A DNA stretch of 64,000 bases, taken from the NCBI RefSeq assembly GCF_900631955.1, contig NZ_UZWD01000043.1, positions 1 through 64,000 on the forward strand, given 5' to 3'. This DNA is from Devosia equisanguinis (lineage in GTDB: Bacteria > Pseudomonadota > Alphaproteobacteria > Rhizobiales > Devosiaceae). The translations under genes were made by a program, and so were the position numbers. This document shows, one piece after another, positions 1 to 64,000 of the stretch. The stretch's first letter is position 1. Each line of letters opens with the position of its first letter. Below the pieces are notes generated by a model. The model did no database searches and was not told the origin of the DNA. It saw nothing but the letters and a program-made list of their open reading frames with translations.

Positions 1-51
1 GGCCTTTTCTCTTCAAATCTCTCCAGTGGAGAGATTTGAAGAGAAAAGGCC
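1..51. repeat. Perfect 24-bp inverted repeat (hairpin, 3-nt loop)
   Basis: Bases 1-24 are the exact reverse complement of bases 28-51, with AGT as the loop. The arms begin GGCCTTTTCTC and end GAGAAAAGGCC. The palindrome starts exactly at the window edge, so it may be part of a longer repeat. A perfect 24-bp stem is unusually long for a terminator and has no T-tract outside it. Confidence 0.9.
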
Positions 52-97
52 GGGGTGGGGTCGTTTAGCGATCCACTGATGGACCCCTCCCTCAATT

Positions 98-117
98 CCC
101 TCCCTCAAGGGGGAGGG
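98..117. repeat. C-rich/G-rich hairpin
   Basis: CCCTCCC at 98-104 pairs with GGGAGGG at 111-117 around a six-base loop. It resembles the hairpin at 233-255, which suggests the two are copies of one dispersed palindromic repeat family. Confidence 0.6.
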
Positions 118-161
118 AGGCGAAAGAGCCAAGAGTCCACCTCAAGTTGAAATGATCTAGA

Positions 162-190
162 AGGCCATTTGAGCTACGCTCGAATGGCCT
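162..190. repeat. 13-bp inverted repeat, one mismatch
   Basis: AGGCCATTTGAGC (162-174) pairs with GCTCGAATGGCCT (178-190) around TAC, with 12 of 13 positions complementary. The three-base loop repeats the design of the hairpin at 1-51, although the arm sequence differs. Confidence 0.75.
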
Positions 191-232
191 GGGAATGAGG
201 GAGGGGGTCCTCACCCCAACCGCGATGCCACC

Positions 233-255
233 CCTCCCCCTCCTTCAGGGGGAGG
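233..255. repeat. C-rich/G-rich hairpin
   Basis: CCTCCCCCT (233-241) pairs perfectly with AGGGGGAGG (247-255), loop CCTTC. The flanks (CACCC and GGGTGGGGG) extend the inverted symmetry. It is similar in composition to 98-117. Confidence 0.7.
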
Positions 256-413
256 CTGGGTGGGGGTTCCGCAGGCCCAGCAAACTCCCAATGGCAAACG
301 GTTTCCCGGATGGTCCCCCCGCTTCAAAGGCTTTCGCAAGCCTGCCCCTCACCGCACCGCTCTCGGGCTCAACTCGGGGGCCTGTCAGCGCGCCACAACC
401 ACAGCATCGCGCC

Positions 414-1553
414 TCAGCGCCGGACATGCCCTCGCAGCACCGCCAGCACCTCATCCGCCGGGTCCTGCCGTCCGTAATCCGCCTCGCCCGCCTGCATCAG
501 CGTATAAAGCTCGGCAAATGCCGCCACCTGCGCTTGCCGTACCTGCTGATCCCGCACCAGAGCGAACGCAGCCCCTCCGACCGCCTCCGCGCTCAGCGAT
601 TGCGAAACCATTTCGGGCACCGCCTCGCGGCCGAGAATGATATTGGGCAGCGACACCTGCGGCCGCCCGATCTGCTCATAGACCCGCGCCTGCGGCCCAT
701 CGAGCGCGTAGATCACCAGCATTGGCACGCGGGCGAGAGCCAGCTCCAGCGTCACCGTGCCGGAGACGCAGATGGCCGCCACGGCCTGACCATAGAGCGC
801 CTTGCGTTCGGCCCGCCGATCCTCGATGCGCACCGGCACCGGCCAGTTGGCCACCGCCTTCTCGAGCCGCCCGCGGAGCGCCGGCAATGTCGGGATCACC
901 AGTTCAGTCACCGCCGCCTCCGCCAATAGAGAAGGCGCAATCGCCGCGAGCAAAGGCAGATGTCGACGTAACTCGCCCTTGCGGCTGCCCGGCAGCAGAA
1001 CGAGCGGCCCCTGTTTCGGCGCCGTCTCGGTCAGCAGCGCCTCTCCGAGCGCCGGATGGCCGACATAGCGTGTCGGCGGCCCGCCAAGACGCTGCATCAC
1101 CGCAGGCTCGAAGGGCAAGACCGCCAGCGTCGCATCGAACAACGGCCGCAGCTTGGCCGCGCGCTCGGGATGGCGCGCCCATACGGAAGGGGCAACGTAG
1201 AGGATGATCGGACCAGAATAGCCCTTGGCCCGCAAGCGTGCTGCCAATAGACGCGAAAAATCCTGCGCGTCGACCAGAACCACCATGTCCGGCTGGCTGC
1301 GCAGGATGGCACGCGCCGCCTGGCCGATGCGCCACAACAGTTTCGGCAGGTTGAGGATCACGTCGGTGACGCCCATCACCGCCAGGTCCGACATCGGGAA
1401 CAGCGGCACCAGTCCCTGCCCGATCAACTCGTCACCGCCAACACCGGACAGCGCCACATCAACCTTCTGGCGCAGGCGTCCGACCAGATCTGCAGCGATC
1501 CGGTCGCCGGATGGTTCACCGGCAAGAATGAAGAGACGAAGACTCTCCCTCAT
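414..1553 (-). CDS. lpxB: Lipid-A-disaccharide synthase LpxB
   Basis: A peripheral inner-membrane GT19 glycosyltransferase that joins UDP-2,3-diacylglucosamine to lipid X, giving the tetra-acylated disaccharide 1-phosphate of lipid A. The 379-residue length matches the family. The N-terminus (LFILAGEPSGDRIAADLV) is the classic LpxB opening, and the LLPGSRKGELRRHLP segment near residue 190 belongs to the nucleotide-sugar binding half. The ATG at 1553 follows GGAGG at good spacing. It is the last gene of the fabZ-lpx cluster. It starts 31 bases after lpxA ends, with no lpxI between them. Confidence 0.97.
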   Translation of the reverse strand: MRESLRLFILAGEPSGDRIAADLVGRLRQKVDVALSGVGGDELIGQGLVPLFPMSDLAVMGVTDVILNLPKLLWRIGQAARAILRSQPDMVVLVDAQDFSRLLAARLRAKGYSGPIILYVAPSVWARHPERAAKLRPLFDATLAVLPFEPAVMQRLGGPPTRYVGHPALGEALLTETAPKQGPLVLLPGSRKGELRRHLPLLAAIAPSLLAEAAVTELVIPTLPALRGRLEKAVANWPVPVRIEDRRAERKALYGQAVAAICVSGTVTLELALARVPMLVIYALDGPQARVYEQIGRPQVSLPNIILGREAVPEMVSQSLSAEAVGGAAFALVRDQQVRQAQVAAFAELYTLMQAGEADYGRQDPADEVLAVLRGHVRR

Positions 1554-1584
1554 GCCACCTCCGCGGCGTTCAGAATCCGTTCAT

Positions 1585-2397
1585 TTAGCGGTCAGACTCG
1601 TGCCCGTTCTTGGGAAGCAGGATCGGCCGGTCACCGCCATCGGCGATGAACTGCACCACGTCCTGCACCAGCGCATCGTCCTTGAACAGCGCCGCCGCAT
1701 CCTCGACGCGCTCGCGCAACGTGCCCTCGCTGGCAAAAATCTGCCGATAAGCGGCTCGCAGGCGATGGATAGCCTCGCGATCGAACTTGCGACGCTTGAG
1801 TCCCACCAGGTTAAGTCCAGTCAGCACCGCGCGATTTCCGACTGCCATGCCATAAGGAATGACGTCGCCATCGACCATGGACTGCGCGCCGATAAAGGCA
1901 TGCGAGCCGATGCGGGTAAACTGGTGAATGACGCAGGTACCGCCGAAAATGACGTTGTCACCCACATGAACATGGCCGGCAATGCCAACATAATTGGCCA
2001 TGACCACATTATTGCCGATGATTGCATCATGCGCCACATGTGCATTGGCCATGATCAGGCAGTCATTCCCAACCTTGGTCAGCATTCCGCCGCCCTCGGT
2101 TCCAGGATTGATTGTCACCGCCTCACGAATAGTGCAGCGCTCGCCGATTTCGAGGCGCGAATTCTCGCCATGATACTTTAGATCTTGCGGCTCATGACCG
2201 ATAGACGCAAACGGAAAGATGCGCGATCCGGCGCCAATCGTGGTGTTGCCGTCGATCACGGCATGCGACACCAGCTCGACATTGTCGCCCAGAACCACGT
2301 TCTTTCCGACCATGCTATAGGGCCCGATGCGGACCCCACGGCCCAGCGTCGCGCCCTCGGCAACGATCGCCGTCGGGTGAACGACGGGCTCGGTCAC
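1585..2397 (-). CDS. lpxA: UDP-N-acetylglucosamine acyltransferase LpxA
   Basis: Catalyses the first step of lipid A synthesis, moving a 3-hydroxyacyl chain from acyl carrier protein to UDP-GlcNAc in the cytoplasm. The 270 residues are a left-handed beta-helix of hexapeptide repeats (residues about 5-190) plus a helical C-terminus. The MANAHVAHD motif gives the expected pair His120/His123, the latter matching the catalytic His125 of the E. coli enzyme. Its start overlaps the fabZ stop by 4 bases (ATGA), so translation is probably coupled. The following lpxI is missing. Confidence 0.98.
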   Translation of the reverse strand: MTEPVVHPTAIVAEGATLGRGVRIGPYSMVGKNVVLGDNVELVSHAVIDGNTTIGAGSRIFPFASIGHEPQDLKYHGENSRLEIGERCTIREAVTINPGTEGGGMLTKVGNDCLIMANAHVAHDAIIGNNVVMANYVGIAGHVHVGDNVIFGGTCVIHQFTRIGSHAFIGAQSMVDGDVIPYGMAVGNRAVLTGLNLVGLKRRKFDREAIHRLRAAYRQIFASEGTLRERVEDAAALFKDDALVQDVVQFIADGGDRPILLPKNGHESDR

Positions 2398-2870
2398 GAA
2401 TCCGCCCCGACAATCATGGCGGTGATCTCGGCCTCGGCGACCACCTTGCCATCGACAATCGCCTTGGCCTCGTACCGGCCCACATTGCGCCGGCGGTGCA
2501 TCTTGGTGATGTGGAATTCCAGCCGATCACCAGGCCCTGCAGGCTTGCGGAAGCGAGCATTGTCCACGCCCAGCATCATGACGATCTTCTTGCCGTTCGC
2601 ATTGCCGTCATGCTTGATGACGATGGCGCCGGCCGTCTGCGCCATGCCCTCGATGATCAGCACGCCTGGGAAGATTGGATTTCCCGGGAAGTGTCCCTGA
2701 AAGATCGGCTCGTTGAAGGTGATGTTCTTGATTCCAACGGCAGATTCGTCGCCGTTGATATCAATGATCTTGTCGATCATTAGGAACGGATACCGATGCG
2801 GCAAAGCCTCAAGGATTTCCGCAATGCTCATCGCATCGAGTTCAGTGGCTTCGGTGACGGTATCGTTCAT
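2394..2870 (-). CDS. fabZ: 3-hydroxyacyl-ACP dehydratase FabZ
   Basis: Hot-dog-fold enzyme that dehydrates 3-hydroxyacyl-ACP in fatty acid elongation. Encoded among lpx genes, it competes with LpxA and LpxD for the same hydroxyacyl-ACP pool. It has 158 residues. The [13 protein letters not shown] motif is at residues 23-35, the catalytic His60 is in FQGHFPGNP and Glu74 is in LIIEGMAQ. It overlaps both lpxD (upstream) and lpxA (downstream) by 4 bases, a tightly coupled operon. Confidence 0.98.
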
Positions 2871-3892
2871 CCCCGCTTGTCCCCCTTAGACAATTTGCGC
2901 ATCACGGCGATCTCTCGCCAAAAATCTCTTATATCCTGCGCCGGTGCCCCGGCAAGTTTCGAACCGGCGGGCCAGTTCTTGGTCACCGCCGCGCGCCCAT
3001 GTACGACGGAACCGGCGCCAATGGTGACATGACCCGATGTCCCCACGCCGCCGCCCATAAGCACCCCATCCTCGACAATGGTAGAGCCCGAAAGCCCGCT
3101 CATCGCCGCGATAAGGCAGTTTCGACCGATCCGGCAATTGTGCCCGATCTGCACGAGATTATCGATCTTGGTGCCGTCGCCAATGACGGTGTCACCCAAG
3201 GCACCGCGGTCGATAGTACTGTTGGCGCCAACCTCGACACGATCCTGGATGATTACCCGGCCCAGCTGCGGAATCTTGCGGTTAGAGCTGCCGAAATCGA
3301 GCCAACCAAAGCCTTCCGTGCCAATGCGGGCGCCGGAATGCAACACCACGTCATTGCCGATATGAGCACAGTCGATCGTGCAATTGGCGGCAATTGTGCA
3401 ATTGCGCCCGATGGTTACGCCTGCACCGATGACCGTATTGGCGCCGATGATGGTACCGCGCCCAATCTCCACACCGGCACCGATCACCACATTGGAGCCA
3501 ATGGTAACGTCGCGCTCGAAAATCGGCGCACCCAGATCATCACGACCAGCCGCAATGATCGAGCGCGTACTGGACGGATAGAGGAAATCGAGGACATCGG
3601 CGAAGGCATTGTGGGCCTTGTCGACAGCGACACCGACCGTTCCGGCAGGCACGACATCGCGCAGCGCCCCGGAAACGAAGACAGCGCCGGCATTCGTGCG
3701 GCGCAGCTCCTCGATATAGCTGGTGTGAGCGGCCAGGGCGAGATCATTGGGGCCAGCCAGATCCAATTCGGCAACGCCGGAAATGATCAGCTCGGCCTCG
3801 GAGCCATCAACCAACCCAGGAAGGCCGATCTGCTCCAGCAGGGCTCCGAGGGCAACGGGGCCCGCAAAGCGGTGAAAACGGGTATCGACCAT
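2867..3892 (-). CDS. lpxD: UDP-3-O-acylglucosamine N-acyltransferase LpxD
   Basis: Adds the N-linked 3-hydroxyacyl chain to UDP-3-O-acyl-glucosamine, the third step of lipid A synthesis. It has 341 residues: an N-terminal uridine-binding domain (about 1-105), a hexapeptide-repeat beta-helix (about 125-305) and a short helical tail. [12 protein letters not shown] places the catalytic His at residue 251, matching His239 of E. coli. The ribosome site before the ATG at 3892 is weak (GTGGCACC). It follows bamA after 72 bases containing a 10-bp hairpin. Confidence 0.98.
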
Positions 3893-3910
3893 GGTGCCAC
3901 TTAAATAACG

Positions 3911-3940
3911 AGAGCCGCGGCGCTACCGCCCCGCGGCTCT
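3911..3940. repeat. 10-bp perfect hairpin between bamA and lpxD
   Basis: AGAGCCGCGG (3911-3920) and CCGCGGCTCT (3931-3940) are perfect complements around a 10-base loop. There is no T-run, so it looks more like an mRNA-stability or attenuation hairpin separating bamA from lpxD than an intrinsic terminator. Confidence 0.6.
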
Positions 3941-3964
3941 TCAAACTCTGTCACGCGCCTTGCA

Positions 3965-6109
3965 CTAGAGCAAGGTGGAGATGGTGAACTGGAACACCTG
4001 CGTCCGGTCGTCGGTGGACTTGTTCAGCACATGCGCCACGTCGCCGCGGAGCGGGCCGAACGGCGAGTCCCAGATGAGCGAAGCACCCACCGAGGTACGC
4101 CACGGCTGGTCCACGGATCCGGCCGAAACGCCAACCGGAGCAGCAGCGCCGGTATTGATGTTCGGCAGGTTCGAACCGTCGATCCAAGCCGCATCGGCCC
4201 AGATAGCGCCGCTCAGGCCGTAGCTTTCCGGCAGGCCGGGGATCGGAAACTCGATTTCGGCCGACACGCCAGCATACATGGTGGCGCCAAGATATTCGCC
4301 ACTGGTCAGGCGCGGACCAATACCACGCGGCTGGAAGCCGCGGATCAGCTGCGAACCAGGGGTGAAAGCCTCGACGGCATGCACACCGGTATTGTTCATG
4401 CTGTTGACGACACCAGCCTGACCGCGAACGCTGGCCACGATGCCGCTGTCGTCGAGGAGCGGCATGAAGTAGCGTGCGCGCGCCTCGGTCTTCAGCAGGT
4501 TGTGGTCCCAACCGATATACTGCTGGGAGAACGTCGCATAGAGACCCTCGGTCGGGTTCTTGACGCTATCGACGCCATTCCAGACCAGGTTGTAACCGAT
4601 GAATGCCTTGTTGAATTCCTGCTTGTCGGTAACCAGCGAAGACCTATACTGCGGATTGTCCTTGGTATCGGAGATGATCTTGCGCTCGTAACCAGCGAAG
4701 AGCCCAGCATTCAGCGTGCTGGTGATCGGAACGCCCAGGCGCACCTGGCCGCCAGTCACCTGCGAACCGTAGAAGGTCGTGGTCGTCTCGTCATAGATGC
4801 GGTGATACGCGTCCACGCCAGCCGACACCTTCATGCCCATAAAGCGAGGCTCGGTGAACGAGAAATCGAAAGTACGGCCAGACTGCGTCGCGCCGATGGC
4901 AGCACGCAAATACTGGCCACGCCCGAGGAAATTGCGCTCGGTGAGCGACACTTCACCCAGAATACCGTCGACCGTCGAATAACCGGCAGTCGCACCATAT
5001 TCACCGGTCGAGGTCTCGGTCACATTGACGTTGAGCACGACCTTGTCGGGCGAAGATCCCGGAGCGGTGGAAATTTCCACCTTCGAGAAGAAGCCAAGTG
5101 CTTCGACCTTGCTGCGGCCACGGATAACCATGGAGCGGTTGAACGGGTCGCCTTCGCCGAATTCGAATTCGCGACGAATGACGAAGTCACGCGTCTTGGT
5201 ATTGCCGGTGATATTGATGCGTTCAACATAGACGCGAGCGCCTTCATCTACCAGGTAGGTGATGTTGAACGTGCCGGTCGCGACATCACGATCCAGACGA
5301 GCGCGGACGTCAGCGAAGGAATAACCCTGCGCCGTGGCTTCGTAAGCCATGTCTTCCAGCGTCTTCTGCAGATCGGCAACCGAGTAACGACCACCCTGCC
5401 CGGTCTTCACCGTGCCCTTGAGCACATTGGTATTGAGACCGTTGATGCTGGTTTCGATATTGACGTTGCCAAATTCGTAGGGCTGGCCTTCATTCACCGT
5501 GAAATTGATGAAGTAGGCATTGCGCGAGGCATCATACTCGGCAACCGAGTTTACCTGCGCATCGGGATAGCCGCGATTGGCGTAGTAGAGACGGATACGC
5601 TCGCGATCAACCGCCAGCTTCTGCTCGTCATAGGTATCGTCGCGGAGCAACCAGCTGAGAACGCCAGTTTCCTTGGTGAGCATGGCGCCCTTGAGACTGC
5701 CGGCACCAATCGCGTTATTGCCAGTGAAGTTGATCGCCGCAATGCCTGCGCGCTCGCCCTCATTGACCTGGAAAACCACTCGCACGCGACCATCGGCAGT
5801 TGCCTCGGTCCGCGCCGTCACACCGACGGACATGAAGCCATCGCGGTCGTAAGCCTGACGGATGCTTTCGATATCAGCAGCCAGTCGCTGCTGCGAGAAC
5901 ACCCCGGACGAACTCAGATCGACCATTGCCAGCAATTGCTTGTCGGAGAAGCGACGATTGCCCTCGAACAAGACAGAACCGACCAATTGCTCCTGAGCGT
6001 AGGCACTTACGACACCGAAAACCGGCACACCGCCTGCGACCAGGGGTGCAGCCCCCATAAGGGCAATCGCGGAAACCGCTCCACGCATCAGCTTGGTGGG
6101 GTTGATCAT
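3965..6109 (-). CDS. bamA: Outer membrane protein assembly factor BamA
   Basis: Central subunit of the BAM complex that folds beta-barrel proteins into the outer membrane. With the ATG at 6109 it has 714 residues: a signal peptide ending AYAQ, POTRA repeats to about residue 385, and a C-terminal Omp85 barrel including the substrate-exit region ending LRGDVAHVLNK. An in-frame ATG 45 bases upstream is possible, but 6109 has the signal peptide directly after it and AGAAGG upstream. The chain ends FQFTISTLL and so lacks the usual terminal aromatic residue. It lies after rseP and before lpxD, the standard alphaproteobacterial order. Confidence 0.97.
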   Translation of the reverse strand: MINPTKLMRGAVSAIALMGAAPLVAGGVPVFGVVSAYAQEQLVGSVLFEGNRRFSDKQLLAMVDLSSSGVFSQQRLAADIESIRQAYDRDGFMSVGVTARTEATADGRVRVVFQVNEGERAGIAAINFTGNNAIGAGSLKGAMLTKETGVLSWLLRDDTYDEQKLAVDRERIRLYYANRGYPDAQVNSVAEYDASRNAYFINFTVNEGQPYEFGNVNIETSINGLNTNVLKGTVKTGQGGRYSVADLQKTLEDMAYEATAQGYSFADVRARLDRDVATGTFNITYLVDEGARVYVERINITGNTKTRDFVIRREFEFGEGDPFNRSMVIRGRSKVEALGFFSKVEISTAPGSSPDKVVLNVNVTETSTGEYGATAGYSTVDGILGEVSLTERNFLGRGQYLRAAIGATQSGRTFDFSFTEPRFMGMKVSAGVDAYHRIYDETTTTFYGSQVTGGQVRLGVPITSTLNAGLFAGYERKIISDTKDNPQYRSSLVTDKQEFNKAFIGYNLVWNGVDSVKNPTEGLYATFSQQYIGWDHNLLKTEARARYFMPLLDDSGIVASVRGQAGVVNSMNNTGVHAVEAFTPGSQLIRGFQPRGIGPRLTSGEYLGATMYAGVSAEIEFPIPGLPESYGLSGAIWADAAWIDGSNLPNINTGAAAPVGVSAGSVDQPWRTSVGASLIWDSPFGPLRGDVAHVLNKSTDDRTQVFQFTISTLL

Positions 6110-6291
6110 ATTGTTATTGCCTTCTGCGACCTGCCCAGGGAATCGCGAACACACCGCTCCCCCAAGCCAACTCCATTGAAGTGTTTTACTGTTTTTTTAA
6201 CCAGGGACAAGGCGTTCATCCCGACGCGGTTAGTAATTCATTGGCGATCTGGCATTCGTGCAACACCTTGCGAACCAAGGTTAATGGCGGG

Positions 6292-7428
6292 TTACCGCAG
6301 AATTCCAAAGTACGAGAACACCGTATCGTTGAATACGGTGAACACCATCAGCGCCAAGACCAGGGCAAAGCCGAAGCGATACCCTATTTCCTGTACCCGC
6401 ATGCTGAGCGGGCGACCACGAACGGCCTCAACGAGATAGTACATTAGGTGGCCGCCGTCGAGCATCGGCACCGGCAAAAGATTGAATATACCGATATTTA
6501 GGGAGAGCAGCGCCATGAGGTTGATCAGGGCGACAATCCCCAGCGTTGCCACTTCCCCGGAAACCTTGGCCACTTTCACCGGACCGCCCAGCTGCTCGAC
6601 GTCCCCGCGTCCCACAAAGAAGTCTCCGAGGAACGCAGCCGTCCGCTGGATGATGAAGCGAATCTCCTCGAAGGTCATGCCGATCGCTTCCACCGGACCC
6701 GGCCGGTAGAGCGTGATGTCGGTATCATCGACATTGCGCGTCACCCCGATACGGCCGATGCGCTGCAAATTGCCAAACCGATCTTCGACCTGCACGGCTT
6801 CGGGCGTCAGAGTCAGTGTTTGCTCGGCACCATTGCGAACCAGGTCAACCACCACTTCGCGCGAGGGGCTGGTCGCTACATAGCGCTGAAAATCCTCGAA
6901 GCCGCGGACTGCGTAGCCATCAACCGATACGATCGTGTCGCCCGCCTGCAGCCCTGCCTCTTCGGCCACCGAACCGGCGATCACCTCGCCGACTACCGGC
7001 GGAATGGTGTAGCGCCCATAGCCAAGGAGCAGCGCATAGAGGATGAAGAAAGTCAGCAGAATATTGGCGATGGGACCGGCCGCTACGATGGCGATGCGCT
7101 GCCACACCGACTTGTTGACGAAAAGGCGCGGCGCCAGTTCTGGCGGCAGGTTCTGCGTCGCCTCAAGATCCGGCATACTGGCCGCATTCATATCGCCGAC
7201 GAAGCGAACATAGCCACCCAGGGGAATCGCCGAGATACGCCAGCGCGTGCCGTGCTTGTCGTTCCAGCCGACAAGCTCCCGCCCAAAACCAACCGAAAAG
7301 GTTTGAATGGCCACGCCATTCCATCGTGCCACTAGATAGTGCCCCATCTCGTGTACGAACACGATGACGGTCAGGACAGCCAGGAACGGAACGACGTAGG
7401 ACAGGAGCCAGAAGGCAAAATCAAACAT
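6292..7428 (-). CDS. rseP: RIP metalloprotease RseP (site-2 protease family)
   Basis: Inner-membrane zinc protease that cleaves transmembrane segments, for example of anti-sigma factors and leftover signal peptides. It has 378 residues. The zinc motif HEMGH is at residues 26-30 in the first membrane helix. A single PDZ domain lies around residues 125-205, and the third zinc ligand is in the NLLPVPMLDGGH motif of the C-terminal helices. The ATG at 7428 is preceded by GGAAG. It lies 41 bases after cdsA, with no dxr between, as is usual in Rhizobiales. Confidence 0.96.
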   Translation of the reverse strand: MFDFAFWLLSYVVPFLAVLTVIVFVHEMGHYLVARWNGVAIQTFSVGFGRELVGWNDKHGTRWRISAIPLGGYVRFVGDMNAASMPDLEATQNLPPELAPRLFVNKSVWQRIAIVAAGPIANILLTFFILYALLLGYGRYTIPPVVGEVIAGSVAEEAGLQAGDTIVSVDGYAVRGFEDFQRYVATSPSREVVVDLVRNGAEQTLTLTPEAVQVEDRFGNLQRIGRIGVTRNVDDTDITLYRPGPVEAIGMTFEEIRFIIQRTAAFLGDFFVGRGDVEQLGGPVKVAKVSGEVATLGIVALINLMALLSLNIGIFNLLPVPMLDGGHLMYYLVEAVRGRPLSMRVQEIGYRFGFALVLALMVFTVFNDTVFSYFGILR

Positions 7429-7469
7429 GGGTCTTCCAAGCTCTGCACATCACCCGCTGGGCGCACGTG

Positions 7470-8321
7470 CTACCAATATAGCAGGCCCTCGGCGATCGCT
7501 CCGAATCCGGCATGCAGACTGCCCACGATCACAACGAAGATGACGCCGAATGTAAGGCTGTCGAGACGGTCCATGAGACCGCCATGGCCGGGAATGATAT
7601 CGCCGCTATCCTTGATGCGGAAATGACGTTTCAGCGCGCTTTCGGCCAGATCACCCGATTGGCCCAGCACGCTGATGACGGCGGACAGTAAAAGACCGAT
7701 CCAGATCGGAGAATCGGTGACCAGGAGCCAGACCACCAGGCCCGCGCCGGTACCGAGCGCCAGCCCTCCGAGGGCTCCCGACCAGGTCTTTGACGGCGAA
7801 ATCTCTGGCGCCAGCTTTTCGCCACCGATCTGCCGGCCGGTGAAGAAGGCCGCCGAATCCGTCATCCAGATCACCGTACCGAGATAGACGCCTGCCCAGA
7901 TACCAACCGTGCCTTCCCCGCGCATCATCAGGATGAGAAGGATCAGGCCGCCGAACAACCCGAGGCCGGCAAACCGCCAGACCAGAAGCTTTCGGTCCAT
8001 GAACAGCGCCACCACACAGGCCACGAGGATAGTTGCAACGGCCCCCAACACGCCAAACAGCGGATAGGCCAGACCGGACAGCGCCACGAGACCGATCAGC
8101 ACCATGCCCATGGGTGTCAGCGGCGCGCGGGAAATCATCGTTTCCCACTCCCGATAGACGCCGCCATAAACCGCGCCCACCACCGCCGCGAAGAGGTAGC
8201 TGCCGATGTAAAGCGCCGTAGCGGTCAGCGCGATGAGCACCAGAGCCGAAATGAGCCGCGGTCCGACATCTGCCCAGTTACGGCGAGTCACTGTTTTCTC
8301 GGGAGGGGGACCGTCCGGCAT
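7470..8321 (-). CDS. cdsA: Phosphatidate cytidylyltransferase CdsA
   Basis: Makes CDP-diacylglycerol from phosphatidic acid and CTP, the branch point of phospholipid synthesis. It is a multi-spanning inner-membrane protein of 283 residues. The C-terminal signature, from SALKRHFRIKD to GHGGLMDRLD, matches the CDP-diglyceride synthetase pattern completely. I chose the ATG at 8321 because it lies two bases after the uppS stop; the frame is open further upstream, but only inside uppS. Confidence 0.96.
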   Translation of the reverse strand: MPDGPPPEKTVTRRNWADVGPRLISALVLIALTATALYIGSYLFAAVVGAVYGGVYREWETMISRAPLTPMGMVLIGLVALSGLAYPLFGVLGAVATILVACVVALFMDRKLLVWRFAGLGLFGGLILLILMMRGEGTVGIWAGVYLGTVIWMTDSAAFFTGRQIGGEKLAPEISPSKTWSGALGGLALGTGAGLVVWLLVTDSPIWIGLLLSAVISVLGQSGDLAESALKRHFRIKDSGDIIPGHGGLMDRLDSLTFGVIFVVIVGSLHAGFGAIAEGLLYW

Positions 8322-8323
8322 GC

Positions 8324-9085
8324 TCACGACCCTGTCGCGCCTATGCCGCCAAAGCGTCTGTCCCGCAACGAGAAGGCCTCGAGCACGCGCAGGAAGCTGG
8401 CTTCGTTGAAATCGGGCCAATGCTCGTCAACGAACACGAATTCGGAATATGCCGCCTGCCAGAGCAGGAAGTTGGAGAGCCGCTGCTCGCCGCTGGTCCG
8501 GATGATCAGATCGGGATCCGGCATGCCTTCGGTGAACAGCGAACGGGCGATGGCAGCTTCGTCGATTGCGTCCGGGTCCAGTCGCCCCGCGGCCACTTCA
8601 TGCGCCAGCTGACGCGCAGCAGCTGCGAGCTCGGCCCGGCCTCCATAATTGAACGCAACCACCAGCGTCAGCCCGGTATTTCCGGCAGTCTTGGCTTCGA
8701 CATCGTCGATGAGCCGCACCAGGGAGGGGTCGAGCCCCTCGCGCGTGCCGATGATCCGCACCTTGACATTGTTGCGGATCAATCGCTGCAGATCGGAAGC
8801 GACGAAGCGCCGCAAAAGATTGAAAATGAAGGAAATCTCGTCAGGAGGACGCGACCAGTTCTCGGAGGAGAAGCTGAATACGGTCAGGTACGAGACGCCG
8901 TAAGTGATGCAAAGCTCGACCATGCCGCGCAGGGCACCAACGCCCTGCACATGCCCTTCGGTGCGCCGCTTGCCGCGCGCCTTGGCCCAGCGTCCATTGC
9001 CATCCATGATTACGCCGAGATGCACCGGAATGCGCAATCCCGACGCCATCCGCGGTGTCATGCTGGCGGCCGGTTCCCCTGCCAT
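8324..9085 (-). CDS. uppS: Undecaprenyl diphosphate synthase UppS
   Basis: Cis-prenyltransferase that makes the C55 carrier for peptidoglycan and other surface polymers. It has 253 residues from the ATG at 9085, which follows GGGAGGG. VIMDGNGRWAKARG near the N-terminus carries the catalytic Asp and the diphosphate-binding Arg, and FSSENWSRP is the second conserved motif. The reading frame is open further upstream but would collide with frr. Confidence 0.97.
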   Translation of the reverse strand: MAGEPAASMTPRMASGLRIPVHLGVIMDGNGRWAKARGKRRTEGHVQGVGALRGMVELCITYGVSYLTVFSFSSENWSRPPDEISFIFNLLRRFVASDLQRLIRNNVKVRIIGTREGLDPSLVRLIDDVEAKTAGNTGLTLVVAFNYGGRAELAAAARQLAHEVAAGRLDPDAIDEAAIARSLFTEGMPDPDLIIRTSGEQRLSNFLLWQAAYSEFVFVDEHWPDFNEASFLRVLEAFSLRDRRFGGIGATGS

Positions 9086-9116
9086 CGACGCCCTCCCGGC
9101 GTGGATCAGCCGGTCC

Positions 9117-9674
9117 TTAGACCTGCATGATCTCCTGTTCCTTCTGTGCCACGATCGTATCGATCTCGGCGACGGCATCATCGGTGGCCTTCTGCACCAG
9201 ATCCGACTGCTTCTTGGCGTCGTCCTGGCTCATGTCGCCGTCTTTCTCAGCCTTTTTCAAGGCATCCATGCCGTCACGGCGAATGTGGCGCACGGCCACA
9301 CGAGCCTGCTCTGCATAGTTATGGGCGACCTTGGCCAGCTCCTTGCGGCGCTGCTCATTGAGCTCGGGCAGCGGCACGCGGATAACCTGGCCCTCGCCCA
9401 TCGGGTTGAGGCCGAGGCCGCTATCGCGGATGGCCTTTTCGACGGCATTGGCCATGGAGCGATCCCAGACCTGCACCGACAGCATGCGCGGCTCGGGGAC
9501 GGTGACCGTGGCAACCTGGTTGAGCGGCATGCGCGAACCATAGGCTTCGACGACCACCGGCTCCAGCAGGCTGGCGCTGGCCCGGCCCGTGCGCAGGCCG
9601 CCAAGCTCGTCTTTCAACGACGCGACGGTCTTCTGCATGCGGGTCTTGAGTTCCTTGAGATCGTAGTTGGCCAT
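9117..9674 (-). CDS. frr: Ribosome recycling factor
   Basis: Splits post-termination ribosomes together with EF-G. From the ATG at 9674 ([10 protein letters not shown]) it has 185 residues, the usual length, with AAGGA just upstream. The three-helix bundle motifs [11 protein letters not shown] and the C-terminal [16 protein letters not shown] are present. An upstream in-frame start would add 17 uncharacteristic residues and was rejected. It lies between pyrH and uppS. Confidence 0.98.
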
Positions 9675-9778
9675 TGCCTGCTTCCTTCCAGTCCCTCGTC
9701 GGGCGTCGCAGAAACTGACACCCAACCTAAACTTGTTATCTTTCCGGCTGACTAATAGTGCCGAATTTTTGGTGCCTG

Positions 9779-10498
9779 TCAGGCATCCTTGCCGACGCGC
9801 GTGGAAAGGCCCCTGCCTTCCAGAACGCCGGAAAGCCCTGCCTGATCGTCCAGGGCATATACAATTATCGGCATGGAGTTGTCGCGGGCAAGCGCGAAGG
9901 CCGCCGTATCCATGACCTTGAGATTATCGGAGATGACCTTGTCATAGCCGATGCTGGAATAGCGCACCGCATCGGGATTGGTCTTGGGGTCTGCGGAATA
10001 GACACCGTCGACCTTGGTACCCTTGAGCACCACATCGCACTCCAGCTCGATGGCGCGCAGGGTAGCGGCCGTATCGGTGGTAAAAAACGGATTGCCGGTG
10101 CCGCCACCAAGCACAACGACAAACCCTTCTTCGAGAGCCTGCTTTGCATCGCGCGCCGTGAAGGTATCGGCCACAGACGGCATTGTCGCGGCGCTGAAGG
10201 GCTTGGACTTCATGCCCTGGCGGCTGATGGCATTGGAAAGGGCGAGGGCATTGATCATCGTGCCCAGCATGCCCATGAGATCGGCGGTAACGCGATCAGT
10301 ACCATCGGCAGCGCCGGCCATGCCGCGGAAAATATTGCCGCCACCGACGACAATAGCCACTTGCGTTCCGCCGCGCGCCACATCGGCGATCTGCTTGGCG
10401 ACACCCTGGAGAAAGGGTGGCTCGATGCCGAAGGAATTGTCTCCCGCCAGCGCCTCGCCCGAAACCTTGAGCAATATGCGCTTATAGGCAGACGACAT
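9779..10498 (-). CDS. pyrH: UMP kinase PyrH
   Basis: Phosphorylates UMP to UDP, a hexameric bacterial-type kinase of the amino-acid-kinase fold. It has 239 residues from the ATG at 10498, preceded by GAGAGG. Motifs are KVSGEAL near residue 11, VGGGNIFRG around 51-59 and [14 protein letters not shown] around 135-150, the family's phosphate- and UMP-binding loops. It lies between tsf and frr, about 100 bases before frr. Confidence 0.98.
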
Positions 10499-10654
10499 TG
10501 GCGGACCTCTCGACATGTATGAGTACGGCCACCGAATCCAGCGGGGACCCGGCCGACCCTAGTGCAAAAACGCCCCACAAAGAAGGCGAAGTTGCGGATG
10601 ATGAAGTTTAGGCTACAGAAATCTCGATCCGGAAATCTGCGATCCGGAGAGGAG

Positions 10655-10676
10655 CGGGTGGGCCATGGCCCACCCG
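10655..10676. repeat. 22-bp perfect palindrome downstream of tsf
   Basis: CGGGTGGGCC/ATGGCCCACCCG reads identically on both strands and lies 10 bases past the tsf stop. No T-run follows on the minus strand, so it is not a standard intrinsic terminator. It could be an attenuating or transcript-stabilising hairpin between tsf and pyrH. Confidence 0.65.
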
Positions 10677-10685
10677 AAACGGGTC

Positions 10686-11612
10686 TTACTTGACGCCTGC
10701 AGTGGCAGCGACTTCAGCCGCAAAGTCGGTCTCGACCTTTTCGATGCCTTCGCCCAGGGCAAAGCGCACGAACTTGGTCAGCTTTACCGGCGCGCCGACT
10801 TCCTTTTCGGCATTCTTGATGGCGTCGCCCACGCGGGTCTCGCCGTCGATCACGAACACCTGGCTGAGCAGCGTGACTTCTTCGAAGTACTTGCGCATGC
10901 GGCCTTCGACCATCTTCTCGGCGATGTCGGCGGACTTGCCGCTTTCCTTGACCTGCTCAAGAATGATGGCGCGCTCACGGGCAACCACTTCCTGGTCCAG
11001 CTCTTCGGGAGCAATGGCCTGCGGCTGCGCGGCAGCGATGTGCATGGCCAGCTGCTTGCCGAGTGCCGACAGGGCAGCCTTGTCACCAGTGGATTCGAGC
11101 GCGACCAGGATACCGATCTTGCCCATGCCCGCCTTGACGGCATTGTGGATATAGCTTTCCACCACGCCATCGGCAACGGTCACGGTCTGCGTACGGCGCA
11201 GGTTCATGTTCTCGCCGATCTTGGCGATAGCCTCGGTCAGTTCAGCCGAAACCGAGTGGCCGGTACCCGGGTACGGCATTTCGCCCAGCTTGACGACATC
11301 GCCATCGGCGTCGAGCGCCAGCTTGGCAATGTTGCCGACGATGGTCTGGAACTGCTCGTTGCGGGCGACGAAGTCGGTTTCGGAATTGACTTCAACGACG
11401 GCGGCCTTGGTGCCGGCAGTGGCAACGCCAACCAGACCTTCGGCAGCAACGCGATCTGCTTTCTTGGCAGCCTTGGCGAGGCCGCGCGTGCGCAGCCAGT
11501 CGACTGCAGCTTCCATGTCGCCATTGGTTTCAGCGAGGGCCTTCTTGCAGTCCATCATGCCGACGCCAGTCGACTCGCGGAGCTGCTTAACCATTGCGGC
11601 AGTGATTTCCAT
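10686..11612 (-). CDS. tsf: Elongation factor Ts
   Basis: Guanine-nucleotide exchange factor for EF-Tu. It has 308 residues: an N-terminal UBA-like domain ([26 protein letters not shown]), the conserved core with [13 protein letters not shown] near residue 80, and the coiled/dimerisation region. The ATG at 11612 follows AGAGGTG. It lies 131 bases after rpsB, the near-universal pairing. Confidence 0.98.
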
Positions 11613-11743
11613 GGTTCACCTCTTGGCGGCCCCTCGCGGGGCTGCAATGTTCAATTGGGTTTGGCCCGAATGTCCGGGCCACGGAACGCTTTCGGGAAAG
11701 GTGGAGACCACCTTTCCCATTATCAAGCGCAACTAGACGAAGA

Positions 11744-12517
11744 TCAGTTGACGGCGGCTTCCGCGTCGGAAGGCAGATCTTCAGCCGGAGTCTCCGCGCC
11801 GGCACCGAGATCGGCACCCAGAGCGCTCGACGAACGGCCGATGCCGTCAATGGCGGCGCGCGAGATCAGCGAGACATAGAGCTCGAGAGCGCGGCTGGCG
11901 TCGTCATTGCCCGGAATGGCGTAGTCGACGGTGTCCGGATCGCAGTTGGTATCGACGATGGCCACCACCGGGATGCCCAGACGACGGGCTTCCTTGATCG
12001 CGTTGGCTTCCTTGTTGGTGTCGATTACGAACAGGAGGCTCGGCAGGTTGCCCATGTCCTTGATGCCGCCCAGGTCGCGCTCAAGACGCTCCTGCTCGCG
12101 GGACATCATCAGGCGTTCCTTCTTGGTGCGCAGCGCCAGGTCGGCATCGCTCATAGACTCGAGCTCACGCAGGCGTGCGATCGAGTTGGAGATGGTCTGC
12201 CAGTTGGTCAGCGTGCCGCCGAGCCAACGCGAGTTCACGTAGTACTGAGCGGACTGCTTGGCAGCATCGGCAACCAGCGGAGCGGCCTGGCGCTTGGTAC
12301 CAACGAACAGCACGCGGCCGCCATCGGCAACGGTGTCGGATACGAGCTGCAGAGCGCGGCTCAGGGCCGGGACGGTCTGCGACAGGTCGAGAATGTGGAT
12401 ATCGTTGCGCACGCCGAAGATGTAGCGTTCCATCTTCGGGTTCCAGCGGTGCTTCTGGTGGCCGAAATGGACGCCTGCTTCGAGAAGCTGACGCATGGAG
12501 AATTCTGGCAGTGCCAT
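11744..12517 (-). CDS. rpsB: 30S ribosomal protein S2
   Basis: Small-subunit ribosomal protein. It has 257 residues from the ATG at 12517 ([20 protein letters not shown]), preceded by AAAGGAG at good spacing. The RWNPKM and FVGTKRQA motifs are typical. The acidic/alanine-rich C-terminal tail (after about residue 225) is the usual variable extension. A longer in-frame start exists, but it reaches into the promoter at 12651-12678 and is not credible. Confidence 0.98.
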
Positions 12518-12650
12518 GATGGGCTGCTCCTTTACCGGTTTATGCCGCCACGAAGCCTTGCGACGATGCTCGTCACCGGATGGATTTCTGAACGACAGAA
12601 AGCCTGCTTCGTGTGTGTGATTGCGCCGGATCACGCCGAACGCGTGCGCC

Positions 12651-12678
12651 ATATAGGCGAACAATGGCCCCGACGCAA
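12651..12678 (-). promoter_or_regulatory. Predicted rpsB promoter
   Basis: On the minus strand TTGCGT (12673-12678), a 16-base spacer and CTATAT (12651-12656). CTATAT is the alphaproteobacterial housekeeping -10 consensus. The predicted start near 12644 gives a leader of about 127 bases. Confidence 0.6.
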
Positions 12679-12790
12679 CCCACCTGCACCACTTCGAACT
12701 GGACGAATTTCACGGAATCGTCAGGGAACAAAGCGCTTTGGCCACGATTGACTATGCATAGACCCGCGCCTGGCACGCGGGGACAAGGGT

Positions 12791-12837
12791 GAAAACCCCT
12801 GAGCGGGAGAGGAAGGGCCAAGGCTCGCCTCTTCCGC
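12791..12837 (-). terminator. Probable dnaE terminator hairpin
   Basis: GCGGGAGAGG (12803-12812) pairs with CCTCTTCCGC (12828-12837) with one mismatch, and the loop can pair further. On the minus strand a short TTTT follows (12792-12795) after a few bases. It lies directly downstream of the dnaE stop. Confidence 0.4.
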
Positions 12838-12854
12838 GTTGTTATGTGATGCGC

Positions 12855-16310
<3,456 letters not shown>

Positions 16311-16385
16311 AAGCATCTCCTGGCCGGAACATGGGCTCCTGGCGAGCCAGGGTCAAACCTTTCTCGGCCCACAATCCACAAGTGA

Positions 16386-16484
16386 TCACGCCAAATGCGT
16401 GATGAGGTCCATCCAGGTGAGCGAGCCGATAGTGAACGCACCCAGCGTGACGAAAGCGGCGAAGTCCTTGATGAAATCGAGCAT
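16386..16484 (-). CDS. 32-residue predicted membrane peptide, SOS-linked
   Basis: An ORF of 32 codons plus TGA with a strong ribosome site (CAGGAGGCAAGA before the ATG at 16484). The product starts MLDFIKDFAAFVTLG and continues as one hydrophobic stretch with a Trp-Met-Asp near the end, fitting a single membrane helix. A GTTC-N7-GTTC element, the alphaproteobacterial LexA operator, lies 35 bases upstream. Known SOS-induced tiny membrane proteins include the cell-division inhibitor SidA of Caulobacter and the TisB toxin of E. coli. Similarity to either is only in size, topology and regulation, so the function is unknown. It lies between lolD and dnaE, 75 bases before the dnaE start. Confidence 0.6.
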   Translation of the reverse strand: MLDFIKDFAAFVTLGAFTIGSLTWMDLITHLA

Positions 16485-16508
16485 TCTTGCCTCCTGTGTT
16501 TCTGTATT

Positions 16509-16533
16509 GTTCTTATGCGTTCTATTTTTGTTC
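16509..16533 (-). promoter_or_regulatory. Candidate LexA (SOS) operator
   Basis: GTTCTATTTTTGTTC at 16519-16533 is an exact GTTC-N7-GTTC direct repeat (GAAC-N7-GAAC on the gene's strand), the operator form established for LexA in Rhizobiaceae and Rhodobacter. A third GTTC at 16509-16512 is spaced by six bases. It sits 25-50 bases upstream of the start codon of the 32-residue ORF, where it would block transcription. Confidence 0.6.
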
Positions 16534-16783
16534 ACGTCTAGACGGGAACAGCGGTGAAACCGGGGACAGGGGTTAACTGGTTAGGAAAGCGTTAGGACAG
16601 GTTGTTGGTCGTTAAGATTCGGCGCTGTGCGGCCCCCGGCGCGCGCTCGACGAAATTGGGATCGTGAGGGGCCGTGGAAACCGCAAAGCAGAACACCGCC
16701 CCCTTTCAGGCGCGGTGCCAAACTGCAGGTCCGGATCGACGATGCGGCCGCCACTTTGAGACGCTAGGCATTCTTCACGAACC

Positions 16784-17470
16784 CTAGAGGGTGTGTGGAA
16801 CCACCAGACCATTACGGATCGTGACGATCCGATCCGCGCGTCGCGCGAGGTCATAATTATGCGTCGCGATAAGCGCAGCGGCGCCTTCATTGCGGATGAG
16901 GCTCTTGAGGGCCTCAAACACGCGGTCGCTCGTCTCCGGGTCGAGATTGCCGGTCGGCTCATCAGCGAGAATGACACGCGGATGATTGGCGGCGGCGCGG
17001 GCGATAGCGACACGCTGCTGCTCCCCACCGGACAGTTCAGCGGGGCGATGGGTGGCGCGCGGAGCGACACCCAAGAGGTCCAGCAGTTCCATGGCCCTGC
17101 CCTCCGCCGGCTTTTGCGTCTGACCGGCGATCAATTGCGGCATCACCACGTTTTCGAGCGCGGTAAATTCGGGCAGCAGATGATGGAATTGATAGACATA
17201 GCCAACCGTCGAGCGCCGTAATTGGGTGCGTGCGCGATCGCCCATCTGGCTGGTTTTTTGCCCGACAATTTCGATCTCGCCCGATTGCGGCGATTCCAGC
17301 AGACCGCACAAATGCAGCAATGTGGATTTGCCTGCGCCTGATGGCGCGACGAGGGCAACCATCTCACCACTGTCGACGGTCAGATTGGCAGATTCGAGCA
17401 CGCGCACGATGCGCTCGCCTTCGCCATAATGCCGGTGGACGTCCTGCAGCAGCAGATGCGGCTTACTCAT
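16784..17470 (-). CDS. lolD: Lipoprotein-releasing ABC transporter ATPase LolD
   Basis: ATPase of the Lol complex that extracts outer-membrane lipoproteins from the inner membrane. It has 228 residues from the ATG at 17470, which overlaps the lolC stop by 8 bases. Walker A is APSGAGKST (Ala replaces the usual first Gly), the signature is LSGGEQQR, Walker B is [12 protein letters not shown] and the switch His is in ATHNYDLA. An upstream in-frame ATG at 17506 would lie inside lolC and was not used. Confidence 0.96.
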
Positions 17471-18836
17471 AGCGCAGGGCCTCCACCGGGTCATATTGGG
17501 CCGCACGCCAGGCCGGGTAAATGGTGGCCAGGAAGCTCAGTCCCAGTGCCATGCACACCACCACCGTCACCTCCACCGGATCGGTGCGGCTGGGCAGAGA
17601 CGACAGGAAAAACACCTCTGGAGGGAACAGCGTCACCCCGAGGAAATCGGAGATTGCCGCGCGGATGGTTTCGGCGTTGGCCGCCACGATCAGGCCGATC
17701 ACCGTGCCGGCAAGCGTGCCGATGACGCCGATCGTCGTGCCGGTGATCGAGAAGATGCGCATGATTGACCCGCGGGTCGCACCCATAGTGCGTAGCACAG
17801 CGATATCAGCGCCCTTGTCCTTCACCAGCATGATGAGGCTGGAGATGATGTTGAACGCCGCCACCAGGATGATCATCGAGAGGATAGTGAACATCACGAC
17901 ACGCTCGACCTGCAGCGCCGAGAAGAAGGTCTCGTTGCGCTGTTGCCAACTGGTCAGGATCATTGGCCGCAGATTGGGCATGGCCTCAATCCGCTCGCGC
18001 ATCATGTTGACCGAGTCGGGATTGTCGATGAACACTTCTACGCCGCTGGCGCGCGGCACCCGGTCATAGGCGGCGTCGATTTCAGCGTCGCTCGCCATGA
18101 TATCGAGCGGCGCCTGGCCAGGCTTCAGCACGTCATCGATGAGCTTGAAGTAATCCTGCGCAGGCTCGAGCGGCATGAAGATGTAGAAACTGTCGAACTC
18201 GACCATGCCCAGATTGTAGATGGCATTGACCGGATAGGACCGGATCTGTGGCGTCGAGCCGAAGGGCGTCATCGCCCCATCGGGATTGATCAACTGGACC
18301 TGGTCGCCGATGCCGACACCCAGGGTCTGCGCAAGGCGGTAGCCAATGGCCACCCCGGTGCTGTCGTCCCAGCTGTCGAACCCGCCCTGCTCAGCCGAAT
18401 TGTAGAGCAGATCGAGTTTCTTGAGATTTGCCTCGTCCATGCCGCGGACAGTGGCCCCGGTCGAACTGCCCCGGCCGGACGCCAGAACCTGACCTTCGAC
18501 GAAATAGACAGCAAACTTGACGCCATCGACCTGTTCGAGCGCCGACACAGTTTCCTTATAGTCGGTGAACTGGCTCTCGATGGGATAGCCGGTGAAATGA
18601 CCGTTGAGCCCCAGAATCTTGTCGAGGAGCTCGCCGCGGAAACCGTTCATCACCGACATGACGACGATGAGCGTCGCCACGCCGATGGCCACACCAACCA
18701 TGGTGAGGCTGGCGATGACCGATATAAAGGCTTCCTTGCGTCTGGCGCGTAAATAGCGCCCAGCAATCATCCATTCGAAACGGGCGAAAGGCCCGGTGCT
18801 CCGGCCGCCCGCTGCTTGCTGTGCGCTCTCGGTCAA
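17463..18836 (-). CDS. lolC: Lipoprotein-releasing ABC transporter permease (LolC/E family)
   Basis: Inner-membrane permease partner of LolD. It has 457 residues, one N-terminal membrane helix ([20 protein letters not shown]), a periplasmic domain (about 75-295) and a C-terminal FtsX-type three-helix bundle. The start codon is TTG at 18836, overlapping the proS TGA (TTGA). The upstream in-frame codons are inside proS, and the next ATG would remove the conserved [18 protein letters not shown] start. Only one permease gene is present, so the complex is probably a homodimer with LolD. Confidence 0.93.
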
Positions 18837-20182
18837 ATGTCGTTCATCCGCTGGGGTTCGATCAGGGCCCGCAGGCGTGCAACCGCCTCGGACAGCGGCA
18901 GCGTCTCCCGCTCACCACTTTTGCGATGCTTGATCTCGACTTCGCCGGATTTAAGGCCACGCGGCCCCAAAATCAGCTGATAGGGAATGCCTACGAGATC
19001 GGCGGTGGCAAACTTGCTGCCAGCCGGCTGGTCGCGATCGTCATAGAGCAGGTCAATACCGGCCGCGGAAAGTTCCGCATAGAGAGCATCGCATGCAGCA
19101 TCAGTGTCGGCATCGCCGGCCTTGAGGTTGATCAGCACGGCTTCGAAGGGCGCCACGGATACCGGCCAGACAATACCGTTTTCATCATGGCTGGCCTCGA
19201 TGATCGCCGGGACCACGCGGGTCAGGCCGATGCCATAGGAGCCCATATGCACCACGGTTTCCTTGCCATCCTGCCCGGTGACGCTGGCCTTCATCGGCTC
19301 CGAATATTTGGTGCCGAAATAGAAGATGTGCCCCACCTCGATACCGCGCGCCGACACCCGCTTGTCCGCGGGAACTGCGGCTTCATACTCGGCCTGGTCC
19401 ACCATCTCTTCGGTGGCAGCGTAGAGCGACGTCCAATCGTTGAAGATCGGCTTGAGATCCCCCCGGAAATCTACATCCTTGGACGGGATCGGCTTGTCGA
19501 GCAGGTCGCGATGACAGAACACCTGGCTTTCGCCCGTTTCCGCAAGGATGATCCATTCATGGCTGAGGTCGCCACCGATGGGGCCGGTATCGGCGCGCAT
19601 CGGAATGGCGGTCAGACCCATGCGGGCATAGGTGCGCAGATAGGCCACGAACATTCGCTCATAGGCGGCGACAGCACGATCCTTGTCGAGATCGAAGGAA
19701 TAGGCATCCTTCATCAGGAATTCTCTGGAGCGCATGGTCCCGAACCGCGGACGCACCTCGTCGCGGAACTTCCACTGAATGTGATAAAGGTTCAGCGGCA
19801 GGTCCTTGTAGGACTTCACATAGGTGCGGAAGATGTCGGTGATCATCTCTTCATTGGTCGGGCCGTAGAGGAATTCGCGCTCGTGGCGATCCTCGATGCG
19901 CAGCATTTCCTTGCCATAAGCGTCATAGCGCCCTGACTCGCGCCAAAGGTCGGCCGACTGGATGGTCGGCATCAGCAATTCAATCGCGCCGGAGCGGTTC
20001 TGCTCCTCTTCGATGATCTTCTGCACCTTCATCAGCACTTTGTAGCCAAGCGGCAGCCAGGAATAGAGACCGGACGCCTGCTGACGGATCATGCCTGCAC
20101 GCAGCATCAGCCGGTGCGAAACGATCTCTGCCTCCTTGGGCACGTCGCGCAGCACCGGCAGGAAATAGCGGGAAAGGCGCAT
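18833..20182 (-). CDS. proS: Prolyl-tRNA synthetase (short, type 2)
   Basis: Charges tRNA-Pro; class II synthetase. It has 449 residues from the ATG at 20182 ([19 protein letters not shown]), preceded by CGGAG. This is the short form typical of Rhizobiales, which lacks the cis-editing insertion of the E. coli enzyme. The motif 2 region is [30 protein letters not shown] and the anticodon-binding domain is C-terminal from about residue 345. It is first in proS-lolC-lolD. A longer frame to 20230 is open, but its extra 16 residues are not family-like. Confidence 0.97.
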
Positions 20183-20316
20183 GGGAACTCCGAAACTCGT
20201 GCTCGACTCGTAGAATTTGCTCGTGCCCACTCAAATCCTAACCGTCCATTCGATGCAAGCATGCAAGCTATGCAGAATCTACTTGGCAGACCCCAAAACT
20301 GTTGTTAGGTTCCCTC

Positions 20317-20457
20317 GCAATAAAGCAAAGGCGGTCTAAACCGCCGGACGTCGACAACGTCAAGGGAGGAGCGTTGGCTGCCGCTTTGTAGCGTGCCTAA
20401 GACCAGCGTATTGTCGAACAAACTCAATTCAGCAGGGCCTTAGTGCCCTGCTTTTTT
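20317..20457 (+). ncRNA. Candidate structured small RNA
   Basis: Between the divergent proS and the convergent DUF1467 gene there is no ORF, but four hairpins sit in a row on the plus strand. They are GGCGGT/ACCGCC (20330-20345, CTAA loop); GACGT/ACGTC (20347-20361); GCGTTGG/CCAGCGT (20371-20377 with 20403-20409, one G-T and one T-G pair) enclosing CGCT-TTGT-AGCG (20382-20393); and an intrinsic terminator (20432-20457). A promoter-like CTTGGC-N17-TTAGGT lies at 20282-20310. An SD-like GGGAGGAG is in the middle. It matches no RNA family I recognise. Confidence 0.6.
20432..20457 (+). terminator. Intrinsic terminator of the candidate small RNA
   Basis: GCAGGGC (20432-20438), loop CTTAGT, GCCCTGC (20445-20451) and six T (20452-20457). 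No coding gene on the plus strand ends here, which argues for an RNA gene upstream. Confidence 0.85.
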
Positions 20458-20639
20458 GTTTGATTTCAAACAATTGTGGCTAAATTCGCGTTCGAAGCAT
20501 GAGAATGCCGAACAAGGCACCACGGCACTATGACCAGCGGCCTCATACCAACGATCTATGTAGGTTTTGCGACAGACATCGAAGGCCGTCGCCTCAGGCC
20601 GTCAAAACAACTTTTGAGGTCCAGCGGAGCGAAAATCGC

Positions 20640-20891
20640 TCAACGATTCCAGTAAGCGTGCAGCGTCTCGTTCGACAGACCCCACAGGAGCAGGCCTGTG
20701 AACACAATGGAGAGACCGGTGGTCAAGAGTATCTTCCTGACCAGATGTGGCTTCAGCGGCGCGCCGGGATCGCTGCCCGCGACCACTTCCACGCCCGCCT
20801 CATGATGGCTGCGCGCGCCAATGGGTAATACGGCGACAAAGGTGAGCCACCAGACCACGAAGTAAACAGCGATGATCGAACCGTATTGCAT
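20640..20891 (-). CDS. DUF1467 family small membrane protein
   Basis: An 83-residue protein with two predicted membrane helices (residues about 5-24 and 55-72) joined by a loop with RSHHEAGVEVVAGSDPGAP. This fits the DUF1467 family, which is confined mostly to alphaproteobacteria and has no known role. It follows rnj by 62 bases on the same strand. In several Rhizobiales a methylmalonyl-CoA epimerase gene lies between the two (from memory), and it is absent here. Confidence 0.85.
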   Translation of the reverse strand: MQYGSIIAVYFVVWWLTFVAVLPIGARSHHEAGVEVVAGSDPGAPLKPHLVRKILLTTGLSIVFTGLLLWGLSNETLHAYWNR

Positions 20892-20953
20892 GACTTGTCC
20901 TAGCCCAGAAGGCGACCGGCGCGAAAGAAGCCAACTTGTCGCGCCGGATGCAA

Positions 20954-22627
20954 TTAAACGCGATGGACGAAGACGCTCACATTCGGCTTGCGGCCCCAGA
21001 AAGCATTGACTTCACCGCGAATGGCCTTGAACAGCGCCGAGTTCAGCACCTCGGTGTCGCTGCGGCGCTTCGGCGGCATGGACTTGATCACCCCGGCAAC
21101 CGTCTGCTCGACCAGTTCGACCACGGACTCATCCTCGGTCTCAGGCAAGCCTTCAACGACGAGATCGGGCCCAGCAACAACATGGCCGCTGGAATTGACG
21201 CAGAGGCTCACCACGATCATGCCGCCGAAGGACAGGCGGCGCCGTCCCTTGACACCACTTTCTTCGGGCGTGCACAGCACGAGGCCATCCAGATAGAGTT
21301 CACCGGTCCGCACCTCGGCCGGATAGGCCATCGGTTCAGGGAAAAGACGCACCAGGTCGCCATTGCGCGCCTCGCAGACGTCGGGAATGCCTTCCTGTCG
21401 GCCGAGCTTGGCATGGGCGTCGAGATGCATCGCTTCGCCATGCACCGGCACCAGCACCTGCGGCTTCACCCAGGAATAGAGCTTGCGCAATTCGTCACGG
21501 CGCGGATGGCCGGTGACGTGGACCAAGGCGTCGTTCTGAGTGATTACCTCGACGCCCTTGTCGATCAGCAGGTTCTGGATATCGATGACTTCGCGCTCAT
21601 TGCCAGGAATGGCCCATGAGGAGAAGATCATCCGATCGCCGGCATTGAGATCGATCACCGGGTGATCGCCGCGAGCAATGCGGGCAATGGCGGCCCGCGC
21701 CTCGCCCTGGCTGCCCGTGCAGACCAGCACGCACTTGTTGCGTGGGATAGACTTGTAGGCGTCCTGGTCATGGACCTGCGGCAGGCCCTCAAGCATGCCC
21801 AGCTCCTTGGCAATACCCATGATGCGGTGCAGCGAGCGCCCGGACATCACCACCTGCCGGCCGGCCTGATGCGCGGCCCGCACGATCGAGACGACGCGGC
21901 CGACATTGGAGGCAAAGGTGGTCACGGCAACGCGATTGGGGGCCTCGGCGATCAGCGCGGCCAGATTGGCGCCGACATCGGCTTCGCTCGGGCTTTCGCC
22001 GTCCTTGAGCGCATTGGTCGAGTCGCAAATCAGGGCCAGTGGCAGGCTGGTATCGGCACCGATGGCCTGAAAGCGGGCAACATCCGTGGGTGCATTGAGC
22101 ACCGGAGTGGGATCGAGCTTCCAGTCACCGGTATGCAGCGCCCGCCCAACCGGCGTGGTAATAAGCAGGCTGTTAGATTCTGGAATTGAGTGGGCGACGT
22201 TGATCGCCTCGATTGTGAACGGACCGACCGTGAACGGCTTGCCTGGCTGCATGATGGTAATGTCGACATTTTCGACAATACCGTCCCCTGCCCGCTTTGC
22301 GGCCAGCATGGCAGCGGTGAATGGCGTCGCATAGACCGGCTTGTCAAACACCGGCCACAAATCAAGCACGGCACCATAATGGTCTTCGTGGCTGTGCGTC
22401 AGGATAAGGGCCAGCACGTCGTCGGCGTTTTCTTCGAGGAACTCCGGATTGGCCATGATCAGCTCAATGCCCGGCAGGTCCGGCCCGCCAAAGCTGACGC
22501 CGCAATCCACCACGATCCATTTGCGCGACCGCTCCGGACCAAAGCCGTAGGCGGCCATGTTCATGCCGATTTCGCCAACGCCGCCAAGCGGCACGAAGAC
22601 GAGTTCATCCCTTTGGTTCTGAGCCAT
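20954..22627 (-). CDS. rnj: Ribonuclease J
   Basis: Metallo-beta-lactamase/beta-CASP ribonuclease with 5'-3' exonuclease and endonuclease activity in mRNA turnover and rRNA maturation. It has 557 residues. The zinc motif HSHEDH is at residues 78-83, the beta-CASP domain covers about 215-350, the second metal motif HVTGHPRRDEL is near residue 370, and there is a C-terminal RNase J domain. It is encoded downstream of birA at the end of the nuo run, a conserved alphaproteobacterial arrangement. Confidence 0.95.
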   Translation of the reverse strand: MAQNQRDELVFVPLGGVGEIGMNMAAYGFGPERSRKWIVVDCGVSFGGPDLPGIELIMANPEFLEENADDVLALILTHSHEDHYGAVLDLWPVFDKPVYATPFTAAMLAAKRAGDGIVENVDITIMQPGKPFTVGPFTIEAINVAHSIPESNSLLITTPVGRALHTGDWKLDPTPVLNAPTDVARFQAIGADTSLPLALICDSTNALKDGESPSEADVGANLAALIAEAPNRVAVTTFASNVGRVVSIVRAAHQAGRQVVMSGRSLHRIMGIAKELGMLEGLPQVHDQDAYKSIPRNKCVLVCTGSQGEARAAIARIARGDHPVIDLNAGDRMIFSSWAIPGNEREVIDIQNLLIDKGVEVITQNDALVHVTGHPRRDELRKLYSWVKPQVLVPVHGEAMHLDAHAKLGRQEGIPDVCEARNGDLVRLFPEPMAYPAEVRTGELYLDGLVLCTPEESGVKGRRRLSFGGMIVVSLCVNSSGHVVAGPDLVVEGLPETEDESVVELVEQTVAGVIKSMPPKRRSDTEVLNSALFKAIRGEVNAFWGRKPNVSVFVHRV

Positions 22628-22701
22628 GGGTCGTTATGTCCTATCTGTCGGCGCGACGCCTAGCGAACTCTGGTCGCCGGTCGCCACGCATCATGTTGTG
22701 G

Positions 22702-23532
22702 TCAGCTTCGGGCGCTGGCCGTTGCCCCAAAATGCACATCGCCCGCCGTGATCGGAAAGCGCGAACCGTCATCGTCGCGAATGATCAGCCGTCCCGAGGA
22801 GTCGATGGTTTCAAAAATGCCGCGTCGGATAACACCATCCTGCTGAACCGCGACCGGCGCACCGAGCCCCGCCGCAGAACCACGCCACAGTTCGAGCACG
22901 GCGGCAACGCCCCGCCCGTCATCCCAAAGGCCGAATACTTCGACCCACGCGTCGGAAAGCGCTTCGAAGACTTCTGCGGCGCTCTTTTCCACCCCGAGAG
23001 CCCGCAAAGAGGTTGCAGGATATGGCGTGCCTTCAGGCGCCGACACGACATTGACGCCGCAGCCGACGACGATGGCGCTGCGCCCATCTGGCGTCTTGGA
23101 CGCTTCGAGCAGGATACCCGACAACTTCTGGCCATCGGCCAAAACGTCATTGGGCCATTTGAGCGCAATGCGGGAACGCCCGTCAGCGCCATCCGCACCG
23201 TCTATGCCAATCCGGAACGTACCGCTTGGCAGCACAGCAGAAAGGCCCCGATTGAGCGCGACACCGGCGACAAAGCCGAGGGTTGCAATCAGTTCTGCCG
23301 ACGCGTCCGGAACGATCAAAAGGCTGGCGGCAAGGTTGCCGGGCACACTGTGCCACTGACGTCCGCGCCGACCGCGACCCGCAGTCTGGTGAAGCGAGGC
23401 AAACCACACGCCGCCCGGGTCGCCCGCGGCAGCAGCCGCGAGCGCTTCATTATTGGTCGATCCGATTTCCTCAAAGCCGACCAGCCGATAACCGGCGGCC
23501 TTTGCTTTGGGGCCGAGCGCGAAGTCGGACAC
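22702..23532 (-). CDS. birA: Biotin--[acetyl-CoA-carboxylase] ligase
   Basis: Attaches biotin to biotin carboxyl carrier proteins. It has 276 residues: a catalytic domain with QTAGRGRRGRQW (biotinyl-AMP loop) and LKWPNDVLADGQKLSGIL, plus a small C-terminal SH3-like domain. There is no N-terminal DNA-binding domain, so it is not a biotin-operon repressor. The start is GTG at 23532, abutting the nuoN TAG. Its cotranscription with nuo is a common alphaproteobacterial feature with no obvious functional link. Confidence 0.95.
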   Translation of the reverse strand: MSDFALGPKAKAAGYRLVGFEEIGSTNNEALAAAAAGDPGGVWFASLHQTAGRGRRGRQWHSVPGNLAASLLIVPDASAELIATLGFVAGVALNRGLSAVLPSGTFRIGIDGADGADGRSRIALKWPNDVLADGQKLSGILLEASKTPDGRSAIVVGCGVNVVSAPEGTPYPATSLRALGVEKSAAEVFEALSDAWVEVFGLWDDGRGVAAVLELWRGSAAGLGAPVAVQQDGVIRRGIFETIDSSGRLIIRDDDGSRFPITAGDVHFGATASARS

Positions 23533-24978
23533 CTAGAACAGGCTTCCCGCAGCACTATGCGCAAAGCTGGAGAGCGGATTACCCACAGTGAAGAAATAGG
23601 TCACTATAAGGAAGCCAAACACCACCATCACGACGTTCAGCTCGGCCGGCACCGCCACGAACTCTTTTACCGGCTCGTCGAAATACATCACCTTGACGAC
23701 GCGCAGGTAATAGAAGGCGCTGATGGCGGAGGCGAGCATGCCGATGACAGCCAGCACATAGAGATGCGCTTCAATGGCCGCAAGGAACACTTGCCACTTG
23801 GCGAAGAACCCAGCGAGCGGAGGCAATCCGATCAGCGAGAACATCACGATGGCCATGATCCCGGCGACGACTGGACGAGTCCGCGATGCGCCTGCCAGGT
23901 CGGCAATAGTTTCGACATAGCCGGTCTCAGTGCGCAGCGACAGGATGCAGGCGAACAGGGCGACAGTCATGCCAACATAAATCGCCATATAGATCGCCAC
24001 GCCTTCGACGCCAACCTGGGTCCCAGAGGAAAGGCCGACCAGAGCAAAGCCCACATGACCGATGGACGAGTAGGCGATCAGGCGCTTGATTGACTGCTGC
24101 CCGATGGCGGCGAATGCGGCGAGCACCATGGAGGCGATCGACAGGAACACCACGATCTGCTGCCAATCCTGCGTCAGTGGCGCAAAGCTGACCATGACGA
24201 GACGGATCATCAGCGTCATCGCCGCCACCTTCGGCGCCATGGCGAAGAAGGCCGTGACCGGCGTCGGCGCGCCTTCATAGACGTCCGGCGTCCACATGTG
24301 GAACGGCACGGCCGAAATCTTGAACGCGACACCGGCCAGGAGGAACACCATGCCGAAAATGAGGCCGATCGAGCGACCTTCGCTGGCAATGGCAACCACG
24401 ATCTCGGAGAGATTGGTGTGGCCGGTAAAGCCATAAACCATCGAGGCCCCGTAAAGCAGCATGCCCGATGACAAGGCGCCCAGCACGAAATATTTGAGGC
24501 CCGCCTCGGTGGCGCGGCTGTCGTCGCGCTTGATCGCAGCCATCACGTAAAGCGACAGGGATTGCAGCTCGAGACCGATATAGAGGCTCATCAGATCATT
24601 GGCGGAAACCATGATCATCATGCCCAGCGTGGCCAGCACTGCGAGGACGGAATACTCGTATTTATGCAGGCCGTTCTCTTCATCGTTGTGATGCGAAAGA
24701 ACCAGTGCGAGCACCGCACCCACGATCACCAGCACCTTCATGAACCGGCCGAAGCTGTCAACGATGAAGAGCCCGTTGAACAACACCCCATCGACCGGAT
24801 TGAACAACAGCACGAGGCCGGCCACGGCCAGAAGGACGATGGCACCGATAGAGACGAGCAGCGAGCGCTCCTTGTTGAGCACGATGCCCACCACAAGCAG
24901 CACCAGGGCACCGACCGCAACGATCAGTTCCGGATAAGCGGGAGCCAGGCTCGCGAAATCAGTAACGTCAGAGTTCAC
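23533..24978 (-). CDS. nuoN: NADH-quinone oxidoreductase subunit N
   Basis: Antiporter-like, proton-translocating membrane subunit of complex I. It has 481 residues and about 14 predicted helices. The conserved core [21 protein letters not shown] includes the discontinuous-helix Lys and Pro residues. It is the last nuo gene, 9 bases after nuoM, and its stop abuts birA. Confidence 0.97.
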
Positions 24979-24987
24979 GTCAGTCTC

Positions 24988-26556
24988 CTAGTGCGAAGCA
25001 GGCGCGGGGGCCGGCTGGCTCTCGCCCGTAGGCGCGGCATAATCAAGTGGAGCGCGGGCATCAGCCAGCGAGACGGCCGGGTCAAGACCAACCGAAGCCG
25101 CATAGTGCTCGACCAGGTTGTTCACGGCGGCCGCCGTCGTATCGAGGATCGGGGCCGGATAGAAACCGAACACCACGGTCAGCACGATCAGGGGATAAAG
25201 GACGATCTTCTCACGCAGGTTGAGATCGAGAATGCCCTTGAGGCTTTCCTTGGTCAGCGCACCGAAAATGACGCGGCGATAGAGCCACAGCGCGTAGCAG
25301 GCCGAGAAAATCACACCGAACGCGGCGCCGACACCCACCCAGGTATTGACCTGGAATACACCGATCATGGTGAGGAACTCACCGACGAAGCCGGACGTGC
25401 CTGGCAGGCCGACATTGGCCATGGTGAACACCATGAAGGCGAATGCGTATTGCGGCATGCGCTCGACCAGACCGCCATAGGCGTCGATCTCACGGGTATG
25501 CATGCGGTCATAGATGACGCCAACGCAAAGGAAGAGCGCACCCGACACGATGCCGTGCGAAATCATCTGGAACATCGCGCCTTGGATACCCAGGGCATTG
25601 CCCGCAAAGATACCCATGGTCACGAAACCCATATGGGCAACGGAGGAATAGGCGATCAGCTTCTTCATGTCGGTCTGCACCAGCGCCACCAGCGAGGTGA
25701 GGATGATGGCGGCGATCGACAACACGAAGATGAAGTTGGCGAACTGCGCCGACGCATCGGGGAACATGGGCAGGCTGAAGCGCAGGAAACCGTAACCGCC
25801 AAGCTTGAGCAGAATTGCGGCCAGGATCACCGAGCCGGCGGTCGGCGCCTGCACGTGCGCTTCCGGCAGCCAGCGATGGAACGGCCACATCGGCATCTTG
25901 ACGGCAAGTGAGGCGAAGAAGGCCAGCCACAGCCAGGTCTGCATGCCCACCGGGAAGTCATGAGTGAGCAGGCGCGCAATGTCGGTGGTGCCGGCGTCCC
26001 AATACATCGCCATCATGGCGAGCAGCATCAGGACCGAGCCGACAAAGGTGTAGAAGAAGAACTTGTAGGCCGCCTGAATGCGCGCCGAACCACCCCAGAT
26101 CCCGATGATCAGGAACATCGGCAGCAGCGTGCCTTCAAAGAACACGTAGAACATGGCCAGATCGAGCGTGGTGAACACGCCGATCATCAGCGTCTCGAGC
26201 ACCAGGAACACAATCATGTATTCCTTGAAGCGGGTCTCGACTTCCCAGCTTGCTATGACTACGGCCGGCATCAGCAGCGCCGTCAGCACCACGAATAGCA
26301 CCGAAATACCGTCGACGCCGACACGATAGCCGATGCTTTCGCCGATCCAGGGCATGTTGACGACGAACTGGAAGCCGGCATCCGATGGATCGAATGCCTG
26401 CCACAAGGCCAGGGACAGACCGAACACCACGAGGGTCACCAGCAGCGAAATCCAACGGATTGCGCCGATGGCGGTCTTTGGCATGACCAGGAGGATCGCC
26501 GCACCGACGACCGGAAGCCAGGTGATGATAGTCAGAATTGAATTGGCGAAGGTCAT
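24988..26556 (-). CDS. nuoM: NADH-quinone oxidoreductase subunit M
   Basis: Second antiporter-like subunit of complex I. It has 522 residues and about 14 helices. The conserved [24 protein letters not shown] segment near residue 225 carries the proton-channel Lys, and Glu144 of E. coli has a counterpart in [12 protein letters not shown]. The start overlaps the nuoL stop by one base (TAATG). The last ~30 residues are Pro/Ala-rich and probably disordered. Confidence 0.97.
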
Positions 26557-28682
26557 TAGAGGAGCCCCCCGACCGTAATGGCCCAGGTCAGCAGCGCCGC
26601 AATGCCGATCAGCATGGCGAAGGCATAGTGATAGAGATAGCCGGACTGCAACTTGACCACCCAGCTGGTGACGTTCTGGACGCGACGGCCCAGGCCTTCG
26701 GCGACCTTGCCGTCGACCAGCCAGTCATCGAAGCCCTTCCAGACGGCATTGCCGATCCAGAGTGCGGGACGCACGAAGATCGTGTTGTAGAGCTCGTCGA
26801 AGTACCACTTGTTGAGCAGGAACTTGTAGAGCCCAGGATTGGCGGCTGCCAGCTTGCCCGGCAGGTCAGGACGCTTGATATACATGAACCAGGCCGACAC
26901 AAAGCCAATGATCATGGCAATGGTGGCGCTCCACTTCACCCAGGTCGGCACGTGATGCGCGTCCTCGATGATCTGGTGATCGACATAGATCGAGCCAGCG
27001 AAGAAGTGCTCGATGTGCTCCACCTCGTGGAAGAACATGCCGTAGAACACCACGCCGGCCAACACTGCGCCGACAGCCAGCACATAAAGCGGCACCAGCA
27101 TGACGTTGGGCGATTCATGGGCATGGTCATAGGCCGAACCGTGGTGGTGAGCATCGTCATGCGACACTGCAGCATGAGCATGATCGTCGAGATTGCTGTC
27201 GTCGATCGGCTCGTCATGGGTTTCGGCAGCGGCATGGGCCGGGTCCGGATGGGCTGTATGGCTATGCTGCGCATCGCGCGGCGAACCGTGGAATGTCAGG
27301 TGGACCAGACGCCAGGAATAGAAGCTGGTGAACAGGGCCGCGATGACGAGCATCCAGAAGGCGAAGCTGCCAATATTGCCACCGAAAGCATAGGCGCTTT
27401 CGATAATGGAATCCTTGGAGAAGAACCCCGCAAAACCGAAATTTGTACCCGGAATGCCGACGCCGGTCAGAGCCAGCGTACCGATCATCATCATTGCATA
27501 GGTGATGGGGATCTTCTTGCGCAGGCCGCCCATGTTCCGCATGTCCTGCTCATGGTGCATTGCATGGATGACCGAGCCGGCGCCCAGGAACAGCAGAGCC
27601 TTGAAGAAGGCGTGGGTGAACAGGTGGAAAACACCGGCCGAATAGGCCCCTGCCCCCAGTGCCACGAACATGTAGCCGAGCTGCGAACAGGTGGAGTAGG
27701 CGATCACGCGCTTGATATCGTTCTGCACCAGGCCAACCGTCGCCGCAAAGAACGCCGTGATGGCGCCGATGACGATAACGACCATAAGCGCGGTCTGCGA
27801 AGTTTCGAACAGCGGCGACAGACGCGCAACCATGAAGACACCGGCGGTCACCATGGTGGCCGCGTGGATGAGCGCCGACACCGGGGTCGGGCCTTCCATG
27901 GCGTCCGGCAGCCAGGTGTGCAGCAGGAACTGCGCTGACTTGCCCATGGCGCCCATGAACAACAGCAGGCAGATGACCGTCATGGCGTCCACGTCCCAAG
28001 ACAGGAAGCGGATGATCGGCAGGCCGGTGGTCGCGAACTCGTCCACGGCATGGAAAGCGCCGTCGAAGTCGATGTGACCCAACACCATGAAGGCACCGAA
28101 GATGCCCAGGGCAAAACCGAAGTCGCCCACTCGGTTGACGATGAAGGCCTTCATCGCCGCTGCAGTGGCGGAGGGACGGGTATACCAGAAGCCGATCAGC
28201 AGATAGGAGGCCAGCCCCACCCCTTCCCAGCCGAAGAACATCTGCAGGAAGTTGTCGGCGGTCACCAGCATCAGCATGGCGAAGGTGAAAAGCGAGAGAT
28301 AGGCGAAGAAGCGCGAACGGTGCGGATCTTCGTTCATGTAGCCGATGGAATAGAGGTGTACGAGGGCAGACACGGTATTGACCACGACCAGCATGATGGC
28401 AGTCAGCGTATCGACACGCAGCGTCCAGCGCAGGTCCATGTCGCCCACCTGGATCCAGCGCATCACCTCGACCTTGAGGACAGCCGCATGACCGTCGCCT
28501 ACGGCGCCGACCAGGCCATCACCAAAGGCGACGGGGATGAACACGACCCAGCTCAGGACCGCCGAAATCAGCAGCAGCCCCGTGGTGATGAATTCAGACG
28601 GACGGTGCCCGATCTGTCGGCCCAACAGGCCGGCAATGAGCGCCCCGATCAGGGGCAAGAAGACAATCGCTTGAATAATCAT
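26556..28682 (-). CDS. nuoL: NADH-quinone oxidoreductase subunit L, with His-rich loop
   Basis: The distal antiporter-like subunit of complex I, with the long lateral helix near the C-terminus. It has 708 residues, about 95 longer than the E. coli protein. Conserved core: [23 protein letters not shown] (about 247-269). Residues 473-522 form a hydrophilic insert with 13 His and many Asp, between membrane helices. Metal or proton binding there is possible but unproven. It sits 11 bases after nuoK. Confidence 0.96.
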
Positions 28683-28693
28683 AGCGGGTGCTC

Positions 28694-29008
28694 TCAGCCC
28701 TTCATCATGTTGACGTCCTCAACCGCGATGGTCCCACGGTTGCGGTAGAAAATAACCAGAATGGCGAGACCGATGGCGGCCTCGGCGGCAGCCACGGTGA
28801 GGATCAGCAGCGCGAACACCTGACCCTGAAGGTCCTGCAGATGCGCGCTGAACGCCACGAAGTTCAGATTGACGGCCAGAAGGATCAACTCGACCGACAT
28901 CAGGATGACGATGATGTTCTTGCGATTGATGAAGATGCCGAACACGCCGAGCGTGAACAGAATGGCCGCTACGGTCAGGTAATGACCGAGCCCGATTTCC
29001 AGACCCAT
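28694..29008 (-). CDS. nuoK: NADH-quinone oxidoreductase subunit K
   Basis: Small three-helix membrane subunit of complex I, 104 residues. The two conserved membrane glutamates lie in [13 protein letters not shown] and in [11 protein letters not shown]. It opens [21 protein letters not shown], typical of the family. It sits 9 bases after nuoJ. Confidence 0.97.
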
Positions 29009-29017
29009 GATAACCCC

Positions 29018-29626
29018 CTATAGCCCCTGACCGCTTTTGACCTTGACGACCTTGAGCGTCTCGCCGGCCTTGCGCGCCACCTGATCGACAGGGTTCTGGC
29101 GCTTGGCATTGGTCTTGTGACGCAAGGTGAGAACGATGGCGCCGATCATGGCGACCAGAAGTACCGCCCCGGCGCCCTGGAACAGGAAGACGTAGCGGGT
29201 GTAGAGCACATTGCCGAGCTGGCGCGTGTTTTCCATCGTGTTGTCGATGGGGAGCGCCGAACCACCGGCAATATCGGGCGATATCATCGCGCTGCCAGCC
29301 ACCAGCAACAGCTCAAGCAAAAGGATGGCCCCGACAAGGATGCCGATCGGCGCATATTGCAGAAGGCCCGATTTCAATTCGGCGAAATCGATGTCCAGCA
29401 TCATCACGACGAACAGGAACAGCACAGCGACCGCGCCCACATAGACCACGATCAGCAGCAGCGCCAGGAACTCGGCGCCGGTGAGCATGAACAGGCCCGC
29501 GGCGTTGACGAAGGTCAGGATGAGAAACAGCACCGAGTGCACCGGATTGCGCGACGAAATGACCATGAAGGCCGAAGCCACGGCAATCGCCGAGAAAACA
29601 TAGAAGAAGAACAGTGGAAGGGTCAT
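29018..29626 (-). CDS. nuoJ: NADH-quinone oxidoreductase subunit J
   Basis: Five-helix membrane subunit of complex I, 202 residues. The conserved third helix LALLLIVVYVGAVAVLFLFVVMML, where the pi-bulge forms, is clear. It has a basic C-terminal tail. It follows nuoI by 11 bases. Confidence 0.97.
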   Translation of the reverse strand: MTLPLFFFYVFSAIAVASAFMVISSRNPVHSVLFLILTFVNAAGLFMLTGAEFLALLLIVVYVGAVAVLFLFVVMMLDIDFAELKSGLLQYAPIGILVGAILLLELLLVAGSAMISPDIAGGSALPIDNTMENTRQLGNVLYTRYVFLFQGAGAVLLVAMIGAIVLTLRHKTNAKRQNPVDQVARKAGETLKVVKVKSGQGL

Positions 29627-29637
29627 GCTCTTCCCTC

Positions 29638-30126
29638 TCAGCGGTACGGCGCGTCAGCGGCCAGATTGGAGGCGATTTCACGCTCCCAACGATCGCCATT
29701 GCTCAGGAGCTTTTCCTTGGAGAAGTAGAGCTCTTCGCGCGTTTCGGTTGCAAATTCGAAGTTCGGGCCTTCGACGATGGCGTCGACCGGGCAGGCTTCC
29801 TGGCAGAAGCCGCAATAAATGCACTTCACCATGTCGATGTCGTAACGCACCGTGCGGCGCGTGCCGTCGTTCTGGCGCGGGCCAGCTTCGATGGTAATGG
29901 CCTGTGCCGGACAGATGGCTTCGCACAGCTTGCAGGCGATGCAGCGTTCTTCCCCATTCGGATAACGACGCAAGGCATGCTCACCGCGGAAACGCGGGCT
30001 GACCGGCCCCTTCTCGAACGGATAGTTGATGGTAGGTTTGGGCGCAAAGAAGTAGCGCATGGCCAGGAAAAAGGCCGAAACGAATTCCTTGAGCAGCAGC
30101 GTGTTGACGAGCTGAGTGGCGCGCAT
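29638..30126 (-). CDS. nuoI: NADH-quinone oxidoreductase subunit I
   Basis: Peripheral-arm iron-sulfur subunit carrying clusters N6a and N6b. From the ATG at 30126, which overlaps the nuoH TGA by one base, it has 162 residues, the family length. The two [4Fe-4S] motifs are [12 protein letters not shown] and [13 protein letters not shown] longer frame upstream lies wholly inside nuoH and was rejected. Confidence 0.98.
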
Positions 30127-31223
30127 CAGGCAACTCCTCCATGCCAGCCCCAGCCGGTGAGCTGCAGGACGAAGGCAACGATGACAACCATGATCAGGGA
30201 AATCGGCAGGAACACCTTCCAACCAATCCGCATGAGCTGGTCATAGCGGTAACGGGGCACGATGGCCTTGGCCATGGCGAACATGAAGAACACCAGCGTG
30301 ACCTTGACGAAGAACCAGATCACGCCCGGGATCCAAGTGAACGGCGGTAGGTCGATCGGCGACGACCAGCCTCCCAGGAACAGGATCGTGGTCATGGCGC
30401 ACATCAGAAGGATCGAGATGTATTCGCCGAGCATGAAAAGGAGGTACGGCGTGGCCGAATATTCGGTCATGAAGCCGGCCACCAGTTCGGATTCGCCTTC
30501 GGCCATATCAAATGGCGGGCGGTTGGTCTCGGCCAATGCCGAGATGTAGAAGATCACGAACATCGGGAACAGCGGCAGCCAGAACCAGTTGAGGAAGCTG
30601 AGCCACGGCACGCCAAGCGCATGGGCCAGACCCATTTCGCGCTGGGCGAGGACGATGTCATTGAGGTTGAGCGAACCGACACAGAGCAGGACGGTAATGA
30701 TCACGAGGCCAATGGAGACTTCGTAGGACACCATCTGCGCCGCAGAACGCACCGAACCAAGGAACGGATACTTCGAGTTCGAAGCCCAGCCGCCGATGAT
30801 AACGCCATAGACGCCGAGCGAGGAAATGCCGAGCAGGTAGAGAATGCCGACATTGATGTTGGCCATGGCCCAGCCGTTATCGACCGGAATGACCGCCCAG
30901 CCGGCAAGCGCCAGGGTCGCAGTGATCAAAGGCGCCAAAAGGAACAGAACCTTGTCCGACCCGGCCGGCAGCACCGGCTCCTTGAAGACGAACTTCAAAA
31001 GGTCGGCAAAAGACTGCAGCAGCCCGAAGGGGCCAACCACGTTCGGGCCGCGACGCATCTGCACAGCAGCCCAGACCTTGCGGTCTCCCAGCAGGATGAA
31101 GGCGGTGAAGATCAGCAGGCCGACCAGCAGCGCCAGAGCCTTATAGACGAACCCGATATGCACGCCCCAACCGAGGAAGGGGATGCCCAGGAGATAATCG
31201 AGAGCAGCGAGAAGAAAGTCCAT
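30126..31223 (-). CDS. nuoH: NADH-quinone oxidoreductase subunit H
   Basis: Membrane subunit that forms the quinone site with NuoB/D and links it to the membrane arm. It has 365 residues with eight or so helices. Motifs are [14 protein letters not shown] (quinone-chamber loop) and [21 protein letters not shown] (acidic E-channel loop). It follows nuoG by 9 bases. Confidence 0.98.
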
Positions 31224-31232
31224 TGTGCTCCC

Positions 31233-33335
31233 CTACTCCGCCGCCTGCTGCAGGCCAGTGGCCAGCTGCGCGCATTCGGCCATAGTGGCCGAGGCGCGGG
31301 CAATCGGATTGCTGAGATAGAAATCGGTCACCGGCGATGCGAATGCCGCCGACTTGGTCTTGATCGCTGCCTTGGCCAGCTTGGCCACGTCACCGACAGA
31401 TCCCGGCGCGACCTGATCGACGCGGGCAAGATGGGGGAATTCGGCATAGATGGCGGCACGCAGCTGGGTCAGCGAGTTGAACGCCAGCGGCTTACCCAGT
31501 GCGCCCGAAAGCGCCCGGATGATGGCCCAGTCTTCCTTGGCATCGCCGGGCGGGAACACAGCGCGGCTGGCGACCTGCACACGACCTTCCGTGTTCACAT
31601 AGGTGCCGGACTTCTCTGTGTAAGCCGCACCCGGCAGGATGACATCGGCGCGATGCGCACCGCGATCACCATGGCTGCCGATATAAACCACGAAAGCCTT
31701 GCCCATCGCGGAGGTGTCATACTCGTCGGCACCGAGCAGGAAGAGAACATCGAGCTCTCCCTTGCCCGCCAGAGCAATCTGGTCGGCCGAGCAAACGCCA
31801 CCGGCATGCGGCACGAACCCAATATCCATGCCACCGACCCGGCTCGCCGCATTATGCAGCATTGCAAAGCCATTCCAGCCTTCGGCGACGGTGGCGCCGG
31901 TCGCAAGCTTGACGGCGAGCGCGATAACATCGCGGCCGACCTGTTTGCCCAGCTGGGCGTTGGACACTGCGCCTTCGCCTACGATGACAAGCGGGCGCTG
32001 AGCCTTGGACAGCACCTCGGCGAAGCTACCCTTGCCCGCAGCCAATTCGGCCAGGCTCTCGAAGCCCTCGCCCAGATACTGGTACGAATAGGTGAGGTCG
32101 GCCTGTTCCCCGATTACGGCGATCGGGACGTTCTTGGCGCGCCAGGTCTTGCGAATACGTGCATTGAGCACGGCGGCTTCACGACGCGGATTGGACCCGA
32201 TGATCAGGATCGCGTCGGCCTCTTCGATCCCGGCAATGGTCGGGTTGAACAGATAGGCAGAGCGCGGCATGGACGGATCGATACCGGACATGGCTGGGCG
32301 CACATCGGTCATCCCCGAGCCGATCGAGGTCAGCAGCGCCTTGAGCGCGTACATTTCCTCGACCGCGCTGAGGTCACCGGCAATGGCGCCGACCTTGTTG
32401 CCGGCCTTCTTGATGCGCGCAGCAACAGCGGACAGGGCTTCGTCCCAGCTCGCCGGCTGCAGCTTGCCGCCCTTACGGACATAGGGACGATCGAGACGCT
32501 GGCTCTTGAGCCCATCCCAGACGAAACGCGTCTTGTCCGAAATCCACTCTTCGTTAATCGCTTCATTGATACGCGGCAGGATGCGCATCACTTCGCGCCC
32601 ACGGCTATCGACCCGGATGGCGGAACCGACGGCATCCATCACGTCGATAGATTCGGTCTTGTTCAGTTCCCAGGGTCGCGCGTGAAACGCGTAGGGCTTG
32701 GAGGTCAGCGCCCCAACCGGGCAGAGATCGATGACATTGCCCTGCAATTCGCTGGTCAGCGCGCGCTCGAGATACGGGGTGATCTCTGCATCTTCGCCAC
32801 GGCCAAGCAAACCCAGCTCAGAAATGCCGGCCACTTCGGTGGTAAAGCGCACGCAACGGGTACAGTGAATGCAGCGGTTCATCGAAGTCTTGATGAGCGC
32901 GCCCATATACTTGTCTTCGACGGCGCGCTTGTTCTCGTGGAACCGCGAACCGGACACGCCATAGGCCATAGCCTGGTCCTGCAGATCGCATTCGCCGCCC
33001 TGATCGCAGATCGGGCAATCGAGCGGATGGTTGATCAGCAGAAATTCCATCACGCCTTCGCGGGCCTTCTTGACCATAGGCGTGTTGGTAAACATCTCGG
33101 GCGGCTCGCCATTCGGGCCGGGACGCAGGTCCTTGACCGACATGGCGCAGCTAGCCTGCGGCTTGGGCGGACCGCCCTTCACTTCGACCAGGCACATGCG
33201 GCAATTGCCCGCGACCGAAAGGCGCTCGTGATAGCAGAAGCGCGGGATCTCAGCGCCGGCCGCTTCGGCCGCCTGCATCAGCGTGTAGTAATCTGGAACT
33301 TCGACGAGCTGGCCGTCGACCTTGATGGAAGCCAT
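31233..33335 (-). CDS. nuoG: NADH-quinone oxidoreductase subunit G
   Basis: Largest peripheral-arm subunit, with clusters N1b, N4 and N5. From the ATG at 33335 it has 700 residues. The N-terminal [2Fe-2S] ferredoxin domain has CYHERLSVAGNCRMC, and the [4Fe-4S] motifs (GGECDLQ and CIHCTRC) follow. A molybdopterin-type domain without the cofactor fills the rest. An open frame extends 141 bases upstream into nuoF and was rejected in favour of MASIKVDGQLVEVPDY. Confidence 0.97.
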   Translation of the reverse strand: MASIKVDGQLVEVPDYYTLMQAAEAAGAEIPRFCYHERLSVAGNCRMCLVEVKGGPPKPQASCAMSVKDLRPGPNGEPPEMFTNTPMVKKAREGVMEFLLINHPLDCPICDQGGECDLQDQAMAYGVSGSRFHENKRAVEDKYMGALIKTSMNRCIHCTRCVRFTTEVAGISELGLLGRGEDAEITPYLERALTSELQGNVIDLCPVGALTSKPYAFHARPWELNKTESIDVMDAVGSAIRVDSRGREVMRILPRINEAINEEWISDKTRFVWDGLKSQRLDRPYVRKGGKLQPASWDEALSAVAARIKKAGNKVGAIAGDLSAVEEMYALKALLTSIGSGMTDVRPAMSGIDPSMPRSAYLFNPTIAGIEEADAILIIGSNPRREAAVLNARIRKTWRAKNVPIAVIGEQADLTYSYQYLGEGFESLAELAAGKGSFAEVLSKAQRPLVIVGEGAVSNAQLGKQVGRDVIALAVKLATGATVAEGWNGFAMLHNAASRVGGMDIGFVPHAGGVCSADQIALAGKGELDVLFLLGADEYDTSAMGKAFVVYIGSHGDRGAHRADVILPGAAYTEKSGTYVNTEGRVQVASRAVFPPGDAKEDWAIIRALSGALGKPLAFNSLTQLRAAIYAEFPHLARVDQVAPGSVGDVAKLAKAAIKTKSAAFASPVTDFYLSNPIARASATMAECAQLATGLQQAAE

Positions 33336-33339
33336 AGCC

Positions 33340-34647
33340 CTACTCCGCAGCGATCGACGGCACGGCGCCGTCGCTGGTGGATGAATATGTATACTGCTCG
33401 ATCCGCGCCTCGATGGTCGGGCGGAAATTGCGGATGAGACCCTGGATCGGCCAGGCGGCAGCGTCGCCGAGCGCACAGATAGTGTGGCCTTCGATCTGCT
33501 TGGTCACCTCGAACAGCATGTCGATTTCGCGCTTCTGGGCGCGGCCTTCGACCATGCGCTCCATGACGCGCATCATCCAGCCGGTGCCTTCGCGGCACGG
33601 CGTACACTGGCCGCAGCTCTCATGCTTGAAGAATGCCGAAATGCGCCAGATGGCTTTGATGATGTCGGTCGACTTGTCCATAATGATCATGCCGCCGGTG
33701 CCAAACGAGCTCTTCTTCTCGCGCAGCCCGTCAAAGTCCATGACGGCATCCATCATGTCCTCGGCCTTCACCACCGGACAGGAAGCACCACCTGGAATGA
33801 CTGCGAGGAAATTGTCCCAGCCGCCGCGAATGCCGCCGCAATGCTTTTCGATAATGTCCTTGAAGCTCTCGCCCAGGGCTTCCTCGAAGGTCGCGGGCTT
33901 GTTCACATGGCCCGAGACCATGAACAGCTTGGTGCCGACATTGTTCGGACGGCCGATGCCCGCAAACCACCCTGCCCCGCGACGGAGAATTTCCGGCACG
34001 ACGGCAATGGATTCGACATTGTTGACGGTGGTCGGGTTGCCATAGACGCCCATGCCGGCCGGGAATGGCGGCTTGAGGCGCGGCTGGCCCTTCTTGCCTT
34101 CGAGCGATTCCATCAGCGCGGTTTCTTCACCACAGATATAGGCGCCGGCGCCGTGATGAACGATGATATCCAGGTCCCAGCCGTGGATATTGTCCTTGCC
34201 GATCAGCTTGGCGTCATAGGCTTCCTGCACGGCTTCTTCGAGGCGCTGACGCTCGCGCACGAACTCGCCACGCACATAGATGAAAGCCAGATGCGCGTCC
34301 ATGGCGCGGCAAGCGATCAGGCAGCCCTCGATCAGGTGATGCGGATCGTGACGCAGGATCTCGCGGTCCTTGCAGGTGCCGGGCTCGGATTCGTCGGCAT
34401 TGACCAGTAGGTAATGCGGACGACCATCGCTCTGCTTGGGCATGAACGACCACTTGAGGCCGGTGGGGAAGCCCGCACCGCCGCGGCCACGCAGACCCGA
34501 AGCCTTCACCTCATTGGTGATCCAGTCGCGCCCTTGGTCGAGGAACTCCTTGGTTCCGACCCACGAGCCGCGCTCACGTGCACCTTCCAGCCGCCAGTCG
34601 TGGTGGCCATAGAGGTTGGTGAAAATGCGATCCTTGTCAGCGAGCAT
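33340..34647 (-). CDS. nuoF: NADH-quinone oxidoreductase subunit F
   Basis: NADH-oxidising flavoprotein subunit with FMN and cluster N3. It has 435 residues. [18 protein letters not shown] binds [23 protein letters not shown] is the second FMN motif, and [10 protein letters not shown] with a later Cys holds the [4Fe-4S] cluster. It starts two bases after the 67-residue membrane gene. Confidence 0.98.
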
Positions 34648-34649
34648 GA

Positions 34650-34853
34650 TCAGCTTTTCCGCTTCAACAGATAAAAGAACCAGGCGGCAACACCAATCGC
34701 CGCCCCAGCCGCCGAAGCCAGAAAGCTCGGCAGCGCAATATTGAAAGCCGCTTCAAGACCGGACAGGACTGCTGTAGCCACCAGGGCAAAGGCCACGCCA
34801 ATGGCGTAGTCTTTGAGGGTCAGCGATCCGAAGTCGATCTTGCTCTCGGCCAT
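34650..34853 (-). CDS. Small two-helix membrane protein inside the nuo operon
   Basis: A 67-residue protein starting [16 protein letters not shown]. It has two hydrophobic helices (about 17-35 and 42-62), ending in the basic FYLLKRKS. It lies between nuoE and nuoF with no gap on the nuoE side and a two-base gap on the nuoF side, so it must be cotranscribed. It is not one of the 14 core complex I subunits. Small genes at this place occur in other Rhizobiales (from memory). An assembly or accessory role is an inference from position only. Confidence 0.8.
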
Positions 34854-36161
34854 TTAGCGGGGGTCCTTCCCAAACACCTTGCGGTATTCTTCGACCCCGC
34901 CCTTGGCTAGCGCCTTGGCCTGCTTGACCCATTCATCGCGATCAATGCGGCCCTTGAAGTTCAGCACCTCGTCGACGCGCGTAATATCAGCCTTCTTGAA
35001 CTTGGCGATCTGCTCGAAACGGGTGATGCCCAGAGCGTGCAGCTTGCCTTCAAGCACTGGACCAACGCCGGAGATCAGCTTGAGGTCGTCCGGTTCGCCC
35101 GCAGGGCGCTCGAACAGTGGCTGCAAGACATCGCCCTTCTCGGCAGTCGGCGTCACTTCCTTGGGGTTGGCGGCAGCCGCCTCAACCACGGGCTTGGACT
35201 TCTTCACCGATGCCGACGCACCGCCTTCGGCGGGCTCAGCAACCTTGGCCTTGCCGGGCGCCTTGCCCCCGTCGACCTTGGCCGCATCTGATTCAGCGCC
35301 GCTCGCACCTTCACGCATAGCCTGGTTCGGGGCGCCATCGGCCTTCGCCTCGACCGCAGCAGCCTTGCGCTCGCCCTCGGCCTTGGCTTCGGACACCTTG
35401 GCTTCCTGCGGTGTCCCCTTGAGGGCCGGAGCGTTCTCTTCGGCAACATCCTTGGGCTTGGCAGCCGTGGTAGGCGCCGGCGATGCGGCGGGCGCAGCAG
35501 CAGGCTGCTCAGCAGGAGCCGGAGGCACGAATTTCTCCCGCTTCGCCGTCGGCTTTTCGGTGAGCGTGGTCATGCCACCCTCAGCAGCGGCGTTCTGGCG
35601 GTCGATCTGCGTACCCGGCTTGATCGTGTCGCCCTTGCCCGCCGCAAAGGCGTCAATGATTTCTTCCATGCGCTGGGGCGTCAGGTCTTCATAGGTGTCA
35701 TGATAGATCATGATCATCGGCGCATTGACGCAGGCGCCAAGGCACTCGACCTCTTCCCAGCTCATCGTGCCATCTTCATTGCGATGGTGCGGCTCAGGGT
35801 GGATCTTGTTCATGCAGACGTCGATGAGCTCACCGGCGCCGCGCAGCATGCACGGCGTAGTGCCGCAGACCTGCACATGCGCGCGGGTGCCGACGGGCTG
35901 CAACTGGAACTGGGTGTAGAACGTCGCCACCTCCAGAACCCGAATATAGGGCATATCCAGCATCTGGGCGACCTTTTCGATGGTCGCGCGGGTCACCCAA
36001 CCATCCTGATCCTGTGCCCGCATGAGCAGAGGAATGACGGCTGATTGCTGCCGCCCGGCCGGATAAAGCGCAATACGCTTCTTCGCCCAGGCCAGGTTTT
36101 CAGCATTGAAGGCGAAACTTGCCGGCTGCACCGACTCGTCTGCAAGGCGTCGCGTAGACAT
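34854..36161 (-). CDS. nuoE: NADH-quinone oxidoreductase subunit E with long C-terminal extension
   Basis: Thioredoxin-fold subunit with [2Fe-2S] cluster N1a. It has 435 residues, more than twice the core length. Residues 1-185 are NuoE, with cluster ligands C99, C104, C140 and C144. Residues 205-345 are an Ala/Pro/Lys/Glu-rich linker, low in complexity. Residues 358-430 ([20 protein letters not shown], then [10 protein letters not shown]) form a helix-hairpin-helix-like module seen in predicted flap-nuclease-like (H3TH) proteins. It overlaps the nuoD stop by one base. Confidence 0.94.
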
Positions 36162-37351
36162 CAGCGATCCACCTCTCCGAACACAATATCAATCGACCCA
36201 AGGATTGCCGTGACGTCAGCCAGCATGTGGCCGCGGCACAGATGATCCATGGCACTGAGGTGCGCAAAGCCCGGAGCGCGGATGTGGCAGCGATAGGGCT
36301 TGTTGGTGCCATCGGAAACCACATACACACCGAACTCGCCCTTCGGCGCTTCCACGGCGGCGTAGATTTCGCCAGCGGGCACCTTGTAGCCTTCGGTGTA
36401 GAGCTTGAAGTGATGGATAAGCGCTTCCATCGACTGCTTCATCTCACCGCGCTTGGGCGGCACGACCTTGCCATCGCTCGAAGCAACGGGTCCCTTGCCG
36501 TCAGGCGCATTCAGCTTGGCCACGCACTGCTTAATGATGGCATTGGCCTGGCGCATTTCTTCCATGCGGATCAGGTAACGATCGTAGCAGTCGCCATGCG
36601 AGCCGACTGGCACGTCGAATTCCATTTCGGCGTATGCGTCATAGGGCTGGCTTTTGCGCAGGTCCCAGGCCGCGCCCGAAGCGCGAACCATCACACCCGA
36701 AAAGCCCCTGCCCCACGCCTCTTCCAGCGACACGACACCGATATCGACATTGCGCTGCTTGAAGATGCGGTTCTCGGTCAAAAGCCGATCAATATCGGCG
36801 AGCGCCTTGGGGAATTCCTCACAGAAAACGCCAATGTCGTCGACCAGTGCCTGCGGCAGGTCCTGATGGACTCCGCCGGGCCGGAAATAGGCGGCATGCA
36901 TGCGCGCGCCCGAAGCGCGCTCATAGAACACCATCAGCTTTTCGCGCTGCTCGAAGCCCCAGAGCGGCGGAGTCAGCGCGCCGATGTCCATGGCCTGGGT
37001 GGTCACGTTCATCAAATGCGCCAGCAGACGACCGATCTCGGAATAAAGCACGCGGATCAGCTGACCACGGCGCGGCACCTCGATGCCGAGCATGCGCTCT
37101 ACGGCCAGGGCAAAGGCATGCTCCTGGTTCATCGGCGCCACATAATCGAGGCGATCGAAATACGGCACGGCCTGCAGATAGGTCTTCGCCTCGATCAGCT
37201 TTTCGGTGCCGCGATGGAGCAACCCAACATGCGGATCGACGCGCTCCACCAGCTCGCCATCGAGCTCGAGGATCATGCGCAGCACGCCGTGCGCGGAGGG
37301 GTGCACGGGGCCGAAATTGATGGTGAAATTGCGAACGTCGACTTCAGACAT
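36161..37351 (-). CDS. nuoD: NADH-quinone oxidoreductase subunit D
   Basis: 49-kDa-type subunit forming the quinone pocket with NuoB. It has 396 residues from the ATG at 37351 ([22 protein letters not shown]), one base overlapping the nuoC TGA. It keeps the HPSAHG and [11 protein letters not shown] motifs and ends in the conserved [10 protein letters not shown]. An open frame 51 bases longer lies inside nuoC and was rejected. Confidence 0.98.
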
Positions 37352-37968
37352 CAGTTCTTCGCCTTCTCGTCGCCCGGCAGCACATAGTCGGTGCCTTCCC
37401 ATGGCGACAGATAATCGAACGAGCGGAATTCCTGGGTCAGCTTGACCGGCTCATAGACAACGCGCTTGCGCTCTTCGTCGTAGCGAACCTCGACAAAGCC
37501 CGTCATCGGGAAGTCCTTGCGCAACGGGTGACCGTCAAAACCATAGTCGGTCAGGATGCGGCGCAGATCCGGGTGACCGGAAAACAGCACGCCGTAGAGA
37601 TCGTAGGTCTCGCGCTCGAACCAGTTCGCACCGGGATAGACGTCGCAGATCGATGGGACTGGCGTCGTGTCATCGGCCTCGAGCTTTATACGAATGCGAT
37701 GGTTCAGGTGCGGGCTGAGGAAATGATAGACCACATCGAACCGCTGTTCGCGCGCGGGATAGTCCGCACCACAGACGTCGACAAACGCGATGAACCGGCA
37801 CTTCGGATCGTCGCGGAGGAATGTCGCCACAGAAACGATCGAATCGCGCTGCACGGTCACGGTGAGGTCGCCATACGCCACCTCGAACCCGACGACTGCA
37901 TCGCCAAGGGCGGATGCAACATGCTCGCCCAGGGTCACCAACGGATCAACTACTAGTGCTTCGTCCAT
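37351..37968 (-). CDS. nuoC: NADH-quinone oxidoreductase subunit C
   Basis: 30-kDa-type peripheral subunit, separate from NuoD as is usual in alphaproteobacteria. It has 205 residues. The signature [37 protein letters not shown] lies around residues 117-153. It follows nuoB by 8 bases. Confidence 0.98.
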
Positions 37969-37976
37969 GACCGGCC

Positions 37977-38558
37977 CTATCGCTCAATGGTTCCGTCACG
38001 GCGAATCTTCTTCTGCAGCAGCAAAATGCCATACAGAAGTGCTTCGGCCGTCGGCGGGCAGCCCGGAACATAGACGTCTACCGGCAGCACGCGATCGCAA
38101 CCACGCACCACAGAATAGGAATAATGATAGTAGCCGCCGCCATTGGCGCAGCTACCCATCGAAATGACGTAACGCGGCTCTGGCATCTGGTCATAGACCT
38201 TGCGCAGCGCGGGAGCCATCTTGTTTGTCAGCGTACCAGCGACAATCAGCACGTCGGACTGGCGCGGCGATGCGCGTGGCGCCGTGCCGAAGCGTTCGAT
38301 GTCGTAACGCGGCATCGACATCTGCATCATTTCCACGGCGCAACAGGCCAGACCGGTCTGCATCCACATCAGCGAGCCAGTACGGGCCCAGGTGATCAGT
38401 TGCGAAACCGTGGTCACGAGGAAGCCCTTGTCGGCCAGCTCGTTATTGACGCCCGTAAAGAACGGATCGTCCGCACCAAAAGGCTTGCCGGTCGCCGGAT
38501 CAATGGCACCGGTCGGACGCGGGGTAACCAGCGTCGAAGAAGACGGGCTCAATCCCAT
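37977..38558 (-). CDS. nuoB: NADH-quinone oxidoreductase subunit B
   Basis: Carries cluster N2, the electron donor to quinone. I chose the ATG at 38558 ([11 protein letters not shown], 193 residues) because AAGGGAG precedes it at normal spacing. An in-frame ATG 21 bases upstream has no ribosome site. Cluster ligands are in [19 protein letters not shown] and VPGCPP. The start overlaps the nuoA end by 10 bases. Confidence 0.97.
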
Positions 38559-38914
38559 TCCAGAGCTCCCTTGCGCCATTCATAGATAAAGCCGACGGTC
38601 AGCACGCCGAGGAAGATCATCATCGACCAGAAGCCGAACCAGCCCACGTCGTGGAACGCCACGGCCCACGGGAAAAGAAAGGCGACTTCGAGATCAAAGA
38701 TGATGAAGAGAATCGACACCAGGTAGAACCGGACATCGACCTTCATGCGCGCGTCGTCGAACGCATCGAAGCCAGCCTCGAAAGCTGAGACCTTCTCAGG
38801 GTCGGGACGTCGGAAAGAAACCAGGAACGGCGCAATCAACAGCGCCAAGCCAATAACGGCAGACAACCCAATGAATAGAACTATGGGCAGGTAATCGCTG
38901 AGCAAATCAGTCAT
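38549..38914 (-). CDS. nuoA: NADH-quinone oxidoreductase subunit A
   Basis: Three-helix membrane subunit, first gene of the nuo operon. It has 121 residues from the ATG at 38914 ([14 protein letters not shown]). The conserved loop [36 protein letters not shown] is clear, although the usual Cys of the YECG motif is replaced (AFEAG). An upstream extension in frame is not family-like. Confidence 0.97.
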
Positions 38915-39256
38915 GCGGCAGCCTAACGTTCGGTCCAGCAAGGAGCCGGAAGCGCGTGAGCAAAGCAAGCAATTGGGGCGAGCGAGCCGACGCACAGGTG
39001 ATGCGAAACGGCTTAGACCTTCCCCCATGACGTTTCAAGGGAAAGAAAATATGAGCAAAATAATCATATAACAACTACAGCGGTTCGGCACGGATTTCCC
39101 ACAATTGGCTCGCAGGAAGCACATTCTGTTTCGCCACAAGCGCTGTTTTTGGAACGGACAGAAGAATCAACACCCCAAAACCAAAACGGCGAACCGTTGC
39201 CGGTTCGCCGAGTTGGGTTGCAAGATTAGACGCCCCGTGTTCCGGGGCGAAGAACC
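38915..39256 (-). other. nuo operon upstream region
   Basis: No gene is visible in these 342 bases. The part next to 39257 holds the terminator of the outer-membrane protein gene (39183-39210) and a second GC hairpin (CGCCCCG/CGGGGCG near 39231-39247). The rest must contain the nuo promoter. The best match I see, TTGAAA-N16-CTAAGC (39011-39038, minus strand), is weak. An AT-rich patch (39045-39075) lies just upstream of it. Confidence 0.4.
39183..39210 (-). terminator. Intrinsic terminator of the 39257-39796 gene
   Basis: CGGCGAACCG (39187-39196), loop TTGC, CGGTTCGCCG (39201-39210), a perfect 10-bp stem. It is followed on the minus strand by TTTTGGTTTTGG. Confidence 0.8.
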
Positions 39257-39796
39257 TTAGAAGTGGAAGCTGACGCCCACGGTCGCCTTGGTGGCGTCGA
39301 AGAAGTTAGCGTTGTTGTAGTAGCCGAGGCCAACAACCTGACCGCGAACCGAGATGGAATCGGTCACGGCGAATTCAACACCACCACCGAGCTGGTAGAT
39401 GCCGTTCGAAGCGCCGCCGGTGTTCTCGATGCCGGTACCGCCGATGGCGTACACGAGCACGGAGTCGGTGACGACAGCACCGATACGGGCGTTGATCAGG
39501 AACTCGCTGCCGGAGACAGCATTGTTCCACCAGTATTCGCCGGTAGCTTCGACGCCGAGCAGGATCGGGTCAGCCGGGATGAAGTTCACGCCGACATGGC
39601 CGCCAATGACGCCGTAGGTGGTGCCGTTGAAGAACTCACCGCCGCCCTGGACGCCTGCATAGAGGCCTTCCCAGTTGAAGCCAGCCGGAGCGTAGATCGG
39701 CTGCGGGGTGGTCGGGATGATGAGGTCAGCGGCCTGAGCGCCACCAACCATGAGAGCAGCGGCTGCAACGCCGAGCGACAGAGAACGTACAAACAT
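39257..39796 (-). CDS. Small outer-membrane beta-barrel protein
   Basis: A 179-residue protein from the ATG at 39796 (GGGAG upstream). Residues 1-23 are a signal peptide ending GAQAA. The mature part alternates hydrophobic/glycine residues in strands and ends in VGVSFHF, the C-terminal aromatic expected of an eight-stranded outer-membrane barrel (opacity/Omp25-like type). It is related to the next gene: both have a PIY..PGFNWEGLYAGV-like start and a VTDSISVRGQ-like strand. A structural or adhesion role is likely; there are no catalytic features. Confidence 0.75.
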   Translation of the reverse strand: MFVRSLSLGVAAAALMVGGAQAADLIIPTTPQPIYAPAGFNWEGLYAGVQGGGEFFNGTTYGVIGGHVGVNFIPADPILLGVEATGEYWWNNAVSGSEFLINARIGAVVTDSVLVYAIGGTGIENTGGASNGIYQLGGGVEFAVTDSISVRGQVVGLGYYNNANFFDATKATVGVSFHF

Positions 39797-40117
39797 ATCT
39801 TGCACTCCCAATAGAGTTAACCGTAGTCGGCCGATAGATGCCCCACAGGCGCGCGGCTGACAAGGTGGCAGAAAGCCATTTTCCATAGTGCGGATAAGAT
39901 TTGATGACCATTTCGGGGCAGGTGTTGCGCGAATGCCCCGCAATTGGTTCAATTTGAGACAAATGCCACTTGCGAGCCGGCGAAATGCGTGCGCCCGGAG
40001 GGCCAAGGCGCCCGGATTCCCACTGTCGGCAAACGGAAATCGGGAATCACAACCAATGCAAAACGGCCCCACGAGAATACTCGCGGGGCCGTCTCAGGAT
40101 GAGAATGACGGTCAGGA
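39797..40117 (-). other. Intergenic region between the two barrel genes
   Basis: 321 bases without a gene. They contain the terminator of the 40118-40663 gene at the right end and presumably a promoter for the 39257-39796 gene. A stem GGGGCA...TGCCCC lies near 39916-39940. I see no clear -10/-35 pair. Confidence 0.4.
40061..40092 (-). terminator. Intrinsic terminator of the 40118-40663 gene
   Basis: ACGGCCCCACGAG (40063-40075) pairs with CTCGCGGGGCCGT (40080-40092) with one wobble, loop AATA, followed on the minus strand by a short T-run. Confidence 0.7.
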
Positions 40118-40663
40118 CTAGAAGTGGAAGTTAGCCCCGACAGTGAACTGATTCTTCGGATTGCCACCCTGATTGGGGAATCCATGCAGATATTGTGCGC
40201 GCACCGAGATCGCATCCGTGACGGCGACTTCCACGCCACCACCGAGCAGGAAGTCTTCTTCCGCGGGCGGACCCAGATCGATTCCATAACCACCGGCTGC
40301 ATAAACGACGACATCGTCTGTGACCACCAGACCGGCACGACCAAGGATCTGGCCATAGCTGGTATCGAGTGCGCCTCCGGTGAGACCATGCACGGCCACT
40401 TCGGCGCCAAGCAGATAGAAGTCAAACTGGGCATTCACGCCAGCCTGGATACCCAAGCCATATTGCGTGCCACCTGCGGCACTATCCTGAACGCCACCAT
40501 AGACACCGGCATAAAACCCGTTCCAGTCAAACCCCGGCTCTTCATAGATCGGCATTTCGACAGGTGTGGACGTTGGGACCGTGATGAGATCGGCTGCCGT
40601 GGCGACACCCATGGTTGCGATAGAGGCAATCGCCGATGCGGCGACAATCTTGAACATGCGCAT
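40118..40663 (-). CDS. Small outer-membrane beta-barrel protein (second copy)
   Basis: 181 residues with a signal peptide (MRMFKIVAASAIASIATMGVATA) and a mature barrel ending VGANFHF. The strand pattern and the PIYEEPGFDWNGFYAGVYGG motif closely echo the gene at 39257-39796, so the two are probably old tandem paralogues. The ATG at 40663 has GGAGA at eight bases; a second ATG two codons later is possible. It has its own terminator, so the pair is not one operon. Confidence 0.75.
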   Translation of the reverse strand: MRMFKIVAASAIASIATMGVATAADLITVPTSTPVEMPIYEEPGFDWNGFYAGVYGGVQDSAAGGTQYGLGIQAGVNAQFDFYLLGAEVAVHGLTGGALDTSYGQILGRAGLVVTDDVVVYAAGGYGIDLGPPAEEDFLLGGGVEVAVTDAISVRAQYLHGFPNQGGNPKNQFTVGANFHF

Positions 40664-40896
40664 TGCTGTTCTCCTTCGTGCTGGGCCATCTGTTGGGAGG
40701 AACGCCGCGCCTCAGCACCAGTTCCCCCCAGGCTTTCAGCGCCCGGAGCGGCGAAACATGGGGTCTCCCCCTGCCCTCGCCATCCGAGCACAGGCCCGGT
40801 TTGCCTGGGCTTGCCGGCCAAAAACGGTCTTTGGGAAGGCCATAATATGACGCCAGGCAAGCGTTGCCGGATGGCAACACCTAGATATCGCCTATC

Positions 40897-41631
40897 TCAA
40901 AGCGTCCCGACTAGCACCGGATCGGCGCGGTATTCGGCTGGGAACATGCGCTCGAGCGAATAGATTTTCGGCAGGTCGTGGACCACGATATAGGGCCAGT
41001 CCGGGTTCAGCGTCAGGAAGTCCTGATGATATTGCTCAGCCGGATAGAACGCTTTGAAGGGTTCAAGCGTGGTGACGATCGGGCCTTCGAACAGTCCGGT
41101 GGCGTCGAGCTGAGCGATATAGGCCCGCGCTACGTCCTCCTGATCCTTGTTCAAAGGGAAAATTGTCGAACGATACTGGGTGCCGTGGTCCGGGCCCTGG
41201 TAGTTCAGCTGCGTCGGGTTGTGAGCGACGGAAAAGTAAATCTGCAGCAGCGTGCCGAAGCTGACGACAGAGGGATCGTAAGTGATCTCGACGGTTTCGG
41301 CGTGGCCGGTGTCTCCGCGCGTCGTCCGATCATAAGTGGCGGTCTCGGCTGCTCCGCCGGAGTAACCGGACACGGCATTTGTGACACCCTTGACCCGCTG
41401 AAACACGCCTTGCACTCCCCAGAAGCAGCCACCGGCCAGCACAGCGACGGCAGTCGGGCCCTTTTCGACCAGGTCCTGATCAGGCGGTGGAATCTCGACC
41501 GGCTTTTCCTGGGCAAACGCCGGGCGCGCCAGAAGCGGCATGCCGAGAATCGGCAGAACCGCCATGCCCAGCAGCAATTTGCGTCGGCCCGTGACCAGTG
41601 TTGTAAGGGATTCGGAGGAAGCCTCGGCCAT
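40897..41631 (-). CDS. msrA: Exported peptide-methionine (S)-S-oxide reductase
   Basis: Repairs oxidised methionine (S form). It has 244 residues from the ATG at 41631, preceded by AGAAGG at eight bases. Residues 1-40 form an export signal with a twin-Arg patch (TGRRKLLLG) and a hydrophobic stretch ending AFAQ. The MsrA domain begins near residue 60, with the catalytic Cys in AGGCFWGVQ and the conserved YDRTTRGDTGHAE and ISVAHNPTQ-like regions. A periplasmic site is inferred. It stands alone before tRNA-Asp. Confidence 0.93.
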   Translation of the reverse strand: MAEASSESLTTLVTGRRKLLLGMAVLPILGMPLLARPAFAQEKPVEIPPPDQDLVEKGPTAVAVLAGGCFWGVQGVFQRVKGVTNAVSGYSGGAAETATYDRTTRGDTGHAETVEITYDPSVVSFGTLLQIYFSVAHNPTQLNYQGPDHGTQYRSTIFPLNKDQEDVARAYIAQLDATGLFEGPIVTTLEPFKAFYPAEQYHQDFLTLNPDWPYIVVHDLPKIYSLERMFPAEYRADPVLVGTL

Positions 41632-41782
41632 GATCAGCACCTTCTGCTCAAACTCAGTTACAGCAGATACGGTAGAAAGGCGTCAAACGTTACAGCGCAA
41701 CGTGCAGATCACGAGGATATGAAAGTAACAATGACCGCTCGGTCAAAAGCCAACCCAAACCGGAAACTTCAACGGTGAAGGG

Positions 41783-41859
<77 letters not shown>

Positions 41860-41898
41860 ATCGGCGAACTGCTTGGCTGTTCGCTGAACGTGACGCTC

Positions 41899-41927
41899 AT
41901 ATAGCCAGCGCTTTTCGGCAGGTCAAG
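41899..41927 (-). promoter_or_regulatory. Consensus promoter of tRNA-Asp
   Basis: Minus strand CTTGAC (41922-41927), exactly 17 bases, CTATAT (41899-41904). This is the alphaproteobacterial housekeeping consensus in full, with a predicted start near 41892. Confidence 0.85.
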
Positions 41928-42072
41928 CGCTCGATCTGCGAATGTCGCAAAAACTTCTCACGACCCCCGTCACCTGTGGAAAACTCAAATAGCTCAACCC
42001 ACAAGCTGAAAAAGCTCATGCGACGGATAAGAATTAAGGGCGGAGGGAGAAATCGGCGGGCAAACGAGAAAA

Positions 42073-42148
42073 TGGTGGGCGATGACGGACTCGAACCGCC
42101 GACATCCTCGGTGTAAACGAGGCGCTCTACCAACTGAGCTAATCGCCC
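42073..42148 (-). tRNA. tRNA-Val (TAC)
   Basis: A 76-base cloverleaf with encoded CCA. Acceptor GGGCGAT pairs with ATCGCCC, the anticodon loop TTTACAC gives TAC, and the T-arm is GGTTCGAGTCC. Confidence 0.97.
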
Positions 42149-42176
42149 TTGCCAGACCCGGCCGGGATGGCGCCCT

Positions 42177-42205
42177 GATTAGGGTGCCCGATGCGCAACG
42201 TCAAC
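42177..42205 (-). promoter_or_regulatory. Promoter of tRNA-Val
   Basis: Minus strand GTTGAC (42200-42205), 17-base spacer, CTAATC (42177-42182). It lies 29 bases upstream of the tRNA and downstream of the HU terminator, so the tRNA has its own promoter. Confidence 0.7.
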
Positions 42206-42221
42206 AGACATTTCGCGAAAC

Positions 42222-42254
42222 AAAAACGGCCCCGGCGTGAAACGCTCGGAGCCG
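42222..42254 (-). terminator. Intrinsic terminator of the HU gene
   Basis: CGGCCCCGGCG (42227-42237) pairs with CGCTCGGAGCCG (42243-42254), with one bulge and one wobble, followed on the minus strand by five T (42222-42226). It lies 28 bases after the HU stop. Confidence 0.75.
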
Positions 42255-42281
42255 ATGGAGCCGCAAAGGCCGCACACGATC

Positions 42282-42554
42282 TTAGTTGATCGCGTCCTTG
42301 AGACCCTTGCCGGGCTTGAACTTTGCCTGGTTCGAGGCCGGAATCTGGATTTCAGCACCGGTGGCCGGGTTGCGACCCGTGGAAGCCTTGCGCTGGGAAA
42401 CGGCGAAGGTGCCGAAACCAACCAGACGAACTTCGTCGCCGCTCTTCAGGGCAGCGGTAATAGCCTCGAACACTGCGTCAACCGCTTCGGCGGCCTGTGC
42501 CTTGGTGATCGTAGCCTTGTCGGCAACGACGCCAACCAGATCGTTTTTGTTCAT
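42282..42554 (-). CDS. hupB: DNA-binding protein HU
   Basis: Nucleoid-associated protein that bends DNA non-specifically. It has 90 residues, the standard length. The HU signature GFGTFAVSQRKASTGRNPATG is at residues about 46-66, forming the DNA-embracing beta arms. It is a single-gene unit with its own terminator; downstream is tRNA-Val. I use hupB as the common alphaproteobacterial name; the paralogue type cannot be told from this locus. Confidence 0.95.
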   Translation of the reverse strand: MNKNDLVGVVADKATITKAQAAEAVDAVFEAITAALKSGDEVRLVGFGTFAVSQRKASTGRNPATGAEIQIPASNQAKFKPGKGLKDAIN

Positions 42555-42760
42555 AGCGTTTCCTCACAGTGAAAGCCCGCCTTCGCTGGCGAACCAGAAT
42601 GCCGTCAACCTTTTTCGATTCTGCGCGATACGCAAGGAAATCCGGGGGTTTTCGGCGACCTGACGGTGCAAAGCTGTTAATGGACCGGAAAAATGGCCCC
42701 AGCAAGCCCACAAGTCTAGTTTCGCCCGGTTTTCCGGGAAATTGTGAACCAGATGCGGCC

Positions 42761-43960
42761 CTATGTCTCCGATACGCCCATGGCCGGGCGAGAGCGGCCG
42801 ATGCCCAGCATGATTGGCAGGGCGAGCAGGTAAATCCCGATTGCTACCAGCCAGATCGCGCCTGGCCAGCTCCCGCGCACGCCATAATAGACGAAGCTGA
42901 ACAGTAGCGGCCCGAATACCGAGGCCAGGCTCACAAGGCTGGCGAGAACCCCCTGCAATTGCCCCTGACGATCGGCATCGACCTGCCGCGTGGTCAGGGA
43001 TTGCAGCGCCGGCATACCAATTCCGCCCAGCGCAAACACCGGCGCCATGACGAACAGAATCCAGCCATGGGTTGCAAAAGCCAGTGTCAACATCGCACCG
43101 ACCTCGAACGCCATGCCGACGACCAGCGCCCAACGCTCACCCAGCCGCGCCACGGCCGGGCCGGTCAAAAACGCCTGCGCCAAGGCGTGGAAGACGCCAA
43201 AAGCACCAAGCGACAGGCCGATCATCAAGCCATTCCACTGGAAGCTGTCCTCGCTGAAAATGGCCCATGTCGTGCCATAGACGGTGCCGACGAGATTCAT
43301 GATGAGATAAAGCGCCATCAGCGGAATCAACGCCTTGAACGTCAGCGCCCAGCGCAAAGGCTTGAAGGGGTTAAGCGTATCCCAGGTGAAGTTGGCCTCC
43401 TTCCGTCCAGGCCGCGATTCGGGCAAGACGAACAGCGCTAGGGCAAAATTCACCGCATTGAGCGCCGCAGCCACGAGAAATGGCGAGCGTACCCAGATGT
43501 CTCCCAAAATCCCGCCAAGCACCGGCCCGATAATAAATCCGATGCCGAACATAGCATGAAACAGGCCAAATCGCTTGGCGCGCTCATCTTCGCTGGAGAT
43601 GTCAGTGATGTACGCAGTGGCCACCGCCATATTGGCGCTGGTGATCCCGGCAATCGCCCGCCCCACCACCAACATCCACAACTGTGGCGCAAACGCCATG
43701 ATCAGATAGTCGAGCGCCGCCCCCGCCAAGGAGACCAGCAATACGGGCCGCCGGCCAAACCGGTCACTGAGCACGCCGAGAATCGGAGAAAACAGGAACT
43801 GGCACGCCGAGTAGAGCGCCAGCATGATCCCCAGCAATGTCGCAATTTCAGTGGTGTGCCCGACATCGCGCAATAGCGCCGGCAGAATGGGGAAGATGAG
43901 GCCGATGCCCACGGCATCGAGCATCACTGCGGCGAGTATGACGACAAGCGCCTTGTTCAT
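42761..43960 (-). CDS. TetA-like MFS drug:proton antiporter
   Basis: A 12-helix major facilitator of the DHA1 family. It has 399 residues from the ATG at 43960, after CGGAG. It carries TetA landmarks: LDAVGIGLIFPILPALLRD at the N-terminus, motif A SDRFGRRPVLLVSLAGAALDY, GPVLGGILGD in helix 5 (motif C), GGIGMPALQ and RQGQLQG in the C-terminal half. Length and motifs are very close to plasmid Tet(A). There is no divergent tetR next to it and its GC content matches its neighbours, so it looks like a resident chromosomal homologue. Tetracycline export is possible but unproven. Confidence 0.88.
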   Translation of the reverse strand: MNKALVVILAAVMLDAVGIGLIFPILPALLRDVGHTTEIATLLGIMLALYSACQFLFSPILGVLSDRFGRRPVLLVSLAGAALDYLIMAFAPQLWMLVVGRAIAGITSANMAVATAYITDISSEDERAKRFGLFHAMFGIGFIIGPVLGGILGDIWVRSPFLVAAALNAVNFALALFVLPESRPGRKEANFTWDTLNPFKPLRWALTFKALIPLMALYLIMNLVGTVYGTTWAIFSEDSFQWNGLMIGLSLGAFGVFHALAQAFLTGPAVARLGERWALVVGMAFEVGAMLTLAFATHGWILFVMAPVFALGGIGMPALQSLTTRQVDADRQGQLQGVLASLVSLASVFGPLLFSFVYYGVRGSWPGAIWLVAIGIYLLALPIMLGIGRSRPAMGVSET

Positions 43961-44116
43961 CTTGGGCTCCGAAGGGAAAACGGCGCGCTGCACGCAGCGC
44001 CAAGGGGCGGAAGCGCATCAGCGGCAGAACTTTGCTGGTCGCCCACCGGCAACCTTAAAAGGAAAATGGATGCGCCATGCGACAGTCTCTGACAGCAGAC
44101 AGGTGCTTGCCGTCCA

Positions 44117-45586
44117 TCAAAGGCTGGCAAGCACGCCGGGGAGCAGTAGCGGCAAATCCTCGCTCATGAGACCGGGACCGCCGAAGCGGTTGGCTGCCTC
44201 GGCATGCAGCCATACACCGGCACAGGCGGCCGAAAAGCCGTCCATGCCCTGCCCCATAAGCCCGGCGATGATGCCCGCAAGGACATCACCGGAACCCGCT
44301 GTGCCAAGCCATGCCGGCGCATTGACGTTGATGGCGGCGCGACCGTCCGGCGACGCAATGACGGTGTCACTGCCTTTGAGCACGATCACCGCCCCGGAGT
44401 GAGCGGCTGCCGCCCGCGCACGCTCCAGCTTGCCACCTGGCACCTGCCCGAACAGCCGAGCGAACTCACCGTCGTGCGGCGTCAGCACCACCGGGCGATT
44501 CTTTGCCTTTATCGCAGTGAACAGACGCTCGCTGGAACTGGCGAAACTGGTGATCCCGTCGGCATCGAGCACCACCGCGGCCCCCGACGCAAGCACGGCC
44601 AGCACGCCCTGGATAGTAGTGTCACCGACCCCGGCAGCCGGGCCGATGACGACACTATTGATACGCCTATCCTCGAGCAGACTGGCCAGGTCTGCTGGCG
44701 ATTCGGCGGGTTTGAGCATGATGGCAGTCACATGCGCTGCATGCACAGCAAGTGCCTCACGGCTGCCGACCAGCGACACCACCCCTGCCCCCGACCGAAA
44801 AGCGCCGAGCGCCGACAACCGCGCCGCGCCGGTTTCCAGCGGCCCGCCCGACACCACGGCGACGTGGCCACGGTCAAATTTGTGCCCATCGGCCAGCGCC
44901 GTTGGCACGGACCAGCTGCCCTGGCTGTTCTTCCAAGCCTTGGCGTCGATCCGCTCGAGGACCGATTCGGGAATACCGATCTCGGCCAGCACCACTTCGC
45001 CGCAATGCTGTCGACCCGGCAACAGGAGGTGGCCGGGCTTGAGGCGGAAGAACGTTACCGTCATATCGGCGATCATGGCCACGCCGCGCACGTCGCCCGT
45101 CGCACCATCAATGCCACTGGGGACGTCGACGCTGACTACCGGCAGGCTCGAAGCGTTCACTGCCTCGATCATTTCAGCGAATTCACCATCCACGTCGCGG
45201 TCCAGGCCCGCGCCCAGCAACGCGTCGACGACGAGATCGGCGTTCTCGATATCCTTGGCGGTCGGCGGGTCTGCCCGGCCGGTCCACTGTGCCGCCGCAG
45301 CAGCGGCATCGCCCCGCAGCGATTCGCGCTCACCGATCAGCCGAAGCTGCACTGGCCAACCTTTTTGCTTGAGCAGGCGCGCAATCACAAAGCCATCGCC
45401 GCCATTGTTCCCCGGACCACACAGCACCAGCACCGAACGCTGGTAGTAATGCTCGACGATCGCGTCGGCGACCGCCTTGCCGGCCGCATCCATCAAACGA
45501 AAGGACTTGATGCCGCTTTCCACCGCCAGCCGGTCGGCTTCCGCCATCTGCTGGGGGGTAAGGAGAATATCCGGCTGCACAGTCAT
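44117..45586 (-). CDS. nnr: Bifunctional NAD(P)H-hydrate epimerase/dehydratase
   Basis: Repairs damaged NADH/NADPH hydrates. The N-terminal YjeF_N epimerase domain (residues about 8-210; [15 protein letters not shown] phosphate loop, [13 protein letters not shown]) interconverts R and S forms. The C-terminal ribokinase-like domain (about 225-480; [20 protein letters not shown]) is the ADP-dependent dehydratase. At 489 residues it is the normal fused length. It is a lone gene between glnA and the TetA-like gene; in alphaproteobacteria it is often beside glnB. Confidence 0.95.
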
Positions 45587-45761
45587 CGATCGGCCTCACA
45601 AGCACCGGCGCTACGGCACGCCGACCATCCCAGTTGACGCAATTGCGCGCTCAACTCAAGCATTTGGTGACGATGCAGGCGCTGTTCCATAGGCTCCCGG
45701 GGAGAAGCGCACACTCGGCGGCGCTGCCAATTCGCCGCATATACAAACAATGCCTCAAAAC

Positions 45762-45788
45762 AAAAAAAGGGGCCCCGCAGGGCCCCTT
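45762..45788 (-). terminator. Intrinsic terminator of glnBA
   Basis: AAGGGGCCC (45767-45775), loop CGCA, GGGCCCCTT (45780-45788), then seven T on the minus strand. It is 20 bases after the glnA stop. Confidence 0.9.
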
Positions 45789-45807
45789 CTCTTTTCCGCT
45801 CTCGCGA

Positions 45808-47217
45808 TTAGGCGGAGTAGTACATTTCGTATTCGACAGGATGCGGGGTCATTTCGACGCGGTGAACTTCCTGCATCTTGAGCTCGATATAGGCATCGAT
45901 GAAATCATCGTCCATCACACCGCCAACCTTGAGGAAGTCGCGGTTCTTGTCGAGGTTTTCCAGGGCTTCACGCAGCGAACCGGAGACGGTCGGGATTTCC
46001 TTGAGCTCTTCCTTGGGCAGCTCGTACAGATCCTTGTCCATCGGGTCGCCCGGGTGGATCTTGTTCTTGATGCCATCGAGACCAGCCATCAGCAGCGCCG
46101 TGTAGGCCAGGTACGGGTTGGCCAGCGGATCCGGGAAACGCACTTCGACGCGCTTTGCCTTCGGCGACTGGCCGAAGGGGATACGGCAAGAAGCCGAGCG
46201 GTTGCGGGCCGAGTAAGCCAGCAGCACCGGCGCTTCGAAACCCGGCACCAGACGCTTGTACGAATTGGTGGTCGGGTTGGTGAAGGCATTGATGGCCTTG
46301 GCGTGCTTGATCACGCCGCCGATATACCACAGGCATTCCTGCGACAGACCGGCATACTGGTCACCGGCGAACAGCGGCTTACCGTCCTTCCAGATCGACA
46401 TATGGCAGTGCATGCCCGAACCGTTGTCGCCATAAACCGGCTTCGGCAGGAAGGTTGCTGTCTTGCCATAGGAGTTGGCGACCTGCTGAACGGCGTACTT
46501 GTAGATCAGCACGTCGTCGGCCGACGCGATCATCTGCTTGTACTTGAGGCCGAGCTCATGCTGGGCGGAAGCCACTTCGTGGTGGTGCTTCTCGATGATG
46601 ACGCCCATCTGGCCCATGGCTTCGAGCATTTCACCGCGCATATCCTGCGCACTGTCCAGCGGCGGAACCGGGAAATAACCCTTCTTGAGACCAATATGGT
46701 GACCGTTATTGCCGCCTTCATAGGAAGCGTCATTGTTGGTCGGCAGCTCGGCGGCGTCGATCTCGAAACCGACCTTGTAGGTGGTGGTGGAGTACTTGAC
46801 GTCGTCGAAGATGAAGAATTCGGGCTCGGGACCGAATACGACGGTGTCGCCGACACCGGACGACTTCACCAGGCCTTCGGCCTTCTTGGCGATCGAGCGC
46901 GGGTCGCGGTTATAGGGCTGGTAGGTCGACGGCTCGAGAATGTCGCAGTTGATAGCGAGGGTCGAGGCGGCAAAGAACGGGTCGATATAGGCCGAGTTCG
47001 GATCGGGCATCAGAACCATGTCGGACTCATTGATGGCCTTCCAGCCGGCAATCGATGAACCGTCGAACATCACGCCATCTTCGAACAGGTCGGCGTCGAC
47101 GACGGAGGCATCCATCGTCACGTGCTGCAGCTTGCCGCGCAGGTCGGTGAAGCGCACGTCGAGATACTTGATGTTCTCGTCCTTCATGCGCTGGATAATT
47201 TCGGCTCCGGTGGTCAT
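45808..47217 (-). CDS. glnA: Glutamine synthetase type I
   Basis: ATP-dependent ligation of ammonia to glutamate, the main ammonium-assimilation step. It has 469 residues, the dodecameric GSI-beta form. Motifs are FDGSSIAGW (N-terminal), [15 protein letters not shown] (metal/ATP site), [17 protein letters not shown] and NRSASCRIP. The adenylylation Tyr lies in MDKDLYELP. So activity can be tuned by GlnE and GlnB signalling. It sits 54 bases after glnB. Confidence 0.98.
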
Positions 47218-47271
47218 TAGGTCTTCCCCTGTCTAATTCGGAGTTTGTTTCTGGTTGTGCAGTGCCGGCGC

Positions 47272-47694
<423 letters not shown>

Positions 47695-47828
47695 TTATAT
47701 GAGAAAGTCTTAGCGCCAAGCACTGAGCAACAGGAAACGGCGCATACCTATGTGAGTGTCCAATTTCCGTGCGTAATGCACATTATTGAGGCAAAACATG
47801 CGAGACTTGGGTTGGAGACGGGCCAATT

Positions 47829-48185
47829 ATGACGCTTATGACGCCACTTGAGGCGGTTCATCTGCAATTCGATGCCTACAATCAGCGCGACTTGCCGCGC
47901 TTCCTTTCGGCTTTCGCAGAAGAGGTCCGGGGCTATAGCCTTCCGGAGATGACATTGCTGCTGGACGGCAAACCGGCATTCGCCGACTTCTATGCCAACC
48001 GCCGCTTCGTGCATGAGGGCCTGCGCGCAGAGCTGGTCAGCCGTATGGAGGTTGGGGACACTGTGATCGATCACGAGCTCATCCACGGCCTGTCGTCGGA
48101 GCCGCTGGAGACTGCGGTTATGTTCGTCACGAAGGGCGGGCTCATCACCACGGTGTTCTCAATCGCCGCCAAATCGCCAAGCTAG
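47829..48185 (+). CDS. SnoaL-like (NTF2-fold) protein
   Basis: 118 residues with the alpha+beta cone layout of SnoaL/steroid isomerase-like proteins: an N-terminal helix pair (TPLEAVHLQFDAYNQRDLPRFLSAFAEEV) and then strands (EMTLLLDGKPAFADFY, LRAELVSRMEVGDTVIDHELIHG). The ligand and reaction cannot be told. The ATG at 47829 follows GGAGA at about ten bases; an ATG three codons later is possible. It is a lone gene divergent from glnB. Confidence 0.75.
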   Translation: MTLMTPLEAVHLQFDAYNQRDLPRFLSAFAEEVRGYSLPEMTLLLDGKPAFADFYANRRFVHEGLRAELVSRMEVGDTVIDHELIHGLSSEPLETAVMFVTKGGLITTVFSIAAKSPS

Positions 48186-48187
48186 GC

Positions 48188-48215
48188 TTTGACTGGCCTG
48201 CACTCTTCATATAGA
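48188..48215 (+). promoter_or_regulatory. Promoter of tRNA-Leu
   Basis: TTTGAC (48188-48193), 16 bases, TATAGA (48210-48215). It lies 31 bases before the tRNA and directly after the SnoaL-like gene. Confidence 0.6.
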
Positions 48216-48246
48216 TGCAACCCCAACCCGGCCAACGGGGACCCAA

Positions 48247-48331
48247 GCGGGTGTGGCGGAACTGGTAGACGCACTGGATTTAGGTTCCAGCGCCGCAAGG
48301 CGTGGAGGTTCGAGTCCTCTCACCCGCACCA
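48247..48331 (+). tRNA. tRNA-Leu (TAG)
   Basis: An 85-base tRNA with a long variable arm and encoded CCA. Acceptor GCGGGTG pairs with CACCCGC, the anticodon stem is CTGGA/TCCAG and the loop TTTAGGT gives TAG. Confidence 0.97.
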
Positions 48332-48377
48332 TCGTGGCCCCGGCCCATAAGATCAATCATTACGGGAATAGACCCCC

Positions 48378-49757
48378 ATGCAGGTTACCGAAACCCTCAA
48401 CGAAGGTCTGAAGCGCAAGCTCAGCGTCACCATCCCGGCCCAGGATCTCGCCTCGCGCCTCGACGCCAAGCTCGAAGAGCTCAAGGGCCAGGCCAACATT
48501 AAGGGCTTCCGTCCCGGCAAGGTGCCGACCGCGCATCTCAAGAAGATGTACGGCCGTTCGGCGATGTCCGAGGTCATGACCGACGCGATCAACACCACCG
48601 TGTCCGATACCCTGGACAAGCGCGAAGAGCGCGCTGCCGCCCAGCCCAAGGTCGACCTGCCTCAGGACCAGGCCATCATCAACGACGTCCTGGACGGCAA
48701 GGCCGACCTGGCATTCGAAGTCGAATATGAAGTCCTGCCGGCTGTCACCCTGATGGACGTCAAGGGTGTCAAGCTGACCAAGCCAGTCGTCGACATCTCC
48801 GACGAAGAACTCGACGCCGAAGTAAACCGTGTCTTCGCCCAGAACCGTGGCTACACGGACAAGGGTGATGGTGCTGTCGTCGAAGACGGCGACCGCCTCG
48901 GCCTCAGCTTCGTCGGCAAGATCGACGGCAAGGAATTCGACGGCGGAAAGTCCGACCACGCTCACCTGACCGTCGGCTCCGGCGAATTCATCCCCGGCTT
49001 CGAAGAGCAGCTGGTTGGCATGAAGAAGGGCGAGACCAAGACCATCGAAGTCACCTTCCCGGCCGACTACGGCAATGCCGAGCTCGCCGGCAAGGCCGCA
49101 ACCTTCGACGTCACCATCTTGCACGCCGACGGCCCGAACCAGGGCGAGCTGGATGACGATTTCGCCAAGCGCCTCGGCCTCGACAGTGTCCAGGCGCTGC
49201 GTGACGCCGTGAAGTCGCAGATGGAAGCCGCTCTCGACTCGATGAGCCGCCAGCACATCAAGCGCCAGATTCTCGATGCTCTCGATGACGGCCACAAGTT
49301 TGACGTTCCGGCTCAACTGGTCGAAGCCGAGTTCAACACCATCTGGCAGCGCGTTCAGCACGAAGTGCAGAGCCACGGCCGTTCCTTCGAAGACGAAGGC
49401 ACGACCGAGGAAGAAGCCAAGGCGCAGTATCAGCGCATCGCCGAGCGCCGCGTGCGCCTGGGCCTCGTGGTCGCCGAAATCGGCAACCAGAACGAAGTCA
49501 ACGTGACCGACGAAGAGCACCAGCAGGCGCTGATCGCCGAGGTTCGTCGTTTCCCGGGCCAGGAACAGCAGGTTTACGACTACTACCGCAAGAACCCGCA
49601 GGCCCTGGCTTCGCTGCGCGCTCCCATCTTCGAGAACAAGGTCGTTGACTACGTGGCCGGTCTTGGCGACATCAGCGAAAAGAAGATGAGCCGCGACGAC
49701 CTCGCCAAGCTGATCCAGGCCGACGAGGACAATGTCCCCGAGGAACACCACCACTAA
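48378..49757 (+). CDS. tig: Trigger factor
   Basis: Ribosome-bound chaperone and peptidyl-prolyl isomerase that meets nascent chains. It has 459 residues: a ribosome-binding N-domain with the signature GFRPGKVP at residues 43-50, an FKBP-type domain around 160-245 (VEDGDRLGLSFVGKIDGKEF) and a C-terminal helical cradle. It ends in an acidic/His tail (EEHHH). It is not followed by clpP, clpX or lon here, since the next gene is convergent. Its own terminator follows. Confidence 0.97.
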   Translation: MQVTETLNEGLKRKLSVTIPAQDLASRLDAKLEELKGQANIKGFRPGKVPTAHLKKMYGRSAMSEVMTDAINTTVSDTLDKREERAAAQPKVDLPQDQAIINDVLDGKADLAFEVEYEVLPAVTLMDVKGVKLTKPVVDISDEELDAEVNRVFAQNRGYTDKGDGAVVEDGDRLGLSFVGKIDGKEFDGGKSDHAHLTVGSGEFIPGFEEQLVGMKKGETKTIEVTFPADYGNAELAGKAATFDVTILHADGPNQGELDDDFAKRLGLDSVQALRDAVKSQMEAALDSMSRQHIKRQILDALDDGHKFDVPAQLVEAEFNTIWQRVQHEVQSHGRSFEDEGTTEEEAKAQYQRIAERRVRLGLVVAEIGNQNEVNVTDEEHQQALIAEVRRFPGQEQQVYDYYRKNPQALASLRAPIFENKVVDYVAGLGDISEKKMSRDDLAKLIQADEDNVPEEHHH

Positions 49758-49784
49758 GGTCCAAAGGATCTGGCTGGAAATTCA

Positions 49785-49811
49785 AAAGCCGCCCTTTGGG
49801 GCGGCTTTTTT
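49785..49811 (+). terminator. Intrinsic terminator of tig
   Basis: AAAGCCGCCC (49785-49794), loop TTTG, GGGCGGCTTT (49799-49808), continuing to six T. Confidence 0.92.
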
Positions 49812-49857
49812 ATTGGGCCGGCATCGGCGTGCTGTAGGCTGCGCCGCTGGCGTCTGA

Positions 49858-51084
49858 TCAGGAATCAATCCAGTGGGCGGCGCGACGCATGGCGGCAAGG
49901 TCGCTGTCCGCCTCCATCGCCTTCTCCGCCCTTCTCACCAGGTCTCGCGCCACTGCAATTGCCGCATCGGCGAAGCCCGGCTTGCAGGCGGCGACGGTCT
50001 CGAGGCTTTTCAACATCCGCGCCACGACCTCGATGATCTGCGCGCCATCGCGGGCTATCGGGCGATAGAAATCTTCGAGCACGTCGCGCGGCAGCAGTGG
50101 AGCCACAAGAACGCGATCATTCTCGCCGCTTTTGGTTTCGTCTTCCCATTCCAGCAGCAGCCGCGTCACCGTGTCGATGACCACGATTGCCGTGCCCGGA
50201 TCGTTGATACTCGCCGACATCGCCTTGTCGGCGATCTCGCCCAGCACGATGAAACCGAAACGTGGATCGGTGTCATAGGCGCGCTGATCTCCGAGGACGA
50301 AGCAATCGAGCAAAGCATCCCGCAGCTCTTCGTCGACCTGTCCCTGCACCCGCATCAATGCCCTTACCGGGGTCGCATAGGTCCCCGGACGCGCCAGAAC
50401 CGCCACCGTCAATTCATGCTCCTCGGCCAGCTTCTGGATGGCACGAGCATCACAATGCTGCACATAGCCCGGTCTAGCGGCGCTGATCGGCTCCCCCTCA
50501 GCGTCGCCCTCGAGGCGTCGGCAATCCAGCAACGGGTGCTCGCTCATGCTGAGAAGCGAGCGTCGCGTCGCCGTCTCGACCACGCCGATCGTGTGTCCGA
50601 CGCGACCAATAGCCGAAATATGGCCGATCCAGCGGATCAGGGAAGTCACCACCAGCACCAGCACGCCAATAGTCATGACAAACAGGAAAAGCCGGCCTGC
50701 GTCGCTGTAGAGACCAGCAGACAGCCCGATGATCCCGACGATTGAATAAAGAAACGCCCCGATGAATACAGAGATTGAAGTCTGCGCCTGCAGGTCGCCG
50801 GCAATCAGCGGAACGGCGCGTGGCGTGGTGGCACTTGAGGCCGCTGAGAACGCCCCAACCACCGTGGAAAGCGCGAACACAGCCACAGTGAGTAGGCTAG
50901 ACGCCAGAATTTGCAGGATCGACTGCACCGCATTCGACGGCAGAACGAACGGCAATTCGTCGGGCGCAAAGCGCGCCAGTACATAGGCAACCACCACTGT
51001 CAGCACGGCGGCCAGGGAAAAGGCGGCGGGCAAGAACCACATGCGCTGCAGCAATTGACCAAGCTTAAATCTGAGATAGCTCAC
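49858..51084 (-). CDS. DUF2254 family membrane protein
   Basis: A 408-residue predicted inner-membrane protein of unknown function. Four hydrophobic helices fill residues about 15-150 (FLPAAFSLAAVLTVVVAYVL first). A soluble C-terminal domain follows, rich in conserved helices (FGFIVLGEIADKAMSASINDPGTA). I chose GTG at 51084 because AGGACGG precedes it and the sequence before it is not family-like; the frame stays open to 51147. It is a lone gene, convergent with tig. Confidence 0.8.
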   Translation of the reverse strand: MSYLRFKLGQLLQRMWFLPAAFSLAAVLTVVVAYVLARFAPDELPFVLPSNAVQSILQILASSLLTVAVFALSTVVGAFSAASSATTPRAVPLIAGDLQAQTSISVFIGAFLYSIVGIIGLSAGLYSDAGRLFLFVMTIGVLVLVVTSLIRWIGHISAIGRVGHTIGVVETATRRSLLSMSEHPLLDCRRLEGDAEGEPISAARPGYVQHCDARAIQKLAEEHELTVAVLARPGTYATPVRALMRVQGQVDEELRDALLDCFVLGDQRAYDTDPRFGFIVLGEIADKAMSASINDPGTAIVVIDTVTRLLLEWEDETKSGENDRVLVAPLLPRDVLEDFYRPIARDGAQIIEVVARMLKSLETVAACKPGFADAAIAVARDLVRRAEKAMEADSDLAAMRRAAHWIDS

Positions 51085-51214
51085 GCGCCGTCCTGGCTTG
51101 TTGAACGAGGCAAACAGGGTGAAGTGGGAGATGAACTGCCAGCACACACCGATCGTTGCATGCGGCGCTGTGAAAGCCCACTACAATCGCTGAGGAAGTG
51201 TACCGATGCGGGGA

Positions 51215-51304
51215 TGGCGGGTAGGGAGGGATTCGAACCCCCGGAAGGCTTTCACCTTCGCCGGTTTTCAAGACCGGAGCAATCAACCGCTCTGCCACCT
51301 ACCC
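51215..51304 (-). tRNA. tRNA-Ser (TGA)
   Basis: A 90-base tRNA with a long variable arm (GCGAAGGTGAAAGCCTTC) and encoded CCA. Acceptor GGGTAGG pairs with CCTACCC, anticodon stem CCGGT/ACCGG, loop CTTGAAA with TGA. No integrase or att duplication is beside it. Confidence 0.97.
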
Positions 51305-51314
51305 GTTGGTGTGG

Positions 51315-51343
51315 CTTTAGACGTGTGCGGTGCGGCTGTCCAG
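51315..51343 (-). promoter_or_regulatory. Promoter of tRNA-Ser
   Basis: Minus strand CTGGAC (51338-51343), 17 bases, CTAAAG (51315-51320). It is 11 bases upstream of the tRNA, close to the CTTGAC/CTATAT consensus. Confidence 0.55.
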
Positions 51344-51366
51344 AGGCAGGGCCGCACCCCACACAT

Positions 51367-52338
51367 TTATGGCAAGAGCACCACCGAGCCGGATGTCTCC
51401 CGACCTTCCAGGGCGCGATGAGCGTCGGCAGCGTCTGACAAGGCGAAGCGGCGGCTTATCTCGACCTTGATCGCACCACTCTTGATCGCGTCGAACAAAG
51501 CTGCCGCTCCCTCAAGCAGATCTTCGCGACGAGCATAGTAGTGCACGCCGGTCGGTCGTGTGACGAATAGCGAGCCCTTGCGCGCCAGAATGCCGAGGTC
51601 GGGCACGCTTACAGGCCCCGAGGCATTACCGAAGCTGGCAAGCAGCCCCCGCGGCCTGAGACTGTCCAGAGACCCCTCGAACGTGGCCTTGCCCACTCCG
51701 TCATAAACGACATCGACGCCCCTGCCCCCCGTCAGGTCGCGGACACGAGCGGCAAAATCTTCCTGACGATAATTGATCACATGGTCGCAGCCATGCGCGC
51801 GAGCCATATCGGCTTTTTCGCTGCTGCCCACCGTTCCGATCACCGTTGCTCCAAGCGCCTTGGCCCACTGCGTGGCAATCAGACCGGTGCCGCCGGCCGC
51901 AGCGTGCCAGAGAATGGTCTCACCACGCTGCACCGCCCAGGTTTTGAACAGCAGGTAATAGGCCGTAAGGCCCTTGAGCATGACGGCTGCAGCCGTCTGT
52001 TCATCCACGCCGTCCGGCAGCGGCACCAGCTTCTCTGCCGCGATCAGCCGTTCGCTGGCATAAGCGCCGGGCACGCCCTGATAGGCCACGCGATCGCCCG
52101 GCCGGAACTCGCTGACGCCCTCGCCCACAGCATCGACAATGCCTGCGCCTTCATTTCCGGCAACAAAGGGCATTGGCAGAGGGTAGAGGCCCGAGCGTTG
52201 ATAGGTGTCGATAAAGTTCAGCCCGATTGCGGTTTGGCGTAGCCGCACCTGCCCCGGACCGGGCGCAGCGACGTCCCAGTCTTCAAGCGACAGAACCTCG
52301 GGGCCACCGGTCTCGCGAACAACTATAGCTTTGGTCAT
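51367..52338 (-). CDS. NADPH:quinone oxidoreductase (zeta-crystallin type)
   Basis: Zinc-free medium-chain dehydrogenase that reduces quinones with NADPH. It has 323 residues: a GroES-like N-domain (GLNFIDTYQRSGLYP, GNEGAGIVDAVGEGV) and a Rossmann domain with the nucleotide motif AAAGGTGLIATQWAKALGATVIGT near 145-168. The C-terminal motif GVHYYARREDLLEGAAALFD is typical of the QorA-like group. It overlaps terC by 4 bases, so the two are one operon. Confidence 0.9.
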   Translation of the reverse strand: MTKAIVVRETGGPEVLSLEDWDVAAPGPGQVRLRQTAIGLNFIDTYQRSGLYPLPMPFVAGNEGAGIVDAVGEGVSEFRPGDRVAYQGVPGAYASERLIAAEKLVPLPDGVDEQTAAAVMLKGLTAYYLLFKTWAVQRGETILWHAAAGGTGLIATQWAKALGATVIGTVGSSEKADMARAHGCDHVINYRQEDFAARVRDLTGGRGVDVVYDGVGKATFEGSLDSLRPRGLLASFGNASGPVSVPDLGILARKGSLFVTRPTGVHYYARREDLLEGAAALFDAIKSGAIKVEISRRFALSDAADAHRALEGRETSGSVVLLP

Positions 52339-53285
52339 TTAGGGCTCCTGGGCTTGCGAGGCGCCGATTTGGGGCGCGACTGCGCGCCGCCCGTCGGCTT
52401 GGGTCGAGGCTTGGGGCCGACAGGCGCAGGCGTCGCGAGGGCGCCAGACGTTGCCGGGGAAACGCCCCGGCCGCTCACCGCCGCGATGGCGACCTCCGGC
52501 GACACCGAGCCGGTATCCCCGGTAAATGGCGTAAAGCCGGGTTTCTGCGCAACAGCACCGGAATGACTTAGCTTGCGCTGCTTGGCGAAGATGTTGACCG
52601 CCTCGACCAGCACCGAAAAAGCCATTGCAGAATAGATATAGCCCTTGGGAATGTGGAAACCCAGACCATCGGCCACCAGGGTCACACCAATCAGCAGGAG
52701 GAAGGCGAGCGCCAGCATTTTGGTGGTGGGATGGTCAGCCACGAAGCGGGCAATCGGGCCGGACGCCACGAACATGACACCAACGGCAACCAGCACGGCG
52801 GCGATCATCACCGCGACCTGATCCGCCGGCACCATCCCCACCGCTGTGATGATGGAATCGATCGAGAACACCATATCGATGATCACGATCTGAATGAGAA
52901 TGGCCTGCAGCGTCGCCTTGGCGGCATCAGCAAGCCCCACCTCGTGCGGCTCCTCGATGGCCGCATGCATTTCATGCGTGGCCTTGTAGATCAGGAAGCC
53001 ACCACCGGCGATGAGGATGATGTCCTTCCAGGAAAAGTCATGCCCGAAGGCGGCAAAGACAGGGTCCTTCAGCTGTACGATCAGGCTGATCAGGAACAAA
53101 AGAATGATCCGGAAGACCAGAGCCAGACCAATGCCCAGCTTGCGGGCAAATTCGGCCTGCTCGCGGGGCAGTCGCGAAACCAGCACTGATATGAACACGA
53201 TATTGTCGATGCCCAGCACGATCTCCATGATCGTGAGCGTGGCAAAGGCTACCCACACATTCGGGTCGGCCAGCAATTCCAGCAT
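52335..53285 (-). CDS. TerC family membrane protein
   Basis: A multi-spanning membrane protein of 316 residues from the ATG at 53285 (TTGGAG upstream). The TerC core shows EIVLGIDNIVFISVLVSRLP and, further on, IVIIDMVFSIDSIITAVGMV, with acidic residues in the membrane thought to bind metal ions. Family members export manganese or load metal onto exported proteins. The last 65 residues (after about 250) are Pro/Lys/Gly-rich and probably disordered. The tellurite-resistance name is historical, and no ter operon is present. Confidence 0.9.
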   Translation of the reverse strand: MLELLADPNVWVAFATLTIMEIVLGIDNIVFISVLVSRLPREQAEFARKLGIGLALVFRIILLFLISLIVQLKDPVFAAFGHDFSWKDIILIAGGGFLIYKATHEMHAAIEEPHEVGLADAAKATLQAILIQIVIIDMVFSIDSIITAVGMVPADQVAVMIAAVLVAVGVMFVASGPIARFVADHPTTKMLALAFLLLIGVTLVADGLGFHIPKGYIYSAMAFSVLVEAVNIFAKQRKLSHSGAVAQKPGFTPFTGDTGSVSPEVAIAAVSGRGVSPATSGALATPAPVGPKPRPKPTGGAQSRPKSAPRKPRSPK

Positions 53286-53468
53286 GGATAGCTCCAATTC
53301 CGATTCTCGGATCCGGGTTAATTTAGGAAGCACGCGTCAGGCGGTGAAGAGGCGCAGCAGACAAATTCGCTGCCTGCGGCAGGCCGCGGAATGGCGCTCG
53401 ATCCACCCCGCTGCTATGCCGAGAACAACACATCCCGGAATCTGGTTCCTTGAGATTGGAGGCGCGCC

Positions 53469-53549
53469 ATGAATTCCTCAAACCTTCTCCGTCTGGCAAT
53501 CTCGGCCATTCAGCGCCGTTCTGCGCAAACCAATCCGGAAAGGCGCTGA
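53469..53549 (+). CDS. 26-residue leader-type ORF before the UbiH-like gene
   Basis: ATG at 53469 with a strong GGAGG six bases before it, 26 codons, TGA at 53547-53549, then only four bases to the next gene's ATG. The product starts MNSSNLLRLAISAIQRRS, a short amphipathic, basic peptide. It could be a translational leader controlling the monooxygenase, or chance. Its strong ribosome site is better than that of the gene it precedes. Confidence 0.35.
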   Translation: MNSSNLLRLAISAIQRRSAQTNPERR

Positions 53550-53553
53550 CGCC

Positions 53554-54720
53554 ATGGACGAACAATCGGATGTCATCGTCGTCGGCGGCGGGCTGGCCGG
53601 GATTGCCGCCGCGGTCTGCCTGGCTCGTGCCGGGCTGGAGACTCTGCACCTCGCACCGCCTTCCCCGCCGGATCGACGCACCTCGGCGCTGATGATGCCC
53701 AGCGTCGATTTTCTCGTGGCGCAGGGGTTGATCAGCGCACCGGAAGATATCGGCCATGCTCTCACAGCCATTCGGATCATCGACGCGACGGGTCGGCTGA
53801 TCAGGGCCCCGGAAACCCTGTTCGATTCCACAGAAATCGGCATGAACGCCTTTGGCTGGAATTTTGCGAACACCGTGCTGCTCGAACAATTCCAGAAGGC
53901 AGCGCCCACAACGGGCCTCACCACCGTCGATGGCGTGGTCAACACCCTTCGGCGCGAGGACGGCTTAGGCGTGGTCACCCTGTCATCGGGAGCCACTTAT
54001 CGTGCCAAACTGGTCGTGGGCGCCGACGGCAAGAAATCGCTGATCCGCGCCGCCTCGGCCATAGGCACGCATGAGCACCAGTTTGAAGAGGCGGCGCTCG
54101 TCTGCGACCTCGAACTGTCACGACCAATCGGCGGGACCTCGGTAGAATTTCATTATCCGCATGGTCCTTTCACCCTCGTACCGGCGGGCGGACGAAAGGC
54201 AAATCTGGTCTGGATTGATGAAGAACCGGTATTGCGGCGCGTGCAGGCCGGCGGCCCGGAAGCACTCATCCAAGCCTTGCATCAGAAGTCCCAGCGGCTC
54301 TTCGGCAATATCTCTTTGCTGTCCCCCAGCGTCGTTTTCCCGCTTAGCTCGCTCAGCGTCGACGTCGCCGGCAAGGACGGCGTGGCCCTGGTGGGCGAAG
54401 CCGCCCACGCTTTCCCACCGATTGGCGCCCAGGGCCTCAATCTCGGCCTGCGTGACGTGTCTGATTTGGTCGACGCCGTGACCAGATCAGACCGCCGGCA
54501 ACCCGATTGGGCACGGGAGGCGAGCCAAACCTATGCCGAGCTTCGCGCCGACGATCTCGCGCGCACCGGTGGCTTCGTCGACACGCTTTTCCGCTCCCTT
54601 TTGACCGAGATGATCCCCAGCCAGACTGCTCGCGCCAGCGGTCTTTGGGCGCTAAAGCTGCTTCCGCCCTTGCGGCGAAAGGCCTTTGCCCTCGGCATGG
54701 GCGAACGCAAGCTGCTCTAG
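53554..54720 (+). CDS. UbiH/UbiF family FAD-dependent hydroxylase
   Basis: Flavin monooxygenase of the ubiquinone-ring hydroxylase family (UbiH/UbiF/COQ6). It has 388 residues. The N-terminal FAD fold has VVGGGLAGIAAAVCLARAG, and the second FAD motif is ALVGEAAHAFPPIGAQGLNLGLRD near 285-308. The usual Asp of the GD motif is replaced by Glu (GEAAH), as in several alphaproteobacterial members. The ring position it hydroxylates cannot be read from sequence. It is divergent from terC. Confidence 0.85.
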   Translation: MDEQSDVIVVGGGLAGIAAAVCLARAGLETLHLAPPSPPDRRTSALMMPSVDFLVAQGLISAPEDIGHALTAIRIIDATGRLIRAPETLFDSTEIGMNAFGWNFANTVLLEQFQKAAPTTGLTTVDGVVNTLRREDGLGVVTLSSGATYRAKLVVGADGKKSLIRAASAIGTHEHQFEEAALVCDLELSRPIGGTSVEFHYPHGPFTLVPAGGRKANLVWIDEEPVLRRVQAGGPEALIQALHQKSQRLFGNISLLSPSVVFPLSSLSVDVAGKDGVALVGEAAHAFPPIGAQGLNLGLRDVSDLVDAVTRSDRRQPDWAREASQTYAELRADDLARTGGFVDTLFRSLLTEMIPSQTARASGLWALKLLPPLRRKAFALGMGERKLL

Positions 54721-54726
54721 AATACG

Positions 54727-54753
54727 AAAAAGGCGCGGTCTCCCGCGCCTTTT
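54727..54753. terminator. Bidirectional intrinsic terminator
   Basis: AAAAGGCGCGG (54728-54738) pairs with CCGCGCCTTTT (54743-54753), loop TCTC. T-runs on both strands serve the convergent hydroxylase gene and the IalB-like gene. Confidence 0.9.
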
Positions 54754-54778
54754 GGTTGTTCTGCCGTGGCAGAAGCTC

Positions 54779-55537
54779 TTACTGAGCCGGCGGCGGCGCA
54801 GGCTGTTCGCCAGCGGCAGGCGCAGGGGCATTCGGGGTGGCGGCGCCATCGCCGGCACTCAACTGCTGACGCAGCTGCTCGGCTCGATCCTGAAGCACCT
54901 GCTCCAGAGCATTCTCACCCGAAGTTTCCTGACGGAACTGCTCGAAAGTAAGCGCAGCTTCACCATCATAGGTCGACGTGAAGCCAGAGAGGTTGATCTC
55001 GATGGTGAGATCCTGGTTCTGGCGATTCTTGGCGGTGAGCTTGAGCACGTTGCCGCGCTTAAGCGAATTCACATACTGTTCGTTGATCACCAGCTGCGTG
55101 GCGCAGGAGGTCGGGTCGCAGAGCATGTAGGGCACGCGCACCGGCTTGGCACCGTCGATCTGCCAGGTCAGGCCGAATGGCAGCAGCACCCCGAGCGGCA
55201 CGGCGGCAACGGCGAGCAGGCGGCTTTCCTGGCCCGGATCATCACGCAGCAGGAACGAGCCTAGGAACTGGCCATTGGCCAGAACCACCTGGCGCATGAT
55301 GCAAGCCTGCTGGCCATCGGGCAGCGGATCGCAAACCTTGAGCCAGTTCTGCGACGCCACGCCGCCCGGTGCGGCAGCTGCTGGCGCTGCGGCGCCATCG
55401 GCAGCGGGTGTTGCCGGCGCTTCGGCGGCGGGAGCGTCGGGGGCTGGTGCAGTGGTATCCTGGGCATAAGCCGACAGCGGCGACATCATCAGCGCAGCCA
55501 CCGTAAAACCGGCGACGAGGGGTTTCCTGAAATCCAT
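54779..55537 (-). CDS. Invasion-associated locus B (IalB) family protein
   Basis: Secreted/periplasmic protein of 252 residues from the ATG at 55537 (AAGGA upstream). Signal peptide MDFRKPLVAGFTVAALMMSPLSAYAQ, then an Ala/Pro-rich linker to about residue 60. The IalB domain follows with paired Cys (VCDPLPDGQQACIM and MLCDPTSCAT) likely forming disulphides, and an Ala/Pro-rich tail. Homologues are common in Rhizobiales, not just pathogens, and their function is unclear. Confidence 0.88.
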   Translation of the reverse strand: MDFRKPLVAGFTVAALMMSPLSAYAQDTTAPAPDAPAAEAPATPAADGAAAPAAAAPGGVASQNWLKVCDPLPDGQQACIMRQVVLANGQFLGSFLLRDDPGQESRLLAVAAVPLGVLLPFGLTWQIDGAKPVRVPYMLCDPTSCATQLVINEQYVNSLKRGNVLKLTAKNRQNQDLTIEINLSGFTSTYDGEAALTFEQFRQETSGENALEQVLQDRAEQLRQQLSAGDGAATPNAPAPAAGEQPAPPPAQ

Positions 55538-55688
55538 TGAGTGTCCTTGCCTTCCTTGGCGGTCCAGGCGGCGTTCCGCCACCCTAGAAACTGTAATGCC
55601 CTTCAAGGGCGCAATTCGGGCAATAACATGACCGGAACCCCTTGCCAAAAGATTATGCTTTCCTGCGGCAGAGCTGCATCTGCCGAGC

Positions 55689-58600
55689 CTATGCTTCCGC
55701 CAGTTTCGCCAGCTTTGCCAGGATTGCCGCCGTTCCCTTCAGCCGCGCTTCCGGGGTCGGCCAGTTGCGCACGAACACGAGTTTCTGATCGGGTTTGACG
55801 CGCACCTGATTGGCCAGATCGCTCACGAGCTTCACGAGACCCGCCGGATTGGGGAACTGGTTGTTGCGCAGCGTCAGCACGGCACCCTTGGGGCCGGCAT
55901 CGACCTTTTCGACATTGGCCTGGCGACACAGCGCCTTGACCAGAATGACCTTAAGCAACGCTTCGACCTCCTCCGGCAAAGGGCCGAAACGGTCGATCAA
56001 CTCGGCGCCGGCCGCGTCGATATCGCGAATATCCACGAGATCGCCGAGGCGTCGATAGAGCTGCATGCGCAGCTGCAGGTCCGGCACATAGTGTTCCGGG
56101 ATCATCACTGGCATGCCGAGCGAGATATTCGGGCTCCACTCGTTGCGGTCCTCGTACTCTTCCTCGCCGTTTTTGAGATTGGCGACCGCCTCCTCGAGCA
56201 TGGCCTGGTAAAGCTCGTAGCCCACCTCGCGAATATGGCCCGACTGCTCGTCGCCCAGGAGGTTCCCTGCCCCGCGAATGTCGAGGTCATGGCTGGCCAG
56301 CTGGAAGCCGGCACCCAGGCTTTCGAGCGATTGCAGCACGCCCAGGCGGCGTTCGGCCGTGTCGGTGAGCTTGCGATCTGGCGGCACCGTAAAGAGCGCA
56401 TAAGCGCGCGCCTTGGCCCGGCCGATGCGACCGCGGATCTGATAAAGCTGTGCCAGGCCGAAATTGTCTGCCCGGTGCACGATCAGCGTATTTGCGTTGG
56501 GAATATCGAGCCCCGACTCCACGATCGTGGTCGCCAAGAGCACGTCGAACTTGTTGTCGTAGAAGGCGTTCATGATGTCGTCGAGCTCGCCCGGCGGCAT
56601 CTGGCCATTGGCCACGACGAAGCTGACTTCCGGCACCTGTTGACGCAGGAACTCGGCGATATCGGCCTGATCCTTGATGCGCGGCACGACATAAAAACTC
56701 TGCCCACCGCGATATTTCTCGCGCAGCAGAGCCTCGCGGATGGAGAGCGGATCGAAGGGCGAGATGAAGGTACGGATGGCCAGGCGGTCGACCGGCGGCG
56801 TTGCCAGGAGGCTGAGATCGCGCACCCCGGTCAGCGCCAGCTGCAGCGTGCGCGGAATTGGCGTCGCCGTTAGCGTCAGCACATGCACATTAGCCTTGAG
56901 TTCCTTGAGGCGCTCCTTGTGACCGACACCGAAATGCTGCTCTTCATCGATGATCAGAAGGCCAAGATCCTTGAACTTGATCGACTTGCTCAGCAGGGCA
57001 TGGGTGCCGACGACAATATCCACCTGCCCGTCGGCCATGCCCTCCTTGGTCGCCTTAAGTTCGGCCGCAGGCACCATGCGCGAAGCATGGCGCACGCGAA
57101 CCGGCAATCCTTGGAAGCGTTCGGCGAAAGTCTTGAAATGCTGGCGCGCCAATAGAGTGGTCGGCACCACCACGGCAACCTGCTTGCCGCTGAGCGCCAC
57201 CGCAAAGGCGGCGCGCAGGGCCACTTCGGTCTTGCCGAAGCCCACATCGCCGCAAACCAGCCGGTCCATGACCTTGCCCGAGGTCAGGTCGTCGAATATC
57301 GCACCGATGGCGTTAAGCTGGTCCTCGGTCTCCTCATAGGGGAAGCGCGCCGCAAATTCCTCGTAGGCGCCGGGATTGAGATCGACCACATCGGCCTTGA
57401 CCAGGAGACGCTGCGCCGCAAGCTTGATGAGCTGCTCGGCCATTTCGCGGATGCGCTGCTTGAGCTTGCTCTTCTTGGCCTGCCAGGCGACGCCGCCCAG
57501 CTTGTCCAATGCTACCGAAGAATCGTCCGAGCCGTAGCGGGTCAGAAGCTCGATATTTTCGACAGGCAGATAAAGTTTGGTGTCGCCGGCATATTGCAGT
57601 TCGACGCATTCATGCGGCGCACCACCGGCTTCGATCACCTTGAGCCCGATAAAGCGGCCGATGCCGTGATCGACGTGGACCACAAGATCGCCAGCATTGA
57701 GCGACGCCGCCTCGGTCAGCGCGTCCGACGCCTTCTTCTTGCGCTGTGGACGCAGGATGCGCTCGCCAAGAATGTCCTGCTCGGACAGGACCAGGAGGTC
57801 CTTGGTCTCGAAGCCGGTTTCAAGCGGCAGCACCACGAGCGAGGTCGTGGCGGCGCTGGTGGTCTCAGCGTCACGCCAGTTTTCCGCAAGGCGCGGATTA
57901 GTAAGACCGTGATCCTTGAGCACCTGCACCATGCGATCGCGTGTGCCCGCGCTCCAGCAGGCGAGAATAGCTCGACGACCATCGCGACGCTCGGCCAGCA
58001 ATCGATCCACCACCGCCTGGAACAGGTTGATGTCGGAAGCCTGCCGTTCGGCCGCAAAACTGGGCGCGATACGCCCGCCAACGTCATCTGCTTTGCCGGC
58101 CTGTGGCGAAAGGAACGGCGAGAGCTGGACGACGCTGGCACCGGCCAGCGCATAGGGATGTTGCTCCAGGTCGTAAAGCAGATCGGGCTTGATCGGCTTG
58201 TAAGGAGCGCCACTGCCCGCGACAGGCGGCCCGAGGCGTGCTGCCTCACGCGCCTGATAGTAGTCACGGATTTGCTCGACGCGTTCGGCATAGGCCTCGG
58301 CCGCCTGATCGTCGAACACGAATGGCGCGTCGCCGACATAATCCGACAGCCGATCCAGATGGTCGTAGAAGAAGGGCAGCCAGTGCTCGGTGCCGGAATA
58401 ACGGGCGCCGCCGCTGACAGAGGCATAAAGCGTGTCATCGACGGTGTTGCCGCCAAAGGCTGCCGTGTAGTTCTGGCGGAAGCGCCTGATCGTTTCCTCG
58501 TTGAGCATCACCTCGCTCATCGGGGTCAGATCGACGCGTTTCAGTGTACCCGTGGTGCGCTGACTGTCCGGATCGAATGTGCGGATGGATTCCAGCTGGC

Positions 58601-59171
58601 TGCCAAAGAAGTCGAACCTCAGAGGCGACTCGAAACTGGCCGGGAACAGGTCCACCAACCCGCCACGCACCGCGAATTCCCCGCTCTCGCGAACAGTGGG
58701 CACCCGCAGATAGCCATTATTCGCAGCCCAGGCCACGAGCTTGTCGCTGTCCACGACCCGCCCAACAGCTGCAGAAAACGACATGGTTTCCACCATGTCG
58801 CGCGGCGGTAACTTCTGGATCAGCGCATTGACCGCAGTCAGTACAATCGCGCCCTTGGTAGCGCCGGTAAGCGCAGCCAGCGCATTCATGCGCGCGGCAA
58901 TGGTCACATTGTTCGGCGAGACGCGATCATAGGGCAGACAGTCCCAGGCCGGCAGCGTCAGGATGGTGTGGCCGGGCAGCATGGCGCCCAGTACTTCGGC
59001 CATGCGCTGCATGCGCCGGCCGTCGCGAGCCACGAAAACCAATGCCGCGGCATCTTCCGGCGCGGCCTTCAGCCGCTGCTCGACCAGCCGCGACAGCACC
59101 AGGGGCTGCATTCCGTCCGGCACATTGGACAATGTGCGGACGGGCGGAACGATTGCGGAATGCTCAGTCAT
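55689..59171 (-). CDS. mfd: Transcription-repair coupling factor Mfd
   Basis: Displaces RNA polymerase stalled at DNA damage and recruits UvrA. It has 1160 residues: an N-terminal UvrB-like region (about 1-340), a polymerase-interaction domain (about 490-560, HVDHGIGRFIGLK), helicase motors with Walker A CGDVGFGKTEVALRAA, the DEEQHFGV box, and TATPIPRTLQLALTG. The TRCF C-terminal domain ends the chain. Its start overlaps the sdhE stop by 4 bases. Confidence 0.98.
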   Translation of the reverse strand: MTEHSAIVPPVRTLSNVPDGMQPLVLSRLVEQRLKAAPEDAAALVFVARDGRRMQRMAEVLGAMLPGHTILTLPAWDCLPYDRVSPNNVTIAARMNALAALTGATKGAIVLTAVNALIQKLPPRDMVETMSFSAAVGRVVDSDKLVAWAANNGYLRVPTVRESGEFAVRGGLVDLFPASFESPLRFDFFGSQLESIRTFDPDSQRTTGTLKRVDLTPMSEVMLNEETIRRFRQNYTAAFGGNTVDDTLYASVSGGARYSGTEHWLPFFYDHLDRLSDYVGDAPFVFDDQAAEAYAERVEQIRDYYQAREAARLGPPVAGSGAPYKPIKPDLLYDLEQHPYALAGASVVQLSPFLSPQAGKADDVGGRIAPSFAAERQASDINLFQAVVDRLLAERRDGRRAILACWSAGTRDRMVQVLKDHGLTNPRLAENWRDAETTSAATTSLVVLPLETGFETKDLLVLSEQDILGERILRPQRKKKASDALTEAASLNAGDLVVHVDHGIGRFIGLKVIEAGGAPHECVELQYAGDTKLYLPVENIELLTRYGSDDSSVALDKLGGVAWQAKKSKLKQRIREMAEQLIKLAAQRLLVKADVVDLNPGAYEEFAARFPYEETEDQLNAIGAIFDDLTSGKVMDRLVCGDVGFGKTEVALRAAFAVALSGKQVAVVVPTTLLARQHFKTFAERFQGLPVRVRHASRMVPAAELKATKEGMADGQVDIVVGTHALLSKSIKFKDLGLLIIDEEQHFGVGHKERLKELKANVHVLTLTATPIPRTLQLALTGVRDLSLLATPPVDRLAIRTFISPFDPLSIREALLREKYRGGQSFYVVPRIKDQADIAEFLRQQVPEVSFVVANGQMPPGELDDIMNAFYDNKFDVLLATTIVESGLDIPNANTLIVHRADNFGLAQLYQIRGRIGRAKARAYALFTVPPDRKLTDTAERRLGVLQSLESLGAGFQLASHDLDIRGAGNLLGDEQSGHIREVGYELYQAMLEEAVANLKNGEEEYEDRNEWSPNISLGMPVMIPEHYVPDLQLRMQLYRRLGDLVDIRDIDAAGAELIDRFGPLPEEVEALLKVILVKALCRQANVEKVDAGPKGAVLTLRNNQFPNPAGLVKLVSDLANQVRVKPDQKLVFVRNWPTPEARLKGTAAILAKLAKLAEA

Positions 59172-59458
59172 TTTTCGATCCGCGCCTGATGGTCGGCAAT
59201 CACCAGATCAAGAAATTCGCGGTCGACATGGGCGGGAGGCTCGTCCTGCCGCATGACCCATTTGAGCAATGGGGGGTCTTCCTCGTCCATCAGCGCTTCC
59301 AGCCGATCCAGCGTCGGCGTATCGAAACCCTCGATATTGGCGTCGCAAAATGGCCCCAGCACCAGGTCCATTTCCTTGGTGCCACGATGCCAGGCCCTGT
59401 AGCGCAAGCGCTTGCGGCGAATAGCGATATCCTCACCGGCCGTCATTTTGACACCCAT
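59168..59458 (-). CDS. sdhE: FAD assembly factor SdhE
   Basis: Small helical protein that helps insert covalent FAD into succinate dehydrogenase subunit A. It has 96 residues. The defining RGxxE motif appears as HRGTKEMDLVLG. The start is 59458 or the ATG four codons later (59446); neither has a good ribosome site. The cotranscription with mfd is a common alphaproteobacterial arrangement. Confidence 0.92.
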   Translation of the reverse strand: MGVKMTAGEDIAIRRKRLRYRAWHRGTKEMDLVLGPFCDANIEGFDTPTLDRLEALMDEEDPPLLKWVMRQDEPPAHVDREFLDLVIADHQARIEK

Positions 59459-59608
59459 GATGCAAGTTTGTTCTCGATTTGGACATGTCTCTTACGCGCA
59501 TGCGGCCCGCTTGTCAGCCCTTTGTGCCAAAGCCCGGCGAAGTTGATTTCGATCATCCCTCCGGCGTTCCGCCTGCGCTAAGGATGAGAGCGAGCCAGGA
59601 GACGAAAC

Positions 59609-60121
59609 ATGGCGGTGCCGCAAAACAAGTCAGAGCTTCTCGAGGCGATCAACAAGAACTATGCGCGGCTTGCCGCTGACTTCAGGGCCGTCCCCACCGA
59701 GCGTACCAGCGCGAAAACGCTCGAGGGACACGCCAAAGGCACGATGATGAGCGTGCACGACCTTGCCGCCTATCTCCTGGGTTGGAACGAGTTGGTGCTC
59801 AAATGGTGCCGTGCCAAGGCCGCCGGTCAGCGGGTGGATTTTCCGGAAACTGGATACAAATGGAATGAGCTGGGGCGCCTGGCGCAGAAATTCTACGACG
59901 ACTATGCGGCCCTTCCCTATTCGGATTTGCTCGACCGACTGGACAGCGCAAAGGCCGACATCGTCGCCCTCGTTGAGGCAGAGAGCAATGAGGCCCTATA
60001 TGGCCGGTCCTGGTATGAACAATGGACTCAGGGCCGCATGATCCAGTTCAACACCGCTTCACCTTATGCCAATGCGCGCACGCGGCTGCGCAAATGGGTG
60101 AAAAACACCGCAACGGCTTAG
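59609..60121 (+). CDS. ClbS/DfsB family four-helix protein
   Basis: 170 residues, mostly helical, with the ClbS/DfsB (DUF1706) pattern: MAVPQNKSELLEAINKNYARL at the start, MMSVHDLAAYLLGWNELVLKW near residue 50, and a C-terminal YANARTRLRKW. ClbS is the colibactin self-protection hydrolase, but most family members have no known substrate. No toxin or polyketide genes are near, so a protective role is only a guess. It is divergent from sdhE. Confidence 0.85.
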   Translation: MAVPQNKSELLEAINKNYARLAADFRAVPTERTSAKTLEGHAKGTMMSVHDLAAYLLGWNELVLKWCRAKAAGQRVDFPETGYKWNELGRLAQKFYDDYAALPYSDLLDRLDSAKADIVALVEAESNEALYGRSWYEQWTQGRMIQFNTASPYANARTRLRKWVKNTATA

Positions 60122-60196
60122 CACCAGAAGCCAGCGGGCTCTGCCCTGTTCTTCTCCTGTTCTTTTTGTGCCACCTTCCGGCCAGGAGAATCATCG

Positions 60197-62302
60197 TTGC
60201 GTCCAGAAAACCTCCAGCCGCTGTTTCGCTCGCTTCATGCCATCAAGGGCGTCGGTGACAAGCTCGCTGCGCTCCTGACGCGCTTCTTCGGCGCACCCGA
60301 TGGACAGGAAGCCATCGTGCTCGACGTGCTGATGCACATGCCCTCCGGCGTCGTCGATCGGCGGCGCCAGGTCGGCATTGCCGAGGCCTATCTCAACCAG
60401 ATCGTGACGCTGCGGCTGCACATCGATCGGCACCAGCCCCCGCCACGCGGCAAGCCGCACATCCCGCACCGCGTTTTTGCCCATGATGAAACTGGCGCGA
60501 TCAGCTTGGTTTTTTTCCGCGCCCAAGGCGGCTGGGTCGAAAAGGCACTCCCGGTCGGCGAGGAGCGCTATGTCTCTGGCAAGATCGACTTCTTCAACGG
60601 CGAGAAGCAGATCACCCATCCGGACTATATCGTCGAGCCGGACAGATTCGCCTCGCTGCCATTGGTAGAGCCGGTCTATCCGCTGACCAATGGCCTCAGT
60701 TCCAAGGCCCTGGCAAAACTGGTCCGGCAGGCCGTCGAAGCCATCCCTACCCTGCCGGAATGGATCGATACCGCAACGCTCGACCAGCGCAAATGGCCCG
60801 ACTTTGCCCGGGCCATGCACATGGTGCACCTGCCTGATAATCCCGGAGAGGCCGAGCTCTGGGCGCCTGCCCGACAACGCCTGGCCTATGACGAATATCT
60901 GGCCGGCCAGATCACGCTGCAACTGGTGCGCTCGACCATGGTTGCCGACCGCGGCATTGCTCGCCAGTTCACCGCTGACATCACCGCGCGCGTCGCGGCG
61001 GCGCTGCCATTCTCCCTCACCGAGGGCCAGAAACTGGCGCTGAACGACATTTATCGTGATCTGGCCTCCGAGGATCGTATGTCGCGCCTTCTGCAAGGCG
61101 ATGTGGGCTCCGGCAAGACCGTCGTGGCGCTGATGGCGATGGCAGCCATGGCCGAAAGCGGCGCCCAATCCGCCTTGATGGCGCCGACCGAGCTTCTTGC
61201 GGCACAGCATTTTCGCACCATAGCGCCGCTGGCAGCAGCGGCCGGCCTGCGCTGCGCCTTGCTCACCGGCAAAATGCCGGCAGCTGAACGGCGAGAAATC
61301 CTGGCAGATCTCGCCGATGGCGGCATCGACATTGTCATGGGCACTCATGCGCTCTTCCAGTCCGGCGTCGCATTTCATGACCTCGGCCTCACGGTCGTGG
61401 ACGAGCAGCACCGCTTCGGGGTGCACCAGCGCCTTGCGCTGTCCGACAAGGGCAAGCATGCCGATCTCTTGGTCATGACCGCCACGCCCATCCCACGCAC
61501 CCTCGTGCTCACCCATTTCGGCGACATGGCCGTCAGCGTGCTCAAGGAAAAGCCGCGCGGACGCCAGCCCATTGACACCGCAGTACTATCGATTGGCGAC
61601 TATCACCGGGTCATTGGCCGCCTGCAGGCTAAACTCGCTGAAGGCGCACAGGCCTATTGGGTATGCCCGCTAGTCGAGGAGAGCGAGACACTGGAAGTGG
61701 TGTCGGCCGAAGACCGCTTTGCCGAGCTTCGACAGGTTTTTGGCGACCAGGTGGCGCTCGTCCATGGCCGCATGTCCAGCGCCGCCAAGCAGGAGGTGAT
61801 GGAGCGGTTCAAGGCCGATGAGATCAAGCTCTTGGTAGCGACAACGGTCATCGAAGTGGGCGTCGACGTCCCCAATGCCACCATCATGATCATCGAGCAT
61901 GCCGAACGCTTCGGCCTTGCCCAATTGCACCAGTTGCGCGGCCGTGTCGGTCGCGGCTCGCAACGCTCGGCATGCCTGTTGCTCTACAAGGACCCACTAA
62001 GCGATACGGCCAAGGCGCGGCTCGACACCATCAAATCCACCGAAGACGGCTTTGAGATCGCCGAGCGCGATCTGGAACTGCGCGGACAAGGTGACATCCT
62101 GGGCACGCGGCAGTCGGGCATGCCCGGCTATCGCCTCGCCGTGCCCGACGTCCACCGACACCTGCTCGAATTCGCCCATGACGACGCCAAGGCGCTCTTG
62201 CAACGAAATCCCGGACTGACCGGTCCAGACGGAGAGGCCGCGCGAACGCTGCTCTATCTGTTCCGGAAGGACCTCGCGATTCCGCTGATCCGGGCTGGGT
62301 AG
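60197..62302 (+). CDS. recG: ATP-dependent DNA helicase RecG
   Basis: Branch-migration helicase for stalled forks and recombination intermediates. It has 701 residues, the family length. An N-terminal wedge/OB domain (about 1-255) precedes the helicase motors with Walker A LLQGDVGSGKTVVALMA, VVDEQHRFGVHQR and TATPIPRTL, then the LRGRVGRGSQRSAC motif VI. The start is TTG at 60197, eight bases after AGGAG, with MRPENLQPLF following. No in-frame ATG fits the family better. Confidence 0.97.
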   Translation: MRPENLQPLFRSLHAIKGVGDKLAALLTRFFGAPDGQEAIVLDVLMHMPSGVVDRRRQVGIAEAYLNQIVTLRLHIDRHQPPPRGKPHIPHRVFAHDETGAISLVFFRAQGGWVEKALPVGEERYVSGKIDFFNGEKQITHPDYIVEPDRFASLPLVEPVYPLTNGLSSKALAKLVRQAVEAIPTLPEWIDTATLDQRKWPDFARAMHMVHLPDNPGEAELWAPARQRLAYDEYLAGQITLQLVRSTMVADRGIARQFTADITARVAAALPFSLTEGQKLALNDIYRDLASEDRMSRLLQGDVGSGKTVVALMAMAAMAESGAQSALMAPTELLAAQHFRTIAPLAAAAGLRCALLTGKMPAAERREILADLADGGIDIVMGTHALFQSGVAFHDLGLTVVDEQHRFGVHQRLALSDKGKHADLLVMTATPIPRTLVLTHFGDMAVSVLKEKPRGRQPIDTAVLSIGDYHRVIGRLQAKLAEGAQAYWVCPLVEESETLEVVSAEDRFAELRQVFGDQVALVHGRMSSAAKQEVMERFKADEIKLLVATTVIEVGVDVPNATIMIIEHAERFGLAQLHQLRGRVGRGSQRSACLLLYKDPLSDTAKARLDTIKSTEDGFEIAERDLELRGQGDILGTRQSGMPGYRLAVPDVHRHLLEFAHDDAKALLQRNPGLTGPDGEAARTLLYLFRKDLAIPLIRAG

Positions 62303-62327
62303 CGCACTTTGCCGCCACACCCACCTG

Positions 62328-62415
62328 CCGTCACTCTCGGGTTCGATCCGAGTGCCCTTCATTTGCTGATCGCCCGTCAAGTGCAGAACCCTCGGGTCAA
62401 GCCCCAGGGTGACGG
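62328..62415. repeat. Imperfect inverted repeat between recG and glmS
   Basis: Two 25-base arms, 62328-62352 (begins CCGTCACTCTCGGG) and 62391-62415 (ends CAGGGTGACGG), are about 80 percent complementary around a 38-base centre. It sits between convergent genes. The style (CGTCACCCTCGGG...) is common in dispersed intergenic repeats of Rhizobiales, but it could also act as a weak bidirectional terminator. Confidence 0.6.
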
Positions 62416-62434
62416 TCGATGGAGGAGGATGCCT

Positions 62435-64000
62435 CTACTCCACCGTCACCGATTTCGCCAGATTGCGGGGCTGATCGACGTCCGTGCCCATGAATACCGC
62501 CGTGTGGTAAGCTAGGAGCTGCACCGGAATAGTGGCGAGGATCGGCGCCACGAACGAGTGCACATGCGGGATTTCGATGATGTCGGCCACGCCGTGGCCG
62601 ACGGTCTTGGCGCCCTCCGGGTCGGTGATCAGGATGATCTTGCCGCCGCGCGCCGCCACTTCCTGCATATTGGAGAGCGTCTTGTCGACCAGCTCGTCCG
62701 ATGGCGCCACCACGATCACCGGCATGGCTTCGTCTACGAGGGCAATGGGGCCGTGCTTGAGTTCGCCGGCAGCATAGCCTTCGGCATGGATGTAGCTGAT
62801 TTCCTTGAGCTTAAGCGCCCCTTCCATCGCCACCGGAAACATCGGTCCGCGGCCGAGATAGAGCACATCCTTGGCCTTGGAGAGACGCTTGGAAATGTCG
62901 ACGATCTGCGCTTCCGCACCAAGTGCCGCTGACACTGCCGATGGCAGCGCAGTCAGCGCCTGGACCAGTTCGGTCTCCTGCTCGGCGCTGAGGGCGCCGC
63001 GCGCACGACCCGCGGCAATCGCCAGGCTTGCCAGCGCCGTAAGTTGTGCCGTCAAAGCCTTGGTCGATGCTACGCCGATTTCCGGGCCGCAGAGGATCGG
63101 AAACACCACGCTCGATTCACGTGCGATGGTGGATTCAATAGTATTGACTAGGCTCGCCACATGTTGGCCCTGCCCGGCGCAATAGCGCAAAGCGGCCAGC
63201 GTATCGGCGGTTTCGCCCGACTGGGATATGAACAGCGACAACCCGTTCTTTTCCAGCGGCGGCTCGCGGTAGCGGAACTCGCTGGCCACGTCGATATCGA
63301 CCGGCAGACGGGCATAGCGCTCGAACCAGTATTTGGCGATGGCGCCGGCATAGTAGGCAGTGCCGCAGGCGCTGATCGTAAGACGCGACAAGTCGCCGAA
63401 GTCAAAGGGCAGCTTTTCGCGGATCGCGACCTTTTCAGCGCCCATATCCACATAGTGGCTGAGCGTGTGCGAGATGGTCTCGGGCTGCTCGTAGATTTCC
63501 TTGGCCATGAAATGGCGGTGATTGCCCTTGTCCACCATCAGCGCCGCCGTCTGCGACAGCAACTGCTCGCGCTGGACAAGTGCATCCTTGCCATCGCGGA
63601 TGGTCACCCCCTTATGGGTGATCACCGCCCAATCACCGTCTTCCAGATAGGTCAGGCGCGAGGTGAACGGTGCCAGCGCCATGGCGTCGGAGCCGAGATA
63701 CATTTCAGTCGTGCCATAGCCGATGGCCAGCGGCGCCCCGTGGCGGGCAGCAATGAGCAGGCTTTCTTCGCCCCGGAACAGGAAGGCCAGCGCAAAGGCA
63801 CCCTTGAGTTTCTTGAGCGTCCGCGCCACCGCCAGTTCCGGATCGGCGCCGTTGTCCAGTTCACGCGTCACCCACAGCGCCACGGACTCGGTATCGGTCT
63901 GCGTCTTGGGCAGATAACCATCCGCAGCTAGATCCGCCAGGAGCTCGCGGAAATTCTCGATGATGCCGTTGTGGACAATTGCCACCTGATCCGTGGCATG
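62435..64000 (-). CDS. glmS: Glucosamine--fructose-6-phosphate aminotransferase, 5' end missing
   Basis: Makes glucosamine-6-phosphate from fructose-6-phosphate and glutamine, feeding peptidoglycan and lipid A. The visible 521 codons hold the second half of the glutaminase domain (VAIVHNGIIENFREL) and both SIS isomerase domains (ISACGTAYYAG, SQSGETADTLAAL, LGRGPMFPVAMEGALKLKEISYIHAE), ending DQPRNLAKSVTVE. About 85 N-terminal residues, including the catalytic Cys1, lie beyond the right edge. The reading frame is open to 64000. Confidence 0.96.
   Translation of the reverse strand, partial: HATDQVAIVHNGIIENFRELLADLAADGYLPKTQTDTESVALWVTRELDNGADPELAVARTLKKLKGAFALAFLFRGEESLLIAARHGAPLAIGYGTTEMYLGSDAMALAPFTSRLTYLEDGDWAVITHKGVTIRDGKDALVQREQLLSQTAALMVDKGNHRHFMAKEIYEQPETISHTLSHYVDMGAEKVAIREKLPFDFGDLSRLTISACGTAYYAGAIAKYWFERYARLPVDIDVASEFRYREPPLEKNGLSLFISQSGETADTLAALRYCAGQGQHVASLVNTIESTIARESSVVFPILCGPEIGVASTKALTAQLTALASLAIAAGRARGALSAEQETELVQALTALPSAVSAALGAEAQIVDISKRLSKAKDVLYLGRGPMFPVAMEGALKLKEISYIHAEGYAAGELKHGPIALVDEAMPVIVVAPSDELVDKTLSNMQEVAARGGKIILITDPEGAKTVGHGVADIIEIPHVHSFVAPILATIPVQLLAYHTAVFMGTDVDQPRNLAKSVTVE

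Follow-up and report, generated by a model that had tools for sequence, protein, structure and literature searches.

SidA of Caulobacter is a 29-residue peptide of the inner membrane that blocks cell division; it is described as interacting with FtsW and, in two-hybrid assays, with FtsN (PMC4211646), and two papers place it under LexA control (PMC4211646; PMC12700426). The operator of Caulobacter LexA is given as GTTC-N7-GTTC (PMC12700426; PMC9578287), and the published identifiers are CCNA_02004 for sidA and CC1926 for dnaE of C. crescentus (PMC11034885 and PMC1839093, respectively). The excerpts of the literature on SidA, the SOS response, small membrane proteins and Devosia LexA that we searched placed no SidA relative in Hyphomicrobiales (the original 2011 SidA paper may discuss relatives), and they gave no answer as to what stops division during SOS in this order.

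We analyzed a stretch of 64,000 nucleotides of Devosia equisanguinis DNA (hereafter, the window), in which a 32-codon ORF lies between an ABC transporter gene and dnaE. We propose that this ORF most probably encodes a LexA-repressed, SidA-like single-pass inner-membrane peptide that inhibits septation. The features of the locus, in their order on the minus strand toward dnaE, are as follows:

16784..17506, minus strand: ABC transporter ATPase (PF00005), 5' neighbour of the peptide ORF
16535..16540, minus strand: -35-like hexamer TAGACG, separated by 17 nt from the -10-like one, recognized by family comparison
16519..16533, minus strand: LexA-type box GAACAAAAATAGAAC, GAAC-N7-GAAC on the ORF strand, within the promoter spacer (from sequence and conservation)
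16512..16517, minus strand: -10-like hexamer CATAAG, ending 27 nt before the ATG (putative assignment as -10)
16509..16512, minus strand: third GAAC, N6 from the middle GAAC, sharing the last base of the -10-like hexamer
16490..16495, minus strand: Shine-Dalgarno sequence AGGAGG, 5 nt 5' of the ATG (window sequence)
16386..16484, minus strand: 32-codon ORF with a single hydrophobic segment, ATG at 16484 and TGA at 16386-16388
12855..16316, minus strand: dnaE, replicative DNA polymerase III alpha subunit (PF07733, E 4.7e-103; TIGR00594)

The box reads GTTC-N7-GTTC on the plus strand and GAAC-N7-GAAC on the ORF's own strand. An earlier, sequence-only reading of this DNA had pointed out this element together with a third GTTC, a 32-codon ORF with a strong ribosome site, and lolD and dnaE as its flanks; the sequence confirmed all of these, with GTTC at 16509-16512, 16519-16522 and 16530-16533, and Pfam identified the two flanking genes as dnaE and an ABC ATPase, the latter of which we take to be LolD from its position. 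The stop codon of the peptide lies 69 nt from the dnaE start, on the same strand. In length (32 codons) and in its one predicted membrane-spanning segment, the window peptide fits the SidA type, with a modest hydrophobicity (best 17-residue Kyte-Doolittle mean 1.5).

This 32-codon ORF is a genuine gene that none of the family libraries we tried recognizes. The peptide was present in 60 of the 61 genus genomes searched, the single miss being a draft 85% complete, and was matched at E <= 1 in 116 of 121 family genomes and 14 of 16 genera (the other five genomes gave none, and three matches among the 116 were near chance, with best E of 0.12, 0.24 and 0.73). Across homologues, pooled pN/pS was 0.27 and Jukes-Cantor dN/dS was ~0.19 (741 pairs from 39 loci, two of them from other genera; the loci were found through protein similarity, a choice biased toward conserved proteins), as expected under purifying selection, while two wrong frames of the same DNA gave pN/pS values of 0.87 and 3.05; this contrast between frames stands despite the similarity-based choice of loci. 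In 15 diverse family peptides, hand-picked from the 62 family loci read, residues M1, K6, D7, A10, F17 and D26 were invariant, and the consensus was MLxFxKDxxAFVSLxAFSxxxLxWxDxLxxLx, with a conserved basic-acidic pair near the start and W-x-D near the end. Since place, spacing and reading frame are all conserved, the evidence for this gene goes beyond chance.

The box by itself, within the 64 kb, is no more than chance would give: GTTC-N7-GTTC was found three times in the window versus a mean of 1.66 in shuffles, and 25 of 100 shuffles contained at least three. Genome-wide, it occurred 121 times versus 65 for the pattern read backwards, and many of the 121 may be chance occurrences. Among 61 family loci, the N7 box was exact in 46 and missing in its exact form from 15; the outer two GAACs were present in 56 and GAAC-N6-GAAC in 42. 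The -10-like hexamer, CATAAG in the window, read TATAAG in 45 of the 61 loci; in 53 such a hexamer was joined to GAAC at no more than 40 nt from the ATG, and T-x-GAC-x stood 17 nt 5' of it in 49 of the 53. Because the -35-like and -10-like hexamers keep a fixed spacing around the box, it sits inside the promoter spacer, a position at which a bound repressor would stand in the way of the polymerase; the TAGACG/CATAAG promoter was absent from the output of a generic promoter scan. The genome of the window has one lexA match, with two boxes starting 51 and 26 nt 5' of the initial GTG of its ORF, and a further box 232 nt before ssb. The designation of the element as an SOS box thus held up on its conservation (46 of 61 exact) and on the two boxes of the same form at the organism's own lexA, and binding of LexA to the box in this organism is likely from the sequence. 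From about 20 genomic box regions chosen by eye, four neighbouring proteins were tested in Pfam, which matched lexA, ssb and an AlkZ-like glycosylase and returned no match for the fourth. The gene of the AlkZ-like DNA glycosylase, which has a box 38 nt before it (G000 contig C26:39395-39409, in the window's genome), is a candidate SOS gene.

Used as a query, the 32-residue peptide found nothing outside the family (matches at E <= 0.01 in 10 of 297 order genomes and 4 of 122 genera, all in-family). Since direct peptide searches stop at the family, the wider kin were found only through a survey of the DNA upstream of dnaE, which covered 84 of the 145 order genomes outside the family in which dnaE was matched, and 86 of 263 genomes in the rest of the class (genomes were taken roughly by dnaE score, and many small ones were skipped). 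A sense GAAC-N7-GAAC lay within the kilobase before dnaE in 54 of the 84 order genomes, and in 51 it was followed by a hydrophobic ORF of 22-48 residues with a ribosome site, starting within 75 nt. On the antisense strand of the same 84 genomes, the box occurred in 14 and such an ORF in none. Control spacings of 5, 6, 8 and 9 gave 0, 0, 0 and 3 of 84, all three also carrying an N7 box with an ORF; three unrelated half-sites gave none of 84; and the reversed reading GTTC-N7-GTTC preceded such an ORF in nine of 84, all nine also having a GAAC box with an ORF. In the rest of the class, the arrangement was found sense to dnaE in 10 of 86 genomes and antisense in none of 86. By this search, 33 of the 84 order genomes and 76 of the 86 from the rest of the class were without it.

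The 51 order peptides were 24-41 residues long (median 32). A loose sequence pattern, applied without a control, fitted 38 of them and a stricter one 27; one match (L218) looks like a false ORF, and three (L073, L208, L212) are divergent. Two of these divergent peptides (L208 and L212, from one family of the order, f21: G080 and G193) are 24-residue versions, the shortest of the 51, in which the C-terminal part is missing. Outside these 51, L082, L092, L187 and L283, from Parvibaculum sedimenti and the class family f61, are 46-47 residues long, a comparable core being preceded by an N-terminal extension. Among 43 loci from a genome scan, 26 carried, ahead of dnaE, both the box and a small hydrophobic ORF, including a Phenylobacterium, three Caulobacteraceae records, Parvibaculum sedimenti and Rhizomicrobium electricum, and 17 had no such arrangement, including Reyranella, Emcibacter, Saccharibacter and non-alphaproteobacteria.

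The Phenylobacterium peptide was matched at E <= 0.1 in 91 of 119 genomes of its family, the Caulobacteraceae, and the best 30 of these 91 matches were studied as loci. A first pattern recovered the peptide in 28 of the 30 (the exceptions being L322 and L325) and a looser one in all 30; a 29-codon reading was present in 26 of the 28 peptides, and the first dnaE motif followed 43-153 nt further on in 28 of the 28. In four named loci, the end of lolD and the start of dnaE were read directly. GAAC-N7-GAA[CT] preceded the peptide in 30 of 30 loci, as an exact N7 box in 22. Several of these promoters (L311, L313-L341) have GAAC-N7-GAA(T/C) in the spacer and more GAACs downstream, as if there were more than one LexA site. 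The NCBIfam model NF033228, "cell division inhibitor SidA", recognized 14 of 14 peptides tested (54.1-72.4 bits, cut-off 35), these having been hand-picked for alignment from the 28 peptide loci. Between lolD and dnaE, then, Caulobacteraceae carry what NCBIfam calls SidA, so the window's gene sits at the place of sidA. From these loci, we presume that sidA and dnaE are also neighbours in C. crescentus itself; a 2020 paper on operons makes no mention of these genes.

We compared the peptide families by profile alignment (hhalign), using the 15 family peptides, 21 hand-picked order peptides of the 51 (two with a shorter start) and the SidA set; 13 class peptides were also hand-picked for alignment. 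The window family aligned with SidA over the N-terminal 18 columns (probability 86.7, score 24.7) and with the order peptides over 32 columns (probability 97.5, score 44.7), and the order peptides aligned with SidA over 23 columns (probability 93.8, score 28.4). Column permutations (100 each, of the whole peptide or of the membrane part) never reached the observed score in six tests. The best whole-peptide permutations scored 14.6 versus 24.7, 15.0 versus 44.7 and 14.2 versus 28.4, respectively, and reversed profiles scored 9 and 11. When only the membrane part was permuted, the best scores were 21.6 of 24.7 (probability 72) for the window family with SidA, 35.5 of 44.7 (probability 96) for the window family with the order peptides, and 26.7 of 28.4 (probability 92) for the order peptides with SidA; these narrow margins indicate that much of the signal lies in the conserved short start. 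NF033228 matched none of the 15 family peptides at E <= 10 (HMMER filters drop weak matches), nor the window peptide when run singly, and gave one weak match (E 0.067) among the 21 order peptides; the window family also lacks SidA's FVWMVC core. The sequence kinship of the window family with SidA thus appears partial, extending over 18 columns. Because 0 of 15 reach the model and the FVWMVC core is absent, we classify the window gene from its sequence as SidA-like, a positional counterpart of sidA and no member of NF033228. The sequence-only reading had drawn SidA in as an analogy; with SidA itself in the same gap of Caulobacteraceae (14 of 14) and a profile kinship that survives permutation, the comparison goes further than that. 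Its suggestion that the locus is undescribed stands for the family and the order as far as the searches reached, and falls for the kind of peptide, SidA being already known.

For the steps that follow the conserved box, we infer the mechanism from SidA. By occupying the box between the -35 and -10 elements, LexA would block RNA polymerase; upon DNA damage, RecA-stimulated cleavage of LexA would free the promoter, and the peptide would be translated at once from its short leader. It would then insert into the inner membrane and keep the complex for late septal wall synthesis (FtsW, FtsI, FtsN) in an inactive state, leaving cells to elongate while they wait for repair.

A LexA-controlled membrane peptide with a target outside the divisome, such as a regulator of the envelope or of a transporter, seems improbable to us. 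Such a target would suit the finding that only the N-terminal part is clearly shared with SidA, the C-terminal half differing (W-x-D versus FVWMVC), and also a faint resemblance to YmiC, a small membrane protein (NF041484), seen in four of 15 members with a best E of 9.1e-4; the window peptide itself scored 13.3 bits against this model, below the cut-off of 42. Against it, place, box and length are the same as for SidA, the N-terminal pattern is similar, and intermediates exist in other families.

TisB is a tiny SOS membrane peptide, and type I toxins of this sort have an antisense RNA as antitoxin and a structured leader. The sequence-only reading had considered such a toxin here, and a TisB- or DinQ-like peptide that depolarizes the membrane and is held back by antisense RNA would likewise be small, hydrophobic and preceded by an SOS-type box. 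We consider it quite unlikely, however: an Rfam search of both strands of 15800-17600 returned no family at E <= 1 (it would miss an antisense RNA not yet described), the 27 nt between the -10-like hexamer and the ATG leave little room for a structured leader, and both the place fixed across the family and the kinship to SidA speak against it. The RNA search and the leader thus yielded nothing in favour of the toxin.

The ORF is sense to dnaE and close to it (in 51 of 61 loci, a median of 88 nt separates the stop codon from the dnaE PHP motif), as would be expected of a translated leader that regulates dnaE and whose peptide has no function of its own. This we hold to be very improbable, given the constraint at the amino-acid level, the residues kept across families, a gap to the dnaE motif that varies from 75 to 183 nt, and the finding of no intrinsic terminator in 16200-16850. 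A chance ORF beside a chance box, to which the near-chance box count of the window (3 versus 1.66) might have pointed, has a negligible probability and was ruled out by family conservation (60 of 61 genus and 116 of 121 family genomes), purifying selection (dN/dS), promoter spacing and the order-wide sense-only arrangement (51 of 84 versus 0 antisense).

With no intrinsic terminator detected ahead of dnaE, read-through from the ORF into dnaE is possible. Directly 3' of the peptide stop codon lies a 9-mer, TGTGGATTG (window 16372-16380, minus strand), which was kept, allowing one mismatch, in 32 of the 38 genus loci and in nine of the 23 other family loci; for 200 permuted words the number of genus loci averaged 0.7 and reached at most 24. 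We take it to resemble a DnaA box, and it may belong to dnaE's own control. We regard it as rather unlikely, if worth considering, that lolD-sidA-dnaE represents an ancestral SOS checkpoint of much of Alphaproteobacteria, with the LexA promoter reading on into dnaE; if this were true, one damage-induced transcript would both halt the divisome and raise the replicative polymerase.

Read as a LexA-repressed, SidA-like septation inhibitor, the peptide provides a candidate SOS division inhibitor for Hyphomicrobiales with a fixed address (51 of 84 order genomes outside the family and 116 of 121 family genomes), in a family invisible to the NCBIfam SidA model (0 of 15 tested). Moreover, relatives of 24-47 residues show which SidA residues persist, a point relevant to the way in which a peptide of this size could hold on to FtsW.

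Compared with known systems, the window peptide is closest to SidA of C. crescentus (NF033228), which it resembles in length (32 versus 29 residues), in its one hydrophobic segment, in the LexA-type box of its promoter, in its position between lolD and dnaE on the same strand (the place of SidA being taken from the Caulobacteraceae loci) and in a charged pair followed by A-[FL]-x-x-[LV]-x-x-F near the N-terminus; the C-terminal half differs, with FVWMVC in SidA and W-x-D in the window family. TisB and DinQ of E. coli are also tiny SOS membrane peptides, but they are under antisense RNA control, of which Rfam revealed none at the window locus. In its proposed role, the peptide would resemble Caulobacter DidA, a small damage-induced inhibitor of division that spans the membrane once and acts on the FtsW/I/N complex; DidA differs in its 71 residues, its SOS-independent control (DriD) and its other locus (likened by description, PMC4211646). 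YneA, SosA and ChiZ are likewise small integral membrane proteins that block late division, YneA interacting with FtsW (PMC13396833); they are damage-induced inhibitors of Gram-positive bacteria, from other phyla, and their likeness to the proposed role is again one of description.
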